Position numbers and translations under genes: made by a program
Shown: positions 1 to 64,000 of the stretch, in pieces
Layout of the letters: each line of letters begins with the position of its first letter
Numbering within the stretch: position 1 is the first letter of the stretch
The notes under the pieces: generated by a model
Databases searched by the model: none
Told to the model about the DNA's origin: nothing
What the model saw: only the letters and a program-made list of their open reading frames with translations
NCBI GenBank assembly: GCA_945900785.1
Contig: CAMDJM010000005.1
Location: 31,866-95,865 of the forward strand
Length of the DNA stretch: 64,000 bases
Origin: Akkermansia muciniphila
Lineage (GTDB): Bacteria > Verrucomicrobiota > Verrucomicrobiia > Verrucomicrobiales > V1-33
Reading direction: 5' to 3'

Positions 1-2
1 CG

Positions 3-3000
3 CCGTCCGATCCCCGCAAAACCCAAGCCCTCAAAGCCTCCGCCTCTTCCGTTCTTCCGAGGAAATCGCCCCGGACCCAACTGCGGCGCCTCATACGACG
101 CCTTGCGGGCAAACCCGCCCGTCAGCAGCTCATGCCGCTGCTGATCAAGGTCTACGCCGGATTCAGCACCCTTGATGGCGAAGCCTCGGAAGAGGATATC
201 GAAAGCAGCCTCGGCTTCATGCGGCACGACTATCCGGAAGCGATGTATTCCGAGCTGCGGGAACTTTACAGCGGTGCCCTGCGCCAGCCCCAGGACCTCG
301 GGAGCATGGCCGCCGATCTCGCCGGCCAGCTCTCCCACGAGGAAAAAGTGCTCTTGGCCGTGCAGCTCTATGTGCTGATCACCCGCTCCCACTCGCCGGA
401 AACGGAGCTGCAGGCCTTTCAATCCTTCATGACCAGCATGGGGGCCGCCAGCGTGGCCCAGGGCGTGCTGGGACAGCTCACCGAAAAAGACGCCATGGAA
501 ACCGGCACCGCTGCCCCCGCTGGAGCCGTCCTGGAATCCCTCGAACTCGGCCGCACCACTCCGGCGGATCTCGTCCTGGATGACCTCTCGCCAGGCTACC
601 GCGTCACGGTCTTCCGCTTTCAAAATCTGCTCCTGCTCAAAAACTCCGGCGAGCGCCCCGTCATCGCCCGCGGACGGCAGTTGGCGCGCGGTGGATTCCT
701 CCGCCTCTACGAAGGACAGCGCGTGGTCATGGGCGATCTGGTGCTCGACTATCAGGATCTCGTCTTTTATCTGAATGCCCGCAAAGGGGTCTCCTCCACC
801 CAGCTCTATCTCGGCCTCAGCGCCAGCGGCAGCCCCTTCGTGGAGCGGGAGCGCAGCAAGCTCTCCGCCATCCTCCTCCAATTCGGCCTCCAGGTCACCG
901 CCACCGCGCTCAAATCCTCCGGCATCCGCGTGGGCGGGCGCACCCTCGGCCGGGATGAAATCCGCGTCGTTCCCCTGACCGAGCGCCTCCGTTTTCCTGA
1001 CACCTCGGAAATCACCTTCGCCGACCTGCGCCGCCGGGCCCGCGAGATGGGCGGGCGCTTCGACCTCAACTCCGGGCGCACCGACTACCTGGTCTCCAAC
1101 AATCCCAGCCTGCTCAAAAAAGGCGACATCATCCTTTCCCCCAGCCTGCGCAGCGAAATCCTCCTGCGGCTCCGCTGTGATTATGAAGGCAAAAGCGGCT
1201 TTGTGGAAGTCCTGAAAGCCTCCCGCACCATCCAGGTGGGGCGCACCACCCTGAAGGAACGCGATGGCATGATGCTGGAGGACGGAGCCGTCATCAGCCT
1301 CGGGGAGGGACAATACCTGCGCTGCCGCTTCAGCGACCGCATCATTGAGGAGGAGCGCAACATCATCCGCGAGCTGGAACTGGCCGATATCACCCACCGC
1401 TTCGGCAAAAACACCCCCGCCGTGGAGGGTGTCTCCCTGACCGTGAGACGCGGCGAAATGATTTGCGTGATGGGCCCCAGCGGCAGCGGAAAAAGCAGCC
1501 TGCTGCGCATCCTCGCCGGCCACCTGAAACCCCGGGAAGGCGAAGTCAGGATGAACGGCCTGCCCCTTTACGATAACCTTTCCACGCTCTGCCCCTTTAT
1601 CAGCTATATCCCGCACGAGGACGCCTTCGATCCGCTGCTCACGGTGGAGGAAAACCTCAGCGCCGCCGCCGCCATCCGCTCGCCCCACCTCCAGTCCAGC
1701 GACATCTCCCGCCGCGTCAGCGCCAAGCTGATCGAGCTGGGCCTGCAGGAACGGCGCAGCCGGCTGGCCGGCACCCCGGAGCAAAAACACCTCTCCAGCG
1801 GCGAGCGCAAGCGTCTCAACATCGGCATGGACATGATCACGCCCGCCGACGTTTTCCTCTTCGACGAGCCCACCTCCGGGCTCTCCTCCAAGGACTCCGA
1901 GCATATTCTGGAAATCATCCGCGGCCTCGCCCATAACAAAATCGTCTTTGTCAGCATCCACCAGCCCAGCGCCCGGCTCTTCCAACTCTTCCACCGCGCC
2001 ATTCTCCTGGATAATGGCGGAAAACTCGTCTACTTCGGCACCCCCGCCGGCATGCAGGATTATTTCCGGGATGCCTGGCAGGATCAACTCGCCCGGCCCG
2101 AGGGGGCCGAAGCCCAGCCCCTGCCGGACTTCAACCAGCCGGAGTTCATTTTCGACGTGCTGGAAACCCCACTCCGCGATCTCAGCGGGGACATCCTCTA
2201 CGAGGAAGACGCCCGCGGCCACTCCGCCCCGGCGCGGCGTTTTGCCCCTGACTTCTGGCGTGACCGCTATCAAACCCACCTCGTGCTCAGCGAGGCCAAC
2301 GCGGTCACCCTCCAGCCTGGTGACAGCGGCACCCATACCCGGCCCGTGCTGCCGCCGGAGATCGACCGCACCGGAGCCCGCAATGGCGGGGCCCGGCTCC
2401 AGGTCATGATCCAGCGCGCCTTTCTCAGCAAATTCCGCAACCGGGGCAACCTCGTCACCACCCTCCTCGAAGCCCCGCTGCTCGCCACCCTCATCGCCAC
2501 GGTGTTGCGTTATTCCGAGGATGGCAACTACACCTTTGCCTCCGCCTTTCACGTCCCCACCTATCTTTTCCTTTCCCTGGTGGTGGCCATGTTCCTCGGC
2601 CTCACCAACAGCGCGGACGAAATTATCCGCGACCGCATTCTCCTCCAGCGGGAACGGAACTATAACAAAAATGTCCTTGGGTATCTCGCCGGCAAGGTTG
2701 TCAGCCTCGGAGCCTTCGCTCTGATCCAATGCTTCATCTACCTCCTGATCGGCAATTCCATTCTGGAGATCCGGGAAATGTTCACCCCCTACCTCGCCTG
2801 GATGTTCGCCACCAGCCTCTGCGGCGTCACCATTGGCCTCACCATCAGCAGTGTGGTGCGCGATGCCAAGACCGCCCTCAATATCATCCCGCTCATTCTC
2901 ATTCCCCAGATCATCCTCGGCGGGGCGCTCATCAAATACGAGGAGATGAACCGGAACCTCGACTTCGCCTACAGCATCCGCCGCTGGATCTCGCCGGACC

Positions 3001-3614
3001 CGGAAACCGGCGACAAGCCCAGCAATCTGAAGGTGCCCCTCATTTGCGAATTCATGCCGCTGCGCTGGACTTACGAATCGCTGGTCCTTGCCCAGGCCAA
3101 CCACAATCCCCTTGCCAGCGCCCAGGAGGAACTGAACCAGCGCATCCGCAATCTCACCTCCATCCAGACCCTCAGCCCCGGCCAGGAAGAGGAACTCACC
3201 CATGCCAAGGAAGCCCTCGTCAAGGTCTCCGGCCTGGAGGAACGCAATGCCGACGCCCTCTACCGGCGCATCACCAACATCATGAAAGCCGTGGCCGCCG
3301 GCACTTATGATCCGGCCTCCCACGATGCCAGGGAGAAGGACCGCCTCGTCTCCGCCGAGTCCGTCTTTGAAAACCAGAAGATCCGCGATCTTGTCAGCAA
3401 AGCGGAAATGGAGCGCCGCGATTTCCGGCGCAAAACCCAGCCCAACGTCTTTTTCGGCAATGAAAAACGCTACACCCTGCGCCTCTTTGGCTTCACCCTG
3501 ATCGACCTCAAGACCGATACCCTCAGCCTCAACGGCACCATGATCGTGCTCTGGATCCTCTTCCCGCTCATGATTCTCTGGCTGGTCCTGCGCCGCCAGC
3601 TGCGCCGCGTCTGA
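3..3614 (+). CDS. ABCG-type ABC transporter ATPase-permease with N-terminal TerB-like domain, 5' end open at window edge
   Basis: Half-transporter with ATPase and permease in one chain. The first in-frame ATG is at 132, but the frame is open back to base 3 with no stop, so the gene may start outside the window. Counting from 132: residues 1-120 look like an acidic TerB-type helical domain (DGEASEEDIESSL); about 130-410 are beta-rich and partly FHA-like; Walker A GPSGSGKSS is near 447, signature LSSGERKRLN near 553 and Walker B FLFDEP near 574. The C-terminal part has about six membrane segments of the ABC2 type, with a long soluble insert between the last two. The ATPase-before-membrane order and LSSGERKR signature are typical of the ABCG/White family. 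Substrate unknown. It is followed after 46 nt by an SDR gene. Confidence 0.9.
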   Translation, partial: PSDPRKTQALKASASSVLPRKSPRTQLRRLIRRLAGKPARQQLMPLLIKVYAGFSTLDGEASEEDIESSLGFMRHDYPEAMYSELRELYSGALRQPQDLGSMAADLAGQLSHEEKVLLAVQLYVLITRSHSPETELQAFQSFMTSMGAASVAQGVLGQLTEKDAMETGTAAPAGAVLESLELGRTTPADLVLDDLSPGYRVTVFRFQNLLLLKNSGERPVIARGRQLARGGFLRLYEGQRVVMGDLVLDYQDLVFYLNARKGVSSTQLYLGLSASGSPFVERERSKLSAILLQFGLQVTATALKSSGIRVGGRTLGRDEIRVVPLTERLRFPDTSEITFADLRRRAREMGGRFDLNSGRTDYLVSNNPSLLKKGDIILSPSLRSEILLRLRCDYEGKSGFVEVLKASRTIQVGRTTLKERDGMMLEDGAVISLGEGQYLRCRFSDRIIEEERNIIRELELADITHRFGKNTPAVEGVSLTVRRGEMICVMGPSGSGKSSLLRILAGHLKPREGEVRMNGLPLYDNLSTLCPFISYIPHEDAFDPLLTVEENLSAAAAIRSPHLQSSDISRRVSAKLIELGLQERRSRLAGTPEQKHLSSGERKRLNIGMDMITPADVFLFDEPTSGLSSKDSEHILEIIRGLAHNKIVFVSIHQPSARLFQLFHRAILLDNGGKLVYFGTPAGMQDYFRDAWQDQLARPEGAEAQPLPDFNQPEFIFDVLETPLRDLSGDILYEEDARGHSAPARRFAPDFWRDRYQTHLVLSEANAVTLQPGDSGTHTRPVLPPEIDRTGARNGGARLQVMIQRAFLSKFRNRGNLVTTLLEAPLLATLIATVLRYSEDGNYTFASAFHVPTYLFLSLVVAMFLGLTNSADEIIRDRILLQRERNYNKNVLGYLAGKVVSLGAFALIQCFIYLLIGNSILEIREMFTPYLAWMFATSLCGVTIGLTISSVVRDAKTALNIIPLILIPQIILGGALIKYEEMNRNLDFAYSIRRWISPDPETGDKPSNLKVPLICEFMPLRWTYESLVLAQANHNPLASAQEELNQRIRNLTSIQTLSPGQEEELTHAKEALVKVSGLEERNADALYRRITNIMKAVAAGTYDPASHDAREKDRLVSAESVFENQKIRDLVSKAEMERRDFRRKTQPNVFFGNEKRYTLRLFGFTLIDLKTDTLSLNGTMIVLWILFPLMILWLVLRRQLRRV

Positions 3615-3660
3615 TCCGGCCCTTCCTCCCTTCACCCTCCACCTTCCACTTCCCTATCCC

Positions 3661-4479
3661 TTGCCTGCGCCTTCCTATCCATGGTCCTTTCCTATCATCA
3701 CCGGAGCCAGCAGCGGATTCGGTGCCGAATTTGCCCGGCACCTGGCCCCTTCCGCCAAAGCCATCGCCCTCACTGCCCGGCGGGCGGATGCGCTGGAAAC
3801 CCTGGCCACGTCCCTCCGCTCCGCCCATCCTGGCCTGATCGTCCATTGCCTGCCCTGTGATCTCGCCGATGAAGGCGCGCGGGCCCGCCTGCCGGAGCGT
3901 TGCCAGACTCTTGGTTTTACCCCCGACCTGCTCATCAACAACGCCGGTCTCGGCGACTATGGCACCTTTCATGAAGCCGCCTGGAGCAAGCTCGCCCAGC
4001 TCCTCGCCGTCAACATCACCGCCCTGACCCACCTCACCTCCCTTTTCCTCCCCCTCCTGCGCCAGCATGCCTCCTCCGGCATTCTCAATGTCAGCTCCCT
4101 CGCAGGAGAAATGCCTATCCCTGACTTCGCCGTCTACGCCGCCAGCAAAGCCTATGTTACCCGCCTCACCGAAGCCCTCAGGATCGAATTCCGCCCCTTC
4201 GGCATCCAGGTTACCGCCCTCTGTCCCGGCCCGTCCCCCACCTCATTCGGGCAAACCGCCCAGCGGCGTGGCGAACGTTTGCCCACCGCAGAATTCGCCA
4301 GGAAATCCCCTGCCGAAGTCGTCCGCGCCGGGCTCAAGGCCCTCGCCGCCGGGCGTCCTGACGCCTTTCCGGGTGCCATCGTCTGGCTCACCTCCCGCCT
4401 GCTTCGGCTCTTGCCTGCGCCCGTGCTCCGGCTCATCCTCTCCCGCCGTCCCCGTCAGGCCCGGCCTCTCCCTTTATGA
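3661..4479 (+). CDS. SDR-family oxidoreductase
   Basis: Short-chain dehydrogenase/reductase of 272 residues, usual length for a classical SDR. Visible are the NAD(P)-binding TGASSGFG motif at residues 14-21, the NNAG motif near 97, a catalytic Ser in NVSSLAG and the YAASK active-site motif near 159. The start is a TTG; the nearby ATG at 3680 is out of frame, and a later start would remove the nucleotide-binding strand. The stop overlaps the start of the TMEM14 gene by 4 nt (ATGA), so the two are probably translationally coupled. Substrate cannot be read from sequence. Confidence 0.9.
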   Translation: MPAPSYPWSFPIITGASSGFGAEFARHLAPSAKAIALTARRADALETLATSLRSAHPGLIVHCLPCDLADEGARARLPERCQTLGFTPDLLINNAGLGDYGTFHEAAWSKLAQLLAVNITALTHLTSLFLPLLRQHASSGILNVSSLAGEMPIPDFAVYAASKAYVTRLTEALRIEFRPFGIQVTALCPGPSPTSFGQTAQRRGERLPTAEFARKSPAEVVRAGLKALAAGRPDAFPGAIVWLTSRLLRLLPAPVLRLILSRRPRQARPLPL

Positions 4480-4844
4480 CCCTTCTCCTCACCGCCCCCG
4501 CCTTCCCCAGCATCTCCGATTACTACGCCGTCTTTGGAGGCGTCAGCATTATCCTTGGTATGCTGGGATTCGTCCGCGCCAAAAGCCGGGCTTCCTTCAT
4601 CGCCGGCACGATTTCCGGTCTGGCCCTGCTCGGGGCCGCCTTCGTCATCGCCAAGCACTACAGCACGGATCCCAGTTCCAAAACCGGCTATGTCCTTGGC
4701 CTCGTCTTTTCTGCCCTCCTCCTGGGCCGGTTCCTGCCCGGATTCATCAAATCCAAAAAATTCTATCCTGCCGGCATCCTCGCCCTCCTCAGCCTTGGCG
4801 GCGTTATCGCCGGCATCCTCGGCCTCCTCGGCAAAGCCTTATAA
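4476..4844 (+). CDS. TMEM14-family small membrane protein
   Basis: A 122-residue integral membrane protein with three to four hydrophobic helices, small glycine-rich turns and short basic loops (RAKSRAS, KSKK). This pattern and length fit the TMEM14/UPF0136 family, found in mitochondria and scattered bacteria. Function in bacteria is not established. It overlaps the upstream SDR gene by 4 nt and lies 36 nt before a VOC-family gene. Confidence 0.8.
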   Translation: MTLLLTAPAFPSISDYYAVFGGVSIILGMLGFVRAKSRASFIAGTISGLALLGAAFVIAKHYSTDPSSKTGYVLGLVFSALLLGRFLPGFIKSKKFYPAGILALLSLGGVIAGILGLLGKAL

Positions 4845-4880
4845 CCGTTCACCTGCCGCCCCCATTCCCCATCCCCTATC

Positions 4881-5228
4881 ATGACCGTCCTCAAAGTTAA
4901 ATACGCCCTCTGGGCCGCCGATTGGCAACGCTGCCTCCACTTCTACCGCGACCTCTTCGGCGGCACTATCACCATGGAAATGGAAGTCTGGAGTGAAATC
5001 GTCATCGCCGGAGCCACCCTCGGCATCCACGGCGGCGGCGAAGGAAAACGCACCTGGACCGGCCTCACTTTTCAGGTCGATGACCTCCGCGAAGGCATCG
5101 CCCAACTCACCGCCCACGGCGGCTCCCTCGCCTGCCCGCCCAACGACACCCCGGAAGACCCCCTGCATTTGGCCATGTGCATCGACCCCGAAGGCAACGA
5201 ATTCATGATGACCCAGCGGCGGCACTGA
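4881..5228 (+). CDS. VOC-family (glyoxalase/bleomycin-resistance fold) protein
   Basis: A 115-residue single-domain vicinal-oxygen-chelate protein. The N-terminal half has the typical helix around WQRCLHFYRDLFGG; the second half has TFQVDDLREGI and ends with the conserved DPEGNEF strand. A His (LGIHGG) and a Glu (PEGNEF) sit where metal ligands occur in the family. Substrate is not predictable. Last gene of the SDR-TMEM14-VOC cluster before the rpoA leader. Confidence 0.85.
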   Translation: MTVLKVKYALWAADWQRCLHFYRDLFGGTITMEMEVWSEIVIAGATLGIHGGGEGKRTWTGLTFQVDDLREGIAQLTAHGGSLACPPNDTPEDPLHLAMCIDPEGNEFMMTQRRH

Positions 5229-5335
5229 GCTGACAAGGATTTCCTCAACCAGCATGACTGACAGGGGGATGTTCAAGCGCCTTCCCTCCCTCATGGCAAA
5301 AATGTTTAAAAAGTTCAGGCCTTTCCTTTCCACTT

Positions 5336-5356
5336 GCACCACCCCCCCAGTGGTGC
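5336..5356 (+). promoter_or_regulatory. Perfect hairpin in the rpoA leader
   Basis: Inverted repeat GCACCAC / GTGGTGC, 7-bp stem with a 7-nt C-rich loop, inside the 242-nt gap between the VOC gene and rpoA. No T-run follows, so it does not look like a simple terminator. Its place in the 5' leader of a transcription/ribosomal operon would suit a regulatory RNA element, but that is inference. Confidence 0.4.
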
Positions 5357-5470
5357 TCCTTTCCCGCCCCCCGCGAGCCATCCTTCAGCTTGCCGTCGGT
5401 CTCTGTGGCTGAAAACACCCCCGTTTTCAACCGGCTCGCCAGAGGTAACCCGGTAAAAACCAACTAAAAC

Positions 5471-6568
5471 ATGTCCGTCAGACTCGCCCGCTTCGAAATG
5501 CCCAATCGTCTTACCAAAGACGAATCCACCGCCACCGACACCTACGGGAAATTTATCGCCGAACCCTTTGAAGGCGGCTACGGCTACACCATCGGCAACG
5601 GCCTGCGCCGCGTTCTCATGTCCTCCCTCGAAGGAGCCGCCGTCACTTCGATCAAAATCAAAGGAGCCCAGCACGAGTTCTGCAGCCTTCCCGGCATTGT
5701 GGAAGATGTCACCGACATCGTCCTCAACCTGAAGAAGATCAAGTTTTCCCACTCCGACCTGAAGGAACCCAAGCTGCTCACCATCCAGGTGGACCGCGAT
5801 GGCATCGTCACCGCCGGAGACATCCGCGAAGACGCCCAATATTCCGTCATTAACAAGGACCAGCACATCTGCACGCTCGACCGCAAGGTCAAGTTCGAAG
5901 CCGAAATGGAAGTCCGCGTGGGCCGTGGTTTTTCCTCCGGAGATGAAAACAAGCGCGCGGAAATGCCCATCGGGGTGATCCCCATCGATAGCATTTTCTC
6001 CCCCGTCACCCGTGTCCGTTATGCGGTGGAAAACACCCGCGTCGGCCAGAAGACGGACTACGATAAACTCATCATCGAAATCTGGACCGATGGCCGCATC
6101 ACGCCCCACGATGCCCTCACCCAGGCCAGCTCCATCCTGCGCAAGCACCTCGACGTCTTCGTCGCCTACGACGACAGCCAGATCGAATTCGAAGCCGCTC
6201 CGGAAGCCCAGTCCGAGGAAAACAGCGAACTCCGCAAGCTGCTCAACATGAGCGTCAACGAAATCGAACTCAGCGTCCGCGCCGCCAACTGCCTCAACAA
6301 CGCCAACATCACCAGCGTGGGCCAGCTCGCCCTCAAGTCCGAGGCGGAAATGCTCAAATACCGCAATTTTGGCAAAAAATCCCTCAACGAAATCAAGGAC
6401 AAGCTTCTGGAGCTGGGCCTTGGACTCGGCATGAAATTCGAAGGCAATCTCATGGAACCCTTCATGGGGGGCCGCGGGGCCGCCTTCAGTTATTACAAGG
6501 ACGAGGACGACGCCAAAGGCGGCCTGACCGATCTCATCAACCAAAACATGGACGAAGACGACGAATAA
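5471..6568 (+). CDS. rpoA: DNA-directed RNA polymerase subunit alpha
   Basis: Alpha subunit, which dimerises to seed RNA polymerase assembly and contacts promoter UP elements and activators. The alpha-NTD is clear from GNGLRRVLMSSLEGAA to about residue 240. The alpha-CTD, with helix-hairpin-helix features (ELSVRAANCLNNANI, FGKKSLNEIKDKL), is about residues 265-325. A short acidic tail follows (NQNMDEDDE). At 365 residues it is slightly longer than the E. coli protein. rplQ follows after 52 nt, the classic order, but no rpsM, rpsK or rpsD lies upstream; a 242-nt leader separates it from a VOC gene, implying its own promoter. Confidence 0.98.
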   Translation: MSVRLARFEMPNRLTKDESTATDTYGKFIAEPFEGGYGYTIGNGLRRVLMSSLEGAAVTSIKIKGAQHEFCSLPGIVEDVTDIVLNLKKIKFSHSDLKEPKLLTIQVDRDGIVTAGDIREDAQYSVINKDQHICTLDRKVKFEAEMEVRVGRGFSSGDENKRAEMPIGVIPIDSIFSPVTRVRYAVENTRVGQKTDYDKLIIEIWTDGRITPHDALTQASSILRKHLDVFVAYDDSQIEFEAAPEAQSEENSELRKLLNMSVNEIELSVRAANCLNNANITSVGQLALKSEAEMLKYRNFGKKSLNEIKDKLLELGLGLGMKFEGNLMEPFMGGRGAAFSYYKDEDDAKGGLTDLINQNMDEDDE

Positions 6569-6620
6569 GACGCCTTCCCTTCCTTTCTCCACCCCACTTC
6601 AAATCCAATAACTAAAAGTC

Positions 6621-7109
6621 ATGAGACACGGCCGTAAAACCATCAAACTCCAGCGTCGTCAGGATCACCGCGACTCGCTGCTCTCCAACCTCGTCTGCTC
6701 CCTCATCGAGCACAAACAGATCAAGACCACCGTCGCCAAAGCCAAAGCCATCCGTCCCTTTGCGGACCGCATGGTCACTCTGGGCAAACGCGGCGACCTG
6801 CATGCCCGGCGCACCGCCATCCGCTATCTCCACAGCAAGGATTCCGTCAAGGAACTCTTCAACACTGTGGCCCCGGCTGCCAGCCACCGCCAGGGCGGCT
6901 ACACCCGCATCATCAAACTCGGCCAACGCCCCACCGATTCCGCTCCGATGGCCTTCATCGAGTGGGTGGACTGCGTTACCGTGGAACCTGCCAAGGTGCC
7001 CAGCACTCCGGACACCGTGACACTCTCTGCGGAACCGGCCGCCGCCAAGCCGACCAAAACCGCCCAAGCCAAGGAAAAAGCGGTCGAAGCCGAACCGGCC
7101 GCTGAATAA
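6621..7109 (+). CDS. rplQ: 50S ribosomal protein L17
   Basis: L17 of the large subunit near the peptide exit region. The N-terminal MRHGRKTIKLQRRQDHR, the LVCSLIEHKQIKTTVAKAK segment and the GGYTRIIKL motif are diagnostic. The core ends near residue 125; the remaining 35 or so residues form an Ala/Glu/Lys/Pro-rich tail (KEKAVEAEPAAE) beyond the usual length. Cotranscribed with rpoA, with a strong terminator 150 nt downstream. Confidence 0.98.
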   Translation: MRHGRKTIKLQRRQDHRDSLLSNLVCSLIEHKQIKTTVAKAKAIRPFADRMVTLGKRGDLHARRTAIRYLHSKDSVKELFNTVAPAASHRQGGYTRIIKLGQRPTDSAPMAFIEWVDCVTVEPAKVPSTPDTVTLSAEPAAAKPTKTAQAKEKAVEAEPAAE

Positions 7110-7135
7110 TTCCCCTTTGTTTCCTTCTCCGTGAC

Positions 7136-7200
7136 GCAGGCTTCCAGCCTGTGCACGCAGGCTTCCAGCCTGTGCGGCCAGTAGGCTTCCAGCCCGCTGG
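7136..7200. repeat. Three copies of a CAGGCTTCCAGCCTG palindromic repeat
   Basis: Near-identical copies at 7136-7154 and 7157-7175, and a degenerate third at 7181-7200. Each has the self-complementary core CAGGCT-TCC-AGCCTG (6-bp stem). They lie between the rplQ stop and its terminator, so they are probably transcribed into the 3' UTR. Confidence 0.75.
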
Positions 7201-7256
7201 GTTCCAAAGGCAACAAAATAACCACATCCAGCCTACACCTTGGCAAATCCTCCCGG

Positions 7257-7285
7257 AAGCGGCCACGAAAGTGGCCGCTTTTTTT
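7257..7285 (+). terminator. Rho-independent terminator after rpoA-rplQ
   Basis: Perfect 10-bp stem AAGCGGCCAC / GTGGCCGCTT closed by a GAAA tetraloop and followed by an uninterrupted T-run (7279-7285). The best intrinsic terminator in the window. Confidence 0.92.
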
Positions 7286-7352
7286 GTTGCACCACTGGCC
7301 GCGGTTGGTAAGCTCAGCCCCGCCCACCGGAACCCCCAGACCCGTTCCCCGA

Positions 7353-8276
7353 ATGCTTCCCTCCCAGCATCCCTCCCTCATTCTAACGGCCTTGGGCCTG
7401 ATTTTTGGGAGCCTTGTGTCCCTGAATGCAACCACCGTAGAGACCAAGACCAAGTCCAAGGCAAATCCTCCGGCAAAATCACCCGCCAAGCCCAAAGAGG
7501 AAAAATCCACCCCAACCGCAGCCAAAGGAGCCCAAGGGGCGGTGGGACCGATTGCTCCCCTGCCCCGCGTTTACGCGCCGACCCGTCCCCGCGACGTGGC
7601 CCCTAGATTCCCTTGGAAACGCAATATCACCACCACCATCTTCTGGATTGGTGAGGCCCCGGATGGCCGCAACACCACTCCCAACCACAAAAGCTCATGG
7701 GACACGGAATGGCAGGAGAATTATGGGGGCTTTGATGATCCAAACCGCGAGAACCGCACCTACGACTTCCATCCGAAAGGCTTCGTCCCCAATCTGAATC
7801 CGTTTTACGTCGCCCTCCCCTTCAATGACCAAACGAACCCTGAGGTCGCAGCGGTGAAGATCCCATGGTATAAAACCAACCGCAATCCCATCAGCAAAAG
7901 CGCCTGCCACGGGACTTGGATCGCCATTAAATTTGGCAACAAAACCTGTTTTGCCCAATGGGAAGACTGCGGCCCCTTCGTGACGGACGATCACAACTAC
8001 GTCTTCGGCACCGCCCCACCCAAAAACCCGGAAAATGGCGGAGCCGGCCTGGACGTGTCCCCCGCCGTGCGCGATTTTCTGGGCATCAGCAGCGGAGCCC
8101 AATGCGATTGGCGCTTCTGCTCCGCCAAGGAAGTGCCGGATGGCCCATGGACCCGCTTCGGCGCCGGCAAAAAGCTCGCCGCCGGTGGAGAACAGGACAT
8201 CGAAGCGATCCGCGCCAAATACGCCGAACTCGTCCGCCAACGTGAAGAATGGCTGAAGCGCAACCCCGGCCGTTAG
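7353..8276 (+). CDS. Secreted protein with a possible double-psi beta-barrel (expansin/RlpA-like) domain
   Basis: 307 residues. The ORF-track start at 7284 is a TTG inside the terminator T-run; ATG 7353 gives a proper signal peptide (hydrophobic LILTALGLIFGSLVSL). A Lys/Pro/Ala-rich linker of about 50 residues follows. The folded region contains a Cys-bearing stretch, CFAQWEDCGPF, and later GLDVSPAVRDFLGI; the spacing of a GPF motif and a LDVSxAVRxxLG helix resembles RlpA/expansin double-psi barrels. That assignment is tentative. Likely exported; no enzymatic role can be stated. Confidence 0.75.
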   Translation: MLPSQHPSLILTALGLIFGSLVSLNATTVETKTKSKANPPAKSPAKPKEEKSTPTAAKGAQGAVGPIAPLPRVYAPTRPRDVAPRFPWKRNITTTIFWIGEAPDGRNTTPNHKSSWDTEWQENYGGFDDPNRENRTYDFHPKGFVPNLNPFYVALPFNDQTNPEVAAVKIPWYKTNRNPISKSACHGTWIAIKFGNKTCFAQWEDCGPFVTDDHNYVFGTAPPKNPENGGAGLDVSPAVRDFLGISSGAQCDWRFCSAKEVPDGPWTRFGAGKKLAAGGEQDIEAIRAKYAELVRQREEWLKRNPGR

Positions 8277-8337
8277 TCCCGCAGCCGGATCATTGCAGCT
8301 TGCAGCGCAGGCGAAACCGCCGCATGAACGCCGCACC

Positions 8338-9723
8338 ATGGGACGAGTCAACCAATCCAAAGGCAGGGAAACCACCCCGGAACGCCAGGCCACCCGCCGC
8401 CTCATGAGCGAACGCGGGATCGATCCCAGCTATGGCATGGGGCAAAACTTCATGACAGACCCCGCCGTCGCCTCATGGATCGTTGATCAACTCGACATCC
8501 AGCCGCAGGACACTGTTATTGAAATCGGCCCCGGCATGGGTGCCCTCACCGAACACCTCGTCACCCGCGGGGCCCGGCTCCTCATCCTCATCGAGAAAGA
8601 TGACAAACTGGTCGATTTTATCAGAAGCAAGTTCGGGCATCTCCCCCAGCTCGAAATCATCCACGGCGATGCCATCCGCTTCGACACCCGCCCCTACTAC
8701 GCGGAGCAACCCCTGAAAATTCTCGGTGCCCTGCCCTACTCCTGCGGCACGGAAATCATCCGCAACTTCATGTCGCACCCCAGCCCCGCCTGCCGTGCGG
8801 TTTTTACCCTCCAAAAGGAAGTCTGCCTGAAGCTGAGCGCCAAACCCAACGACCACCTCTACGGCCTCCTCACCGTCCGCAGCCAGGCCTGGTGGGACAT
8901 CGCCTACCTGCGGGAACTCCCGCCCGGCATTTTTGTGCCCCGTCCCGCCGTCGACAGTGGCGTCATCGCCATGACCCCGCGGCCCCGCCCCGGCCTCCCC
9001 GTTTTTGAAGAGCGCCTCTTCGACCGGCTCCTGACCCACGGCTTCTCCCAACGCCGCAAAATGCTGCGCAATCTCCTGCCAAAACATCCCGGGCACCCCT
9101 GGGAAACGCTCGCCGCCCGCATCGGCTGCAATCCCCTCGCCCGTGCCCAGGAACTCAGCCTCCGGGAATGGATCCTTCTCACCAACGAATACGACCCCAG
9201 CCCGCACCCTCACCACGCCCAGAGCGGCGACGAAGTCTTTGATGTGGTCGATGAAAACGACCAGGTGATCCGCCAGGAACGGCGCTGCATGGTCCACGCC
9301 GAAAATCTCCTCCACCGCGCCATCCACCTCTTTGTCTTCAATGACGCCGGCGATCTCTTCCTCCAGTTGCGCAGCCACCTCAAAGACAAGATGCCCGAAC
9401 GCTGGGACAGCAGCGCCGCCGGCCATGTCGATGCCGGCGAGGACTACCTCACCGCCGCCGTCCGCGAAGTCGCGGAAGAACTCGGCATCAAAACCACCCC
9501 CGACCGGCTCACGCTCGAATTCACCCTGCCCGGCGGCCCCGGCACGGGTTATGAATTCGTGCACCTTTATTCCCTGACATGGAGCAATCCCCTCCAGTGG
9601 CCCCCCGGCGAGATCGAAACCGGCCAATGGTTTCCCCCCGCCATCATCGACCAGTGGACCCGCCAACGCCCCGGAGATTTTGCCGATGGCTTTCTCGAGT
9701 GCTGGCAACGCTACCGCCCCTGA
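8338..9723 (+). CDS. rsmA: Fusion: RsmA/KsgA-type 16S rRNA adenine dimethyltransferase plus Nudix hydrolase
   Basis: 461 residues from ATG 8338; the track start at 8293 is a TTG. Residues 35-285 are an RsmA/KsgA methyltransferase: GQNF near 35, SAM motif EIGPGMG at 62-68, LPY motif (here ALPYSC rather than NLPY) near 130 and a C-terminal helical domain with FSQRRKMLRNLL. RsmA dimethylates two adjacent adenines near the 3' end of 16S rRNA. Residues about 297-461 are a Nudix domain with an intact Nudix box starting GHVDAGE near 362, flanked by YfcD/isopentenyl-isomerase-like sequence (FDVVDENDQVI). There is no stop or frameshift between the halves. RsmA proteins are usually about 270 residues, so the fusion is unusual. 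Confidence 0.93.
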   Translation: MGRVNQSKGRETTPERQATRRLMSERGIDPSYGMGQNFMTDPAVASWIVDQLDIQPQDTVIEIGPGMGALTEHLVTRGARLLILIEKDDKLVDFIRSKFGHLPQLEIIHGDAIRFDTRPYYAEQPLKILGALPYSCGTEIIRNFMSHPSPACRAVFTLQKEVCLKLSAKPNDHLYGLLTVRSQAWWDIAYLRELPPGIFVPRPAVDSGVIAMTPRPRPGLPVFEERLFDRLLTHGFSQRRKMLRNLLPKHPGHPWETLAARIGCNPLARAQELSLREWILLTNEYDPSPHPHHAQSGDEVFDVVDENDQVIRQERRCMVHAENLLHRAIHLFVFNDAGDLFLQLRSHLKDKMPERWDSSAAGHVDAGEDYLTAAVREVAEELGIKTTPDRLTLEFTLPGGPGTGYEFVHLYSLTWSNPLQWPPGEIETGQWFPPAIIDQWTRQRPGDFADGFLECWQRYRP

Positions 9724-10032
9724 CAAATCCCCCAGGCGAAGTTCAACCTTCCCCGGCCAGCAAGTATTTCCCGGTCACCCGGGAAAAGACTTGTCCTTTC
9801 CCGGAACCCACCGCATTATCCTGAGCCAGTGCGTCCCTCCAGCCACATCGTAAAAATTTAGTATTATCCATGATATTTGTGCACTGCAATATCACCCGAA
9901 AAAGGTCGAATCAACGCGAAACCGCCCGGTTACTCCGCTATTTTTACCGTATTTCCTCATTAGAAAATATCACTTTACAGCCCCAGATTTGGGGCTGAAT
10001 CCATGTTCGCCCAAGTTAATCTACCAATCTCA
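9724..10032. other. Gene-free, AT-richer spacer
   Basis: No coding sequence seen. Contains a TTTCCCGG / CCGGGAAA hairpin at 9767-9786 without a T-run, and a hairpin AGCCCC-AGATTT-GGGGCT just before 10000. Bases 9840-9980 are clearly more AT-rich than neighbouring DNA. A sigma70-like TTGTCC-17 nt-CATTAT occurs near 9791-9819 but may be chance. Confidence 0.5.
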
Positions 10033-10497
10033 ATGAAACCAACGATCAAGCGCCGACTGCTATGGGCATTCACGTTTCCTATAGTGGCAGTTGCCGCTCT
10101 TTGGGCTTACGGGTCAGTTCCTATCACCGCATCGTGGGCCGAGTTTGGCTACTACGGTAAGTTTAATCAGGTTCAAAGGATCATTCGCGCAATTCCGGGT
10201 TTGACTATTGTCGACCATACGCAGCACCACGACGTCATTATGGAGGATTTTAGCTTCACTGTAGCTAACCCAGACGGAGCTATCATTCGGATTGATTTTT
10301 GGGAGAACAGGCCTGAGATGCGGCTCACCAAAGATGATGATATCAGACTTTATATTGAGATGGTGATTGCCGGCCGTATTCGAGTGATTAGTTCGAGCGA
10401 CGCTTCATTCCATAGACTGTCCTCGCCCTGCCCTACCCACCATGAGCGAATGACCATGGTTATCATCGGGCGAAGCCCCGATGATAACGGTTGTTGA
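10033..10497 (+). CDS. Hypothetical membrane-anchored protein, probably 3'-truncated
   Basis: 154 residues from ATG 10033 (MKPTIKRRLLWAF); the track start is 30 nt upstream. One N-terminal membrane segment (LLWAFTFPIVAVAALWAY) precedes a soluble part of about 110 residues with no motif I recognise. Codon usage is less GC-biased than in neighbouring genes, suggesting acquisition. The last 13 residues are the translation of a 12-bp palindrome, so the original C-terminus is probably lost. Confidence 0.5.
   Translation: MKPTIKRRLLWAFTFPIVAVAALWAYGSVPITASWAEFGYYGKFNQVQRIIRAIPGLTIVDHTQHHDVIMEDFSFTVANPDGAIIRIDFWENRPEMRLTKDDDIRLYIEMVIAGRIRVISSSDASFHRLSSPCPTHHERMTMVIIGRSPDDNGC
10459..10488. repeat. 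12-bp perfect palindrome at the 3' end of the orphan gene
   Basis: GTTATCATCGGG / CCCGATGATAAC with a 6-nt loop (CGAAGC). No T-run follows, so it looks like a REP-type palindrome rather than a terminator. Confidence 0.7.
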
Positions 10498-11607
10498 ACG
10501 ATTCGCGGTTGGCCTTTGGGCATCGTCCGGTTCAGGACCGGTTTGTGGCCGGGGCGTCAGTGGGCAAAGCTTCCCGGCGCTTCTCCTCACTGAATTCCGG
10601 TTTTTGCTTCCATCGGGTCAGGCTGGACGGGATGAAGGGGGCTTTGATCGCCGTCGCGACTCCGGGAGCGGGCTCTGTTGGTGCCTGGAAGCAGAGGCTG
10701 GGCTTGGATTTCCAGAGCCATAGCGCAAAATCCACGGCTTCGGGGCATGATCCGCCAGAGCCGGGCCTGACGGATTTTGATGGCGTCAGGATTGGCTGGG
10801 CGGAATTTAGATTTGCCGGTGACTGCTTCATGCGGGAATGGCGATGGCGCAGGAGCTTCCCGGTGGCAGCGGGAGCTGGGGCGGGGGCCGGGCGCGGGTG
10901 CGCAGGGCGTGGAAAAAATCATGACGTGACCGCAGCAGGGACAGAGGATTTCCGCCTTGTCGGGGAGAGACAGCAACACGTCGCCGGCCCGCAGGAGCTG
11001 GCGCACCCGGGCCGGGGTGGCTGCAAGTGCCGGGGAGAACAGCCGTCCCGGCATCCTGCCGGGTGCCGGAGCCATGGGAATTCAAGGCACCGGTCCATGG
11101 TAACCTTGCAGTGGGTTCCTGCCATGGCACCGGCACCGGGTGGGACACCCGGCGGGACAGGCGGGACGCCTGTTCTCCCCCTCATGCCGCCGCACGCGGG
11201 TGAACCCACGCGGCAAATGGAAGGGGAGCACACGCGCCCCGCGTGTCATCTTCCGCGCCGCGCGGAAGCCTTGTCACCTTTCCGCGAAGCGGCTAATTGA
11301 TCCCATCGCAGCCACGGTTGGCGCTATGGCAGAACGTCGGGAATCCATCTGCGCCGCATCGTGACGGATGCGGTGGAGCCTGGAGCGATCTTGAAGTGCA
11401 CCCGGGGCGCGCCGCCGGGATATGCTGGAACTGAAATGCGGCTGAGCCGGGGGGATTTCAAGTGGAGGGCGGGGGCGCCCTCCACGACACGCGGGAGTGA
11501 AGGTGTGTCGCGCGTGAGCCGGAAGCACGCCAATAAGCCCCGCTAACGGGGGACGCAGCAGCTTGGCGTGCCGCAGGATTCCCTGGCCTCCTGCCGTCCG
11601 CCCTGGC
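10498..11607. other. 1.1-kb region without a recognisable intact gene, rich in palindromes and decayed sequence
   Basis: Several ORFs are open here but none gives a recognisable protein and they overlap each other. The segment holds a dispersed repeat shared with 37.7 kb (10955-11098), an ACAGGCGGGACGCCTGT palindrome at 11157-11173 also present at 48.1 kb, and short GC hairpins near 11250-11290 and 11545-11555. A minus-strand stretch encodes CPCCGH, a possible zinc-ribbon fragment. Confidence 0.5.
10955..11098. repeat. Dispersed repeat, copy A
   Basis: About 140 bp closely similar to 37636-37790, including a shared 20-base block GTGCCGGGGAGAACAGCCGT and the GGCATCCTGCCGGGTGCCGG palindrome. 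Copy B has about 10 extra bases after CCGTCCCG. On the minus strand both copies can be read as GRLFSPAxAAxPxRVxQLLR, so the repeat may derive from a coding family. Confidence 0.7.
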
Positions 11608-11946
11608 TCAGTCCTTGGCGGGCTTGCTCTTTTTGGCGGGTTTTTCTGCGGTCACAGGTGTGGGGGTCGGGGCTGCGGCAGGGGTGGTGGTGGAACTGCT
11701 GTCGGCCGTCGATGCTGTGGAGGCCGCTCCGTCCTGTTTGGCTCCAGCCTTGTAGTTCTCGCTCCGGTAGTCGGTGATATAGAATCCGGATCCTTTGAAG
11801 ACCAGGCCGGCCCCGGTGCCGATGAGGCGGCGCACTTTGCCTTTGCAGCCTTTTTCCGGACATTTGGTCAGACGCTTGTCATTCATGGACTGAAAGACCT
11901 CGAATGGTTTTTCGCAGGTTTCGCAGACGTAATCGTAGTGGGGCAT
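11608..11946 (-). CDS. FmdB-family zinc-ribbon protein
   Basis: 112 residues. The N-terminus MPHYDYVCETCEKPFEV, followed by a second Cys pair (CPEKGC), is the zinc ribbon of the FmdB regulatory-protein family. The core ends with the usual GSGFYITDYRS segment. After it comes a low-complexity Ala/Thr/Ser/Pro tail ending in Lys-rich KPAKKSKPAKD. FmdB proteins are putative regulators; the target is unknown. A 106-nt gap separates it from the peroxiredoxin gene upstream on the same strand. Confidence 0.88.
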   Translation of the reverse strand: MPHYDYVCETCEKPFEVFQSMNDKRLTKCPEKGCKGKVRRLIGTGAGLVFKGSGFYITDYRSENYKAGAKQDGAASTASTADSSSTTTPAAAPTPTPVTAEKPAKKSKPAKD

Positions 11947-12052
11947 GACAGGGCGGGGCAGGAGGGGAGAGGGGAGTGGAACAATGGATCAACCAAAAGT
12001 GAATCCTGCGGCGGGCCGGGACGAAGCCAGCCGCAGGAAAGCAATGGCCGGA

Positions 12053-12547
12053 CTACTGAAGCTCAGCCAGCTTGGCTTTGATGGCCGCAAAGTCGACTGG
12101 TTCTCCGGGGTTGTCGTGCACTTCCGTGTATTGGATGACGCCGGCGCGGTCGACGATGAAGGCGGAACGCTTCGAAACGCCAGCCTGCCCGAGATTTTTT
12201 TCAGCGAGGAAGCTATCGTAGGCGATGTCATAGGCCTTGGTAACGCTGTGGTCGTAGTCGCTTAGCAGGGGAAGCCTGATGCCTTCCTTCTCCGCCCAGG
12301 CGGCCTGGGCAAAGGGATTGTCGCCACTGATGGCGAGAACGGTGGCATTCAGGCTGGTGAAGCTATTGAGGCTGCCGGTGACTTCACACAGCTCGGTGGT
12401 GCAGCCGCCGGTGAAGGCCATGGGCACGAAGAGGAGGAGGGTATTCGTTTTCCCGGCCTGAGCGCTGAGGGTGACGTATTCCGGGCCATGGGCGCCGAGG
12501 GTGGTGAGCTTGAAGTCAGGAGCGGAGGTGCCGGGTTGGAGAGCCAT
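12053..12547 (-). CDS. Peroxiredoxin (AhpC/TSA family, AhpE-like)
   Basis: 164-residue thiol peroxidase that would reduce peroxides in the cytoplasm. The active-site motif P42-MAFTGG-C49 matches the PxxFTxxC pattern with peroxidatic Cys49. A second Cys (C54) five residues on could serve as a close resolving Cys, unlike classical 1-Cys AhpE. The fold continues with ISGDNPFAQAAWAEK and ends VDFAAIKAKLAEL. It is divergent from the amidase gene across about 210 nt. Confidence 0.92.
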   Translation of the reverse strand: MALQPGTSAPDFKLTTLGAHGPEYVTLSAQAGKTNTLLLFVPMAFTGGCTTELCEVTGSLNSFTSLNATVLAISGDNPFAQAAWAEKEGIRLPLLSDYDHSVTKAYDIAYDSFLAEKNLGQAGVSKRSAFIVDRAGVIQYTEVHDNPGEPVDFAAIKAKLAELQ

Positions 12548-12756
12548 AATAAGTTAGGGAAGTTGAGTGGGTTGAGTTTACGCGGTAAAACAGGATTTCT
12601 TCCGCCAGGGCTGATTTATTGAGGCGGCGCGATGGAACCCTTCCGGGATAAACGCAGGCGGCTGGCGGGTCAAGCGGCATGGGCCGGGGAGCGCGGCCTG
12701 TGCGTTGGACTTTCCGGGCAAAAGGCCGTGCTTTTTGCTCGAAATCAGGCCAAAGC

Positions 12757-13509
12757 ATGGCACTAAAGCTCCTCATGAACGCTTTTCAACTATTACTGGC
12801 CGCTGCGGCGGGGTTTTGCCTGGTGTCCTGCGCGGTCCCCTCATCCCCGGGCGGCCGCAGTGCTGGCCGGAGCGAATATGGCCATCGCCCTGGGCCTCAG
12901 GGATTCCACACCGTGATCCTGGATGCCGGGCATGGCGGCAGGGACACTGGGGCCACCAGCCCGTGGACACGCCAGTATGAGAAAGACGCCGCGATGGATA
13001 CGGTGCGCAGGATCCGTCAGGAGCTGGGCAGCGGCTTTCAGGTGATCCTGATGCGCGATGGCGACTATTTTATTGAATTGGACGACCGGGTGAGCCGGGC
13101 CAATGCCCACCCCGGGGCCATCCTGGTCAGCATGCACTATAATTATGGCGGCACGAAAACCCGTGGGCCCGAAACCTTTTACTGGCGCATGGACAGCTAC
13201 AGCCTGGCCAAGCGCATCCAGCGGGAATTGTCAGCGGCGGTGCCCTCCCAAAATGGGAACCGGGGGCTGGTGCGCCGCCGGATCCGCCTGACACGCAATC
13301 CGGAGATCCCCTGCGTGCTGGTGGAAGGCGGTTACCTGAGCCAGGTCTCGGAAAGCCGGCTGATCGCCGATGCCGGCTACCGGCAGCGCCTCGCCAAAGC
13401 CATCGCCAAAGGCATCCGCGACCAGGCCGCCTATGGTGACGCCGGGATGGGCCCCCTGCCTCCACCGATCAATGCTCCCATGAGCCGGCCCGCTGATGCC
13501 CGGGAATAA
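12757..13509 (+). CDS. N-acetylmuramoyl-L-alanine amidase, lipoprotein (Amidase_3)
   Basis: 250 residues from ATG 12757; ATG 12775 is an alternative. The N-terminus is a lipoprotein signal with lipobox LVSC (Cys25). The zinc amidase domain shows DAGHGGRDTGA (His ligand), QYEKDAAMDTV (Glu ligand), VSMHYNYG (His ligand) and the catalytic Glu in VLVEGGYLS. Such enzymes cleave the lactyl-peptide bond of peptidoglycan, here probably membrane-anchored on the periplasmic side. The track start at 12679 adds 26 residues with no signal character. Confidence 0.9.
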   Translation: MALKLLMNAFQLLLAAAAGFCLVSCAVPSSPGGRSAGRSEYGHRPGPQGFHTVILDAGHGGRDTGATSPWTRQYEKDAAMDTVRRIRQELGSGFQVILMRDGDYFIELDDRVSRANAHPGAILVSMHYNYGGTKTRGPETFYWRMDSYSLAKRIQRELSAAVPSQNGNRGLVRRRIRLTRNPEIPCVLVEGGYLSQVSESRLIADAGYRQRLAKAIAKGIRDQAAYGDAGMGPLPPPINAPMSRPADARE

Positions 13510-13599
13510 GGCCCCGGCCCTGACATTAACTAAAAAACCGGGATGAATTTGAACGGAAGGGAGCAAAGGGCAGGCAGGAGGAGGATTTGGCTCTGGAGC

Positions 13600-15672
13600 C
13601 TACTTCAGGTTATCAGGAAGGCTGGCATCCTTGAGCTTAATGTCGGTTTTCGCACCGCCATCGATCCACCACTTCAGGATCGCCACTTCCTTTTCAGTGA
13701 GCTGTTCCTTGTTGGAGGGGGGCATGTGCTCGTCTTCTTCCTTGGGGAGGGCGGCGCGTTGGATGATCAGGCTTTCCCCTGATTTTCCGGCCACTACGGT
13801 CGCTTTGCCGCTGTCGCCGTTTTTCATGAGATCGGCAAAGGTGTGCATCTTCAGCTTTCCCTTGGATTTTTCCTCCCCGTGGCATCCGGTGCACTTGGCC
13901 GCGAAAATGGGGTGGATCAGGGTTTCATAGATCGGCTTTTCAGGATCGGCGGCAGCGGCCACGACAGGAGCCGCCGGGGTGGCAGGCGTGTTTTGAGCGA
14001 CGACGGCGACGGCGGTTTTCACTTCCTGATCCCAGCCCAGATTGATCACGATGGAGGGGAGTTTCGCATGCAGGGCCTCTGCAGCGGGCTTGGTGGCCCC
14101 GGTCTGCCACACGTAGAGGTGCTTCAGATTGGGGAGTTTTTCCAACTTGGCGAGCCCGGCGTCGGTGATCTTGGTGTTGAAGAGATTCAGGTATTCCAGC
14201 TTGGAAAGGCCGAGCAGGGAATCGATCCCGGCATCACTCACTGCGGTGTTCGGCAGGTGGAGCTTTTTCAGATTGCTCATCCCCGCCAAGCTGGCCAGGC
14301 CAGCGTCGGTGACCTTGCTGCGGCTCAGGTTCAACTCCGCCAGGCGGCCCGCGAGGGGGACAAACTTGGCCAACTCGGCATCCCCGAATTTATCCGCCAC
14401 ATTCACGCAATTGAAGCTGAGCGCCGGATCATTCTGAGCCAGCGGGAGAATCGCCACGCCCAATTCTTTTTCCAAAGCCTGAACCGGTGCCATGTCCGGC
14501 GCAGGGGCTGCCTCGGGAGTGGCAGCGGATGCAGGTGCCGCTGCGGGTGCAGGAGCCGCAGCGGGTGCAGGTGCCGCTGCGGGTGCGGGTGCCGCTGCGG
14601 GTGCAGGTGCCGCCGCTGGTGCAGGTGCCGCTGCGGGACCTGCCGCGCCGGCTTCGCCTTGTGCACCGCTGGTCACCATCGGGCCCTTTACCAGGGCTTC
14701 CATCTTTTCGCGGATTCCTGCGGGAATGGCTGGGTCGCCCAGCTTCATCTCCTGACTGGCCCCGGCATCCACCCACCATTGCAGAACCGCCAGTTCCTCC
14801 GGGCTCACCTGCGGCTTATTTTCCGGTGGCATGTGGTCCTCATCGCTGACGGGCAGGAGCAGGCGCGCGATGGACTCGCTGCCGGCGGCCTTACCGGGCA
14901 CGATGGCGGGTTTTTCACTATCGCCGGCCTTCACCATCTCCGGCAGGCTATCGAGCCGCAGGCTGCCTTTTTGTTTTTCAGCCCCGTGACAACTGACACA
15001 ACGGGACTCCAGGAGCGGGGCAATCACTGCCGCGTAAACCGTTTGCTCTGCAGCCGCTGCAGCCGCTGCCCCCGTGGCCACCCCAGCCGCCGGCTGGTTC
15101 ATCAATTTTTTGACCCCTTTCAGAATATCTCCGTGGGACATGGTGCCGCCAAAATGGCCTGCCACCATAAGGGCAGCAGCAGTGGTCAACAGGGGTGCTC
15201 GGTAAAGGGAAGTAGGCATAAGTAGGTTTTTTTGCTGATGGTGGAGCTTGGCAATGAGGGTAATAAACGTAAGAACCGGCACAGAAATTCCAGCCCAAAA
15301 GTGCCATTTTAAAGTTTCCGGATCATATCCCCCGGAGAGGGACAAAAAGTAGCCGGCAAATACCGCCTTGATCCCAAAAATAAAACCCAGCCACAACAAC
15401 AGGGTCACTGCGGCATCATGGCGCCGCGTGCGTCCGCCACACCACTCCGCCGCCACCGCCCCCAGCAGCAGGCCGATGGGCAGATGCAGCAGCAGCGGAT
15501 GAAACAGCCCAGCCGCCGCCAAGCCCCAGGGCAAACTGGAGCCCTGCGGGAATTTAATCACGCAAACGGTGAAAGCCAGGCAGGAAATCACAAAAATCGC
15601 CGTCGCAGCAAATTTTTGAAGGGAGGGGGAAAGCAGTCGGGACAGCATGGAACTATTGGTTAAACGGGTCAT
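13600..15672 (-). CDS. Membrane cytochrome-like protein: DUF2231-type TM domain, two planctomycete-type CxxCH domains, LRR segment
   Basis: 690 residues. N-terminal part has four to five membrane helices, including HPLLLHLPIGLLLG of the DUF2231 type. Then comes a first planctomycete-type c domain (CVSCHGAEKQKGSL, with MPPENK downstream), a Pro/Ala linker made by a DNA tandem repeat, a block of leucine-rich repeats (LKKLHLPNTAVSDAGIDSL and similar) and a second c domain (CTGCHGEEKSKGKL, MPPSNKEQL). Both CxxCH motifs could bind heme c. These domain combinations are hallmarks of Planctomycetes and Verrucomicrobia. Probably exported and membrane-anchored; electron partner unknown. Confidence 0.9.
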   Translation of the reverse strand: MTRLTNSSMLSRLLSPSLQKFAATAIFVISCLAFTVCVIKFPQGSSLPWGLAAAGLFHPLLLHLPIGLLLGAVAAEWCGGRTRRHDAAVTLLLWLGFIFGIKAVFAGYFLSLSGGYDPETLKWHFWAGISVPVLTFITLIAKLHHQQKNLLMPTSLYRAPLLTTAAALMVAGHFGGTMSHGDILKGVKKLMNQPAAGVATGAAAAAAAEQTVYAAVIAPLLESRCVSCHGAEKQKGSLRLDSLPEMVKAGDSEKPAIVPGKAAGSESIARLLLPVSDEDHMPPENKPQVSPEELAVLQWWVDAGASQEMKLGDPAIPAGIREKMEALVKGPMVTSGAQGEAGAAGPAAAPAPAAAPAPAAAPAPAAAPAPAAAPAPAAAPASAATPEAAPAPDMAPVQALEKELGVAILPLAQNDPALSFNCVNVADKFGDAELAKFVPLAGRLAELNLSRSKVTDAGLASLAGMSNLKKLHLPNTAVSDAGIDSLLGLSKLEYLNLFNTKITDAGLAKLEKLPNLKHLYVWQTGATKPAAEALHAKLPSIVINLGWDQEVKTAVAVVAQNTPATPAAPVVAAAADPEKPIYETLIHPIFAAKCTGCHGEEKSKGKLKMHTFADLMKNGDSGKATVVAGKSGESLIIQRAALPKEEDEHMPPSNKEQLTEKEVAILKWWIDGGAKTDIKLKDASLPDNLK
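14531..14638. repeat. 18-nt tandem repeat, six copies, coding for the Ala/Pro linker
   Basis: Six consecutive copies of GCAGGTGCCGCTGCGGGT with few substitutions. Read on the minus strand each encodes six linker residues of the (P-A-A-A-P-A) type between the cytochrome and LRR parts. The unit length keeps frame, so copy-number change would only alter linker length. Confidence 0.9.
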
Positions 15673-15800
15673 TGTGAGAATCTTTCAAGGTGTCCGGTAG
15701 TCAAATGACGTTCTCCTCATCCCCGTGACCTCCAGCCAAGCTCCGATCAGGCCGCCAAAACCGATGCCGCTGCGGATTTCCGCACCAGCCGGGCAGCCGG

Positions 15801-16451
15801 TTATTTCCCCAGAGTCTCTTTTTTCCCGAGGTGTTTCGCCCCTGTTCCCAAAACCCACTCCTCGAGGGCTGCGTTGATCCGGGCCAGCCACTCCCTGATC
15901 CGTGTCTTTCCTGACAGCTCCCAGGAAATCCCCGGTCCCTGAAATCCTGTCGCTGTCATCCCCCGCCGGTCTGCCAGCCAGATCGCCCGGGGCAGATGAA
16001 AATCATCCGACACAATCACGCAGCGGGTCACCCCGAAAGTTTCTTTGGCCCGGATCACAGAATCGAGGGTGCGCAGCCCCGCACAATCAAGGGTGATCAC
16101 CTGACCGGGCACCCCGCGTGCCACCAGACCATCCCTCATATCCCGGGGCTCATTGTAATCCGCCTCCCGGTTATCCCCGCTCACCAGGATCTGCTTCACC
16201 CGGCCTGCCTTCCACAGCGCCGCCGCCGCATCCATCCGCATCTTCCAGTGGAGATTGATCGAACCCGAGGCCAGATTCCGGCTGGTCCCCAGCACCAGGG
16301 CCACGGGGGCCTCCGGCACCTGCGCCGCCACCTGCGTCACCCGTCCGCTGCTGCGCCGCACGATCCAGAGATTGAACCCCACCAACACCAGCACCCCAGC
16401 CAGCAGACTGAGTCCAAGCCAGCGGAAGAGTCGTTTGATAAGCCGTTGCAT
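15801..16451 (-). CDS. SanA/YdcF-family (DUF218) membrane protein
   Basis: 216 residues from ATG 16451; the long track ORF extends antisense into the MsbA-like gene. One N-terminal membrane helix (LFRWLGLSLLAGVLVLVGFN) is followed by a DUF218 domain with VALVLGTSRNL, ILVSGDNR, DCAGLRTLDSVIRAKE and VSDDFHLPRAIWLA. E. coli SanA affects envelope barrier function and vancomycin exclusion; the biochemical activity is unsettled. Divergent from the downstream ABC exporter by 60 nt. Confidence 0.9.
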   Translation of the reverse strand: MQRLIKRLFRWLGLSLLAGVLVLVGFNLWIVRRSSGRVTQVAAQVPEAPVALVLGTSRNLASGSINLHWKMRMDAAAALWKAGRVKQILVSGDNREADYNEPRDMRDGLVARGVPGQVITLDCAGLRTLDSVIRAKETFGVTRCVIVSDDFHLPRAIWLADRRGMTATGFQGPGISWELSGKTRIREWLARINAALEEWVLGTGAKHLGKKETLGK

Positions 16452-16511
16452 CAGGTGGGGGAAAACGCGTCTCTTTCCATCCCCCAACCTGGCGGCCCTG
16501 TCAATTCCACT

Positions 16512-18251
16512 ATGAAAACCATCTTCCGCGTCCTGCCCTGGCTGCGACGCTACCCTGCCCTCGCTGCCGGCCAGTTCGCCTGTGCCATCCTGGGCGTCCT
16601 CATGGTCCTCGTGCCTCCCAATGCGGTAAAGACCATCATCGACGAGGTGATCGACAAGGGCCATGCGGAGAAACTGCTGCCCTGGGTGCTCTACGCCGCC
16701 GCCGCGTGGTTTGGCCGGGACTTCCTCACCACCGCCCGCATCATCCTCAATAACACCCTGGAACAACACGTCATCTATGACATCCGCAGCGATCTCTACC
16801 GCCGCCTGCAGTTGCTGCCCCTGCCATGGTTTGACAGCAAACCCACCGGCGACCTCATGACCACCGTGGCGGAAGACGTCACCGCCATGGAGCGCGTCCT
16901 CATCGACGGCGTGGAGCAGGGGCTCATCGCCATCCTGCAACTCGCCGTGGTAGGCGGCTGGATGTTTTATAACAATATCACCCTTGCCTTCATCGGCATG
17001 ATTCCCCTGCCCTTCCTCGCTGCCGGGGCCTGGTGGTATACCTCCACCGCCCGGGGCCGCTACAAGGATGTCAGGAACGCCACCAGCGAGATGAATTCGA
17101 TGCTCCATGATAACATCAGCGGCATCCGCCAGATCAAGGCCTACGGCATGGAAGAGCCGGAGCACGGGCGCTTCAACAGCTTCAGCCACCGCCTGCGCAC
17201 CGCCACCCTCCGCGTCATGCGCGCATGGTCGTTTTACAATCCCAGCATGAACTTCATCGGTGCCCTCGGCACGGTGCTGGTGCTTTATTTTGGCGGCCAG
17301 GCCGTGCTGTCCAAGGCCATGACCCCGGGGCAATTCACGGGGTTCCTCTTCCTCATGCCCTTTTTCTACGAACCCATCGGCCGCCTCCACTCCCTCAATC
17401 AAATCCTCCAGGCCGGCCGCGCCGCCGCCGACCGCGTCTTTGACATTCTGGAAGCCCCCACCGAGTTGAATGCCGACACCGGCGAAACCCTCCACCTGAC
17501 CAAAGGCCACGTCCAGTTCAACGATGTCCGCTTCACCTACTCCGGCAAATCGGCCACCCTCGCCGGCGTCACCCTCGAGGCCAAACCCGGCCAAGCCATC
17601 GCTCTCGTAGGCCCCACCGGTGCCGGGAAGTCCACCATCATCAACCTTCTCACCCGCTTCTACGAATTTGATAGCGGATCCATCACCATCGACGGCCAAT
17701 CCATCAAAAACCTCAACAAACAAAGCCTCCGCAGCACCATCGGCTACGTCACCCAGGAGAGCTTCATGTTCAACGGCACCGTCCGCGAAAACCTCCTCAT
17801 CGCCAAACGTGACGCCACAGATGCCGAACTCTGGAGCGTCCTCGAATCCGCCAACGCCACCCCCTTCGTCCAGCGCCTCCCTGAGCAGCTCGCCACCCAG
17901 GTCGGCGAGCGCGGCGTGCGCCTCAGCGTTGGTGAAAAACAGCGCATCTCCATCGCCCGCGCCCTTCTCAAAAACCCGCCTATCCTATTGCTCGACGAAG
18001 CCACCGCCAGCGTCGACACCGAGACCGAGCGCCTCATCCAGCAAGCTCTCGAGCGCCTCATGGTCAACCGCACCACCTTCGTTATCGCCCACCGCCTCAG
18101 CACCGTCCGCCACGCCGACCGCATCTACGTCCTCAACCTCGGCCAGATTTGTGAACAAGGCACCCACAGGGAACTCCTCCAGCAAAACGGCCTCTACGCC
18201 GGCCTCTGCCGCACCTCCCTCATCGCCACAGAAGCCGAAGCCGTAGTCTAA
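16512..18251 (+). CDS. MsbA-like ABC exporter (ATPase-permease fusion)
   Basis: 579 residues from ATG 16512; the track start at 15996 runs back through the antisense of the SanA-like gene. Six membrane helices occupy residues 1-310 and include a coupling-helix stretch ending GIRQIKAYGMEE. ATPase domain: Walker A GPTGAGKST near 367, signature LSVGEK near 470, Walker B ILLLDEATA near 490 and the H-loop AHRLSTV. Single-chain half-transporters like this form homodimers that flip lipids or export drugs. Proximity to a SanA-like envelope gene fits an envelope role, but the substrate is not determined. Confidence 0.93.
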   Translation: MKTIFRVLPWLRRYPALAAGQFACAILGVLMVLVPPNAVKTIIDEVIDKGHAEKLLPWVLYAAAAWFGRDFLTTARIILNNTLEQHVIYDIRSDLYRRLQLLPLPWFDSKPTGDLMTTVAEDVTAMERVLIDGVEQGLIAILQLAVVGGWMFYNNITLAFIGMIPLPFLAAGAWWYTSTARGRYKDVRNATSEMNSMLHDNISGIRQIKAYGMEEPEHGRFNSFSHRLRTATLRVMRAWSFYNPSMNFIGALGTVLVLYFGGQAVLSKAMTPGQFTGFLFLMPFFYEPIGRLHSLNQILQAGRAAADRVFDILEAPTELNADTGETLHLTKGHVQFNDVRFTYSGKSATLAGVTLEAKPGQAIALVGPTGAGKSTIINLLTRFYEFDSGSITIDGQSIKNLNKQSLRSTIGYVTQESFMFNGTVRENLLIAKRDATDAELWSVLESANATPFVQRLPEQLATQVGERGVRLSVGEKQRISIARALLKNPPILLLDEATASVDTETERLIQQALERLMVNRTTFVIAHRLSTVRHADRIYVLNLGQICEQGTHRELLQQNGLYAGLCRTSLIATEAEAVV

Positions 18252-18442
18252 CCACCGTCGGCACCGGGAACCCATTTCAATTGGCGGGAGCGGCGTGCCT
18301 TCACACTCCCGTCTGTCCCCGCATCCAAACCCCAACTTTCCCATTTTAATCCCCCACAGCATCCGTTAAAGCCAAGCCATACGCTTCCTGCACCCTGTTT
18401 CCTGGTAACCGATAACTGATCACCGCCAACTCCCCACGCCCA

Positions 18443-20950
18443 ATGACGATCTCCCCTTCCGACTACGAAAAGCCCGGCACCTTCTACCTCGGCCGGGAAT
18501 ATGATATCAGCACCAAAACCACCGAGGAAAAACTCGTCCTCTACGACTCCAAGGACCTCGTCACCCACGGCGTCGTCCTCGGCATGACGGGCAGCGGGAA
18601 GACCGGCCTCTGCTTCGCCCTCCTGGAGGAGGCTGCCATGGATAACATCCCGGCCATCATCATCGACCCCAAAGGCGACCTCTCCAATTTTCTCCTCACC
18701 TTCCCCGAACTCACCGGCGACTCCTTCCGCCCCTGGATCAACGAGGAAGACGCCGCCAAAAAAGGGAAAACCCCTGACGAATTCGCCGCCGGCCAAGCCG
18801 CCATGTGGGAGAACGGCCTCGGCGAATGGGGCCAATCCGCCGCCCGCATCAGGACCCTGCGCGAGACCGTCGATATCAACATCTTTACCCCCGGCAGCAA
18901 CGCCGGCATTCCCGTTAGCATCCTCGCCTCCCTCGGCGCTCCGGACTTCGAAATCATCGACGACAACGAACTCTTTTCCGAGCGCATCGAGACCACCACC
19001 AGCTCCATTCTGGGCCTCATCGGCATCACCGCCGATCCCATCAACAGCCGCGACCACATCCTCCTCTCCAACATCTTCAACCACAGTTGGCGGGCCGGGG
19101 AAAACCTGGACCTTGAGAAGATCATCAACTACGTCCAGACCCCGCCCTTCGCCAAAGTCGGAGCCCTCGACCTCGAAGCCTTCTATCCGGAAAAGAAGCG
19201 CTCCGAACTCGCCATGGGTATCAATAACTTGCTCGCCAGCCCCGGATTCAGCACGTGGCTCACCGGGGAAGCCCTCGACATCAAGCGCATGCTCCACACC
19301 CCGGAGGGCAAGCCCCGCGTCAGCATCTTCAGCATCGCCCACCTCAACGACAGCGAGCGCATGTTCTTCGTCTCCCTCATTCTCAATCAAATGGTAGGAT
19401 GGATGCGCAGCCAGAGCGGCACCACCAGCCTCCGCGCCTTGTTATACATGGACGAAATCTACGGCTACCTCCCCCCCATCGCCAATCCCCCTTCCAAAAA
19501 ACCCCTCATGATTCTCCTCAAGCAATCCCGCGCCTTTGGCCTCGGACTGCTCCTCGCCACCCAAAACCCCGTCGATCTCGACTACAAAGCCCTTTCCAAC
19601 ATCGGCACCTGGTTCCTCGGCCGCCTCCAGACCGAGAGGGACAAAGCCCGCGTCCTCGACGGACTCGAAGGCGCCGCCTCCTCCCAGGGCAGCAAGTTCG
19701 ACCGCAGCAGCCTGGAGAAAATGCTCTCCTCCCTCGGCAACCGCATCTTCCTCATGAACAACGTCCACGAGGACTCCCCCTGCGTTTTCCAGGTCCGTTG
19801 GGTCATGTCCTACCTCCGCGGCCCCCTCACCCGCACCCAGATCAAAAAACTCATGGACCCCAAGCGGGCCGCCTTCACCGGCACGCCTGTCTCAAATCCT
19901 CAATCCCAAATCTCAAATCCCGCACCAGCAGCGTCTTCTCCATCAACCATCCACCAACCCCCATCAACCCCTGCCACCTCTCCCGCCAGCGGCCGTCCCG
20001 GACTCCCTTCGACCGTCAACGAATTTTTCTATCCCGTCACCAGCCCCAGCGCCCAGGCCATGCCCATGGTCTACCTCCCCGCCATCCTGCGCTCCGCTGA
20101 AATGACCTTCTCCGACGCCCCCAAAGACGTCTTCGTCATGCGGCGGCTCAGCCTCCTCAGCAAACTCAGCGAAGACATGATCACCCTCGACGCCGCCAAC
20201 GCCATCCGCAGCCGTCTCGACGCCTCCGTCCTCAGCCGCGAACCCGTCCCGGGCCCCGTCACCTACGCCGCCGTCCCCCCCTTCGCCCTCAAAGCCAGCA
20301 CCTACACCGCCGCCCGCGACCAGGCCGTCGACTGGCTCTTCGCCAACGAAACCATCGGCCTCTCCTACTGCGAAAAGTATAACATCTATAGCAAACCTGG
20401 CGAACCCGAAGTCGACTTCCGCCTCCGCCTCCAGCACCGCGCCAAGGAAGAGCGCGACCGCGAACTCGAAGACCTCCGCCAAAAGTATCAGGGCGACTAT
20501 CAAAAACTCGGAGCCGCCGCCGCCAAAGCCCAGGCCACCATGGAACGCGAAGCCGCCCAGGCCCGCAGCGCCAAAATCACCACCGTCGTCAACATCGGCC
20601 AAACCATCCTCGGTGCCCTCTTTGGCCGCAAAGCCCTCAGCCGCACCACCATCAGCAAAACCAGCACCGCCGCCCGCAGCGCCGGGCGCGCCTTCGAACA
20701 GCACGGCGACGTCAGCCGCGCCGGGGCCAAACTCGAAGACATCGAAGGCGAAATGGTCGCCCTCAAAAACCGCATGGACCACGAAATGGAAGCCATCCGC
20801 CTCGCCGCCGATCCTGACCACCTCCAGTTCACCAATGCCCCCATCCGCGCCCTCAAAAAGAACATCGCCATCAACGCCTTCGGCCTCGCCTGGCTCCCCT
20901 ACTATCAAACCGGCACCGGCTCCCTCGAACCCGCCTGGGACGAATCCTGA
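18443..20950 (+). CDS. HerA/FtsK-like ATP-binding protein (DUF87-type)
   Basis: 835 residues. A RecA-fold ATPase with Walker A GMTGSGKTG near 47, IIIDPKGDLSNFL just after, Walker B LLYMDEIYGYLPP near 335 and a sensor-like LLLATQNPVDLDY. This is the pattern of HerA-type DNA-pumping ATPases. A Ser/Pro linker (about 475-520) separates it from a C-terminal region with a coiled coil rich in Glu/Arg/Ala and a GAxFGRKALSRTT stretch. DNA translocation is likely, but the partner nuclease (NurA) is not nearby. The next gene is a YedK-type DNA-lesion protein, suggestive of DNA repair. Confidence 0.85.
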   Translation: MTISPSDYEKPGTFYLGREYDISTKTTEEKLVLYDSKDLVTHGVVLGMTGSGKTGLCFALLEEAAMDNIPAIIIDPKGDLSNFLLTFPELTGDSFRPWINEEDAAKKGKTPDEFAAGQAAMWENGLGEWGQSAARIRTLRETVDINIFTPGSNAGIPVSILASLGAPDFEIIDDNELFSERIETTTSSILGLIGITADPINSRDHILLSNIFNHSWRAGENLDLEKIINYVQTPPFAKVGALDLEAFYPEKKRSELAMGINNLLASPGFSTWLTGEALDIKRMLHTPEGKPRVSIFSIAHLNDSERMFFVSLILNQMVGWMRSQSGTTSLRALLYMDEIYGYLPPIANPPSKKPLMILLKQSRAFGLGLLLATQNPVDLDYKALSNIGTWFLGRLQTERDKARVLDGLEGAASSQGSKFDRSSLEKMLSSLGNRIFLMNNVHEDSPCVFQVRWVMSYLRGPLTRTQIKKLMDPKRAAFTGTPVSNPQSQISNPAPAASSPSTIHQPPSTPATSPASGRPGLPSTVNEFFYPVTSPSAQAMPMVYLPAILRSAEMTFSDAPKDVFVMRRLSLLSKLSEDMITLDAANAIRSRLDASVLSREPVPGPVTYAAVPPFALKASTYTAARDQAVDWLFANETIGLSYCEKYNIYSKPGEPEVDFRLRLQHRAKEERDRELEDLRQKYQGDYQKLGAAAAKAQATMEREAAQARSAKITTVVNIGQTILGALFGRKALSRTTISKTSTAARSAGRAFEQHGDVSRAGAKLEDIEGEMVALKNRMDHEMEAIRLAADPDHLQFTNAPIRALKKNIAINAFGLAWLPYYQTGTGSLEPAWDES

Positions 20951-20985
20951 AAACAGGCCCGGCTCCCACCGCGTAATTTGCAGGA

Positions 20986-21603
20986 ATGTGCAACACCTAC
21001 ACCTTGCGGAGGGACTTCGTGAAGACCCGCTGGAAGGGTGGCAAATGGAATCCCGGCAAGCTCCAATTCAGCCAACTGGAGCATGGCGAAACATGGATCA
21101 TCCGTCCTACCCGCCCAGCCCCGGTCTTCCTTCAGGACGAAACCTGCCGCCTGATGCGATGGGGATTTGTGCGGCCCTGGGCCAAGGCCATCAACAATGC
21201 CCGGTTGGAAAAAGCCCATTCCCCCATGTGGCAGGAGGCTTTTGAAAAACGCCGCTGCCTGATCCCGATGAGCGGCTGGTATGAATTCACCGGCCCCACC
21301 GGCAACATGACTGCCCACCTGCTGGACGGAGCCGGGGATGAGCTATTGCTGGCGGCTGGCCTATGGGAACAGAGCCCGGAGTGGGGTGAGTGCTATACCA
21401 TGCTCATGACGGAATCCGAAGGCGTGATGAAGGAAATCCATACCCGCATGCCCATCATCCTTTCCCTGGAAGACGGGGAACAGTTCCTGGCCGGAAACGC
21501 AGGCAGCCGCGTCCAGCCTTCCAGGATCGCCGTGCGCTCAAAAATCGTCCCCAGCCCGCTCAAAAAATCCCGGTCAGGCTATGTCCAGGAGGACCTCTTT
21601 TAG
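20986..21603 (+). CDS. SOS response-associated peptidase (SRAP; YedK/HMCES family)
   Basis: 205 residues. SRAP proteins crosslink to abasic sites in single-stranded DNA through the N-terminal Cys exposed after Met removal. Here Cys2 (MCNTYTLR) is present, as are the MRWGFVRPW strand, NNARLEK, the Glu in SGWYEF and the HTRMPIIL active-site His motif. Slightly shorter than YedK but complete. It starts 35 nt after the HerA-like ATPase on the same strand, so they may be cotranscribed. Confidence 0.93.
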   Translation: MCNTYTLRRDFVKTRWKGGKWNPGKLQFSQLEHGETWIIRPTRPAPVFLQDETCRLMRWGFVRPWAKAINNARLEKAHSPMWQEAFEKRRCLIPMSGWYEFTGPTGNMTAHLLDGAGDELLLAAGLWEQSPEWGECYTMLMTESEGVMKEIHTRMPIILSLEDGEQFLAGNAGSRVQPSRIAVRSKIVPSPLKKSRSGYVQEDLF

Positions 21604-21611
21604 GCAACCCC

Positions 21612-22322
21612 TCAACTGATCAACAGCAATCGCGGGGGATCGCCCGGCAGGGTGTCCGGAGCCCGGTGGATGCAGGGCGGCACCGGGCTGCCAGGATACT
21701 GCACCGCGATGCGCCAGAGGTTCCCCTGGCCAAAACCAAACGGCTGGGCACCATCCACCGGAGCATAGTGCAGATCATAACAGCATTCCTCAAGGTAGAT
21801 GAGGAACGCCCTGTCATCCTGGCCACCAAACTCCTCCAGCAGGGCCGCCCGGGTTTCTGGCAGGTCCACCCGGCGGCAAGCCTGGTCATGGCGCAGACCT
21901 TCGCTGGAAGGGCCAAAGTAAGTGCAAAGCCAGGTATCCGCCCGGGCGGTGGCGCTATCAGCATGAAAGGAATAGACATCTGTGCGGACTGCTCCGGGCT
22001 CTTCCTCCCTGGGATAGCTGGCGATGCAATCAAGGATAGGATCCAGACCATGATCGCGGAGCAGCTGCTGGTCTTCCAGCAAAACCTCCACGGCTGCCTT
22101 GCCCTGTTCACTGAGCGGCAGCGCCCGGAGGGTGGCTTCATCCAAGGTATCAATGCCATCCCGCACCTGCAGGTGCTGGACGACCTCCGCAAAATCCCCC
22201 GGCAAATCCCGCTGCCAGCACAGGGCATTGACCCCATCGGCAAATTCCGTCCCGATCAATTCCTCAAAGCTCCGCACCACTTTGATGCGGGGATAATCAG
22301 GAGGGACAATATTCGGGGCCAT
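21612..22322 (-). CDS. Hypothetical protein, possibly DUF1826-like
   Basis: 236 residues, no signal peptide or membrane helix. I do not recognise it with certainty. The order of an ALCWQRDL motif near the N-terminus, then a central DVYSFHADSATARADTWLC and a TYFGPSSEGL stretch resembles DUF1826. His and Asp in FHAD could bind a metal. Convergent with the SRAP gene and overlapped at its 5' end by the small upstream gene. Confidence 0.7.
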   Translation of the reverse strand: MAPNIVPPDYPRIKVVRSFEELIGTEFADGVNALCWQRDLPGDFAEVVQHLQVRDGIDTLDEATLRALPLSEQGKAAVEVLLEDQQLLRDHGLDPILDCIASYPREEEPGAVRTDVYSFHADSATARADTWLCTYFGPSSEGLRHDQACRRVDLPETRAALLEEFGGQDDRAFLIYLEECCYDLHYAPVDGAQPFGFGQGNLWRIAVQYPGSPVPPCIHRAPDTLPGDPPRLLLIS

Positions 22323-22638
22323 TCCTGATCTTAAAGTGATCCAGTGTGGAGTTGAACGGGGAATTTTTGGAAAACCCAGCGTGCTGCGACATCTCCGTGA
22401 GTTTCCGGATTAGGGCCGTGTTGCGCGCTTCCTCCTCCGCAAGCTCCTTCATTGAGGCGGACGACAAGCTGCCAGTCCCAGTTTTTGAGAAAAGCGGCTC
22501 GGCTTTGTAGCGGTGATTGTTCGCCAGCACCTCCTCCAGCAGGTCCTCCGCCGTCACCTGTTCCAGTAGATCCAGTCGCAGTTTCGTGGCGCATAAAATG
22601 GCATGTTGAGTAGTGCGTGGCAAGCCGTCAAGTTCCAA
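22297..22638 (-). CDS. Small hypothetical protein overlapping the next gene
   Basis: 113 residues, soluble and helical by composition (LRLDLLEQVTAEDLLEEVL, KELAEEEARNTALIRKL). No family recognised. Its last 26 nt overlap the DUF1826-like gene in another frame, suggesting translational coupling. An upstream start of a shorter product is possible. Confidence 0.5.
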   Translation of the reverse strand: MELDGLPRTTQHAILCATKLRLDLLEQVTAEDLLEEVLANNHRYKAEPLFSKTGTGSLSSASMKELAEEEARNTALIRKLTEMSQHAGFSKNSPFNSTLDHFKIRNGPEYCPS

Positions 22639-22780
22639 GGCTGCATTTCTCTACTTGGTAAGTAAAATGACGGGGCACGGATGGCAGGAGGATGACATCA
22701 CCCCGGGTGGATGAGGGAATGGCTGCGGCATTTCCTTCTGGATAAATGCGGCCCATCCCCTACGTATTCCCCATCCAAAC

Positions 22781-23626
22781 ATGAAAAACATCCTGTCCGT
22801 TACTCTGCCTGTCACCCTCACCTGCTTCGCTGCCGTTACCTTTCTGGCCACCGGCCAGGATTCCTCCCCTGCCCCGAAGCCCCTGAAAGCCCTCCTCGTC
22901 ATCGGAGGCTGCTGCCATGACTATGCCAAGCAAAAGGAGATCCTCAAGGCTGGCCTTGAGGAGCGCGTCAATCTCACCGTGGACATCTGCTACTCTGCGG
23001 ATAAGGGCACCAAAGCAACCTTCACCTGCTACGACAAGCCCAACTGGGCGGAAGGCTATGACGTCATCATCCACGACGAATGTTCTGCGGACATTAAGGA
23101 CCTGGCGGTGGTGAACCGCATTCTGGATGCCCACCGCAATGGCACCCCAGGAGTGAATCTGCACTGCGCCATGCACTCCTACCGGACGGCGGCGGACGTG
23201 GGCAAACCTGCTGAGGCCGGCACCAACGATGCCCTTTGGTTTGACTATCTGGGCCTGCAATCCAGCAGCCATGGCAGGCAGGCCCCCATCTCCATCACTT
23301 ACGCCAGCCTCCCGGCTCTCACCGGCCTGACCAACTGGACCACGATCAACGAGGAACTCTACAACAACGTCAAGGTCCACGGGGACAGCATTATCGTCGC
23401 CAAGGGCAAACAGGACAACCAGGAAACCGTCGTCGCCTGGGCTCACGAATACGGCGCTAAAAAAACCAAGGTCTTTTCCACCACCATTGGCCACAACAAC
23501 GAAACCGTGGCCGACCCGAAATACCTTGACCTCGTCGCCCGCGGTCTCCTCTGGACCACCGGCCGCCTGACTGAAAACGGCCAGCCCAGCCCCGGCTATG
23601 GTCCGGCAAAGGCCCCGGTCAAATAA
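22781..23626 (+). CDS. Secreted ThuA-domain protein
   Basis: 281 residues with a signal peptide (MKNILSVTLPVTLTCFAAVTF). ThuA domain features are LLVIGGCCHDY at the first strand, DVIIHDECSADI, and GVNLHCAMHSYR in the middle, ending VFSTTIGHNNET. The fold is class-I glutamine-amidotransferase-like. ThuA is linked to trehalose utilisation in rhizobia, and secreted copies are abundant in Verrucomicrobia and Planctomycetes. The neighbouring opgG is also glycan-related. A strong terminator follows. Confidence 0.9.
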   Translation: MKNILSVTLPVTLTCFAAVTFLATGQDSSPAPKPLKALLVIGGCCHDYAKQKEILKAGLEERVNLTVDICYSADKGTKATFTCYDKPNWAEGYDVIIHDECSADIKDLAVVNRILDAHRNGTPGVNLHCAMHSYRTAADVGKPAEAGTNDALWFDYLGLQSSSHGRQAPISITYASLPALTGLTNWTTINEELYNNVKVHGDSIIVAKGKQDNQETVVAWAHEYGAKKTKVFSTTIGHNNETVADPKYLDLVARGLLWTTGRLTENGQPSPGYGPAKAPVK

Positions 23627-23654
23627 GCGCAAGCCACCGCGCTTCGAGGTCCCG

Positions 23655-23691
23655 AAAAGCAGCCTGGCCCCTCCGCCAGGCTGCTTTTTTT
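23655..23691 (+). terminator. Rho-independent terminator after the ThuA gene
   Basis: Stem AAAAGCAGCCTGGC / GCCAGGCTGCTTTT (14 bp) with a 6-nt loop (CCCTCC) and a run of Ts to 23691. Confidence 0.9.
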
Positions 23692-23859
23692 GTATCACTG
23701 CGGAAAACCCATCCATGCGCGCACGGTCCGGGCACTTCCGGGGGCAGGTTTTCCCCCAGGCCCAGAGCGCATGCCTCCCGGATTGCCTGAGTGGAACGCA
23801 ATTGCATCCTTTTCCCCATCGCTTAAAGCATCGCATTCCGCACCCGTTTCCTCCCCTAA

Positions 23860-25446
23860 ATGACCCGAGCCATCCTCACCGCCTCCGCCGCCCTCGCCTG
23901 CTGCTCCTCCGTCATGGCTGATGACTTTTCCTTCGAAACCGTCCGCTCCCTTGCTAAAGACCGCGCGGCGGTTCCCTTCGTGGCTCCGGCGGATGACCTC
24001 GCGGATTTCTGGAAAAACCTGACTTATGACCAGCACCGCGACATCCGCTTCAAAATGAACGAAGGCCTTTGGGCCATCGGCAAAAAACCCTTCTCCATCG
24101 ACTTCTTCCACCCTGGCTGGACCGCGAAAAAATCGGTCAAAATCTACGAAGTCAACGGAGCCGAAGCCAAACCCCTGTTCTTTGACCGCAGCCTGTTCGA
24201 CTACGGCAAACAACAAATTCCCAACGGCATCCCTGCCCCTCCTGGCTACGCCGGCTGGCGGGCCCGCACCCACCTGAACTCCGCAGACTACATGGACGAA
24301 TTTCTCGTCTTTCTCGGGGCCAGTTATTTCCGCAGCATCCCCGCCAAAGCCCCCTACGGTCTCTCGGCCCGCGCCATCTCCCTCAACAGCGGCCTGCCCG
24401 GGGTGGAGGAGGAATTCCCTGACTTCCAATCCTTCTGGCTCAACACCCCGCAGCCGGAGGACAAATCCCTCACCACCTGGGCGCTCCTGGATGGCCCTGG
24501 CGTCTCCGGGGCCTATCAATTCATCGTGACCCCCGGCACAGAAACCGTGATGGAAATCGAAGCTGAAATCACCCTGCGCCAGCCCGTCCAGCAGCTCGGC
24601 CTGGCCCCGTTTTCCAGCATGTTCTGGTTCGGCGAACTGACCCATCCGCGGGCCTACGACTTCCGTCCGGAGGTGCATGACAGCGATGGTCTGCTGATGG
24701 AATTGAGCACGGGGGCGAAACACTTCCGGCCCCTTGACCACACCCCGGACCAATTCCGGCACTGCGTTTTCACCCTCGAAAAGCCCCAAGCGTGGTCTCT
24801 CGTCCAGCGCGACCGCTCCTTCACGTCCTATCAGGACGTTGAAGCCCACTATCACGACCGGCCCAGCGTCCGTGTCGAACCCCTCGAAGGCTTTGACAAG
24901 GGCCAGCTCCACCTGATCGAAATGCCCACCAACGATGAGACCAACGACAATGTCATCCTCGTCTTCGAACCCGATCCCAAACCGGAAATTGGCAAGCCCT
25001 TCCATTATAAATACCGCCTGATCTGGCAGCGCGATCCCGCCCCCTCCGGTCTCTTCGCCGTCAAGGACACCCGCTACGGTCACCCCGTCCAAAAGCCCGG
25101 CCAGCTTCTCTTCACCATCGACTTCGCCAAACCCCTCGTCCCCGAAAAAAAGGTGGGCGACCCGAAATGGGACGATATCACCGGTTTCATGCCCGTCGTC
25201 ACCACCAATAATCCCGCTGTCAAAATCCTCCACGCTGACATTACAGACCTCAGCATGGCCAACGTCGACAGCCTGCCCTTGGAAATGGGCCGCAGCCCCG
25301 GGGTCCACATGCCCCAGGTGCTCCGCGCCTTCTTCGTGCTTGAACCCCCGGCTGACCTCCGCGACATCGACCTTACCTGCGAACTGCAAAACGCCGCAGG
25401 CAAAGCCATCAGCGAACGCTGGCTCTACCTCTGGAAAAAACCCTGA
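23860..25446 (+). CDS. opgG: Glucan biosynthesis protein G/D family (OpgG/MdoG)
   Basis: 528 residues with an N-terminal signal peptide (cleavage near VMADD). OpgG/OpgD proteins act in the periplasm on osmoregulated periplasmic glucan. Family features include FSFETVRSLAKDRA at the mature N-terminus, DIRFKMNEGLWA, FFHPGW, the GYAGWRARTHLN block, FLVFLGASYFR and SMFWFGE. Length is normal. The usual partner glycosyltransferase OpgH is not adjacent; instead a GT4 gene follows 53 nt downstream. Confidence 0.93.
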   Translation: MTRAILTASAALACCSSVMADDFSFETVRSLAKDRAAVPFVAPADDLADFWKNLTYDQHRDIRFKMNEGLWAIGKKPFSIDFFHPGWTAKKSVKIYEVNGAEAKPLFFDRSLFDYGKQQIPNGIPAPPGYAGWRARTHLNSADYMDEFLVFLGASYFRSIPAKAPYGLSARAISLNSGLPGVEEEFPDFQSFWLNTPQPEDKSLTTWALLDGPGVSGAYQFIVTPGTETVMEIEAEITLRQPVQQLGLAPFSSMFWFGELTHPRAYDFRPEVHDSDGLLMELSTGAKHFRPLDHTPDQFRHCVFTLEKPQAWSLVQRDRSFTSYQDVEAHYHDRPSVRVEPLEGFDKGQLHLIEMPTNDETNDNVILVFEPDPKPEIGKPFHYKYRLIWQRDPAPSGLFAVKDTRYGHPVQKPGQLLFTIDFAKPLVPEKKVGDPKWDDITGFMPVVTTNNPAVKILHADITDLSMANVDSLPLEMGRSPGVHMPQVLRAFFVLEPPADLRDIDLTCELQNAAGKAISERWLYLWKKP

Positions 25447-25499
25447 AGCCCGCTCCACCGCCCACCGCCCACTGCCACGAGTCCCCGGATTTTTTCCCG

Positions 25500-26735
25500 A
25501 TGCCTGAGCCCCAGCTACCCACCGCCGCCCCGGCGTCCCTGCCTCATCTGGTCAGCTTGTGCGGCACCTGGCTCAAGCCGGAGATGCAAAGCCTCTATCG
25601 GCAGGTGATCCATCTGAGGCGCTATCAGAATACTGTTCTCACTGAGCAGATTCAGAATGCCGGGCGGTTTCCCTTTGAACCGGTGCTGCTGATGGAGCGC
25701 CAGCCCCGGCCCCGGCCCAAGGGCAACTTCATCCTCCGGTTTTGGTATAAACACATCGTCAAGCATTGGCCGCCGCCCCGCGCTATCACCCGCTGTGCGG
25801 AATTCTTCCCTTACAATCTCCCCGGCCTGCTCCGCAGTTGCCGGACCGATCTCGTTCACGTCTACTACGGCCACAAAGCCGTCAAATATCTCGACATGAT
25901 CAAAGCCTGGGGCGGCCCCTTCCTCGTTTCCTTTCACGGCGTGGATGTGGTCAAATTTACCAGCGACCCCGCCTACGTGGAAAACCTCCAACGCGTTTTT
26001 ACGGAAGCCCGCCTCATCCTCGCGCGCAGCCAATCCCTCCTTGATGGCCTGAAAGCCCTCGGCTGCCCGCCGGAAAAACTGCGGCTGAACTACACCCCCA
26101 TCCCCCTCGACGCTTTTCCCGCCAGCGTCCGAACCGAGCCCCCCAACGGCTCCTGGCGCATCGTCCAGGCCTGCCGCCTCATTCCCAAAAAAGGCCTCTT
26201 CACCACCTTGGAAGCCCTCCGCCTCGTCGTCCCCCACTATCCCAAGCTCAAATTCCTGCTCTGCGGCACGGGGCCTATCCGGAATGACTTCCTCAAAAAA
26301 CGCGACGCCCTTGGCCTCACGGATAACATCGAAGTCCCCGGTTGGATGGACCAGCCCCGCCTCCTCAGCCAATACCAGCGCGCCCACCTTTTCCTACACC
26401 CCAGCGAACTCACGGACACCTCCGACCAGGAAGGCATTCCCAATTCCATGCTCGAAGCCATGGCTTCCGGACTTCCGGTGATCGCCACCCATCACGGCGG
26501 CATCCCCGAAGCCGTGACTCATGGACTCGATGGCCTCCTTGTCCCCGAGCGCTCCCCGCAGCAACTTGCCGAAGCTATCCTGACTCTCCTGGGCGACCCT
26601 GCGCTCCTCACGCGACTCTCCACGGCGGCCCCGCAAACCGTCCGCGCCCGCTTTGGCCTGGAAGCCAGCATCAGCCGGCTGGAAGACTGCTACGACGAAG
26701 CCCTCACCGGAAAATCCCGCGAAACAGGAAACTGA
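25500..26735 (+). CDS. Glycosyltransferase family 4 (GT-B)
   Basis: 411 residues. The C-terminal Rossmann domain has ACRLIPKKGLFTTLEAL (nucleotide-sugar loop), LLCGTGPIRNDF, the EVPGWMDQPRLLSQYQRA block and the HPSELTDTSDQEGIPNSMLE motif typical of GT4, followed by ASGLPVIATHHGGIPE. The N-terminal domain holds HVYYGHKAVKYLDM and SFHGVDVVKF. No signal peptide, so probably a cytoplasmic retaining glycosyltransferase. Likely cotranscribed with opgG. Confidence 0.92.
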   Translation: MPEPQLPTAAPASLPHLVSLCGTWLKPEMQSLYRQVIHLRRYQNTVLTEQIQNAGRFPFEPVLLMERQPRPRPKGNFILRFWYKHIVKHWPPPRAITRCAEFFPYNLPGLLRSCRTDLVHVYYGHKAVKYLDMIKAWGGPFLVSFHGVDVVKFTSDPAYVENLQRVFTEARLILARSQSLLDGLKALGCPPEKLRLNYTPIPLDAFPASVRTEPPNGSWRIVQACRLIPKKGLFTTLEALRLVVPHYPKLKFLLCGTGPIRNDFLKKRDALGLTDNIEVPGWMDQPRLLSQYQRAHLFLHPSELTDTSDQEGIPNSMLEAMASGLPVIATHHGGIPEAVTHGLDGLLVPERSPQQLAEAILTLLGDPALLTRLSTAAPQTVRARFGLEASISRLEDCYDEALTGKSRETGN

Positions 26736-26776
26736 GGTCCGGCGTTTCCGCCCCTTGGGCATGATCGTGATCGCGG

Positions 26777-26797
26777 ACTGCGGGCAAGGCCCGCAGT
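26777..26797. repeat. ACTGCGGGC-AAG-GCCCGCAGT palindrome
   Basis: Perfect 9-bp inverted repeat with a 3-nt loop between the GT4 gene and a convergent small gene. No T-run follows; it could still act as a bidirectional stop. Confidence 0.7.
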
Positions 26798-26873
26798 GCT
26801 GGGGATTCCTCAACGTCATTCCCTGAAGCCTGCGGAACCCCGGGCATCCCTCCCGCAACCTTGATGAACAGGA

Positions 26874-27110
26874 TCAGGACAAATCCGCCTGCACAACCGA
26901 CCGGCGCTCCCGGTTCCCCAGCAGGCGGGCCTGTTTGACGACCGCCTCAACCCCTTCCTCGAAGCGGTAGCTCGCACAATTCGGGCAAGTGTGCGTCTTC
27001 ATGAGAACGATGGAATCGCAGCCTTGGCAAATCTTGTAATTTGACGGGTTTTTAATGATCTTGTCCGCCTGTTTGGCGCGGTCAGGGGGGGAATCAGCAA
27101 GAGTTGACAT
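26874..27110 (-). CDS. Small zinc-ribbon protein
   Basis: 78 residues. Two Cys pairs, CQGC and CPNC, 15 residues apart form a likely zinc ribbon (KICQGCDSIVLMKTHTCPNC). The C-terminal part is helical (EGVEAVVKQARLLGNR). Conserved-looking but no named family recognised. Convergent with the GT4 gene, head to tail with the DUF3592 gene. Confidence 0.75.
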   Translation of the reverse strand: MSTLADSPPDRAKQADKIIKNPSNYKICQGCDSIVLMKTHTCPNCASYRFEEGVEAVVKQARLLGNRERRSVVQADLS

Positions 27111-27331
27111 TTCGGTGACAGTATCGCCGCAGGAGCCGGAAATTCAACTTTTTTCCCATGGGACCATAAACTTCCGCAGGATTGAGCGGCCGGCAGGGGA
27201 TGGCTTTCGCATTATGGCTGCTGCTGGTTTTCTGGATGATGGGATCCGAAGCCGGAAACCTCCTGGTTTTTAACTGATTCTGGAAACCCATGCGGGGATA
27301 GCACCGCCTGCCGATTTCATGCCCCTCCGCT

Positions 27332-27826
27332 TCAAGCCCAGCGGCGCAAGGCCGCACGCAGCATGCCCGCCCCGCCAGCAGCAAAGAGCAGCGGCCACCA
27401 CAGGGTGTAGTATGCGGCCTTGGTGGAATGCTCCAGCACCGCATCGGACGGGTTCGCCGGATTGACCAGCGCCGGCACCTCCGTTCCAGGCGCATAACGG
27501 GCGGCGGTCGCCTCGGCCTTTTCCCGGTGAGGGCTGGGCCCTTCGATCCGGCGCACTTTGCTGCCATGATACACCTGACCTTCAAACTTATAACGATACT
27601 CCACTTCCGCCTGCCATTTCTCCGGGTCATTCTCGCTGAATTTCGACGTATTCACCCCGGAAACCAGCACGGTTGCGGGCACCGGCGTCCACTGCCGGGT
27701 GATCATCGCCCGCTCCCCCGCCTGCCAGAGCCACCAGGTAAAGGCCAGGCCCAGAGCAATCAAAAACACGCCCACCGATCCCAAAAACCACCGGGCGGGC
27801 ACAGAAGTAGGGGTCGCAGCAATCAT
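27332..27826 (-). CDS. DUF3592 membrane protein
   Basis: 164 residues from ATG 27826; the track ORF extends upstream into the divergent DUF1592 gene. Membrane helices near both ends (WFLGSVGVFLIALGLAFTWWLW and WPLLFAAGGAGML) flank a soluble beta-rich domain with the typical TVLVSGV and EVEYRYKFEGQVYHGSKVRR strand pattern and PGTEVPALVNPANPSDAVL. These are the hallmarks of DUF3592. Function unknown. Divergent from the DUF1592 gene by 144 nt. Confidence 0.88.
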   Translation of the reverse strand: MIAATPTSVPARWFLGSVGVFLIALGLAFTWWLWQAGERAMITRQWTPVPATVLVSGVNTSKFSENDPEKWQAEVEYRYKFEGQVYHGSKVRRIEGPSPHREKAEATAARYAPGTEVPALVNPANPSDAVLEHSTKAAYYTLWWPLLFAAGGAGMLRAALRRWA

Positions 27827-27970
27827 TGGAACAGACACTCCCGCACAAGCCGGGAGCACAAGAAAGGGGATTTCCCGAGCTACGCGGCAAAGGCGGCAAA
27901 GGCCTTCTGAAACAAGGCACTTTGGACTTTTCGCGGAATATCCCCATCCGGCGGCACGTAGGATTCTGCG

Positions 27971-29866
27971 ATGCGCCCCCCCGCTGCTGGCTTCCTTCCT
28001 CTCCTGTCTCTGACCCTGCTGCTCCTCACCGTCCTGCGGCTGCCCGCTGCGGCCGGGGCCGAGGCCACGTGGAAGGAGCAGGTTTGGCCCATCATTCAGA
28101 CCTATTGCATTGATTGCCACGATGCTGAATCCCAAAAAGGCGGCATCGATCTGGCCTCCCTGCAGACCTTGCCCCAGGCCCGTGCCGCCCTGCGCCTCTG
28201 GTGGCGGGCGCGGGATCAATTGGAATCCGGCCAGATGCCGCCGCCCAAAAAAGACCAGCCTGACGCCGCCCAAAAACAAATTCTACTTGCCTGGATCGCG
28301 GACAACGAAAACTTCCTGCGCAGCGGCAAAGTCCTGGATCCCGGCGAGCGCCGCCTGCGCCGCCTCAACCGCACCGAATACGCCACCGCCCTGCACGACC
28401 TGCTGGGCGTGCCGCCAGAGCTGATCAGGGATACCTTTGCCGAGGAAGGGGCCGGTGGGGAAGGCTTTGATAACGTCGGCGACACCCTCTTCATCCCGCC
28501 CGTGATGGCAGAGCAATACCTCGCCGCCGCCGAAACCGCCCTCATAGAGGTCTTCGCCAAGCCGGAACTGAAAGCCCGCCTCCTCTTCAGCCCCCCTGCG
28601 CCGGAGCGCGATCCTGCCACCGCCACGCGCCTGACCCTTGCCAGAATGCTCCGCCCGGCCTTCCGCCATACCCTCCCGGAGGAAACGCTCGCCCCATATC
28701 TGAATCTCGCCGCCCAGCGCCAGGCCCGCGGCGGCACTTGGGAAGACGGGGTGCGCCTCGCCGTCAAAGCGGCCCTCTGTTCACCGGATTTTCTCCTCCT
28801 CACAGAATCCAATCAATCCGCGCCCCTCTGGCCCGTCACCGGCCCGGAGCTGGCCACCCGGCTGAGCCTCTTTCTCTGGTCCTCCGTGCCGGATGCGCCC
28901 TTGCTGGACGCCGCTGAAGCCGGGCAACTCCAGGACCCCGCAGGCTTGGAAACCCAGGTCCGCCGCATGCTGGCCGATCCCCGCGCCCTCGCGCTCGCCC
29001 GCAATTTCGCCGGCCAGTGGCTGCAATTTGAAAAGGTGCTCGGCGCCGATCCCGACCGCTCGCGCTATCAGTTCAGCGGCGAAACCCGCCAGCTCCTTTA
29101 CGGGGAAGCCCTGCGCTTTTCCGACCACCTCCTGCGCGGTGGGGGCTCCCTCCTTGACATCCTTTCCAGCGATTACGCCTGGCTGAATGAAACCCTCGCA
29201 ATCCACTACGGCATCCCCAATGTCACCGGCCCGGATTTCCGTCAGGTGCCTCTCACCAACGGCATCCGGGGCGGCGCCCTGGGCCTGGGCGCGGTGCTCA
29301 CTACCACATCCCTGCCCCGGCGCACCAGCCCCGTGCTGCGGGGAAAATGGATCCTGGAACAACTGCTGGGCACCCCGCCGCCCGCACCCCCGCCCAACGT
29401 CGGCACCATCCTGGAAGACGACCGGAAAATCACCCACCCCACCATCCGTCAGGAACTCGAAGCCCACCTCCGCCGCGATGACTGCCGCGCCTGCCACGCC
29501 CGCATGGACCCGCTGGGATTTGCCTTGGAAAACTTCGATCCCGTAGGCCGCTGGCGCGAAAAACTCAACGACCAGGTCCTCGACACCAGTGGCACCCTGC
29601 CGGATGGCCGCCACTTCACCGGCCCGGCGGAACTGAAGCAAATTCTCCTGTCAGAAAAGGACCGCTTTGCCCGTAATCTGGCGGTAAAACTGCTGTCCTA
29701 CGCCCTCGGCCGCAGCATCGAAGCCGGTGACCTGCCTACCCTCTCCAAACTGGAATCCAGCCTGCACACCACCCATTTCCAGGCCTTTCCCCTCATCCTC
29801 GAAATCTGCCGCAGCCTGCCCTTCACCCACCGCCGCCTCACCCCCGTCCCCATTCCGTCGGAATGA
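27971..29866 (+). CDS. DUF1592-family secreted cytochrome-like protein
   Basis: 631 residues with a signal peptide (LLPLLSLTLLLLTVLRLPAAAGA). Order: planctomycete-type c domain with CIDCH near residue 46 and an MPPPKK loop; DUF1587 (RRLNRTEYATALHDLLG); DUF1592/DUF1595 region; DUF1588 (TSPVLRGKWILEQLLGTP); DUF1585 with a second CxxCH (CRACHARMDPLGFALENF). This arrangement is characteristic of Planctomycetes and Verrucomicrobia and usually precedes a DUF1552 gene, as it does here. Proposed roles in exported electron transfer or polymer breakdown remain unproven. Confidence 0.93.
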   Translation: MRPPAAGFLPLLSLTLLLLTVLRLPAAAGAEATWKEQVWPIIQTYCIDCHDAESQKGGIDLASLQTLPQARAALRLWWRARDQLESGQMPPPKKDQPDAAQKQILLAWIADNENFLRSGKVLDPGERRLRRLNRTEYATALHDLLGVPPELIRDTFAEEGAGGEGFDNVGDTLFIPPVMAEQYLAAAETALIEVFAKPELKARLLFSPPAPERDPATATRLTLARMLRPAFRHTLPEETLAPYLNLAAQRQARGGTWEDGVRLAVKAALCSPDFLLLTESNQSAPLWPVTGPELATRLSLFLWSSVPDAPLLDAAEAGQLQDPAGLETQVRRMLADPRALALARNFAGQWLQFEKVLGADPDRSRYQFSGETRQLLYGEALRFSDHLLRGGGSLLDILSSDYAWLNETLAIHYGIPNVTGPDFRQVPLTNGIRGGALGLGAVLTTTSLPRRTSPVLRGKWILEQLLGTPPPAPPPNVGTILEDDRKITHPTIRQELEAHLRRDDCRACHARMDPLGFALENFDPVGRWREKLNDQVLDTSGTLPDGRHFTGPAELKQILLSEKDRFARNLAVKLLSYALGRSIEAGDLPTLSKLESSLHTTHFQAFPLILEICRSLPFTHRRLTPVPIPSE

Positions 29867-30207
29867 GGCTTAACTGAAATCTTTCCTTAGCCCAATAAAC
29901 CTCCAGGAACAAAAGCACCGCATTGCCCTGCATTCGCTTTTTTCATTAGGCTTGCCAGCCATGTTTTTATTCATCCAACCAATTCACCAACAGGTCAAAG
30001 CCAACCGTGCCGGGTGGACTCTCCATGGCTTTTTCGGCTTTCCGGTGAAAACCACCGGCAGCAATTCAACCGGGCGACCATCCCGAATAACATTAACTTC
30101 CTCAAGAATCGAATCGATATCTGGATCAGCAGCCCAATGGTCCTACGCCGCCAAACAAGTCCTGAATCGCTGGATCGAAGATTTCTTCGCCTGGTCCCCT
30201 TAACGAT
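29867..30207. other. Spacer between DUF1592 and DUF1552 genes with a possible gene fragment
   Basis: More AT-rich than the flanking genes. On the minus strand 29984-30142 reads without stop for 53 codons in a protein-like way (DIDSILEEVNVIRDGRPVEL, KPKKPWRVHPARL) but begins after a stop and has no clear start. It may be the remnant of a small gene; evidence is weak. Confidence 0.3.
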
Positions 30208-31587
30208 ATGAAAGCTCCCTCCACCACCCGCCGCACCATCCTCCGGGGCATCGGTACCAGCATCACCCTGCCCTTTTTGGAATCCCTCGCCCCAAGGGCC
30301 CGCGCCGCCACCGGGCCCGCCACGCCGCCCACACGCATGGCCTTCCTCTTCATGCCGAACGGCGTGCACCCGGACCGCTGGACCCCGGAAGGCACCGGCC
30401 AGGATTGGAAAGCCAGTCCGCTCCTTGCCCCTCTGGAAAACCACCGGCAGGATCTCACTATCCTCTCCCATCTCCAGAACGCCCTCGCCGACGGCGGCGA
30501 TGGCCACTACGCCAAATCCGCTTCATGGCTGACCGGCTTCCGTGTCAGGAAAACCACGGGCCGCGACGTGGATGTTGGCGGCCCATCGCTGGATCAGGCC
30601 TATGCCGCCCAGGTCGGTCACCTCACCCGCCTCCCCTCCCTGGAACTCGGCATCGAGCCCGTGCGCAAGGGCGTGGACCTCCAGGTGAACTTCACGCAAC
30701 TTTACGGCGGCCACATTTCCTGGCGGGACCGCCACGTTCCCCTCCCCGCCGAAATCAATCCCCGCACCGCCTTCGACCGCCTCTTCCGCGAGCGAGGGGA
30801 AAACGACCGCCAGACCGCCGAAGACACCCGCAGCGTGCTCGACCTCACCCTCACCCAGGCCAAAACCCTGCGCGGCAAAGTCAGTCAGGAAGACCAACGC
30901 CGGCTGGACGAATACCTGGAAACGATCCGCGCCCTGGAAACCCGCATCCAAGCCGATATCGCCCGCGTCGCCAGTGGCGAAAACCTCGATCCCTCCCTGA
31001 AACCGGAATTGGATCGCCTCCGCAACCGTATCACCGCCTTTGAAGCCGCCAAAGACCCTGGTGGCCAAACCCGCCTCGACCACACCGAGCACGCCCGGCT
31101 CATGCTCGACCTCATCGCCATGGCCTTCTGGGCAGACAACACCCGCGCCGCCACTTTCATGTTCGGGGTGGATGTCAGCAGCAAAAACTTCAGTTTCCTC
31201 CCCGGCGTCAGCGAGAGCCACCACGAAAGCTCCCACCACAGCGACAAAGCGGAAAAGCTGGAACAATACGCCCGCATCAATCTCTGGCACGTGGAGCAAT
31301 ACGCCTATCTCCTCGACCGCCTGAAATCCATGAAGGAAGGTGAGGGCAGTGTCCTCGATCATAGCATGATTCTCTTCGGCAGCAGCCTGCGGAATGGCAA
31401 CGCCCACCAATGGAAAAACCTCCCCCTCGTCCTCGCCGGCCGGGGCGGAAACCTCAAACCCGCCGGACATCTCATCCAGCCGGAAAATACCCCGCTCTGC
31501 AATCTCTATCTGAACCTCCTCCAACGCAGCGGCCTGCCCCTGGAACGCTTTGGCGACAGCACCGCTGGCCTGTCCGGACTGGGTTAA
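30208..31587 (+). CDS. DUF1552-family secreted protein
   Basis: 459 residues with a twin-arginine-like N-terminus (TTRRTILRGIGTSITLPFLE). The body follows the DUF1552 pattern: FLFMPNGVHPDRWTP, LSHLQNALADGGDGH, SLDQAYAAQ, PSLELGIE, HHESSHH and SMILFGSSLRNGNAHQWKNL. DUF1552 proteins are a routine partner of DUF1592 cytochromes; the fold is sulfatase/DUF1501-like and function unknown. Separated from DUF1592 by 341 nt, longer than the usual short gap. Confidence 0.93.
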   Translation: MKAPSTTRRTILRGIGTSITLPFLESLAPRARAATGPATPPTRMAFLFMPNGVHPDRWTPEGTGQDWKASPLLAPLENHRQDLTILSHLQNALADGGDGHYAKSASWLTGFRVRKTTGRDVDVGGPSLDQAYAAQVGHLTRLPSLELGIEPVRKGVDLQVNFTQLYGGHISWRDRHVPLPAEINPRTAFDRLFRERGENDRQTAEDTRSVLDLTLTQAKTLRGKVSQEDQRRLDEYLETIRALETRIQADIARVASGENLDPSLKPELDRLRNRITAFEAAKDPGGQTRLDHTEHARLMLDLIAMAFWADNTRAATFMFGVDVSSKNFSFLPGVSESHHESSHHSDKAEKLEQYARINLWHVEQYAYLLDRLKSMKEGEGSVLDHSMILFGSSLRNGNAHQWKNLPLVLAGRGGNLKPAGHLIQPENTPLCNLYLNLLQRSGLPLERFGDSTAGLSGLG

Positions 31588-31725
31588 TCTCCATTACCAG
31601 CCCGCATTGCATGCCTGCGCGAAAACAAATGATTGACGCCTGACAGCCTGTTAACCCAGGATGAATTTCCTCTGCCCCCGCTCACCTGGTGCGGGAGGTG
31701 CTTTGCCCCAGAGCTGCCCCTTCCC

Positions 31726-34700
31726 ATGATGAAATCCGCTCCCGCTCCCTTCCTCCCCGATTGCCGCCGCCTCGCGGTTCTGATTTTCCTGACGGCCCCG
31801 TGCCTGCCTGCGGAGGCCGCTCCGGTGATCTCCGAAGTCATGACTTCGAACAGCGGCACCAGCACCGATGAGGATGGCGATTCCCCGGATTGGGTGGAAC
31901 TCTACAATCCCGATGCCACCCCGGTGAATTTGGAAGGCTGGTATCTGACCGACAATGCCGCGCGGCCGACCAAGTGGGCTTTCCCTTCGGGCGTGATTTT
32001 AGGGCCAGGCCAGTTCCTCGTGGTCTGGGCTTCGGGGAAAAACCGCACGGCAAATCCAGCCCATTTACATACGAATTTCTCCATCAGCGCCAACGGAGAA
32101 TACCTCGCCCTGATTTCCCCGGACCTCACGCTGAAGCCCAGCGTTTTTTCCCCTACCCTGCCTCCCCTGGAGCCGGATGAAGTCTACGGCCTGACTTTTT
32201 CCACCACCCGCCTGCTCGGCAGTGGCACTCCATCCCAAATCCTGGTGCCGGCGGACGGTGCCCTCAGCACCACCTGGACCCAACCTGATTTTACCCCAGG
32301 GGACGGCTGGACCACCGGCCCGCTCCATGCCGGCTTTGGCATCCCCACCCCCGGATTTTTCATTGAGGAGCGGCTGTCCAAAAACACCGTCACCTCCATC
32401 GCCACCGCAGAGTCCGTTCTGGCAGGAACCAATGCCCAGGATCTCCTGACCGCCGTGGTGCCCTTCGTCAATTTTTCCGGGGATACCGGCACGGACGGCC
32501 GCTTTGATGACGGTGTGGCCCCCCTGCACGGCGGGGACCAGTCGAACTTCGTGATCCGCGCGTCCGCCACGATCGTGATCCCCACCGCAGGGCAATGGAC
32601 GTTTCATGTGAACTCCGACGAGGGATTCCGGCTCCGGATCAATGGGGCCATCGTCACCTCCGAAGCCGGCCTGCGGGTGGCATCGGACACCCTGGTGTCC
32701 CGCACCCTGACTGCGGGCAACCAAACCGTGGTCCTGACGTATTTTGAAAATCTGGGCGCGGATGAACTGGAGTTGTCCGCCGCCAAGGGCACCCACACCA
32801 GCTTTTCCAGCTTCTTCAAGCTGATCGGGGATACCGCCCATGGCGGCTTGGCGGCGCTCACGCCGGCTGGCAGCGGGCAGTCGCTGGTCACCACGGATCT
32901 GGCTTCCCGCATGCTGCCGGTGAATCCCTCGGTGTATGTCAGGGTGCCCTTTACCCTGGCGGACCCGGCCGCCCCCGGCAGTCTGAACCTGACCATGCGG
33001 TATAACGACGGCTTCATCGCCTGGCTGAATGGCAGCGAGGTGGGACGCCGCAACGCCCCGGAACTGCCCGCATGGAATGCCACCGCCACAGCAGCGCGGG
33101 CCGTCCTGCCTTCCCTGGAACCGGAGATCCTGAATCTGACGGCCTCCCGCTCCCTGCTGAAAGCCGGGGATAACCTCCTGACGTTTCAGGGATTGAATGC
33201 GGCGGCCAATGACCCTTCCTTCCTCCTCGCCCCGGAGCTGGGCCTCTCCCAGCCGGATCCAAGCGGTCCGCGTTTTTTCCGGAAGGCCACCCCAGGCACC
33301 GCCAACCCGTCCACCGGCTACCTGGGCCATGCCGGGGATACCAGCTTTTCCCATAAACGCGGGTTCTACACCGCGCCCTTTTCCCTTGCCATCACCACCA
33401 GCAGCCCGGGCACCTCCATCCGTTATACCACCGATGGCAGCTTCCCCACCCCGGCCAACAGCACGGTTTATACCGCCCCGGTGCTGATCAGCAAAACCAC
33501 CGTGGTGCGGGCCATGGCCTTCCGGGAAGGCTACGAGTCCTCCAATGTGGACACCCAGACCTATCTTTTCCTCGACGATGTCATCCTGCAGGGTGGACCC
33601 AGTTCCCCCTACCACACCAGGCCCGGCCCCACCTGGCCGCTCCATGGCAGCGTGGCCGGGCAGGTCATCGATTACGGCATGGACCGCACCATCATCAACT
33701 CCACCAACGCCAACATCGGCGGTGCCGCCAGGGTCAAGGAAGCCCTCGCCGCCATTCCCAGCATGTGCATCACCACGGATGTCAGGAATCTCTTCGACGC
33801 CACCACCGGCATTTACACTCATCCCGGCAGCCACGGATCCAGTTGGGAACGCGCTGGAGCCCTCGAAATGCTGGGCGATCCCAACACCCCGGAGCGCGGC
33901 TTCCATTCCACCTGCGGCCTGCGCATCCGCGGGGGCTTCAGCCGCAGCACGGACAATCCCAAGCATTCCTTCCGTATTTTCTTCCGTTCGGAATATGGCC
34001 CCTCCAAGCTGGACTATCCAATCTTTGGGGCCGCCGGGGCCCATGAATTCGACGCCTTTGATATCCAGTGCTCACAAAATTACTCCTGGTCCTTCGGAGG
34101 GGATGCGGCCTACAATGCCCTGCGCGAAATCTGGAGCCGTGACGCCCAACTGGACCTCGGCTGGCAAAGCACCCGCGGGCGCTATGTCCATCTTTACCTG
34201 AACGGCATTTACTGGGGCCTCTACCAAATCCAGGAACGCGCCGAAGCCGCCTTCGGATCCACCTACATCGGCGGCAACAAGGACGACTACGATGTCATCA
34301 AGCACACCGGCAGTCCCGGGGGTTATACCACGGAAGCCACGGATGGTTATTTTGTCTCCCTGCCCGACGGCTCGCCCTCCGCCTGGAAGCAGCTCTGGAC
34401 CGCCGCCCGCGCCGCCTACTGGATCAATAACAACAAAAATCCCGCCTCCCCCGGCGTCACCCTCAATTCCTCCCCGCAGGACAAACTGACTGCCTTCTAC
34501 GGCCTGATGGGCCTCCAGGCCGATGGACGCACCCCCACGGGCAAGGCCGCCCTGCTGGATGTGGACAATCTGATCGACTACATCATGATCGTCTTCTTTG
34601 CCAAAAATGCGGACTCCCCCCTAACAGGCGGCGGCAGCAATCCGAATAACTTTTACTGCATGCGGGACCGGATGGGCCCCTTTGGATTCATCAGTGTGGA

Positions 34701-36894
34701 GCACGATGCGGAGCACTCCCTGGACGCCGGCGGAGCCAGCGACCGCTGGGGGCCTTTTGAAAGCCCCACCACCGGCAACTGGAATAACATCAACTACAGC
34801 AACCCGCAATACCTCCACCAGGACCTCGCCGCCTCTGCGGAATACCGGCAACGTTTCGGCGACCGCCTCTACCGCGCCTGCTTCAACAATGGGCCGCTAA
34901 CTCTGGCCAAAAACCATGCCCGCTTCGACCGCCGGGCCAGCCAGATCGAGACCGCCGTCTATGCGGAATCCGCCCGGTGGGGCGATGCCAAAACCACGCC
35001 AGCCCTGGGCGCCGGCAGTTGGCGGGCGGCGCGGACCGGCACCCGCAGCTTTTTCAACACCCGCACCACCCAATTCATCACCGAAGCCCGCTCGCGGGGC
35101 TTTTACCCGTCTATCGAGCCCCCTTCCTTCAACCAGCGCGGCGGAGCCGTCCCCCCTGGGTTCAACGTCGTCCTCGCAAATCCCAATACCCCGAACAGCC
35201 AGATCTTTTACACCCTGGACGGCTCCGACCCCCGGCCCATCGGCGGCGGCCTGATCAATACCGTGATCATCCCGGAAACCTCCACCGTCTCCTGGCTGGT
35301 GCCTTCCGGGGCCAATGGCGGCAGCCGCCTTTCCATCCCAGCCTGGACCGGCATCCTGCCGCCCCTCCGGGAAGCCACCTGGGAAACCGGGCCCATGGGT
35401 TTCGGCTTCAACCCGGCCGGCCGCACCGCCGCCACTAACTTCACCCCCTTCATCCGGACCGGCCTCGCCAGCGCCATGCAGAGCACCCCCGGCGCGGAGC
35501 TGGGCAGCCTTTATGTCAGAATGCCCTTCACCCTGACCCAGGAACAGATCCAATCCTTCCTGACCTTCCGCCTCCGCGTGCGTTATGACGATGGCCTCGT
35601 GGTCTATCTGAATGGCCAGGAAGTCGCCCGCAAAATCTTCCCCGCCGGCTCCATTCCCGCCTGGAACAGCCCCGCTGGAGGCAGCCATGCCGATGCTCTC
35701 GCCATCGTAGCCGAGGAAATCCCCATCGCCAGTTTCAAAACCCTGCTGCGCGAGGGCCCCAACGTGCTGGCCTTCCACACCATCAATCAAAGTCCGGTCA
35801 ATACCGACTTCCTCTTCAGTGCCTATGTGGAAACCGATGTTGCTGGCCCTGGATTTGGACAGCGTTATGCCGGCCCCATCCCCATCCCCGCCGGCACCAC
35901 CATCCGCACCCGGGTGCTCAATGGCAACGTCTGGTCCGCCCTCAATGAAGCCACCTTCTACACCGGCACCGTGCCTGCCAGCGCGGAAAATCTGGTGGTT
36001 TCGGAATTTTCCTATCAACCGGATGGAGCCCGCAGCGCCCTGGAATCCGCCTGGTCCTCCAGCGATTTCGAATTCATCGAGCTGTTGAACATCAGCAGCA
36101 ATAACGTCGATCTCTTCAATGTCACCCTCGCCAATGCGGCCAGCCTGGTGCTCGGCACCGTGCCGCAGCAGGTGGTCCTGCCCCCCGGCGGGCGGGTCAT
36201 CGTGGCCTCCAACCCCGCCGCCTTCACTCAGCGCTATCCAGTCAACGCCCGCGTCCTCGGCCCCTTCGTGGGCAGTCTGGATAACGGGGGGGAGTCCATC
36301 CGCCTCTCCGCCGCCGACGGCACCGCCATTAAAGAGTTCACCTACAGCAGCAGCGATCCCTGGCCCGAAGGCGCGGCAGGCGAAGGATTCACCCTGGTCC
36401 TGATCAACCCCGCCGCCAATCCCAACCACAACCAGGCCCCCAACTGGCGTTCCAGCACCACCCTTAACGGTCAGCCCGGCCAGCCCAAAGGAACCACTGC
36501 CTACACCGATTGGAAAACGGCCTGGCCGGAGTCCGCCGAAGACTTCGATGGCGATGGCGATGGCCTCCTTCCCCTGGCCGAATACGCCCTCGCCACCTCT
36601 CCCATCGTCCCCAGTCCCGCGGCCCTCCCCAAAGCCGAAATCCGTGAACTGGCCGTCGGTCAGCTCCGGGCTCCCTACCTCACCCTCAGCTTCATCCGGA
36701 ACCTCGCTGCCGATGATATCAAATACGACATCGAAAGCGCCCCGGACCCCGCCGCCCCCTGGAGTGCCGGAGCCGGCGTGCTCGTCAGCGAATCCAACAA
36801 CGGCGACGGCACCGCCACCATGATCTACCGCTCCCCCACCCCCGTCACCGCCGGCCAACGCCTCTTCCTCCGCCTCAAACTGACTTTGCGCTAA
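31726..36894 (+). CDS. Giant secreted CotH-kinase/lamin-tail-domain protein
   Basis: 1722 residues from ATG 31726 (ATG 31729 equally possible); the track TTG start adds 31 residues without signal character. A signal peptide (RRLAVLIFLTAPCLPAEA) is followed by an N-terminal lamin-tail domain (VISEVMTSNSG, DWVELYNP), PA14-like beta domains (GQWTFHVNSDEGFRLRING), a chitobiase-type repeat (TSIRYTTDGSFPTPANS), a CotH-kinase-like domain at about residues 740-990 (CGLRIRGGFSRS, YLNGIYWGLYQIQERAE, FISVEHDAEHSLD), then further chitobiase-like, PA14-like and lamin-tail modules. The C-terminus has DFDGDGDGLLPLAEYALAT, an EF-hand-like calcium loop. Probably a surface or secreted protein of unknown substrate. 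Confidence 0.9.
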   Translation: MMKSAPAPFLPDCRRLAVLIFLTAPCLPAEAAPVISEVMTSNSGTSTDEDGDSPDWVELYNPDATPVNLEGWYLTDNAARPTKWAFPSGVILGPGQFLVVWASGKNRTANPAHLHTNFSISANGEYLALISPDLTLKPSVFSPTLPPLEPDEVYGLTFSTTRLLGSGTPSQILVPADGALSTTWTQPDFTPGDGWTTGPLHAGFGIPTPGFFIEERLSKNTVTSIATAESVLAGTNAQDLLTAVVPFVNFSGDTGTDGRFDDGVAPLHGGDQSNFVIRASATIVIPTAGQWTFHVNSDEGFRLRINGAIVTSEAGLRVASDTLVSRTLTAGNQTVVLTYFENLGADELELSAAKGTHTSFSSFFKLIGDTAHGGLAALTPAGSGQSLVTTDLASRMLPVNPSVYVRVPFTLADPAAPGSLNLTMRYNDGFIAWLNGSEVGRRNAPELPAWNATATAARAVLPSLEPEILNLTASRSLLKAGDNLLTFQGLNAAANDPSFLLAPELGLSQPDPSGPRFFRKATPGTANPSTGYLGHAGDTSFSHKRGFYTAPFSLAITTSSPGTSIRYTTDGSFPTPANSTVYTAPVLISKTTVVRAMAFREGYESSNVDTQTYLFLDDVILQGGPSSPYHTRPGPTWPLHGSVAGQVIDYGMDRTIINSTNANIGGAARVKEALAAIPSMCITTDVRNLFDATTGIYTHPGSHGSSWERAGALEMLGDPNTPERGFHSTCGLRIRGGFSRSTDNPKHSFRIFFRSEYGPSKLDYPIFGAAGAHEFDAFDIQCSQNYSWSFGGDAAYNALREIWSRDAQLDLGWQSTRGRYVHLYLNGIYWGLYQIQERAEAAFGSTYIGGNKDDYDVIKHTGSPGGYTTEATDGYFVSLPDGSPSAWKQLWTAARAAYWINNNKNPASPGVTLNSSPQDKLTAFYGLMGLQADGRTPTGKAALLDVDNLIDYIMIVFFAKNADSPLTGGGSNPNNFYCMRDRMGPFGFISVEHDAEHSLDAGGASDRWGPFESPTTGNWNNINYSNPQYLHQDLAASAEYRQRFGDRLYRACFNNGPLTLAKNHARFDRRASQIETAVYAESARWGDAKTTPALGAGSWRAARTGTRSFFNTRTTQFITEARSRGFYPSIEPPSFNQRGGAVPPGFNVVLANPNTPNSQIFYTLDGSDPRPIGGGLINTVIIPETSTVSWLVPSGANGGSRLSIPAWTGILPPLREATWETGPMGFGFNPAGRTAATNFTPFIRTGLASAMQSTPGAELGSLYVRMPFTLTQEQIQSFLTFRLRVRYDDGLVVYLNGQEVARKIFPAGSIPAWNSPAGGSHADALAIVAEEIPIASFKTLLREGPNVLAFHTINQSPVNTDFLFSAYVETDVAGPGFGQRYAGPIPIPAGTTIRTRVLNGNVWSALNEATFYTGTVPASAENLVVSEFSYQPDGARSALESAWSSSDFEFIELLNISSNNVDLFNVTLANAASLVLGTVPQQVVLPPGGRVIVASNPAAFTQRYPVNARVLGPFVGSLDNGGESIRLSAADGTAIKEFTYSSSDPWPEGAAGEGFTLVLINPAANPNHNQAPNWRSSTTLNGQPGQPKGTTAYTDWKTAWPESAEDFDGDGDGLLPLAEYALATSPIVPSPAALPKAEIRELAVGQLRAPYLTLSFIRNLAADDIKYDIESAPDPAAPWSAGAGVLVSESNNGDGTATMIYRSPTPVTAGQRLFLRLKLTLR

Positions 36895-37105
36895 TCGGTA
36901 TTTCCTCATCCAGCAGGTTCTCCAGGGACGCGGTCAGGTATTCCATCGCGTAGCGTGTGGTAATTGGCGTCAGCACCTTCGTCCCATCTGCACCAGCCTT
37001 CTTTTTCCCGCCCCATCAGGGCTCCAGCATCATGCGGGCGGTCTAACCCATGGCGTTGCCCGGCTGTGTTGTGGCCGCCCCGTTGGGGCTTTGGAGGCAC
37101 CGGAG

Positions 37106-37125
37106 GGCGGGTTTTCGAACCCGCC
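37106..37125. repeat. GGCGGGTT-TTCG-AACCCGCC hairpin
   Basis: Perfect 8-bp stem with a TTCG tetraloop, a very stable RNA hairpin, about 210 nt past the CotH stop. No T-run. Confidence 0.7.
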
Positions 37126-37154
37126 ATGGGCACGAGGCTCAGTCATCCTGACCT

Positions 37155-37604
37155 GCGGGGAAAGGGGACCTATTTCAAGGACCAAGTGTCCAACGTCACC
37201 CCGGCCACCACCACCACGCCGGACTTGTAAGAACGCATCGTGGCCACGCAAAAATCGCCCACCACGGGTGTCACCACGGATCTGACCCTGAATGATCCCG
37301 TGCAATACCTGCCGCTTGCCGCCGAGCCACTGAGCCTAAAAAGGATGCTAACGGGCCACGGATGGCACGGATACAACTGATAATCACGGATATACGCAGA
37401 AGGGGAGATTCACCCGAAAGGTGAATCGTTCAGTTCCCATAAATCAGTGATTATCAGTATCATCAGTGCCATCCGTGGCACGTCATTTTCCCAAGTAGGC
37501 TGAGCTATGATGATGATGGCAACCTCATGAGCGATGGGCGCTGGACGTTGACTTCGGCTCACCGAGGACAGTGCGGACCGCTTGGTCAAAATGGTCAGCC
37601 TGCC
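37155..37604 (+). pseudogene. Remnant of an RHS-repeat protein gene
   Basis: At 37506-37550 the plus strand encodes YDDDGNLMSDGRWT, a textbook RHS repeat; near 37575-37604 a shifted frame gives DRLVKMVSL, as expected downstream in such repeats. A frameshift separates them. Upstream, 37170-37340 encodes a degraded stretch ending VQYLPLAAEPLS with an internal stop. A MITE-like element lies between the two parts. RHS proteins are large secreted or contact-dependent toxins; only scraps remain here. Confidence 0.55.
37355..37479. repeat. MITE-like inverted repeat element
   Basis: Left arm 37355-37387 and right arm 37447-37479 are 33-bp inverted copies starting GCCACGGATGGCAC and ending CTGATAATCAC, with mismatches only in the middle. 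Between them a second perfect hairpin GATTCACC-CGAAA-GGTGAATC sits at 37407-37427. No coding capacity. Confidence 0.75.
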
Positions 37605-37635
37605 GTTCTACCAACCGGCCACCACCCTGCCTGCC

Positions 37636-37790
37636 ACTTTGTCAGACAGACGCAGCAACACGTTGGAGACCCGCAGGAGTTGGCACACCCGGGACGGGGA
37701 GGCTGCACGTGCCGGGGAGAACAGCCGTCCCGGCTGTCCCGCCCGGCATCCTGCCGGGTGCCGGAGCCTTGGAAATTCATTGCATCGGCC
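37636..37790. repeat. Dispersed repeat, copy B
   Basis: Partner of 10955-11098 in the same orientation (CAGCAACACG, CCCGCAGGAG, GTGCCGGGGAGAACAGCCGT, then GGCATCCTGCCGGGTGCCGG), with about 10 extra bases, GCTGTCCCGC. Confidence 0.7.
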
Positions 37791-37851
37791 CATCGGGGCA
37801 GGATGGATGGGCCATTTCATTCTTCCCGGATGGCGTTCAAAGTCCCGCACT

Positions 37852-38811
37852 TCAAGGATAGAGTTCCGCCAATTTCCGCAACAGGTCTTCCAATTTTTGA
37901 TAGTATTCTGCTTCCGGCAGGGCGGATTTTTGAAGGCGGAGGGCGCTGATTTTGGCTTCCCATTCATCACGCCGCCCAAGTTGAGCCGGGGTCATGGTTT
38001 GGGTGGCCGTGTCAGGCGTCAGGAAAGTGCGTTGGGCGTAGGACCCATCGACGGGCGTGTTGTCCTTGGCCTTGGAAGTGGCGCGCAGGCCGCGGAACCA
38101 CTCCGAAGGGGTGCCTTTGCCGTCGCCATTGTCATCGATCAGCGCGTGCTCGGTGAGGAGGCGTCCATCGGCTTGGTAGAACCCGGCAGTGAGACTGGAG
38201 GCACGGAGAAACCACTCCAGCACGGAAACGCTGCCGTCCTGGTCATAGTCGGCAGCGGGATCTGTCAGGGTGAGGGCGAGGTTATCGCCGAAGCGGGCGT
38301 AATTCCGCTCATTGCCGCTGCGGGTGGCGGTAACGATCGTGCGGTTAGGCCCGGCCAGCAGCGGGATGAAGGGAGCGCTGCTGGAACTGGTATTGATGAC
38401 GGTGAGCGGGCGTTTGAACGGGCGCAGCCACGTGGCGAGATCGGTGGCGGCGAGGTCGGGACCCTCAAGATTGAAGCGTGCTTCCTTGCCGTCCCACGTG
38501 CCGTGGCCGATCAGGATGATCCAAAGCGGGGCGGGTCCTTCCTTCGGGATATCTGTCAGGATTTTTTCAAGACGGGACCGGTCGTTTTCACCTGGTTTTG
38601 CCTCAGGCGAAACGGTGGGCAGAGTCAGGATTTCCGCGCCAGCCTGGCCCGCAGCCTTTTGCCAAGAGTCCGTTTGGTGCTGGAATTTTGTGCCGTAGTC
38701 CGCCTCCCCGGCAGCTCCCTCCACGAGGATGAGGGTCGTCCGCACGACAGAATTCTCCCCGGCAACGGAAGTGGCGGCCAGCAAGGTGGAGCAAAGGAGG
38801 AAAATCTTCAT
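37852..38811 (-). CDS. Secreted caspase/C13-like protein with apparent loss of catalytic Cys
   Basis: 319 residues from ATG 38811; the ATGA overlaps the stop of the upstream gene by 4 nt. The track ORF start is inside the upstream gene. A signal peptide (MKIFLLCSTLLAATSVAG) is followed by a caspase/legumain-like alpha-beta fold: LWIILIGHGTWDG places the catalytic His at 103, and LTVINTSSSSAPFIPLL sits where the family has a Cys followed by SG. Here Ser residues occupy the site, so peptidase activity is doubtful. The C-terminal part has calcium-loop-like DQDGSVSVLEW and DDNGDGKGT. Last gene of the Bat-type operon. Confidence 0.8.
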   Translation of the reverse strand: MKIFLLCSTLLAATSVAGENSVVRTTLILVEGAAGEADYGTKFQHQTDSWQKAAGQAGAEILTLPTVSPEAKPGENDRSRLEKILTDIPKEGPAPLWIILIGHGTWDGKEARFNLEGPDLAATDLATWLRPFKRPLTVINTSSSSAPFIPLLAGPNRTIVTATRSGNERNYARFGDNLALTLTDPAADYDQDGSVSVLEWFLRASSLTAGFYQADGRLLTEHALIDDNGDGKGTPSEWFRGLRATSKAKDNTPVDGSYAQRTFLTPDTATQTMTPAQLGRRDEWEAKISALRLQKSALPEAEYYQKLEDLLRKLAELYP

Positions 38812-41168
38812 GGTAGTCCCTGGGTGCGGCGCAATCCCCATTCCGCGATGAGGCAGCCGAGTGCAGTGAGAAAAAGCCACGGAGTGTGCCAGAGGGGCTC
38901 CTGCTGCGATTCCATGAGCGGGGCCTTTTCCCGTGGCAGCCGGGCAGCCAGGGCATCCAGGCCGGCGGGATCGGTCAGAGCACCACCCGTCCTGCGGGCG
39001 AGGGTTTCCAGCAACGCGGTGTCCGGGGTGAGGGAACGGAGTTCCTGCGCGGCAAGGTCGGTGGCCCATCCGGCAGAGGCCCGTCCTTCTTCCGCTCCGG
39101 CGGCATTGATGGCACGGGCGGTGACTTGATAGCCCCCGGTTTCACGGGGCAGGTAATTGGCGATGTAGAGCCCTGGCTCCGTGGGGGATGGTTCGGCCTG
39201 AAGGGTGAGGGAAGCCGGCGCGGGTGACGCTCCACTGTCGAATTTCACGGGTTTCACCTCAAGGGTAACCGTGGCGTTTTCCACGGGCTGGAATTTGTTG
39301 TCGCGGACTCTCACCTGCAACTCCACCACGCCGCTGGCATCCCCGGCTTTGGGTTCTGTGGTCAAGGCTACCCGGCCGGGCACATCGGCAACCAGCCAGC
39401 GCAGGAGCTGCCGCCAGGATTTTTCCAGATCCAGCCGCGCTTCCGGGCTGGTCATGCCCCACTTCCAGAGATCTCCAATCGTCAGGGCCGCGCTGCGTCC
39501 CCGGCCAAAACGCTGCACCACCAGCGCCGGGGCTTTTTCCCCGGATTTGTCAGTGGCGGTGGCGATCACTTCGGCTCCGGCCTTCACACCCCGCACCCGG
39601 TTCATCACCTGAAGCGGCGGCATCCCTGACAATCTCAACTTCTCCCCCGCTTCATCCGCCCTCAGCCGGGCCCAGGGTTGGAGCCAGCCCTCGCGGTCGA
39701 GATCAAATTTGAAGGGCTCGCGCGCTGGTGTTTCTGACGGGCGATCCAGACTCACCGGAAGCATTTCACCAATCGGGGTGCGGGCATAGGCCCCTTCGGA
39801 GAAACACTCCATCCCCCCCAGCATAAGAAAGCCGCCGCCGCGTTCGGAAACAAAGCGTTGCAGCAGGGCGGCCTGCGTTTGGGTGAAAAAGGCGCTCTCA
39901 AGGTCGTCGATGATCACGGCATGATAACCAAATAAATCCTCCGGGATGGCAGGGAAGCCGGAGCGCAATTCCACGTCGTCTTTGGTATTCAGCCGCACCA
40001 GCACAGGTTGATCATAACTGGCCACTTCGCCCTTGGCCTGATCTTCCGTGCCGCGGAATAACGGATTGCTGGTTTCCCCGGCGCGGCCTAGAAACGAAAA
40101 TTTCGGCTCGCGGCGGGCGACCCGGATCAGTCCGGTCAATTGCACCTGGGAATCGCTATCCAGGGCACGGTTGAGGAATTTGTATTCCCAGTTCGGCCGG
40201 CCGGAGACATAAAGAATGCGATAGGGGCCGCTGTTCCGGTCCACCACCACCACCCGCTGGTTATTGGCGAGGGTCGCTTCGCGGGTGGTGTTTCCGGTTT
40301 CAGCGCTGTCGCGGATGGAAAATTGGTGGAAAGAGACGCCGGGCGGAGCGGTTTTGATTTGAAAGCGGAAGGGCAGGACGGCGCTCCCGGGCGGGACTTC
40401 ACGGCTTTGTTCCTCGATTACTTTGCCGCTGCTGTCCATCATCCGGGCGGAAAGGCTGCTTCCGCTGAAGCCGGTGGTGCCGACCTCGGCATCGACGGTG
40501 ACAGGCGCGTCCTCGAAAGCGGTCTGCGTCACCGAAACCTTGCGCACTGACAAATCATGGGCTGGCCCTTTTCCGCCGATCACCACCGGATAAACCGGAG
40601 GCAGAGCGCCAGCATCAGCCGGCAGGCTGGTGAGGTCGGTGGCCAGGCCATCCGTCAATAGCACAATTCCCGCGAGGGGCCGGCCCCGGAAGCGTTCACT
40701 GATCAATTGCAGTGAGGTGCCCAGTGTCGAAGCCCGGCCATCAAAAGTAAGTCCGGCAAATGATTCCACCTGTTGCAGCCGCTGGTCGAAGGTGTAACGG
40801 CGGAGATCGAAGGAATCAGCGAGAGCGGTCTGCCATGGGGAAAGCGCAGGGTCCAGGATCGCCTTCAGTGCCGCCGAACGTGGCCCGGTGGCTCCCTCAT
40901 CGGTGACCTGCAGGCTGCTGCTGTTGTCGGCGAGGATCACCATCAGATTGGCTCCCGGGCGGGCCCGCTGCCGGGTCCATTGCGGTTCCAGAACACACAT
41001 GGCGAGCAGCGTCAGCGCGGCAATCTTCAAGCCGGCGCATAACCAACGCCGGCGCAGCCGCGCGGAGCGGTAACTCCAGAGCACCGCGACCGCCGCCATG
41101 GCCAAGCCCGCCAGCACCGGCCATCGCCAGCTCTCCCCTGAAAAAGTGATCGTGGCCGAAACTATCAT
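38808..41168 (-). CDS. Membrane vWA-like protein with glutamine-amidotransferase-like region
   Basis: 786 residues. Two N-terminal membrane helices (VLAGLAMAAVAVLWSY, IAALTLLAMCVL) precede a vWA domain with MIDAS motif D81-NSSS and VLLTDGLATDL. The middle section (YRILYVSGRPNWEYKFLNRAL and later GGGFLMLGGMECFSEG) is the amidotransferase-like module found in many planctomycete and verrucomicrobial vWA proteins. A C-terminal membrane helix ends the chain. The stop overlaps the caspase-like gene by 4 nt, and the start abuts the giant coiled-coil gene exactly. Probably exposed on the periplasmic side. Confidence 0.88.
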   Translation of the reverse strand: MIVSATITFSGESWRWPVLAGLAMAAVAVLWSYRSARLRRRWLCAGLKIAALTLLAMCVLEPQWTRQRARPGANLMVILADNSSSLQVTDEGATGPRSAALKAILDPALSPWQTALADSFDLRRYTFDQRLQQVESFAGLTFDGRASTLGTSLQLISERFRGRPLAGIVLLTDGLATDLTSLPADAGALPPVYPVVIGGKGPAHDLSVRKVSVTQTAFEDAPVTVDAEVGTTGFSGSSLSARMMDSSGKVIEEQSREVPPGSAVLPFRFQIKTAPPGVSFHQFSIRDSAETGNTTREATLANNQRVVVVDRNSGPYRILYVSGRPNWEYKFLNRALDSDSQVQLTGLIRVARREPKFSFLGRAGETSNPLFRGTEDQAKGEVASYDQPVLVRLNTKDDVELRSGFPAIPEDLFGYHAVIIDDLESAFFTQTQAALLQRFVSERGGGFLMLGGMECFSEGAYARTPIGEMLPVSLDRPSETPAREPFKFDLDREGWLQPWARLRADEAGEKLRLSGMPPLQVMNRVRGVKAGAEVIATATDKSGEKAPALVVQRFGRGRSAALTIGDLWKWGMTSPEARLDLEKSWRQLLRWLVADVPGRVALTTEPKAGDASGVVELQVRVRDNKFQPVENATVTLEVKPVKFDSGASPAPASLTLQAEPSPTEPGLYIANYLPRETGGYQVTARAINAAGAEEGRASAGWATDLAAQELRSLTPDTALLETLARRTGGALTDPAGLDALAARLPREKAPLMESQQEPLWHTPWLFLTALGCLIAEWGLRRTQGLP

Positions 41169-44100
41169 TTATGGTTCCTTCCCCAGTTGCTCATAATACC
41201 GGCGCACCAATTCGGAATACCGGCCGGGCACGGGATCGCGGTCGATCGGCACGAGGGCTTCCGTGGAAGCGCGCCGGGCCACTTCCTCGCGGACCTGTTT
41301 CCGCACCTGGACGAGTGGGGTCAGGATTTCTGATTTCACCACGGCCCAATCCGGTTTTTTCAAATCACGCTTTGCCTCCACCCGCAGCTGCCGCGCGCGC
41401 TCGCGGGCGTTGGCCAGGCTATTGCGCAGGTCCGGGAATTCGACCATTTCCTCGACATCACGCAACCGGTCAGACCATGGCGCATAACCATCGCCGGCAA
41501 TGGGTGAGGAGGACCCGCCGCGGCCGCTGGCGGTTTGCGTGGCACTGCTGTTTTGTGGAGTGGAGCGGCCAGGCCCGCCCGGGCCGCTGCCGCCGGAAGG
41601 GTTTTGGGCGGCTTGGCGCGTTGGAGAGCCCTGGCCCTGGCCTTGCGCTTCACCTTCACCTTCACCTTCACCTTCACCTTCACCTTCACCTTCACCTTCA
41701 CCTTCACCTTCACCTTGGCCTTGGCCTTGGCCTTCACCTTTGGCTTGGGTATTCCCTTCGCCTTCGGTGCTGGCGGTAGCTGAAGCAGGTTTTTGGCTAT
41801 CGTCTTTTGGCTGGCCTTCGCCTTGGCCTTGGCCTTGGCTTTGGCTTTGAGGATCTCCTGAGGCTTCGGATTTGGATTCGCCCGGGCTGGTGGCTTTTCC
41901 CTGGTTGGAGGGGTTCGCCGGGTCGGCTGGCCCCGTCGTGCTCCCGGATAATTCCTTTTCCAATTCATCAGTTAAGGAAGCGAGTTCGCGCTCGGCCCGC
42001 TTGAGGGCTTCCGTGTCGTCGCCCAGGACGCTTTCCGTGGCCCGCTCGATGCCGGATTTGAGATTATCGATGCCGGCTTGTGCCAGGGTGGAGCTGGTTT
42101 TGGCTTCCTCCAGAAGATCCTGCTCCAAAAGACCGGAGGTTAGTTGCTGGGTCTTGGCGGTGTCCGGACTTTGCTGGAGTTCGGAAAGTTCGTCCATGAA
42201 CTTCCGGGTCATGCGGCCTTCGTCGATCAGTTGCTGTTGGGTCTTCCTGATGGAAGCGGCGTCCTCCTGGGTGAACGTCCGCATCGTATCGTAGAGCTGA
42301 CGCGAGACCAGCGGCTCTGCGCTTTCGGCTTCTTCAGAGAGCGTTTTTGCCTTTTTGGTCAGGCTTTCGGTGCGTTGTTTTTGTCCGGCGAGTTGTTTTT
42401 GCGCCGCCTCCCGCTCCGGGGTGTCGCTGAGGGATTTTTGTTGGGGGTTTTCCAAATCGGCCAATTTTTCCGTGAGTTGCTGTTGTTGGCTGGCCAGCTC
42501 GCGGGCTTCAGCGCGCATGTCGCGGAGATCCTGGGAAAAGGCGGTGCTGCTCTTCTTCCGCAAGTCCTCGCGCATCTCCTGAAGCTGCCGCTCGGCGCGG
42601 GTGCCGGAGGCGAGGGCTTTGGGAACATTTCCCTCTGCGGTGGCTTTGGCGGCTTCCTGCACATTTTGGCGGGCTTCTTCCAGAGCCTTTTTCTCCTGGG
42701 CCAGGGTTTCCTCGTTCTCCGGCTTTTCCATGCGTTGGCTCAGCTCATCCACCTCGGCCAGCATCTGGCGCTGTTCTTCTTCCAGTCTTTTCAGTTCGCG
42801 CTTCAGTTCCCCGCGCTGCGCATCGGATTCCGCCGCCTGCAGGGCAGTTTGCAGTTCCTTCAATTTTTCATTCACTTCCTCCTGACGTTTCGCCAGCTCC
42901 TGCAACCGGCTCAGGACCTGACGTTGCTCGCGTTGTGCAGCGTCCTGCGGGGATTCTGCCTCGCTCCTGGTTTCATACCGGTTTTCCTCCTTGGTCAGGT
43001 CCAACTGGTCCAATTCTTCCTGACGTTTTTGCTCCGCGGCAGAGGGCGGGCCTCCTTTGCTTTTACTTTTCGAAATCCGGTGTTCCCGCGCCGCGAGGGC
43101 GAGCAGGGCCTGATAGGCGGATTGTTCTGCGGCGAGGGCGGGGTTGAGCGGGGCAGGTTGATCGACCACCGCCTGGAGGGCCGCGCCGGCTTTGGTCATG
43201 GCTGTTTTGGCGCTCTCCCAAGCGCTGATCAATCGGGGATCGGTGGCTTCGGTGGCAGCCCCGGTGGCTTGTTCCAGAGCATCCGCCTGGGATTCCCGGA
43301 CTACTTTGATATCGGCCGTGGCGGGGTTGGCGCTGCGCTGGAGCTTCCAGGTGGCATTGATGATTTGTTTCTGGAGTTCGGCTAGTTTCGCAGAAGGAGT
43401 GCCCTCCGGCGGAGCTTGGCCAGGCGGAGGATCGCCGGCGGCTTCTTCACCCTGGCGGTAGATTTCATCAAAGGGTCTCACTTCGCCAAAAAACAGGTCA
43501 CTTTGGGTGCGGCGGGGTTTTCCGTCCATGCCGGTATCATCCGCCCAGACGGACCACGAGAGCAGATCGTCCGGTTTCGCGCCGGATTCTTCGAGGCGGA
43601 GCAGATAGTGGAAGGCCCGTTTTTCGCCGCCCGGGGCGCCCTTGCCCAGCTCGATAAACTGCGGTTCGCCGCCTCCCCTGGTGATGGCAAGTCCCCAGGC
43701 GTGCAGGCCAAAGTCATCCCCGGCGGTGCCTTCGAAAACCAATTCCTCCAGAGCGGAGGGACGTTGATCGCCGCGTGGGGAGGTCAATTTGAGATCGGGT
43801 ATTTTGTTGGGGAGCGCCTCGAAGGTGAAGGTGGCGGGGACCTTGTTGGTGCGGGAACTGGAATCTGTCAGGATGAGGTCGTATATCACGCTGGAAGTCA
43901 GGGCGAAACCGCGCAGGCTGGCGGTGGCTTTGCCGGGATCAACTGTCAGCGGAATATCAGCCGCGCCTTGGGTGCGGGCTTTGAGGACGGCGGTGGCGAC
44001 GGGTTTGTTGAGTTGCAGATCCAGTCCCAGCAGGGTGCCTTCCACGGCACTGGCGCGGTGGGAGTCTTCGATGCGTTTTTCCGCCAGACCAGTCCAGCCT

Positions 44101-44936
44101 GGGTAAGTCAGGGTGACGTCAGGGCGCTCCAGCCGGGGATATTCAAAGACGTTGACGGAAAAATCCCGGCTGCGTTTGCCATCGTAATCAATGCGGTAGC
44201 GGAAGTCGTCTTTGGCGTCAGGGATGCTGCCGCCGAAAACGGGATCACTCAGGCTGCGGACGAGGAACTGGCGGTGTTCGGTTTCCCGAGTATGGCCGGT
44301 CACCAGTTCGACGGACGCAGGCAGGGCACCGCTGAAACGCGCCATGACGAGGAGGCTGGTGCCGCGCTCGATGGCGGTGTCGCCCGGCGTGACTTCGGTA
44401 CCGTCCGGCAATCCAAGGGAGTCAAGGCTGGCCGTGGAACTGGAAGTGAACCCGGATTTCGGGGCAAGGAAGACGACGGCAAAACAGGCGAGCGCAGCGG
44501 CATAACAAGCGACCCGGGGGGTGGCAGCGGCGCGGGGGGAGAGGAGGCTATGCCAATCGTGATCCAGGCTGTGCTGGATGGTTTGCTGGAGCAGACGCTC
44601 TTTGATAAAGGCGGGTTCATCGGTGTCGTCCACCTCGACTGCGGTGAGGAGGCGACCGTCGAGAGCGGGTTGATGGGATTCGAGGCGGCGGGCGATGCGG
44701 CGGAAGTCGGGCTTGGCCCAACGCCCTGCCAGCCAAATCACGCCCACGCCAAACAGGCTGGCTCCCAGCCAGGCAGGCATCGTCCATGAGGGAAGGGCGG
44801 CCGGCTCGAGGAATAAAACGGTCCAACCAACGAGTGCCGCGAAGGCCAGCCAGAGGGCGAGGCGCCGGTTGGTTTGCCAGCGGTGGTAGCGTTGCCACAC
44901 GGGCAGCAGGCGTGCTTTCAGATAGGGATTGATCAT
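41169..44936 (-). CDS. Giant membrane-anchored coiled-coil protein (DUF4175-like)
   Basis: 1255 residues from ATG 44936 (MINPYLKARLLPVWQRYHRW), overlapping the BatA stop by 4 nt. Three membrane segments lie in residues 25-150, then a beta-rich exported region, then a long coiled coil (EELDQLDLTKEENRYE, KELQTALQAAESDAQRGELK). A low-complexity Gln/Gly/Glu tract contains eleven GE dipeptides. The C-terminus is folded again (WSDRLRDVEEMVEFPDLRN, YYEQLGKEP). The N-terminal architecture resembles DUF4175. Role unknown; in this operon it may scaffold the vWA proteins. Confidence 0.85.
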   Translation of the reverse strand: MINPYLKARLLPVWQRYHRWQTNRRLALWLAFAALVGWTVLFLEPAALPSWTMPAWLGASLFGVGVIWLAGRWAKPDFRRIARRLESHQPALDGRLLTAVEVDDTDEPAFIKERLLQQTIQHSLDHDWHSLLSPRAAATPRVACYAAALACFAVVFLAPKSGFTSSSTASLDSLGLPDGTEVTPGDTAIERGTSLLVMARFSGALPASVELVTGHTRETEHRQFLVRSLSDPVFGGSIPDAKDDFRYRIDYDGKRSRDFSVNVFEYPRLERPDVTLTYPGWTGLAEKRIEDSHRASAVEGTLLGLDLQLNKPVATAVLKARTQGAADIPLTVDPGKATASLRGFALTSSVIYDLILTDSSSRTNKVPATFTFEALPNKIPDLKLTSPRGDQRPSALEELVFEGTAGDDFGLHAWGLAITRGGGEPQFIELGKGAPGGEKRAFHYLLRLEESGAKPDDLLSWSVWADDTGMDGKPRRTQSDLFFGEVRPFDEIYRQGEEAAGDPPPGQAPPEGTPSAKLAELQKQIINATWKLQRSANPATADIKVVRESQADALEQATGAATEATDPRLISAWESAKTAMTKAGAALQAVVDQPAPLNPALAAEQSAYQALLALAAREHRISKSKSKGGPPSAAEQKRQEELDQLDLTKEENRYETRSEAESPQDAAQREQRQVLSRLQELAKRQEEVNEKLKELQTALQAAESDAQRGELKRELKRLEEEQRQMLAEVDELSQRMEKPENEETLAQEKKALEEARQNVQEAAKATAEGNVPKALASGTRAERQLQEMREDLRKKSSTAFSQDLRDMRAEARELASQQQQLTEKLADLENPQQKSLSDTPEREAAQKQLAGQKQRTESLTKKAKTLSEEAESAEPLVSRQLYDTMRTFTQEDAASIRKTQQQLIDEGRMTRKFMDELSELQQSPDTAKTQQLTSGLLEQDLLEEAKTSSTLAQAGIDNLKSGIERATESVLGDDTEALKRAERELASLTDELEKELSGSTTGPADPANPSNQGKATSPGESKSEASGDPQSQSQGQGQGEGQPKDDSQKPASATASTEGEGNTQAKGEGQGQGQGEGEGEGEGEGEGEGEGEGEGEAQGQGQGSPTRQAAQNPSGGSGPGGPGRSTPQNSSATQTASGRGGSSSPIAGDGYAPWSDRLRDVEEMVEFPDLRNSLANARERARQLRVEAKRDLKKPDWAVVKSEILTPLVQVRKQVREEVARRASTEALVPIDRDPVPGRYSELVRRYYEQLGKEP
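41649..41714. repeat. Hexanucleotide tandem repeat (TTCACC)x11 inside a CDS
   Basis: Eleven perfect TTCACC copies, read on the minus strand as Gly-Glu repeats, bordered by related TTGGCC units. Unit length is a multiple of three, so slippage keeps frame. Confidence 0.95.
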
Positions 44937-47044
44937 GCGGTGGTTCCTCCTGGAGTGGCCCGCCGGGCGCTGAGGCCGGCGAGCAGGGTTTCCATAAACA
45001 ATACGGCGAGCGCGGTGACGATGATCCACCGCCAGAGTTTTTGGCGGCTTTCGGTCTCCATGGCGGGGCCAGCCCCGGCGGGGTCCGGTTTTTTAATGCT
45101 GGTGCCAGGGACTTTCAGGGGGACGCCCAGCCGATCCAGTTCATCCGGGGCCATGGGGGCGGTGTGGGATTCCACGGGATCCAAATTGACCGCGAAGGCA
45201 CGTGTCAGGATGCCGGCGGTGGCTTCATAAATCCCGGGCGGGGTGGCTCCCTCGAACAGGCCGGACCCGGCGGCGACGCCGGTGCTGGTTCCATCCGGAT
45301 GTTTGATGGTGATGGCGTTTTCCTTCCTGAATCCCAGCTGGAACAAGGAGATTGGTGGTCCGGCGAGGAATTGTGAGGGTGGGGTGACGATGGCTCCACT
45401 CCATTCCAGCAGGGAGGAAAGCAGGGGTGCGAATTTTGAAGAGAGGGCGAGTTGGCTATCGTGGGGATGCCAGCCGGTTGTTAGAATCACCAGCCGCCCG
45501 GCACCAACCGGCATTTCCATGAGGGCGGGATCGCCGGAATCAAATTTGGCCAGGACACGGCTGCCAGGCAAGGCGGCGGCGGCGAGACGGCGGTAGTTCC
45601 AGACGCGGATTTTGGTGAAGTCGCTGAAACGGGGGTCCGCAAACGGAGCGAAGAGCGGATGCTGGAAATCGATTTGCGATAACATGCCGTAGTTGGCCGG
45701 TTTGGTTTCTTCCAGTTTCACGGCTTCTTCCGCCAGACCGGCAAGACGGGCGAGGGTGCTGCCGGCCTGGTGGTCCGTCAGGGAATAGAGAACGGTTTTT
45801 CCAGAAGTGAGCTGGTTATGAAGGAAGCCGGCCTGGACTGGCGGCAGGGCACCGCTGGCGGTGAAACCGACGGATTTGCCAGTCAGGATGGCTGGTGGAG
45901 CATCGGCAGGGGCGATGGCAGTCACGGTGGTTTTTACCTGACTGTTTTGAGGCAGGGCCCGGTTGAGGAAGAAGAGCGGCTGCTGGGCATCCGTGGGAGA
46001 TTCCGCGCCAAAATAGAAGACCTGAATATCGGTGGTGACGGGCGGGGTGGCGAAGAGGAGGTTGTCGAAAGTCTCGTGATCTCCACGCAGGAGAATCCTG
46101 CCGGGAGCGGTTGATCCGGCCGGCCATGGCAGGCTAACCACCCGCAATTGGCCGGGAGGCACGTAAACATCCTGCGCGGTTCCGCTGAAGGTCTGGCCAT
46201 CGGCAGCGGCCCAGCCCAATTGGAATTGTTCGGTGGTGGAATCCTGGGCATTCCAAACGCGGACGCGGGCAGCGGGTTCGCTGGTGGTGGTGATTCCGGA
46301 AAAATCCGGGGCCAATTGCAGACCGGCGTTGCCGGGTTTGGTTGGTTTGATAGGAACGGGAATGACCTGCACGCCCTGGGGCCATTCCCAGCCTTGGAGG
46401 CCTTCGGTTTTGCTGCCGTCCTGGAAGTCGCTGATAACCATGATATCTCCGCCGGGCTGGGAGCTGGCCGGGGCAGTTTCGGCCAGGATTTCTGCGGCAC
46501 TTAGCAGCGCAGCAGAAAGCGGAGTGGCGGACCAGCCGGGCTTGGATTCTGTGAGAAAGCCCAGGGCGGTGGCGGCCCGGGTTTCCGTGGGAAGGGCGTT
46601 CCATTGGGCGAAGTCGAAGAGGCGGTGCGTGGTGGAGTCGAAGGTCCAGAGGGCGAGTTGATCGCCCGGTTTGGTGGAGTGGATGAAGTCACGTGCTTTT
46701 TCCAGGGCAGCGGCCTGCAGGCCATCGCGCTGCATGCTGGCGCTTTGATCGACCAGCAAAATCATGCGCCGGCCGGAGCCGGCGGAATCAGTCTCCGGGA
46801 AGACGCTGCGGATGAAGGGGCGGGCGAAGGCGAGTGCCAGCAGGGCAAGGGCAGTGGCGCGCAATAGCAGGAGCAGCCAGTGCTCGATACGGCTGCGTTG
46901 GGTGAGGCGCGGTGGGTCAGGACGGAGAAAAAGCAGGGAGCTGAAGGGGATCTTTTCCCGGGTGGTGCGCCGGATGAGGTGGAAGAACACCGGGGCGGCG
47001 ATGGCCAGTGCACCGAGCAGGAAGAAAGGAGCTAGAAGGCTCAT
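44933..47044 (-). CDS. BatA-N/von Willebrand factor A membrane protein
   Basis: 703 residues. N-terminus is the Aerotolerance-regulator BatA domain: one helix (APFFLLGALAIAAPVFFHL), IRRTTREKIPFSSLLFL, then a second helix (LLLLLRATALALLALAFARP). A vWA domain follows with MIDAS D99-QSAS and ISDFQDG. The remainder is a large periplasmic region with a C-terminal membrane helix (WIIVTALAVLFMETLLAGL). It overlaps DUF58 and the giant coiled-coil gene by 4 nt each, so the genes are translationally coupled. Confidence 0.92.
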   Translation of the reverse strand: MSLLAPFFLLGALAIAAPVFFHLIRRTTREKIPFSSLLFLRPDPPRLTQRSRIEHWLLLLLRATALALLALAFARPFIRSVFPETDSAGSGRRMILLVDQSASMQRDGLQAAALEKARDFIHSTKPGDQLALWTFDSTTHRLFDFAQWNALPTETRAATALGFLTESKPGWSATPLSAALLSAAEILAETAPASSQPGGDIMVISDFQDGSKTEGLQGWEWPQGVQVIPVPIKPTKPGNAGLQLAPDFSGITTTSEPAARVRVWNAQDSTTEQFQLGWAAADGQTFSGTAQDVYVPPGQLRVVSLPWPAGSTAPGRILLRGDHETFDNLLFATPPVTTDIQVFYFGAESPTDAQQPLFFLNRALPQNSQVKTTVTAIAPADAPPAILTGKSVGFTASGALPPVQAGFLHNQLTSGKTVLYSLTDHQAGSTLARLAGLAEEAVKLEETKPANYGMLSQIDFQHPLFAPFADPRFSDFTKIRVWNYRRLAAAALPGSRVLAKFDSGDPALMEMPVGAGRLVILTTGWHPHDSQLALSSKFAPLLSSLLEWSGAIVTPPSQFLAGPPISLFQLGFRKENAITIKHPDGTSTGVAAGSGLFEGATPPGIYEATAGILTRAFAVNLDPVESHTAPMAPDELDRLGVPLKVPGTSIKKPDPAGAGPAMETESRQKLWRWIIVTALAVLFMETLLAGLSARRATPGGTTA

Positions 47045-47991
47045 CGTGCCCCCTTTCTAACGAGGCGTCCGCGTTGCAGTCGGTCGTGGAGAAATTCCGT
47101 GAGGACGGTCTCCAGCGGGGTGACCGTGGAGACGGTGTGCCAGCCGATCCCCAGCTTGCGGCAGATTTCACCCAGAGCCGTTTGGTGGGCGGTGAAGCGC
47201 TCCAGATACCCACTGCGGGCCGCGGCGGGGTCCACGAAGAGGGTGCGGCCGGTTTCGGCGTCCTCAAAAATGGCTGGTGCGGTGAAGTTGAAGGTGAGTT
47301 CCGCCAGATCGAGGATCTGGAAAAGCACCACCTCGTGGCCTGAAGCGGTGAGGGAAAGGAGATGGCGCTCCAGTTCCTCCAGCGACGTCAGGAAGTCGGA
47401 GATGACGACCATGAGGGCGCGCTTCCTGACGATTTCCGTAATCCGCTGGAGGGGCTTGATGAGATCCGTGGCGGTGCCGCCGGCGGGCTTGTCGAGGGCG
47501 ATGATGATTTGGCGGAGGTGGCCGTGGCGCTGTTTGGCAGGAAGGTAGTCGCGCAGGGCGGCATCGAAGCTGAGCAGGCCGACGGCATCGCCCTGGAGAT
47601 GAAGAAATCTGGCGAGGGTGGCGGCCAGGGTGGCAGCGTAGGCGGCCTTGGTCCAGCCGGTAGTGCCGTAGGCCATGGAGTGACTTTGGTCCACGATCAG
47701 ATGGCAGCGTAGGTTGGTTTCGTCCTCGAACTTTTTGATATAATAACGATCGCTCCGGGCATAGACGCGCCAGTCGAGATGCCGGGGATCATCGCCCGGG
47801 GTGTATTGGCGGTATTCTGTGAACTCAACGGAAAATCCATGGTAGGGGCTCCGGTGCAGGCCGGACCAGAAGCCTTCCACCACGGCGCGGGCGCGGAGTT
47901 CCAGGCTGCGGATGGACATCAGCGCGGCCGTGTCAATCCGCGACGCCGGCGGGGGAGCCGGGGGGAGGACGGAGGCGGGCAGGGCGGACAT
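47041..47991 (-). CDS. DUF58-family protein
   Basis: 316 residues, cytosolic by composition. The DUF58 signature YTPGDDPRHLDWRVYAR spans residues 63-79, followed by a vWA-like MIDAS D101-QSHSM and VVISDFL. DUF58 proteins accompany MoxR AAA ATPases, where the vWA-type domain is thought to bind the chaperone or its client. Starts 130 nt downstream of moxR across a repeat pair. Confidence 0.93.
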   Translation of the reverse strand: MSALPASVLPPAPPPASRIDTAALMSIRSLELRARAVVEGFWSGLHRSPYHGFSVEFTEYRQYTPGDDPRHLDWRVYARSDRYYIKKFEDETNLRCHLIVDQSHSMAYGTTGWTKAAYAATLAATLARFLHLQGDAVGLLSFDAALRDYLPAKQRHGHLRQIIIALDKPAGGTATDLIKPLQRITEIVRKRALMVVISDFLTSLEELERHLLSLTASGHEVVLFQILDLAELTFNFTAPAIFEDAETGRTLFVDPAAARSGYLERFTAHQTALGEICRKLGIGWHTVSTVTPLETVLTEFLHDRLQRGRLVRKGAR

Positions 47992-48117
47992 AGGAGCACA
48001 GGCGTCTCGCCTGTTAGGTTAGGAGGTTTTCCCTTGGGGGACTTTTTTGGCCGACGATGTTGTTTTGGCAGATGATGTTGGTTCAGGAAACGAACAGGCG
48101 GGACGCCTGTGCTCCTG
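47992..48117. repeat. Inverted pair of GCACAGGCG-CGCCTGT palindromes in the moxR-DUF58 gap
   Basis: Two 24-bp copies (47992-48015 and 48094-48117) are inverted to each other with one mismatch; each is itself a palindrome (ACAGGCG/CGCCTGT). They fill most of the only long gap inside the operon, and the same palindrome occurs at 11157-11173. Confidence 0.8.
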
Positions 48118-48121
48118 TTTC

Positions 48122-49141
48122 TCAGGCTTTTACATGGTCCATGAGTTTTTGAATAACGTCATCGATTCGAATGCCGTCGGCTTCAGCGCGGTAGTTGAGG
48201 AGGACGCGGTGGCGGAGGACGGGGGCGGCGAGGAACTGGATGTCCTCCAGTTTGACATGGACGCGGCCATGGAAAAGAGCGCGGGCTTTGGCGGCCAGGA
48301 TGAGGGATTGCCCGGCGCGGGTGCCAGCTCCCCAACTGACCCAGTTATTGACAAAATCCGGAGTGCCAGGCTGGCGGGGGCGCGAAGCCACCGCCAGACG
48401 GACGGCGTAGGTGATGAGTTCGGTGGTGACGGGGACTTGTTGGACCAGCTGGTGGAAGCGCTGGACATCGGCTCCGGTGAAGAGCGGCTCGATTTTGACA
48501 GGACGGCCGCTGGTGGTGCGCCGGACGACTTCAACTTCGTCAGCCTCGGGGAGGTATTTCATGACCACATTGAACATGAAGCGGTCCAGCTGGGCTTCCG
48601 GCAAGGGGTAGGTGCCTTCCATTTCGATAGGATTCTGGGTGGCGAGGACAAAGAAGGGTTCTGCCAGAGGATGGCGGATGCCCATGGCGGTGACCTGGTG
48701 TTCCTGCATGGCTTCCAGCAGGGCGGCCTGGGTCTTGGGCGGGGTGCGGTTGATTTCGTCAGCCAGCACCATGTTGGCGAAGATAGGGCCAGGGACAAAA
48801 GTCATCCTGCGGCCTGCGCCGGAGTCCTGGAGGATCTCCGTGCCGGTGATGTCGGCGGGCATGAGGTCCGGGGTGAACTGGATGCGCTGGAAGTGGAGAT
48901 CGAAGATTTGGGAGATGCTTTTCACCAGGAGGGTTTTGGCCAGGCCAGGGGCACCGGTGATGAGACAGTGGCCACCGGCGAGGAGTGACAGCATGATCTG
49001 TTCAATCACTTCGCGCTGGCCGACGATGGCTTTTCCCAGCTCCGTCTCAATGAGGCTGCGGCCGGTGAGGAGGCGCTCGACGAGGGCGGAATCGGTCTCC
49101 GGAGAACCGTGCTGGGTGGGGGAAGTGGGGTCCTGGTTCAT
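48122..49141 (-). CDS. MoxR-family AAA+ ATPase
   Basis: 339 residues. Walker A GAPGLAKT near 62, Walker B MVLADEINR near 130, sensor 1 LATQNPIEMEGTYPLPEAQLDRF and the lid domain at the C-terminus define the MoxR subfamily. MoxR ATPases act as chaperones that mature or remodel protein complexes together with vWA proteins. Starts directly after the DUF4159 stop. Confidence 0.95.
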   Translation of the reverse strand: MNQDPTSPTQHGSPETDSALVERLLTGRSLIETELGKAIVGQREVIEQIMLSLLAGGHCLITGAPGLAKTLLVKSISQIFDLHFQRIQFTPDLMPADITGTEILQDSGAGRRMTFVPGPIFANMVLADEINRTPPKTQAALLEAMQEHQVTAMGIRHPLAEPFFVLATQNPIEMEGTYPLPEAQLDRFMFNVVMKYLPEADEVEVVRRTTSGRPVKIEPLFTGADVQRFHQLVQQVPVTTELITYAVRLAVASRPRQPGTPDFVNNWVSWGAGTRAGQSLILAAKARALFHGRVHVKLEDIQFLAAPVLRHRVLLNYRAEADGIRIDDVIQKLMDHVKA

Positions 49142-49987
49142 TCAGTGGGTCATGACGTAAAAGATGATATTGATCGCGAGGGGGTAGGCGGTGCGCTCGG
49201 AAAATTGTTTGAAGTAGTAGGCGCTCTCGCCTTCGCGTTCCCAGCCGTCGCCGTTGTCCGTGTTATGCAGGGCGATGACCATGGGGCGGCCTTTGTCGTC
49301 GAAGATGGCGCGGTGGTGGACTTCCTGGGCGTCGTCGCGTTCCCAGGTGCGGCCACCGTATTCGCTGGCGGCACCGAGATCGATATTCGGGACCTGGGCC
49401 TTTTCCTTGATCGTGAAAACGCTGCGGTAGATCGGATGCGTGAGGGGGATTTCCTGGAAGGAGCGGTTGGGCAGGACCTGTTTGAGGACTTCCTCGCAAT
49501 TCGTCCAATCTTCCTCACCCCAGAAGTCATCCAGCAGCAGGAAGCCGCCGTTTTCCAGATACTTCCGCATGGCGAGAGTTTCTTCCTCACTGAACGACAG
49601 GCCGCCGGGCTCCGCGATATAAACAAAAGGAAAGGTCATCAGCTCCGGATCGGTGGGGCGGATGATGCGGGTGTCAGGATCGACCTTCAGGCTGGTCATC
49701 TGTTGGAGACGCCACGAGAGATTGAGGTCGCTGTCCGGCAAGTCAGTCGCCCAGCCGCCCCGCCCCCAACCGCCGCCACCGCGCTCATACCGGATGCGGG
49801 TGAAGGTGAAGACGTCCGCCTTGAACGCTTCCGGACACTCCCAGGTGGGCGTGCCGGTGCTGCCGGAGGGCACTTCGCGGGCGGTGCGGACTTCTTCCAT
49901 GCCATTGCCCCGGCGTCCCCAGCGCTGGGCGGAAGCCACCCCCGCAGCAATCAACAGGAGCAGAGCGGGAAGGCGGCGGAATTTCAT
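49142..49987 (-). CDS. DUF4159 secreted protein
   Basis: 281 residues with a signal peptide (LPALLLLIAAGVASAQ). DUF4159 features: FTFTRIRYERGGG near the mature N-terminus, FPFVYIAEPGG, LENGGFLLLDDFWG, PLTHPIYRSVFTI and a C-terminal YPLAINIIFYVMTH. First gene of the operon; DUF4159 is a regular neighbour of MoxR/DUF58/vWA loci. Abuts moxR with no gap. Confidence 0.92.
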   Translation of the reverse strand: MKFRRLPALLLLIAAGVASAQRWGRRGNGMEEVRTAREVPSGSTGTPTWECPEAFKADVFTFTRIRYERGGGGWGRGGWATDLPDSDLNLSWRLQQMTSLKVDPDTRIIRPTDPELMTFPFVYIAEPGGLSFSEEETLAMRKYLENGGFLLLDDFWGEEDWTNCEEVLKQVLPNRSFQEIPLTHPIYRSVFTIKEKAQVPNIDLGAASEYGGRTWERDDAQEVHHRAIFDDKGRPMVIALHNTDNGDGWEREGESAYYFKQFSERTAYPLAINIIFYVMTH

Positions 49988-50123
49988 GGGGAAGGTGGAG
50001 CGTTATCCTGAACGCACGAACCAACCGCAGCATTTCAATTGAGGAACGATGGCATACAAGAAATGGTTGGGCTATAAAAAGCTTTTGGGAAAATGGGTTC
50101 GTTTGGCAAAAAAGCGCTTTTAC

Positions 50124-50540
50124 TTACTCCCGTTTGGAGACCTCCACGGAGAGTGGGGGAGGGAGGGATTCCCCCCGGCGCATGCGTTGCACCCGTTCCA
50201 GTTGAGCCATGGCAGGATACATTTGGCGCTCCAGTTTGGACTCATAGCGCAGGATCTTATCCAGCACCTCCCCTTAGGGCAGAATGGCTGGCGCCTGTTT
50301 GGCTTCCTCTTCGGCGGCTTCATCTTCCTCGCAGCGCTCCATCCGGCAATGAATGAAGGCCAGCTTCCGATCCAGGAAAGCCAGCGTCTCCATCCGAGGC
50401 GCTTCACCGAGAGCAGTTCCCGCCAGCTTCAGCCGGAAATCCTCCAGTGCTATCACCAGACTGTTCGGCTTCCCGCCAAACTTGCTCTTCAGTTGCTCCA
50501 CCGCCGCTTCCGTCAGGGTATGGTGGTTGTGGGCATGATG
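50124..50540 (-). pseudogene. C-terminal remnant of a verrucomicrobial/planctomycete hypothetical gene, interrupted by an in-frame stop
   Basis: From about 50540 down to 50124 one minus-strand frame encodes coherent sequence: LTEAAVEQLKSKFGGKPNSL, RMETLAFLDRKLAFIHCRME, then stop TAA (50274-50276), then in the same frame GEVLDKILRYESKLERQMYP, AMAQLERVQRMRRGESLPPP and a final stop at 50124. The RYExxLxRQxxxAxxQLERxQRxRRGE ending is one I associate with planctomycete/verrucomicrobial hypothetical proteins whose N-terminus mentions RRNALKHG; that link is from memory. Upstream sequence is replaced by palindromic repeats, so the N-terminus is gone. Confidence 0.65.
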
Positions 50541-50542
50541 TT

Positions 50543-50587
50543 CCTGGGGTTGAAACCCCAGGCTGTCATGCGACGCGCCGTTGGCGC
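50543..50587. repeat. Two-hairpin palindromic repeat, copy 1
   Basis: CCTGGGGTTGAAACCCCAGG, an 8-nt spacer CTGTCATG and a GCGCCGTTGGCGC hairpin. Same module occurs inverted at 50763 and direct at 50956. Confidence 0.85.
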
Positions 50588-50762
50588 TGAATGCGCCACC
50601 CCATTCACGCGCTGTTGGCGCTGATTGAATGGCACTGATCAAATGGCTCTGCGGGATTGCTGGGGAAAATGGGATTTGTTATCGCGCGACCCGGCGGATA
50701 ATCATCCGGTGCGGCGACGTTCCATTCATGTCGAGGTTGCATTGGCGGCGATTTCCCATTCA

Positions 50763-50807
50763 GCGCCAAAGGCGCATTCCATGACAGCCTGGGGTTTCAA
50801 CCCCAGG
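50763..50807. repeat. Two-hairpin palindromic repeat, copy 2 (inverted)
   Basis: GCGCC-AAA-GGCGC then CCTGGGGTTTCAACCCCAGG, the same pair in reverse orientation with the CATGACAG spacer conserved. Confidence 0.85.
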
Positions 50808-50955
50808 TTGCTATCGCGTCCCATTCCCCAGCGCTGAAAGCGCGTCCCATGAACCACCCGTCCACGCCGACGTTCCCAACACTGACCATCTCCATCCAAA
50901 TCGGCCCCTCATGGAACGCGCCGTTGGCGCTCCCGGCGTTTGGTTATGACCATCC

Positions 50956-51000
50956 CCTGGGGTTGAAACCCCAGGCTGTCATGGGATGCGCCGTTGGCGC
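50956..51000. repeat. Two-hairpin palindromic repeat, copy 3
   Basis: CCTGGGGTTGAAACCCCAGG followed by CTGTCATGGGAT and GCGCCGTTGGCGC. An isolated second hairpin also occurs at 50918-50930. Confidence 0.85.
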
Positions 51001-51054
51001 TACGGAAATGGGCGATGGTGTTTGGCCGCACCCTGCCCGCTGGCTTCCGACTGC

Positions 51055-51126
51055 TGACCTCTGACCTCTGACCTCTGACCTCTGACCTATCACCTCTGAC
51101 CTCTGACCTCTGACCTGTGACCTCTC
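51055..51126. repeat. Heptanucleotide tandem repeat (TGACCTC)
   Basis: About ten copies of TGACCTC with a few variants (one ATCACCTC, one GTGACCTC), in the spacer before the TPR-peptidase gene. No coding sense. Confidence 0.9.
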
Positions 51127-51196
51127 CTCCTCAATCCCAAACATACGCCTCGACCCATGATACCCTCAGGGGCGGCATGCAAAGTGACGGTCCAGT

Positions 51197-53764
51197 TTAT
51201 GGAGGTGAATCAGGAGGAATTTCGGTGAGGAGCTTCAGGGCGGCGCGGTGGCGGGGTGTTTCTTCGAGAGCGAGGAGGACCTGGCGGCGGGCTTCGGGGG
51301 AGCCGGCCTGGTGAAGGAGGCGGGCGAGTTGGTAGTGGAGTTCGGCGGGGTTGGGCGGATCCAGCTGGAGAAGGGTGCGCCAGGCGCTGATGGCAAGGGC
51401 GGGTTGGCCGGATTTTTCTCCGGCGAGGGCGAGATGGCTCCATGGGGCGGGGATGAGCGGATTGACGGCAAGGGCGCGGCGGGCCTGACGTTCTACGGTG
51501 GGCCAGTCTCCGGCGGCGGTGGCGAGTTCTGCGAGGCGGAGGGAGGCACCAGGGGCGGCATCGTCGAGGGCGGTGAGTTTGAAAAGGATGGCGCGCTCGG
51601 CTTCGGTTTCGTTCAGTTGCCGGTGGACCTGGGCGAGGAGGGTGTAGGCGCTGTCAGGGCCGGATTGGCGGGGGTAGCGGTCGAGGAGGGATTGCAGGGG
51701 GATTTTGGCGGCGGCCCACTGTTTGCTGTCGATGAGTTGGGTGGCTTCGCGCTGGAGCATCCAGTAGTTGTCAGGGTGGGTTTGGGCCCAGGCGGCGAGG
51801 GCGGCTTCGGAGCCGGGGATGAGCAGGGCGGGGGCGGGGCGGTCCCAGTTGAGGGCGGGGGCCAGTTTTCCTGCAAGGTCGCGGGTGTGGGCGCTGAAGT
51901 CGCGCTCCAGGATTTCCAAAGGAGCAGTGCGGGCGGCGATGGCGGCGTTGATAGGAATGCCTTCGCCAAGGTCGTGAAGGATGGCTTTGAGGGCATCCAG
52001 GCCGTAGCGCCCGATGATGAATTCGACGACGAGGGAAGATTGGAAATAGGCGAATTGCAGGTGTTGGGGGGTGGGCGGGGCGAGGAAGGCACCGCTGAGG
52101 GCGGAGATGGGGGTGAGCTGGCCGCCGAGGATCATTTCACGATAGTCCGGGTCCATCTGCTCGCCCCATGAGGGATCGGCCTGACGTTCCTCGTAAACGG
52201 AGATGCCTTCGCTGAGCCAACGGGGCATTTTGTTATTCGTGGCCTGGAGGGTGACGGTGTGACAGAATTCGTGCCAGAGGACGGATTCCCAATTGATGGC
52301 ACGGCCCTGATTGGCGGCGGGGCTGACGGCGGTGACGACGCGGCCAAAACAGACGCCGAGGAAACCGGGATTGTCCGGCATGCCGAAGGTGCGGACGCCG
52401 AAGTCTTTTTGCTGGGGGAAGATTTCGACAATGATAGGACGGGTGACGGTGACGCCGTATTTGGCACCGAGTTTGGTGCGGGCTTCGCCGAGGAGTTCGA
52501 GGACGCGGGGTCCGTAGATAGCGGCTTCGCTGGTTTTCATGCGGACGGTGAAGTCGCCGTTTTCCAAGGTAGTGAAGCCAGCGGTCATGGCGTCGCGTAG
52601 GGTCATGAGATTGAAGGCGGCGACGTCGTAGGCATCGCTGGCGGCCACGCTGGCGGCGAGTTTCCAGCCTTCGTCTTCCTCGCCCAGCCGCAGAAGATCG
52701 GTGGCGAGCTGGGCTTTGGCCGGTTGATAGTCCGGAGAAAAAGCCAGGGCCTGGCGCTGGCGGGCGGCTCCTTCGGTAAATCGGTATTTTTGGGAGAGCT
52801 TCCGGCCGATGAGGTGGTCAGGGAGCGGATTGGCGGGGGCGAATTTCAGAGCGGCGGCGCGGGCGGCGGATTCGGCGGCGGGGTCGTTTTTCAAATGGGC
52901 AAGAACGGCGCGGTAGGCCCACATTTCCGTGCGGTGGGGATTAGTTTTTTCGATGCGGTCGAGGAGAGCGGCAGCTTCCCCGTATTGTTCCTTATCAATA
53001 TTGCTGTCGGCCAGCCGGAGCAGGGAAGGCGTGTGATTCGGATTGATCTTGAGCGCGGCTTCCAGATTTGTGGACATGAGGGCGCGGTCGCTGGACGCAT
53101 AGGCGAGCGCGAGGCCATGAATAATGTCAGGATCCTGCGGGAAAACTTTGAGGGCTTCCTGGTATTTTTTGGCGGCGAGGGCGTCGTCATTCCTGGCAAG
53201 GGCGAGGTCACCGGCGGCGAGGAGGGGCTCGCGGGCGGTGGGGTCCATCTTTTTGGCAATGGAGTAGATTTTGTCCAGCACGGTTTTGGGATCGGTGCCC
53301 AGTTCCAGCATGGCGCGGCCATAGACCACGACGCTCCTGACATCCCGGTAGGACCAGCCGCGGGTGGTCATGAGGTTTTTGATTTCGTCCAGGATGGGGG
53401 CCGCGCGGGCGGTTTCGCCATTGGCGAGGAAGACTTCGCGGGCGGCCCATTGCAGGCGGAGGCTGTTGGCATCGTTAGCCAGGGCGGCCTCGGCGGCCTT
53501 GAGGGCTTCCGGATATTGCCCGGTGGCCATGAGGGCTTCCATGCGGATGAGATGCCAGGATTCCGAGGCGGAAAACGCATCGGACAAAGCCGCAGTGGAG
53601 GCTGCGAGGGCAGTGGCGTAGTCTCCGGTGCGGAGTTGGGCCAAGGCTTGGTCAGGGTTGTCCGCAGCAGCAGCGGGCTGGGTCAGGCCGGCGGCGAATA
53701 TCGCCAGGGACAACAGAAAACCCGGCAGGCGGGAGGACCACAAGGAGGAGGCGGGGCCGGTCAT
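51197..53764 (-). CDS. Secreted TPR protein with HExxH metallopeptidase (peptidase MA-like) domain
   Basis: 855 residues with a signal peptide (LPGFLLSLAIFAAGLTQPAAAA). Tandem TPR-like helical repeats fill residues 35-370 and again the C-terminal third (LRLAELATAAGDWPTVERQ, LYQLARLLHQAG-like). Between them sits a gluzincin domain: WHEFCHTVTLQ near residue 495 gives HExxH zinc ligands and the catalytic Glu, and WLSEGISVYEE about 24 residues later supplies the third ligand. Substrate unknown; TPRs may recruit client proteins. Confidence 0.9.
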   Translation of the reverse strand: MTGPASSLWSSRLPGFLLSLAIFAAGLTQPAAAADNPDQALAQLRTGDYATALAASTAALSDAFSASESWHLIRMEALMATGQYPEALKAAEAALANDANSLRLQWAAREVFLANGETARAAPILDEIKNLMTTRGWSYRDVRSVVVYGRAMLELGTDPKTVLDKIYSIAKKMDPTAREPLLAAGDLALARNDDALAAKKYQEALKVFPQDPDIIHGLALAYASSDRALMSTNLEAALKINPNHTPSLLRLADSNIDKEQYGEAAALLDRIEKTNPHRTEMWAYRAVLAHLKNDPAAESAARAAALKFAPANPLPDHLIGRKLSQKYRFTEGAARQRQALAFSPDYQPAKAQLATDLLRLGEEDEGWKLAASVAASDAYDVAAFNLMTLRDAMTAGFTTLENGDFTVRMKTSEAAIYGPRVLELLGEARTKLGAKYGVTVTRPIIVEIFPQQKDFGVRTFGMPDNPGFLGVCFGRVVTAVSPAANQGRAINWESVLWHEFCHTVTLQATNNKMPRWLSEGISVYEERQADPSWGEQMDPDYREMILGGQLTPISALSGAFLAPPTPQHLQFAYFQSSLVVEFIIGRYGLDALKAILHDLGEGIPINAAIAARTAPLEILERDFSAHTRDLAGKLAPALNWDRPAPALLIPGSEAALAAWAQTHPDNYWMLQREATQLIDSKQWAAAKIPLQSLLDRYPRQSGPDSAYTLLAQVHRQLNETEAERAILFKLTALDDAAPGASLRLAELATAAGDWPTVERQARRALAVNPLIPAPWSHLALAGEKSGQPALAISAWRTLLQLDPPNPAELHYQLARLLHQAGSPEARRQVLLALEETPRHRAALKLLTEIPPDSPP

Positions 53765-54028
53765 TTGGATGGGACCTTAGCGGAGAGGTGGGGGCGACTC
53801 AAGCTACGATTGGCGTTTGATTCCGGCGGTTGCGGCTTGGCGGGGAAGTTGCCGTCGGCCTTGGAATGGCGGGAATCCGGGACTTGGTTGTGGCTTATAC
53901 CACCGATACCTCACGGTTCGGAAGGTGTATGGTGCTGTTGCGTTTTTTCATGAGGAATTGGTTTCCTGGTTGGAGTTGAAATGATGTCCGGCAAGGAAAA
54001 TTTTCCGGATTCAGGAGTGCCCCGGATG

Positions 54029-54562
54029 CTATTTGCCAGTGCTGATGGCGGTGGCATTGACCAGGAGAATTTCCGGGGAAGATCCTTCGGCCACTTTTCC
54101 GGTCACAGTCACATGGGCGAGTTTTGCAAGACCGCCCTGGCCTTCAAGACCCTCTTTGAGCACCTGGCCGGATGCGTCCACGATTTGAACCAGGGCGGTG
54201 CCCGCCTTCTTGGCCTCGGGCGTGTCACAGCAATTGTCCCAAGGGCTTCCACAATCTTCGGTGCAGGCGGTTAAGGTCGCTGTGTCAGCCAAAATGAAGG
54301 CCGCGCGTCCCTCAACAAAAGGCGCACGGTTTCCCATAATCTGCCCTTTGAGCGTTACCACATCGCCCGGTTTGACGGTGGCGCGGGCCTTTGGAATCGC
54401 CACGGCTTCCCCGGACGGCTTTGCCGCCAGAACCTGGCGCACCGCTTCGCTTTGCGTGGCAGGGGGCGTGCCCCGGTCAATGGCGGCGGCTTCCTTTTTG
54501 GAATCGCAGGAAACGGAAGTCAGGAGAATACAGACGGCGGAGAGGGCAAGGATCGGTTTCAT
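54029..54562 (-). CDS. Lipoprotein with Cys-rich CGxPWxxCC motif
   Basis: 177 residues. Lipoprotein signal with lipobox SVSC (Cys19). After a short linker comes a beta-rich domain (VKPGDVVTLKGQIMG, FVEGRAAFILAD) with Cys100, Cys104, Cys111 and Cys112 in TACTEDCGSPWDNCCDTPE. The CGxPWxxCC motif is one I associate with a conserved planctomycete/verrucomicrobial lipoprotein family; metal binding is plausible but not shown. Last gene of the efflux operon, 49 nt after the second permease. Confidence 0.85.
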   Translation of the reverse strand: MKPILALSAVCILLTSVSCDSKKEAAAIDRGTPPATQSEAVRQVLAAKPSGEAVAIPKARATVKPGDVVTLKGQIMGNRAPFVEGRAAFILADTATLTACTEDCGSPWDNCCDTPEAKKAGTALVQIVDASGQVLKEGLEGQGGLAKLAHVTVTGKVAEGSSPEILLVNATAISTGK

Positions 54563-54611
54563 TATGTTGTTTGTGTTGTTGGTTGGTTGGTTGTCGGGGA
54601 CAGATGGAAAA

Positions 54612-55763
54612 TCAGGCGGAGCGCAGCGCTACGGTGAGAGGGGGGCTGAGGCAACGGTAGGCAGGCGGTAGGGTGCCGATCACGCCCAGAAGCAAGCCGG
54701 TGAAAATGCCGGTGATGGCCACTTCCGGCCCCACCTCCAGCGTGAACGCCCCGATGGAAAAAGGCACGGTCACCCCATCGAGCAGCAGCACGGCCACCAC
54801 GGAGGCCAGCAAGGCTCCCGTCAGGCACGCGAGGATGCTTTCCTGCATCAGACTGGCGAGGAGGGCACCGCGTCCATAACCGATGGCCTGCAGGGCGGCC
54901 ATTTCCTTCACTCTGGGGGCAATGGCCGCGTAGAGTGTATTGATGCCGCCCAGCACGGCCCCGGCCGCAATGAGTCCAGCGGTAATCCAAGTCATCACCC
55001 GCAGGGGTTGGAAGAATTGGGTGAGACGGAAATAATAGTCGCTTTCACGAAGCGTGCTCAGCTCCAAGTCCAGCCGCTGCTTGGCGAAAAGTTCCGCATC
55101 CGGAAAGCCCGCCGGATCATCCAGCCGCACGACCACACAGGAAACTGTTTCCCGCTTGGACAGCACGCGGAGGTCGCCCAGCACGCCCCAGATTTCAGAC
55201 TCCAGCACGGTGCCGGGGGCGGCAAAAATCCCGGAAACGGTCAGGCTCTGGCCATCAAGTTTCACGCGCACGCCAAGCTTCAGGGCTTCGGCAGGAACGC
55301 CGAGCTTCCGCCAGGCGAGCCGACCCACCATGACCTCACCCGCTTTGGGGAATGTCCCCTCTATCACATGCAGGTCGGGATAAACCCGCAGCGCCTGGGG
55401 AGTGACGCCCCGGAGCAAGGCCTGGGCCCGGCTACCATCCGCAAATTCCAGATGATTCATGTAATGGATTTCACTGGAAACGGCACGGACCCCGAGCTTT
55501 TCGGAAATGCCGGGAATCGACGCTTGAGCGATCTCCGCACTGCTGTCCGGCACCTCGCTCCGCTGCACACTTTCCTCCGAGCCAGCGCCGATGAAAATGA
55601 CGTTATGAGGCGAACCCGATGCGGAGAGCACGCGGGTCATTCCGGTGTTGATGGCCACGGAGGCCATGACCAGCAAAACCACCAGAGCGCTGCCTCCCAC
55701 GGTTTGGAGGAGGCGCGAACGGGAGCGGAAGAGATTCCGCACGGCATAGGAAAAGGGAAGCAT
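54612..55763 (-). CDS. FtsX-like ABC permease
   Basis: 383 residues, MacB/LolC-type topology: one N-terminal helix, a periplasmic domain of about 220 residues and three C-terminal helices (MTWITAGLIAAGAVLGGINTL, VAVLLLDGVTV, VAITGIFTGLLLGVIGT). NTLYAAIAPRVKEMAALQAIGY is the conserved FtsX coupling region. Pairs with the neighbouring permease and the LolD-like ATPase; 8 nt separate it from the other permease. Confidence 0.92.
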   Translation of the reverse strand: MLPFSYAVRNLFRSRSRLLQTVGGSALVVLLVMASVAINTGMTRVLSASGSPHNVIFIGAGSEESVQRSEVPDSSAEIAQASIPGISEKLGVRAVSSEIHYMNHLEFADGSRAQALLRGVTPQALRVYPDLHVIEGTFPKAGEVMVGRLAWRKLGVPAEALKLGVRVKLDGQSLTVSGIFAAPGTVLESEIWGVLGDLRVLSKRETVSCVVVRLDDPAGFPDAELFAKQRLDLELSTLRESDYYFRLTQFFQPLRVMTWITAGLIAAGAVLGGINTLYAAIAPRVKEMAALQAIGYGRGALLASLMQESILACLTGALLASVVAVLLLDGVTVPFSIGAFTLEVGPEVAITGIFTGLLLGVIGTLPPAYRCLSPPLTVALRSA

Positions 55764-55771
55764 AGGCCGTG

Positions 55772-56920
55772 TTAGGTGCGGAGGTTTTTGACGATGGACT
55801 CATTGACCGCCTGCCAGGCGGGCCACAGGGAGGCCAGAATGCTCAGGCCGACTGCGGCCAGCACGCCGATCACCACGACCGGAGCATCGGGCCGGATCGC
55901 CAGGGTCTGCCCCTCATTGCCCAGCGTGAAGCTTTGCCAGTGCAGAAACGCGGCGGCCAGTCCCACTCCGGTTATTCCTCCCAGCAGTCCAAGCAGCCCA
56001 CCTTCGCTCACCACCAGGCAAACAATCGCGCGTCCGGGATAGCCGAGGGTGCGGAGAACCGCATTTTCCTTGACCCGTCCCCGGACGGTCAGGAGAAGCG
56101 CATTGGCCACCAAAGTGGTCACTGCCAGCACCGCCCCCAAACCCAGCCAGCGCGTGAAGCCGATGAGTTCGATCAGATCCGCGGCTGTTTCGGCGAAAAA
56201 CGCCTTTTCAGGCCGCGTGTCGGTCGGTTGTTGATCGGAATGAAAATGTGCATCAATGGACTTGGCCACGGAAGCGAGTTTCTGTTGTGCGGTAACACGG
56301 ACGTTGAACTGGGTGACCACGCCCAGTCCCGATTTCGAAGCGGTCTGTAAAAAGGGAAGCTTCACATAGGCCACGTTATTGTCCTGGGGAAACGGGGAGC
56401 GAAGCACGCCCGAGACATGCACGGTGATTCCGGCGGCCTCAAAACGATCTCCCGGCTTGAGACCACGCCGGGCGGCAAACACTTCCCCGAGCAGCGCTCC
56501 ATCGTCCCGTGTTTTCCACTCCGCTTCCGTGCCGGCGATGTATTCAATTTCCGGGGCAAACTTGCCCAGCAAACCTTCAGGCACCCCCCGGAACGTAATC
56601 ACATCCATGGAAGCCCCGCAGTTGTTGACCACAATCTGCACGGGAATCACTTCCCGGACGCCATCAATGCGGCGGATTTCATCGGCATAGTGTTCCGGCA
56701 GCCGACTGGTCGAAGGACAGAAGCGGTTTTGACGATACACGACCAGCGTAGTGTCCGCCGCGCCTTCCTCCGTGGCCTTGGCCAGGGAGCGCTGCATCGT
56801 TTCCACCGCCGTGAAAAGAAACATTCCGGAGGCCACGCCGATCACGGTTAGAAGCGACCGCACCCGGTGTCTCACCAACTGCTTCCAGGCAAGGTGCAAA
56901 AGATTAAGGACAGCATTCAT
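55772..56920 (-). CDS. FtsX-like ABC permease
   Basis: 382 residues, same topology as its neighbour: helix LLTVIGVASGMFLFTAVETM, a periplasmic domain, then three C-terminal helices with LTVRGRVKENAVLRTLGYPG as the coupling region. It shares a 4-nt overlap with the ATPase gene. Two different permease subunits suggest a LolCE-like heterodimer. Confidence 0.92.
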   Translation of the reverse strand: MNAVLNLLHLAWKQLVRHRVRSLLTVIGVASGMFLFTAVETMQRSLAKATEEGAADTTLVVYRQNRFCPSTSRLPEHYADEIRRIDGVREVIPVQIVVNNCGASMDVITFRGVPEGLLGKFAPEIEYIAGTEAEWKTRDDGALLGEVFAARRGLKPGDRFEAAGITVHVSGVLRSPFPQDNNVAYVKLPFLQTASKSGLGVVTQFNVRVTAQQKLASVAKSIDAHFHSDQQPTDTRPEKAFFAETAADLIELIGFTRWLGLGAVLAVTTLVANALLLTVRGRVKENAVLRTLGYPGRAIVCLVVSEGGLLGLLGGITGVGLAAAFLHWQSFTLGNEGQTLAIRPDAPVVVIGVLAAVGLSILASLWPAWQAVNESIVKNLRT

Positions 56921-57600
56921 GCGGCTTCAAGAAGCTGGCCTTTCTCCAGATGCAGGGTGCGGTCGGCGGCTTCAGCCGCGCGGGGATCGTGGGTGACCAT
57001 GACGATGGTTTTCCCGTGCTCCCGCGAGAGCTGCCTTAACAGATCCAGAATCTTCCTGGCGGATTCCCGGTCAAGGTCACCGGTAGGCTCATCCGCGACC
57101 AAAAGCGGTGGGGCGGCAACCAGAGCGCGGGCAATAGCCACCCGCTGTTCCTGTCCTCCGGATAGTTCCGAAGGGGTGTGATGGATGCGGTCCCCCAGAC
57201 CCACCAGATCCAGCACGGATTTCACCCGCTCATGGCGCTCTTTTTTGGACATGGGCGAGAGCAGCAGCGGCAGCTCGACATTCTCAAATGCCGATAGCAC
57301 CGGCACCAGATGGTAAAGTTGGAAAATGTAGCCCACATGCTGGGAACGCCATTTTGTCAGTTCACGCCGGGAGAACCTGGCCAATTCGTTTCCGGCAATG
57401 ACGAGTGATCCTTCCGTTGGCGAATCAATCCCCGAGAGCAGATTGAGCAGGGTGGTTTTACCGGAACCGGACGGCCCCATCAGGGCAAGGAATTCCCCAC
57501 GCCGGACGGAGAGATCGAGCTTTTCCAGCGGCGTCACGGTGGTGCTTCCCCGCCGGTAGCTTTTGGAGACCCCCGTGCATTGAATCATGTTATCGTTCAT
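56917..57600 (-). CDS. ABC transporter ATPase (LolD/MacB type)
   Basis: 227 residues: Walker A GPSGSGKTT near 42, signature LSGGQEQRVAIARAL near 143 (Gln-Glu instead of the usual QQ), Walker B LLVADEPTGDLD, and the switch H in TMVTHDPRAAE. Powers the two FtsX-like permeases. Overlaps both neighbours by 4 nt. Confidence 0.95.
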   Translation of the reverse strand: MNDNMIQCTGVSKSYRRGSTTVTPLEKLDLSVRRGEFLALMGPSGSGKTTLLNLLSGIDSPTEGSLVIAGNELARFSRRELTKWRSQHVGYIFQLYHLVPVLSAFENVELPLLLSPMSKKERHERVKSVLDLVGLGDRIHHTPSELSGGQEQRVAIARALVAAPPLLVADEPTGDLDRESARKILDLLRQLSREHGKTIVMVTHDPRAAEAADRTLHLEKGQLLEAA

Positions 57601-59027
57601 TTTGTTGAAGTGGTTGGTTTGACCCTTTGTCCCTCGCGCAAACCCGTGGGACTGAGAACGGTTTGCTCACCGGGGCGCAGGCCGTTGGTTACTCTCACAT
57701 ATCCGTCCCGTTCCCCGGCCGTGGTCTGCACCTCGCGTTTCGACACACGTTTGGACTCCGGATCATAAACCCAGGCTGCGCCGTCCAACAGCGCCCGCGA
57801 GTGAACCCAAAGCGCCAAAGCCCCCGCACTGCCTGAACCGGCGGATGGACCTTCGGTCCCGCTCCCTTTCATTTCCAGAAACTCCACGCGGCAGAGCATC
57901 TCGGGACGGAGCTGTCCCGCCGGGGCATCAATTCCGACTTTGGCTTGGAGCGTATTGCGCTGGACGTCCGCCTCTCCCGTGATGCGTATAACCTCTCCCG
58001 CAAATACCTTGTCAGGCAAAAGCCCGCAGTGAATTCTGACACGCTGTCCGGGCTGCATTTTGGCGGCATCCGCCAACGGCACATCCACGCGGACCTGAAG
58101 GTTCGCGGGATCATACAGAACACACACTGTGGAACTGTCGGCATGATCCATCGCGAGAATTTTTTTGTCGCCCGGAGCCGCCAGCAGCCTCAGCACTTGT
58201 CCTGTTATGGGAGCCGTGATGCGCGTGCGGGCCAAATTCAATTCCGCCTGCTGCACCGCCACTGCGGCGAGCGCGATTTCATCGTCCCTGGTCGCTGTCT
58301 CCAGTCCCATGCGCTCCACCTCAGCCGCAAATTCCGCCGTTTTAGCCTGCGCCGCGAGAGACAGCGAGCGCTCGCGCTCCACCCGCAGTTTCGCGGAATT
58401 GACTTCCGAGCGCGAAACCGCGTTTTCCGGCAATTGTTCAAATCGTCCGAAAACATCACGCGCTTCGGCTCCAAGCGAATTGGCTGCGATGGATTCAGCC
58501 TCCGCCGAATCCCGCTTCTTTTGCGCTCCGCCAATCGCAGCCAGATGTGCGGCCCGCGCGGAAATCAGCATCCGGTGGCGTTGCCGTGCGGCGTCCAAAG
58601 CCAAATGGGCATCATCATCAATGAGGGTCGCGAGCAACGCCCCTTTTTCAACCATTTGCCCTTCCAGCGCATGAACTTCAGCAATGACTCCATCGGTTAA
58701 CGTCGTCGCTTTGACCGGTAGCGGGGAGGGTTCAATCCAGCCGCTGGCCTGAAAGATCATGGCCTGATTCGCAGGTGATACAGCGTTTTTTGAGGGCGTT
58801 TCCCCTGCACTTTTTGTTGTCGCATCGGCACCTGCCGTCGCAAGGACGGCTAAAATTTCCACTCTGCGGGCTGGCAACAGCCGGTCACGGAGCAGGAAGA
58901 AGAACAGACAGCCAAACCCAAGAACGATGGACGCGGGAATCATCCAAGCCGAAACACGGCGTGCGGATGAGTGAGTGGGAAGAGGGGTGTCTTTAGGACG
59001 AATCAGGTAATCAAGAGACGGGGGCAC
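57597..59027 (-). CDS. HlyD-type periplasmic adaptor (membrane fusion protein)
   Basis: 476 residues if the GTG at 59027 is used; the track start at 59117 adds 30 Arg-rich residues with no recognisable role. One membrane anchor (MIPASIVLGFGCLFFFLL), then a lipoyl-like half (VKATTLTDGVIAEVHALEGQ), a coiled-coil hairpin with many Ala/Glu, a second lipoyl half (NLARTRITAPITGQVLRLLA) and a beta-barrel (VRVDVPLADAAKMQPGQRVR). Bridges the ABC permeases to an outer-membrane partner, which is not encoded here. Confidence 0.9.
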   Translation of the reverse strand: MPPSLDYLIRPKDTPLPTHSSARRVSAWMIPASIVLGFGCLFFFLLRDRLLPARRVEILAVLATAGADATTKSAGETPSKNAVSPANQAMIFQASGWIEPSPLPVKATTLTDGVIAEVHALEGQMVEKGALLATLIDDDAHLALDAARQRHRMLISARAAHLAAIGGAQKKRDSAEAESIAANSLGAEARDVFGRFEQLPENAVSRSEVNSAKLRVERERSLSLAAQAKTAEFAAEVERMGLETATRDDEIALAAVAVQQAELNLARTRITAPITGQVLRLLAAPGDKKILAMDHADSSTVCVLYDPANLQVRVDVPLADAAKMQPGQRVRIHCGLLPDKVFAGEVIRITGEADVQRNTLQAKVGIDAPAGQLRPEMLCRVEFLEMKGSGTEGPSAGSGSAGALALWVHSRALLDGAAWVYDPESKRVSKREVQTTAGERDGYVRVTNGLRPGEQTVLSPTGLREGQRVKPTTSTK

Positions 59028-59138
59028 GCATGGTGAGGGAGTAGAATTTGGAGAAACGCGCCTGGTTCCAGACCGGGCGGAGAAGCGGTAAAACCTGCGC
59101 TCAGCGCAGGACCGCACGGAATCGCAGAGTCCCGATTC

Positions 59139-59561
59139 TCAAATTCTCCAAACACTCAGAAGTGCCCGTCGCTCCGATGCGGTGTCCGGTCGTGGGACAG
59201 CCTGGGGCAGGATTTTCGTGGTTTCAGCAATCTCTGAAGCCTGAAATGGATTGAGCAGGAACTCCGGAAGCTCGAGGACCGTGAAAAGTGGAGGCGCTAT
59301 TTTGAGAGGGAGGCCGGGCGGCATCCCATTGGGCATGATGCCCGTCTCGAAACAGCAGGGAGAATCTTTGGGCGCTTCCTCTTTTGGTCCACTATCGGAG
59401 CAGCAGTCGCCAGAAGCATTGCTTTCCGTTGCTTCATCGCAAGACTGAAACCCAAGCCGCACCATTCCGCTATCCGCGAGGCAAATGTTCAACGGCATCC
59501 CGGCTGCGGGAATAAACATTCCGAAGCAGAGCAGCAGCAGCATTGAAACGAATCGGCGCAT
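59139..59561 (-). CDS. Small secreted Cys-rich protein
   Basis: 140 residues with a signal peptide (VSMLLLLCFGMFIPAAG). Mature part has paired Cys residues (GDCCSDSG, DSPCCFETG) plus two single Cys, a pattern that could bind metal or form disulfides. No family recognised. First gene of the efflux operon and likely its substrate, sensor or accessory; that is inference. Confidence 0.7.
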   Translation of the reverse strand: MRRFVSMLLLLCFGMFIPAAGMPLNICLADSGMVRLGFQSCDEATESNASGDCCSDSGPKEEAPKDSPCCFETGIMPNGMPPGLPLKIAPPLFTVLELPEFLLNPFQASEIAETTKILPQAVPRPDTASERRALLSVWRI

Positions 59562-59739
59562 GATGCTGACACCAATCCCCGGAATTAGGGCGGCGTCAAA
59601 AACTTTCCGTCGTTAAGCAGAATCCGCACGGTAAACGCATTTTAGGCGTCAGATGGGGGTTTTGGACGAGGGAGGCGAGGTAGTTGGGGTTCATGGAGAC
59701 GACGTATTGCCGGGAGCGGCCCTGCTCAAGACCTTGGAG

Positions 59740-59944
59740 AAGCGCCGCCGCGGCCCCGGCACTGAGCGGGGCGGCCCGGGAGCGGCTCGATAAGTCCGGC
59801 ACCTGTTTCCGTAACAACCTTTCCCTGATGGATTATGCGGAGCGTCTGCGGGAAACCCACCTGATCGCCAGCGGAGTGACCGAAACGGCCTGCGGATTGA
59901 TCATCAAGAACAGCATGATTCCAGGGTCTCACTCGAACTTTTAA
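59740..59944 (+). pseudogene. C-terminal fragment of a transposase
   Basis: Plus-strand MDYAERLRETHLIASGVTET then ACGLIIKN resembles the IGSGVxEAACKxxxxxR C-terminal motif of ISKra4-like transposases, as I recall it. Upstream frame is broken and no start is present. Sits beside an IS256-like element. Confidence 0.35.
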
Positions 59945-60040
59945 TCCCCGCCTGAATTCCTGGAAATCCTGCTTGAGAAAATGGCCCGCCACCGAAAAGC
60001 GGAGCAACTTTTTTTCTGTAAATTCTTCGATTCAGTTAGG

Positions 60041-61155
60041 TTGGGGAGTGGGGATGGGATAAAGTTTTTAGGATTTCAGCGGGAGTGGGTGGTTTTGGGA
60101 AGGGAAAGATAGCATTTGGAGGTTTCCCAGTCCCCGGAGATTTCCATCAGGATGGCGCTGACGAGGCGCAGGAGGGAGGCTTCGTTGGGGAACAGGCCCG
60201 CCACGGCGGTGCGGCGGCGGACTTGGCGGTTGAGGTTTTCACAGGCATTGGAGGTGCGCAGGCGACGGCGTTGTGCCTCGGGCTGGCCAAAGACAGCGAA
60301 GCCTTCGGGGAGGTTTTCCTCCAGCCAGGCAGCGAGTTTGGGAGCGCTGCCACGGTATTTGGTGACGAGCTGCCGCAGTCGTTCTTCGGCTTCGGCGAGG
60401 CTGGCGGCGTCGAAGATGCGGCGGATTTCGCCGGCGACGACGGGTTTTTGATCGGCTTTGGAAATGTAGGCCTGGGCGTTTTGCTGGAGGTGGAATTGGC
60501 AGCGCTGCCACGGCACGCCGGAGAAGACGGCGGCGCGGGCGGCCCCGAGGCCGGGGTGGGCATCGCTGATAATCAGGGCGGGGCTGCCAATGCCGCGTTC
60601 CCGGAGGCTTTGCAGGAACCCGCGCCAGTGGACTTCGGCTTCTGCCAGGGAGACGGAGACGCCGAGGATGACGCGGAGGCCATCGGCCTCGCGGATCTGG
60701 GGAATGGCGAGTTCGACGGGGCCGCTGCGGGTGAGGAGGGTTTTGGGTTTAAAGCCGTTGGCGAAGCCGAGGCGCTGGTCGGTGCGCTCGTCGGCGGTGG
60801 CCTGAAGGTGCTGGGAGCGCTCGATTTTCATGGCGGCGTTGATGAGCAGGCCAATCGCGCCAGGCAGGCCTTCGAGTCCGTCGGCGAGGAAATGATTGAG
60901 CATGGCGTCGGACTGGGTATGGGAGAGGTGTGGTTCGGTCATGGGGATGTTGGATTGAGGAGACGTCGAATATCTCTCCATCCTGCTTTCCCTGGCCGGA
61001 CCCGCCACCCCGCATCCTCCGGCATCGGAGGGAGGGGGAGAGGCGGCCCGGATTTTTCCAATAATCCTAACTTCGCTTCACTCCGTCAGGATTATTGCAA
61101 AAAATCCGCCGTGCTATGCTGAACCAGATTGCAGAAGAACTGTTACACCCCCCAA
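60041..61155. mobile_element. IS256-family insertion sequence, internally deleted
   Basis: Contains one defective IS256-type transposase. Possible terminal inverted repeats are TTGGGGAGTG (60041-60050) and CACCCCCCAA (61146-61155), 9 of 10 matching; a better boundary may exist. Size of about 1.1 kb is about 0.3 kb below a full IS256 element, matching the missing block in the transposase. Between the transposase start and the right end lies a CAATAATCCT/AGGATTATTG hairpin (61059-61097). Confidence 0.5.
60076..60942 (-). pseudogene. IS256-family (mutator-type) transposase with internal in-frame deletion
   Basis: 288 residues from ATG 60942; the family is about 400. N-terminal part ends with SGPVELAIPQIR; sequence then continues EADGLRVILGVSVSLAEAEV, which in intact relatives lies about 90-100 residues further on. 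The lost block would hold the first catalytic Asp (family motif DARYE). The second Asp (LIISDAHPGL) and the Glu helix (TSNACENLNRQVRRRTAVAG) remain. The frame is intact, so a stable but probably inactive protein may be made. The track start at 61008 is upstream of the typical start. Confidence 0.85.
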
Positions 61156-61571
61156 TCTTTTATCCAATGTCATTAATTTCCACTGCACCTTCCGCTCCAC
61201 TAGCCTGACACTCTGCCTCCTCCCTGTGGCTCTTTCTGCGGCTACCCTGGAAAAGAGCGTGCAATCCGATTTCTGCCGGGAGATCGAAGGATTCCCCAGC
61301 CGGCTTGAAGATCAGAGGTCCCACCTGTTTGGGACACGGAATCCAGGAGTCGCTGGCGGGTTCTGCGGGCTTCGTTTCCCCGCGTCCGGACGTGGGGGTT
61401 TCCATCATCCGGGGACAAACGGGGCCAGACACCGAAACAGGCAGGTCCGCGGGAAAAGCCAATCCCTTTTCGTTGGCAAGGTGGGAGGGAATAGTATTTC
61501 CTTCCTCGAAATTCACCGCTTCCCCCACGCCGCCTTCCCCGGCCCGCTTTACCCCGGGCCAATCCCGCCCC
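61156..61571. other. Spacer upstream of galK
   Basis: No gene, repeat or convincing promoter recognised. Reading frames open in several phases but give no protein-like sequence; the track ORFs here are galK read-through and its shadows. Confidence 0.5.
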
Positions 61572-62819
61572 ATGACGCCACCGTCGATCCGTAAACCCGT
61601 CCCGGGTGCTCCCCCCTATCTGTCAGGGCCATACCTCCCCCCGGGGGAACCTGCGGCCGCCGCCTCCCGGCTACTGTCCCTAACCGGGGAGCCGGCCACC
61701 CACCTCGTCTACGCCCCGGGGCGGGTGAACCTGATCGGCGAGCACACCGATTACAATGGTGGCTATGTCCTGCCGATGGCGATCGACCGGGGAATTTACA
61801 TCGCCGCGCGGCCAGTGGCGGGGCAGCGGGTCCGGTTGTGGAGCACCGACGCCGGGGGCGGGGCCGCTGAATTTGCGGTAGGCGGGCCCATGGCACCGGG
61901 AGAACCGCGGTGGAGCAATTATGTGCGCGGCGTGATCGCTGGCCTACAGCGGGCCGGTGCCCGGGTGCCCGGATTTGACGCCGTGATTCATGCGTCGCTC
62001 CCGGTCGGCGGCGGTCTCAGCAGCAGTGCGGCCCTTGAGGTGGCGGCGGCACTCCTCGGCGGGATTCTGAGCGGCACGGCCCTTGAACCGGTGGCCCTGG
62101 CCCTGCTCTGCCAACAGGCGGAGCACGAATTTGCCGGGGTCCCCTGTGGGATCATGGATCAGTTTGCTGTCGTCATGGGGCAAGCCGGGCACCTGTTGCT
62201 GATCGACTGCCTGAACCAGGAAACGCGTCAGGTTCCCATGCCGGGCGGCGGGGTGTCGGTGCTGGTGATCAACACCATGGTAAAACACGCGCTGACCGAC
62301 GGAGGCTACCGGGCCCGCCGCAACGACTGCCATGAGGCGGCGCGGCTCATGGGGGTTCCCGACCTGCGGCGGGCCACGCCGGAACTGCTCGAAAGCAGCC
62401 AAAGCCTGCTCCTGCCGCGGCTTTACCGGCGCGCCCGCCACGTCATCACAGAAGACCGCCGGACTCTGGCAGCGGTGGCGGCCCTGGAACGCGGCGCATG
62501 GGCCGAAGTGGGAGGCCTGATGAATGGAAGCCACGCCTCCCTGCGGGATGATTTTGAAGTGAGCTGTCCCGAACTGGACGCGGTCGTGGCGGCTGCGGGG
62601 GCGATCGGAACGGACGGTGGGATTTACGGCTGCCGCATGACGGTAGGAGGATTCGGGGGCTGTTGCGTGGCGCTGGTGGACACCGGGTGCGCCGCCGAAG
62701 CCGCCGGGCGCATCGCCGCCGCCTACCGGTCCGCGACCGGAATTGAGCCCGTCTGCTTTGTCACCCGCCCTTCAGACGGACCGTCCGTGCTCCTGCAACC
62801 TGGAATGCTGCCGTCATGA
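61572..62819 (+). CDS. galK: Galactokinase
   Basis: 415 residues from ATG 61572; the track start at 61305 is unsupported upstream read-through. GHMP-kinase features: APGRVNLIGEHTDYNGGYVL (galactokinase signature), the phosphate loop LPVGGGLSSSAALEVAAALL, PCGIMDQFAV with the catalytic Asp, and the C-terminal GCRMTVGGFGGCCVAL. Phosphorylates D-galactose to galactose-1-phosphate in the Leloir pathway. The stop overlaps the next ATG by 4 nt (ATGA), linking it to a sugar importer. Confidence 0.95.
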   Translation: MTPPSIRKPVPGAPPYLSGPYLPPGEPAAAASRLLSLTGEPATHLVYAPGRVNLIGEHTDYNGGYVLPMAIDRGIYIAARPVAGQRVRLWSTDAGGGAAEFAVGGPMAPGEPRWSNYVRGVIAGLQRAGARVPGFDAVIHASLPVGGGLSSSAALEVAAALLGGILSGTALEPVALALLCQQAEHEFAGVPCGIMDQFAVVMGQAGHLLLIDCLNQETRQVPMPGGGVSVLVINTMVKHALTDGGYRARRNDCHEAARLMGVPDLRRATPELLESSQSLLLPRLYRRARHVITEDRRTLAAVAALERGAWAEVGGLMNGSHASLRDDFEVSCPELDAVVAAAGAIGTDGGIYGCRMTVGGFGGCCVALVDTGCAAEAAGRIAAAYRSATGIEPVCFVTRPSDGPSVLLQPGMLPS

Positions 62820-64000
62820 CCGAGCTCCTCCAACTCGACGGCATTGTGAAATGCTTCGGTGCTTTCACCGCACTCAAGGGTGTGTCATTCCAGCTCCGCG
62901 CTGGCGAGATCCATGCGCTGATGGGCGAGAACGGGGCAGGCAAAAGCACTCTCATCAAAGTCCTGACGGGGGTGCATGAAGCGGATGGCGGCACTATGAC
63001 CGTCGCAGGACGCAGGATCCGTCCCGCCAACCCACGCGACGCTGAGTCGGCCGGAATCAGCACCGTTTATCAGGAAGTCAATCTGCTGCCCAACCTCAGC
63101 CTTGCGGAAAACATCCTGATGGGACGCCAGCCGATGCGCGGCCCGTTCATCCGGCACGCCGAAGGAAAGCGCCGCGCCCGGGCCGCGCTGGCGCGGCTGG
63201 GCCTTGCAGCGGACGTGACCGCTCCCCTGGGCTCGTTTCCGGTGGCAGTTCAGCAAATGACCGCCATTGCCCGGGCTCTCGACCAGCAGGCCCGCGTCCT
63301 GATTCTCGACGAGCCCACATCAAGCCTTGATGCAAAGGAGGTGGAAGAACTTTTTACCGTGATGCGGCGGCTCCGCAGCGAAGGCATGGGCATCGTTTTT
63401 ATTAGCCACTTCCTTGATCAGATTTACGCGGTGTCGGACCGCATCACGATCCTGCGCGACGGATCAGGGGTGGGCACCTGGGAAGCCGCCGCCCTGTCCC
63501 GCCTGGCCCTCGTCAGCCACATGATCGGCAAGGAAGCCCCGGGCCTGGCCGGACCAAGCGGCAGGGCGGAGGCCCATGGCACGGAGGCGATCCGGCTTGA
63601 ATCCCTCGCACGGCGCGGGACGGTCGGGCCCCTGTCGTTTTCTGTGATGGCGGGCGAAGCCACCGGACTGGCGGGCCTGCTGGGCAGCGGGCGGACCGAG
63701 ACCGCCAGGATGCTGTTTGGAATCGATCCCGCCACCAGCGGCGCCGTATCGGCGGGCGGCAAGGCCCTCGCCCTGCACTCTCCACGGGCGGCGATGGCGG
63801 CCGGTTTCGCCTTTTGCAGCGAAGACCGGAAGGCCGAAGGCATCCTTCCATCGCTGAGCGTGCGCGAGAACATTGTGCTGGCCCTGCAATCGTCGCGCGG
63901 GGCGCTGCGGCGGGTGCCGCGGGCCGAGCAGGACGCCCTCGCCGACCGCTTCATTAAAGCGCTCAACATCCGGACCCGTGGGCCGGATACTCCCATCGGA
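62816..64000 (+). CDS. Sugar ABC importer ATPase (MglA/RbsA-like), truncated by window end
   Basis: Missing from the ORF track because it has no stop inside the window; I translated 395 codons from ATG 62816. First ATP-binding domain: GENGAGKST Walker A near 40, STVYQEVNLLPNL, a degenerate signature VAVQQMTAIARAL, LILDEPTSSLD Walker B and ISHFLDQIY. A second, degenerate ATPase half begins near residue 260 (GLLGSGRTE, FCSEDRKAEGI), so this is the duplicated-domain type used for ribose, galactose or xylose uptake. Coupling to galK suggests galactose or a galactoside. Confidence 0.93.
   Translation, partial: MTELLQLDGIVKCFGAFTALKGVSFQLRAGEIHALMGENGAGKSTLIKVLTGVHEADGGTMTVAGRRIRPANPRDAESAGISTVYQEVNLLPNLSLAENILMGRQPMRGPFIRHAEGKRRARAALARLGLAADVTAPLGSFPVAVQQMTAIARALDQQARVLILDEPTSSLDAKEVEELFTVMRRLRSEGMGIVFISHFLDQIYAVSDRITILRDGSGVGTWEAAALSRLALVSHMIGKEAPGLAGPSGRAEAHGTEAIRLESLARRGTVGPLSFSVMAGEATGLAGLLGSGRTETARMLFGIDPATSGAVSAGGKALALHSPRAAMAAGFAFCSEDRKAEGILPSLSVRENIVLALQSSRGALRRVPRAEQDALADRFIKALNIRTRGPDTPIG

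Follow-up and report, generated by a model that had tools for sequence, protein, structure and literature searches.

Repeated fusion of the rRNA dimethyltransferase RsmA to a Nudix domain in Verrucomicrobiia

Our results indicate that the 16S rRNA dimethyltransferase RsmA/KsgA has been fused to a Nudix domain about four separate times within one bacterial class, Verrucomicrobiia. It was found in 107 of 286 genomes sampled from the class, and in every one of the 52 of the order to which the window (the 64,000-nucleotide stretch of DNA analysed here) belongs, the window's own genome included. We give a probability of about 0.66 to the reading that this is a genuine bifunctional protein derived from a translationally coupled gene pair, in which the Nudix half would be an IDI-like, metal-dependent diphosphohydrolase and the two activities would be wanted together. 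Taken singly, each half is an ordinary member of its superfamily; the novelty lies in their repeated joining, in the IDI-like character of the hydrolase partner and in a sub-clade in which motif IV of the methyltransferase reads ALPY. The open-access literature searched yielded no account of an RsmA–Nudix fusion.

The fused gene and its distribution

The fused gene lies on the + strand at positions 8338–9723 (start ATG 8338, stop TGA 9721–9723) and encodes 461 residues in a frame with no internal stop. An upstream extension of the ORF to a TTG at 8293 is possible; ATG 8338 is favoured as the start because the relatives L033 and L034 begin with the same MGR. It had been proposed, from the window alone, that a housekeeping RsmA continues without interruption into a Nudix domain, and this was borne out by the single ORF in which Pfam finds both domains. 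These are joined by a short linker (residues 286–296; 9193–9225, + strand), with low pLDDT at residues 286–297. In its own genome the gene is found about 1.2 kb downstream of rplQ, and a 330-residue ORF without a Pfam match (7284–8276) lies between the two.

The own assembly is fragmented (5.08 Mb in 172 contigs, 86.4% complete), as would suit an artefact of assembly or annotation, but such an origin of the fusion has virtually no probability and is already refuted. Five assemblies of the GTDB collection (L032–L036) have a continuous ORF with 62–80% identity to the window protein, and chance and misassembly are excluded by the same continuous ORF in these and in 106 further genomes of the class. 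The fusion thus recurs in more than 100 independent genomes, single-contig chromosomes among them. Neither a stand-alone rsmA nor decay of the methyltransferase half, the other signs that would have spoken against the original prediction, was seen, by genome search and by dN/dS and rate respectively. The own genome has one RrnaAD match and four NUDIX matches; the former is the fused copy, and no second rsmA was found in this 86% complete assembly. No second full-length RsmA was found either among the 18 fused genomes examined, where the additional RrnaAD matches in the relatives are partial, score below 34 bits and are probably other SAM methyltransferases. Within the window's clade, four genomes have one RrnaAD match each, and G563 has two more, both partial and below 30 bits.

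The phyletic range, which had been suggested for mapping, was surveyed in a sample of 286 genomes of the class, a fused genome being one with a match that covers both domains without a separating stop. Matches to both domains were obtained in 110 genomes, six of them with a stop codon: G134, G204 and G227 are continuous in the extracted domain frame, and G003, G196 and G284 have a single stop between the domains. Fused genomes include a putative Akkermansia muciniphila type strain (G100; a single contig of 2,664,102 bases), in which motif IV is NLPY and the Nudix box is complete, and a putative Xiphinematobacter endosymbiont (G017; 915,884 bp), with an intact Nudix box. The published sizes are 2,664,102 bases for A. 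muciniphila NC_010655.1, and 0.916 Mb with 817 proteins for Xiphinematobacter (PMC4607532). Two public MAGs titled Akkermansia muciniphila (L033 and L035) belong to the window's clade and not to the family f2 that holds G100; they look mislabelled.

Among the unfused genomes examined, rsmA lies next to the Nudix gene on the same strand at 18 loci in 13 families. The two genes overlap by an ATGA in L078, L080, L082, L083 and L087. At L042, L043 and L066 they are in frame with one stop between them (TAG, TGA and TAA, respectively), so that one substitution would produce the fusion and occasional read-through would yield the fused protein. In many other families of the class (f7, f9, f10, f14, f33, f41 and others), the two genes are not linked. 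Family f7 (L094–L097) is sister to the adjacent-pair family f5 and has rsmA alone, with the Nudix gene on another contig in three of the four genomes; no Nudix match was found in the remaining one, G012. Outside the class, rsmA and the Nudix gene were never neighbours in the 69 same-phylum genomes searched, where a Nudix gene was found. Given that the genes are unlinked in all of these and in many families within the class, physical linkage is not obligatory. The other neighbouring genes vary between families and are common only within subgroups.

Candidate fusions outside the class were rejected: RsmA frames of 625–628 residues in f66 and f75 (G430, G451, G525 and G547) have an extension without a Pfam domain. 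In L144, the extension of the rsmA frame (124–2001) is a PdxA-like gene immediately upstream (131–1147) read in the wrong frame, an arrangement that resembles the pdxA-ksgA gene order of E. coli.

Origin of the fusion

The combined-domain tree requires four changes of fused state, all of them forced, with a 5–95% range of 4–4 over 200 bootstrap trees. The RsmA-domain tree has five changes, four of which are forced by well-supported branches, and the Nudix-domain tree has four, three of them forced. The largest fused group is a 49-row clade without reversal, composed of the own order together with f11, f16, f20, f26, f28, f30, f39, f42, f48 and f55. The second group is f4, whose sister f12 has an adjacent pair; the third consists of three f31 genomes, with an f31 sister that shows the ATGA overlap; and the fourth is G229 of f19, whose sister G031 also has the ATGA overlap. 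An adjacent or ATGA-overlapping sister is therefore seen for three of the four fused groups. The combined tree alone gives no direction of change; the outgroups are unlinked, which makes unlinked, then adjacent, then fused the simplest order.

The same silence of the tree on direction would be compatible with one fusion in the ancestor of the class that was later undone many times, the adjacent and overlapping pairs being its split remnants, and the in-frame pairs with one stop at L042, L043 and L066 would fit an intermediate of either process. We nevertheless regard this history as very unlikely: none of the 69 genomes searched outside the class has the genes side by side, many families within it have them unlinked, and no reversal is seen in the fused clade of 49 rows. 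Moreover, the ATGA overlaps are out of frame, unlike what simple stop-codon fissions would leave.

The two halves of the protein

The N-terminal half (residues 34–285; 8437–9192, + strand) contains an RsmA/KsgA 16S rRNA (A1518/A1519) dimethyltransferase domain (Pfam RrnaAD, E 1.7e-53). With the ksgA equivalog TIGR00755 (NCBIfam; cut-off 171 bits) it reaches 205.9 bits over model positions 6–255 of 256, and residues 34–283 match KsgA in the PDB (best E 1.9e-36). Like the known RsmA/KsgA proteins (TIGR00755; PDB 3tqs, 7afo and 7v2l), it spans the entire domain and clears the equivalog cut-off, and no other copy was found in the genome. Unlike them, it is followed by a C-terminal Nudix domain, and ALPY replaces NLPY in the window's clade. 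Motif IV reads ALPYSC (residues 131–136; 8728–8745, + strand), with A131 (codon 8728–8730) in place of the Asn of NLPY. The original prediction was right that this motif is atypical; it is not, however, a property of the fusion, given that nearly all fused relatives have NLPY. Position 131 is Ala in all six members of the window's clade (the window and L032–L036) and Asn in 126 of 126 other sequences, fused ones included. ALPY thus arose later than the fusion, since fused relatives outside this clade keep NLPY.

The remaining motifs are intact in the alignment with E. coli KsgA, namely GQNF, ExGPGxGxLT, the acidic motif II and the Asp of motif III. M39 (in GQNFM) and Q271 are further residues specific to the window's clade. 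The methyltransferase half of this clade shows no sign of decay, either in dN/dS and rate or in its identity to f2 (0.467, against 0.468 between f2 and f3). Nei-Gojobori dN/dS values, which are rough because dS is near saturation in several pairs, range over 0.04–0.31 for the methyltransferase half and 0.03–0.22 for the Nudix half, and both domains are under purifying selection. We file the window domain as a predicted RsmA, with a reservation on catalysis: the departure from NLPY affects a single position in a domain that is otherwise intact.

Altered catalysis is possible in the ALPY clade. An extension of this idea is that the change of Asn131 to Ala has abolished or changed catalysis, so that the methyltransferase half would chiefly be a scaffold for 30S assembly, with the Nudix enzyme attached to it. 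The strict division at position 131 and the clade-specific M39 and Q271 are in its favour. In human DIMT1, replacement of NLPY by AAAA gives an inactive protein, yet 40S assembly proceeds on the protein scaffold, catalysis being dispensable (PMC8463865). That mutant alters four residues, not one. The Foldseek search also met PDB 8x4l, the structure of a Pyrococcus DIMT1 N132A mutant, whose Asn is probably equivalent to that of motif IV. An E. coli-like pattern for helix 45 of 16S rRNA gave no match in the own genome; a looser pattern recovered an intact GGAA loop in one of five relatives, G562 (which carries L035). This is the only member of the clade with a 16S 3' end found, and its intact target loop argues against a scaffold that has abandoned methylation. 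So do a conservation equal to that of the relatives, dN/dS of 0.04–0.17 and the integrity of the other RsmA motifs, and we consider a mainly structural role doubtful.

The C-terminal half (residues 297–461, approximately; 9226–9720, + strand) is an IDI/YfcD/DR0079-like Nudix domain (Pfam NUDIX core 325–437, E 7e-18). Its Nudix box, GHVDAGEDYLTAAVREVAEELGI (residues 362–384; 9421–9489, + strand), fits Gx5Ex7REUxEExGU exactly, in the form G362-x5-E-x7-REVAEELGI, so that the perfect box claimed at the outset was confirmed. R376, E377, E380 and E381 of the box are invariant in 111 of 111 relatives, and H320, H326, R327, H330, R345, K349, G362, H363, E406 and E425 are invariant across the 111 Nudix domains as well. 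Residues from 298 onward match YfcD, DR_0079 and IPP isomerase (IDI) in the PDB, with profile E-values of 7.4e-29, 2.3e-26 and 9.2e-20, respectively. An AlphaFold model of the fusion, built with six sequences, has a mean pLDDT of 58.9 and a pTM of 0.38; the Nudix half, mostly at 77–90 with weaker loops, is the only usable part, the methyltransferase half being poorly modelled. Foldseek (TM over target) placed YfcD first at 0.77–0.79, with DR_0079 up to 0.81 and IDI near 0.69; the KsgA matches superpose poorly because the methyltransferase part of the model is weak.

The window protein passes none of the Nudix equivalog models: it scores 76.9 against 152 bits for YfcD (NF011922), and 53.3 against 105.8 (TIGR02150) and 64 against 127 (NF002995) for IDI. 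YfcD of E. coli (NF011922, PDB 2fkb), the closest solved structure by sequence profile as well as the top Foldseek match, shares the Nudix box; it differs in having no equivalents of H320 and H363, and the window domain falls under its equivalog cut-off. DR_0079 of Deinococcus radiodurans (PDB 1q27 and 2o5f), a CDP/CTP-preferring hydrolase, has the fold (TM 0.74–0.81) and the hydrolase box in common with the window domain but none of the three histidines of the IDI-type metal site. In type I IDI (PDB 3hyq and 1nfs), His25, His32 and His69 form the metal site and Arg51 and Lys55 bind the diphosphate; equivalents of all five are kept in the window domain, and E406 aligns with Glu116 of IDI in the profile alignment. 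Unlike IDI, the window domain has A361 in place of the catalytic Cys67 and a true REXXEE hydrolase box, which IDI does not have. Of 36 family members aligned, a single one has Cys at the Cys67 position, and the other 35 have Ala or Ser there. With the histidines and the Arg/Lys pair of IDI plus the hydrolase glutamates, and without the isomerase Cys, the fused Nudix domain is expected to hydrolyse rather than isomerise its substrate, and the best reading is that of an IDI/YfcD-like diphosphatase, a predicted hydrolase.

The plant Nudix enzyme AtNUDX3, which is fused to a peptidase-like domain and not to a methyltransferase, presumably resembles the window Nudix domain in its WDxSSAGH signature and IDI-like histidines. 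Its dephosphorylation of IPP and DMAPP is an activity cited in PMC6779861. The resemblance may serve as a lead towards isoprenoid diphosphates, and DR_0079 would point to nucleotides. In family f42 (L059–L062), the first Glu of the Nudix box is lost in all four sampled genomes (C, Q, R and R at 368) and REXXEE is kept; the Nudix activity of this family may have been altered.

A possible link between ribosome maturation and diphosphate hydrolysis

In the reading that we prefer, the N-terminal half would be the cell's RsmA, which binds the maturing 30S subunit and modifies A1518 and A1519 in helix 45 of 16S rRNA, and the C-terminal half would be a Nudix diphosphohydrolase that depends on metal and has an active site like that of IDI. 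The latter probably releases phosphate or pyrophosphate, its substrate being a small diphosphate of the isoprenoid (IPP/DMAPP) type or a nucleoside di- or triphosphate. The separate genes would have become translationally coupled neighbours early in the class and then fused about four times, neither half being lost afterwards. The most likely reason would be a fixed ratio with a ribosome-assembly checkpoint protein, or placement near new 30S subunits. That each half is active as an enzyme, that the two are functionally linked, and what kind of substrate is cleaved are inferences drawn here. The unexpected link between ribosome maturation and a diphosphate hydrolase that was first proposed rests on a real fusion; it is less isolated than was implied, being part of a class-wide gene pair with about four fusions. 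E. coli ksgA, for its part, shares its operon with apaH, whose product likewise hydrolyses nucleotide polyphosphates.

With about four independent occurrences of this joining, the jobs of RsmA and the Nudix domain are probably linked. The fused state kept in the 915,884-bp genome of G017, the REXXEE invariant in 111 of 111 domains and dN/dS of 0.03–0.31 speak for the preferred reading; the unlinked Nudix gene of many families and the loss of the first box Glu in f42 count against it. Repeated fusion is itself no proof of cooperation, given that overlapping genes may become joined by neutral change and that such a joining is difficult to reverse. Unrelated housekeeping genes that overlapped could have been joined by stop loss or a one-base indel, the tail being tolerated and the halves remaining independent. 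Such joining would be mutationally easy, as indicated by the common four-base ATGA overlaps and the three in-frame loci with one stop, and the short linkers of variable length would suit it. What drift alone explains poorly is that the pair is adjacent in many families despite changing other neighbours. A functional link between the halves is likely, and a neutral fusion, which we judge rather unlikely, remains its serious rival.

Well short of that likelihood, and frankly speculative, is the broader proposal that Verrucomicrobia couple the maturation of 30S subunits to a diphosphate metabolite, with the Nudix half sensing or clearing this compound (isoprenoid or nucleotide) as RsmA acts on the ribosome, that this would explain the four or so joinings, and that RsmA of the window's clade has moved off standard dimethylation.

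Few ribosome-assembly factors are as highly conserved as RsmA. That a partner has been attached to it several times over, and survives in a symbiont with a 0.9-Mb genome, points strongly to a connection, so far unrecognised, of ribosome maturation with diphosphate metabolism. The presence of the fusion in the putative A. muciniphila type-strain chromosome makes it experimentally tractable, and the ALPY clade offers a natural test of the dependence of RsmA on the Asn of motif IV.
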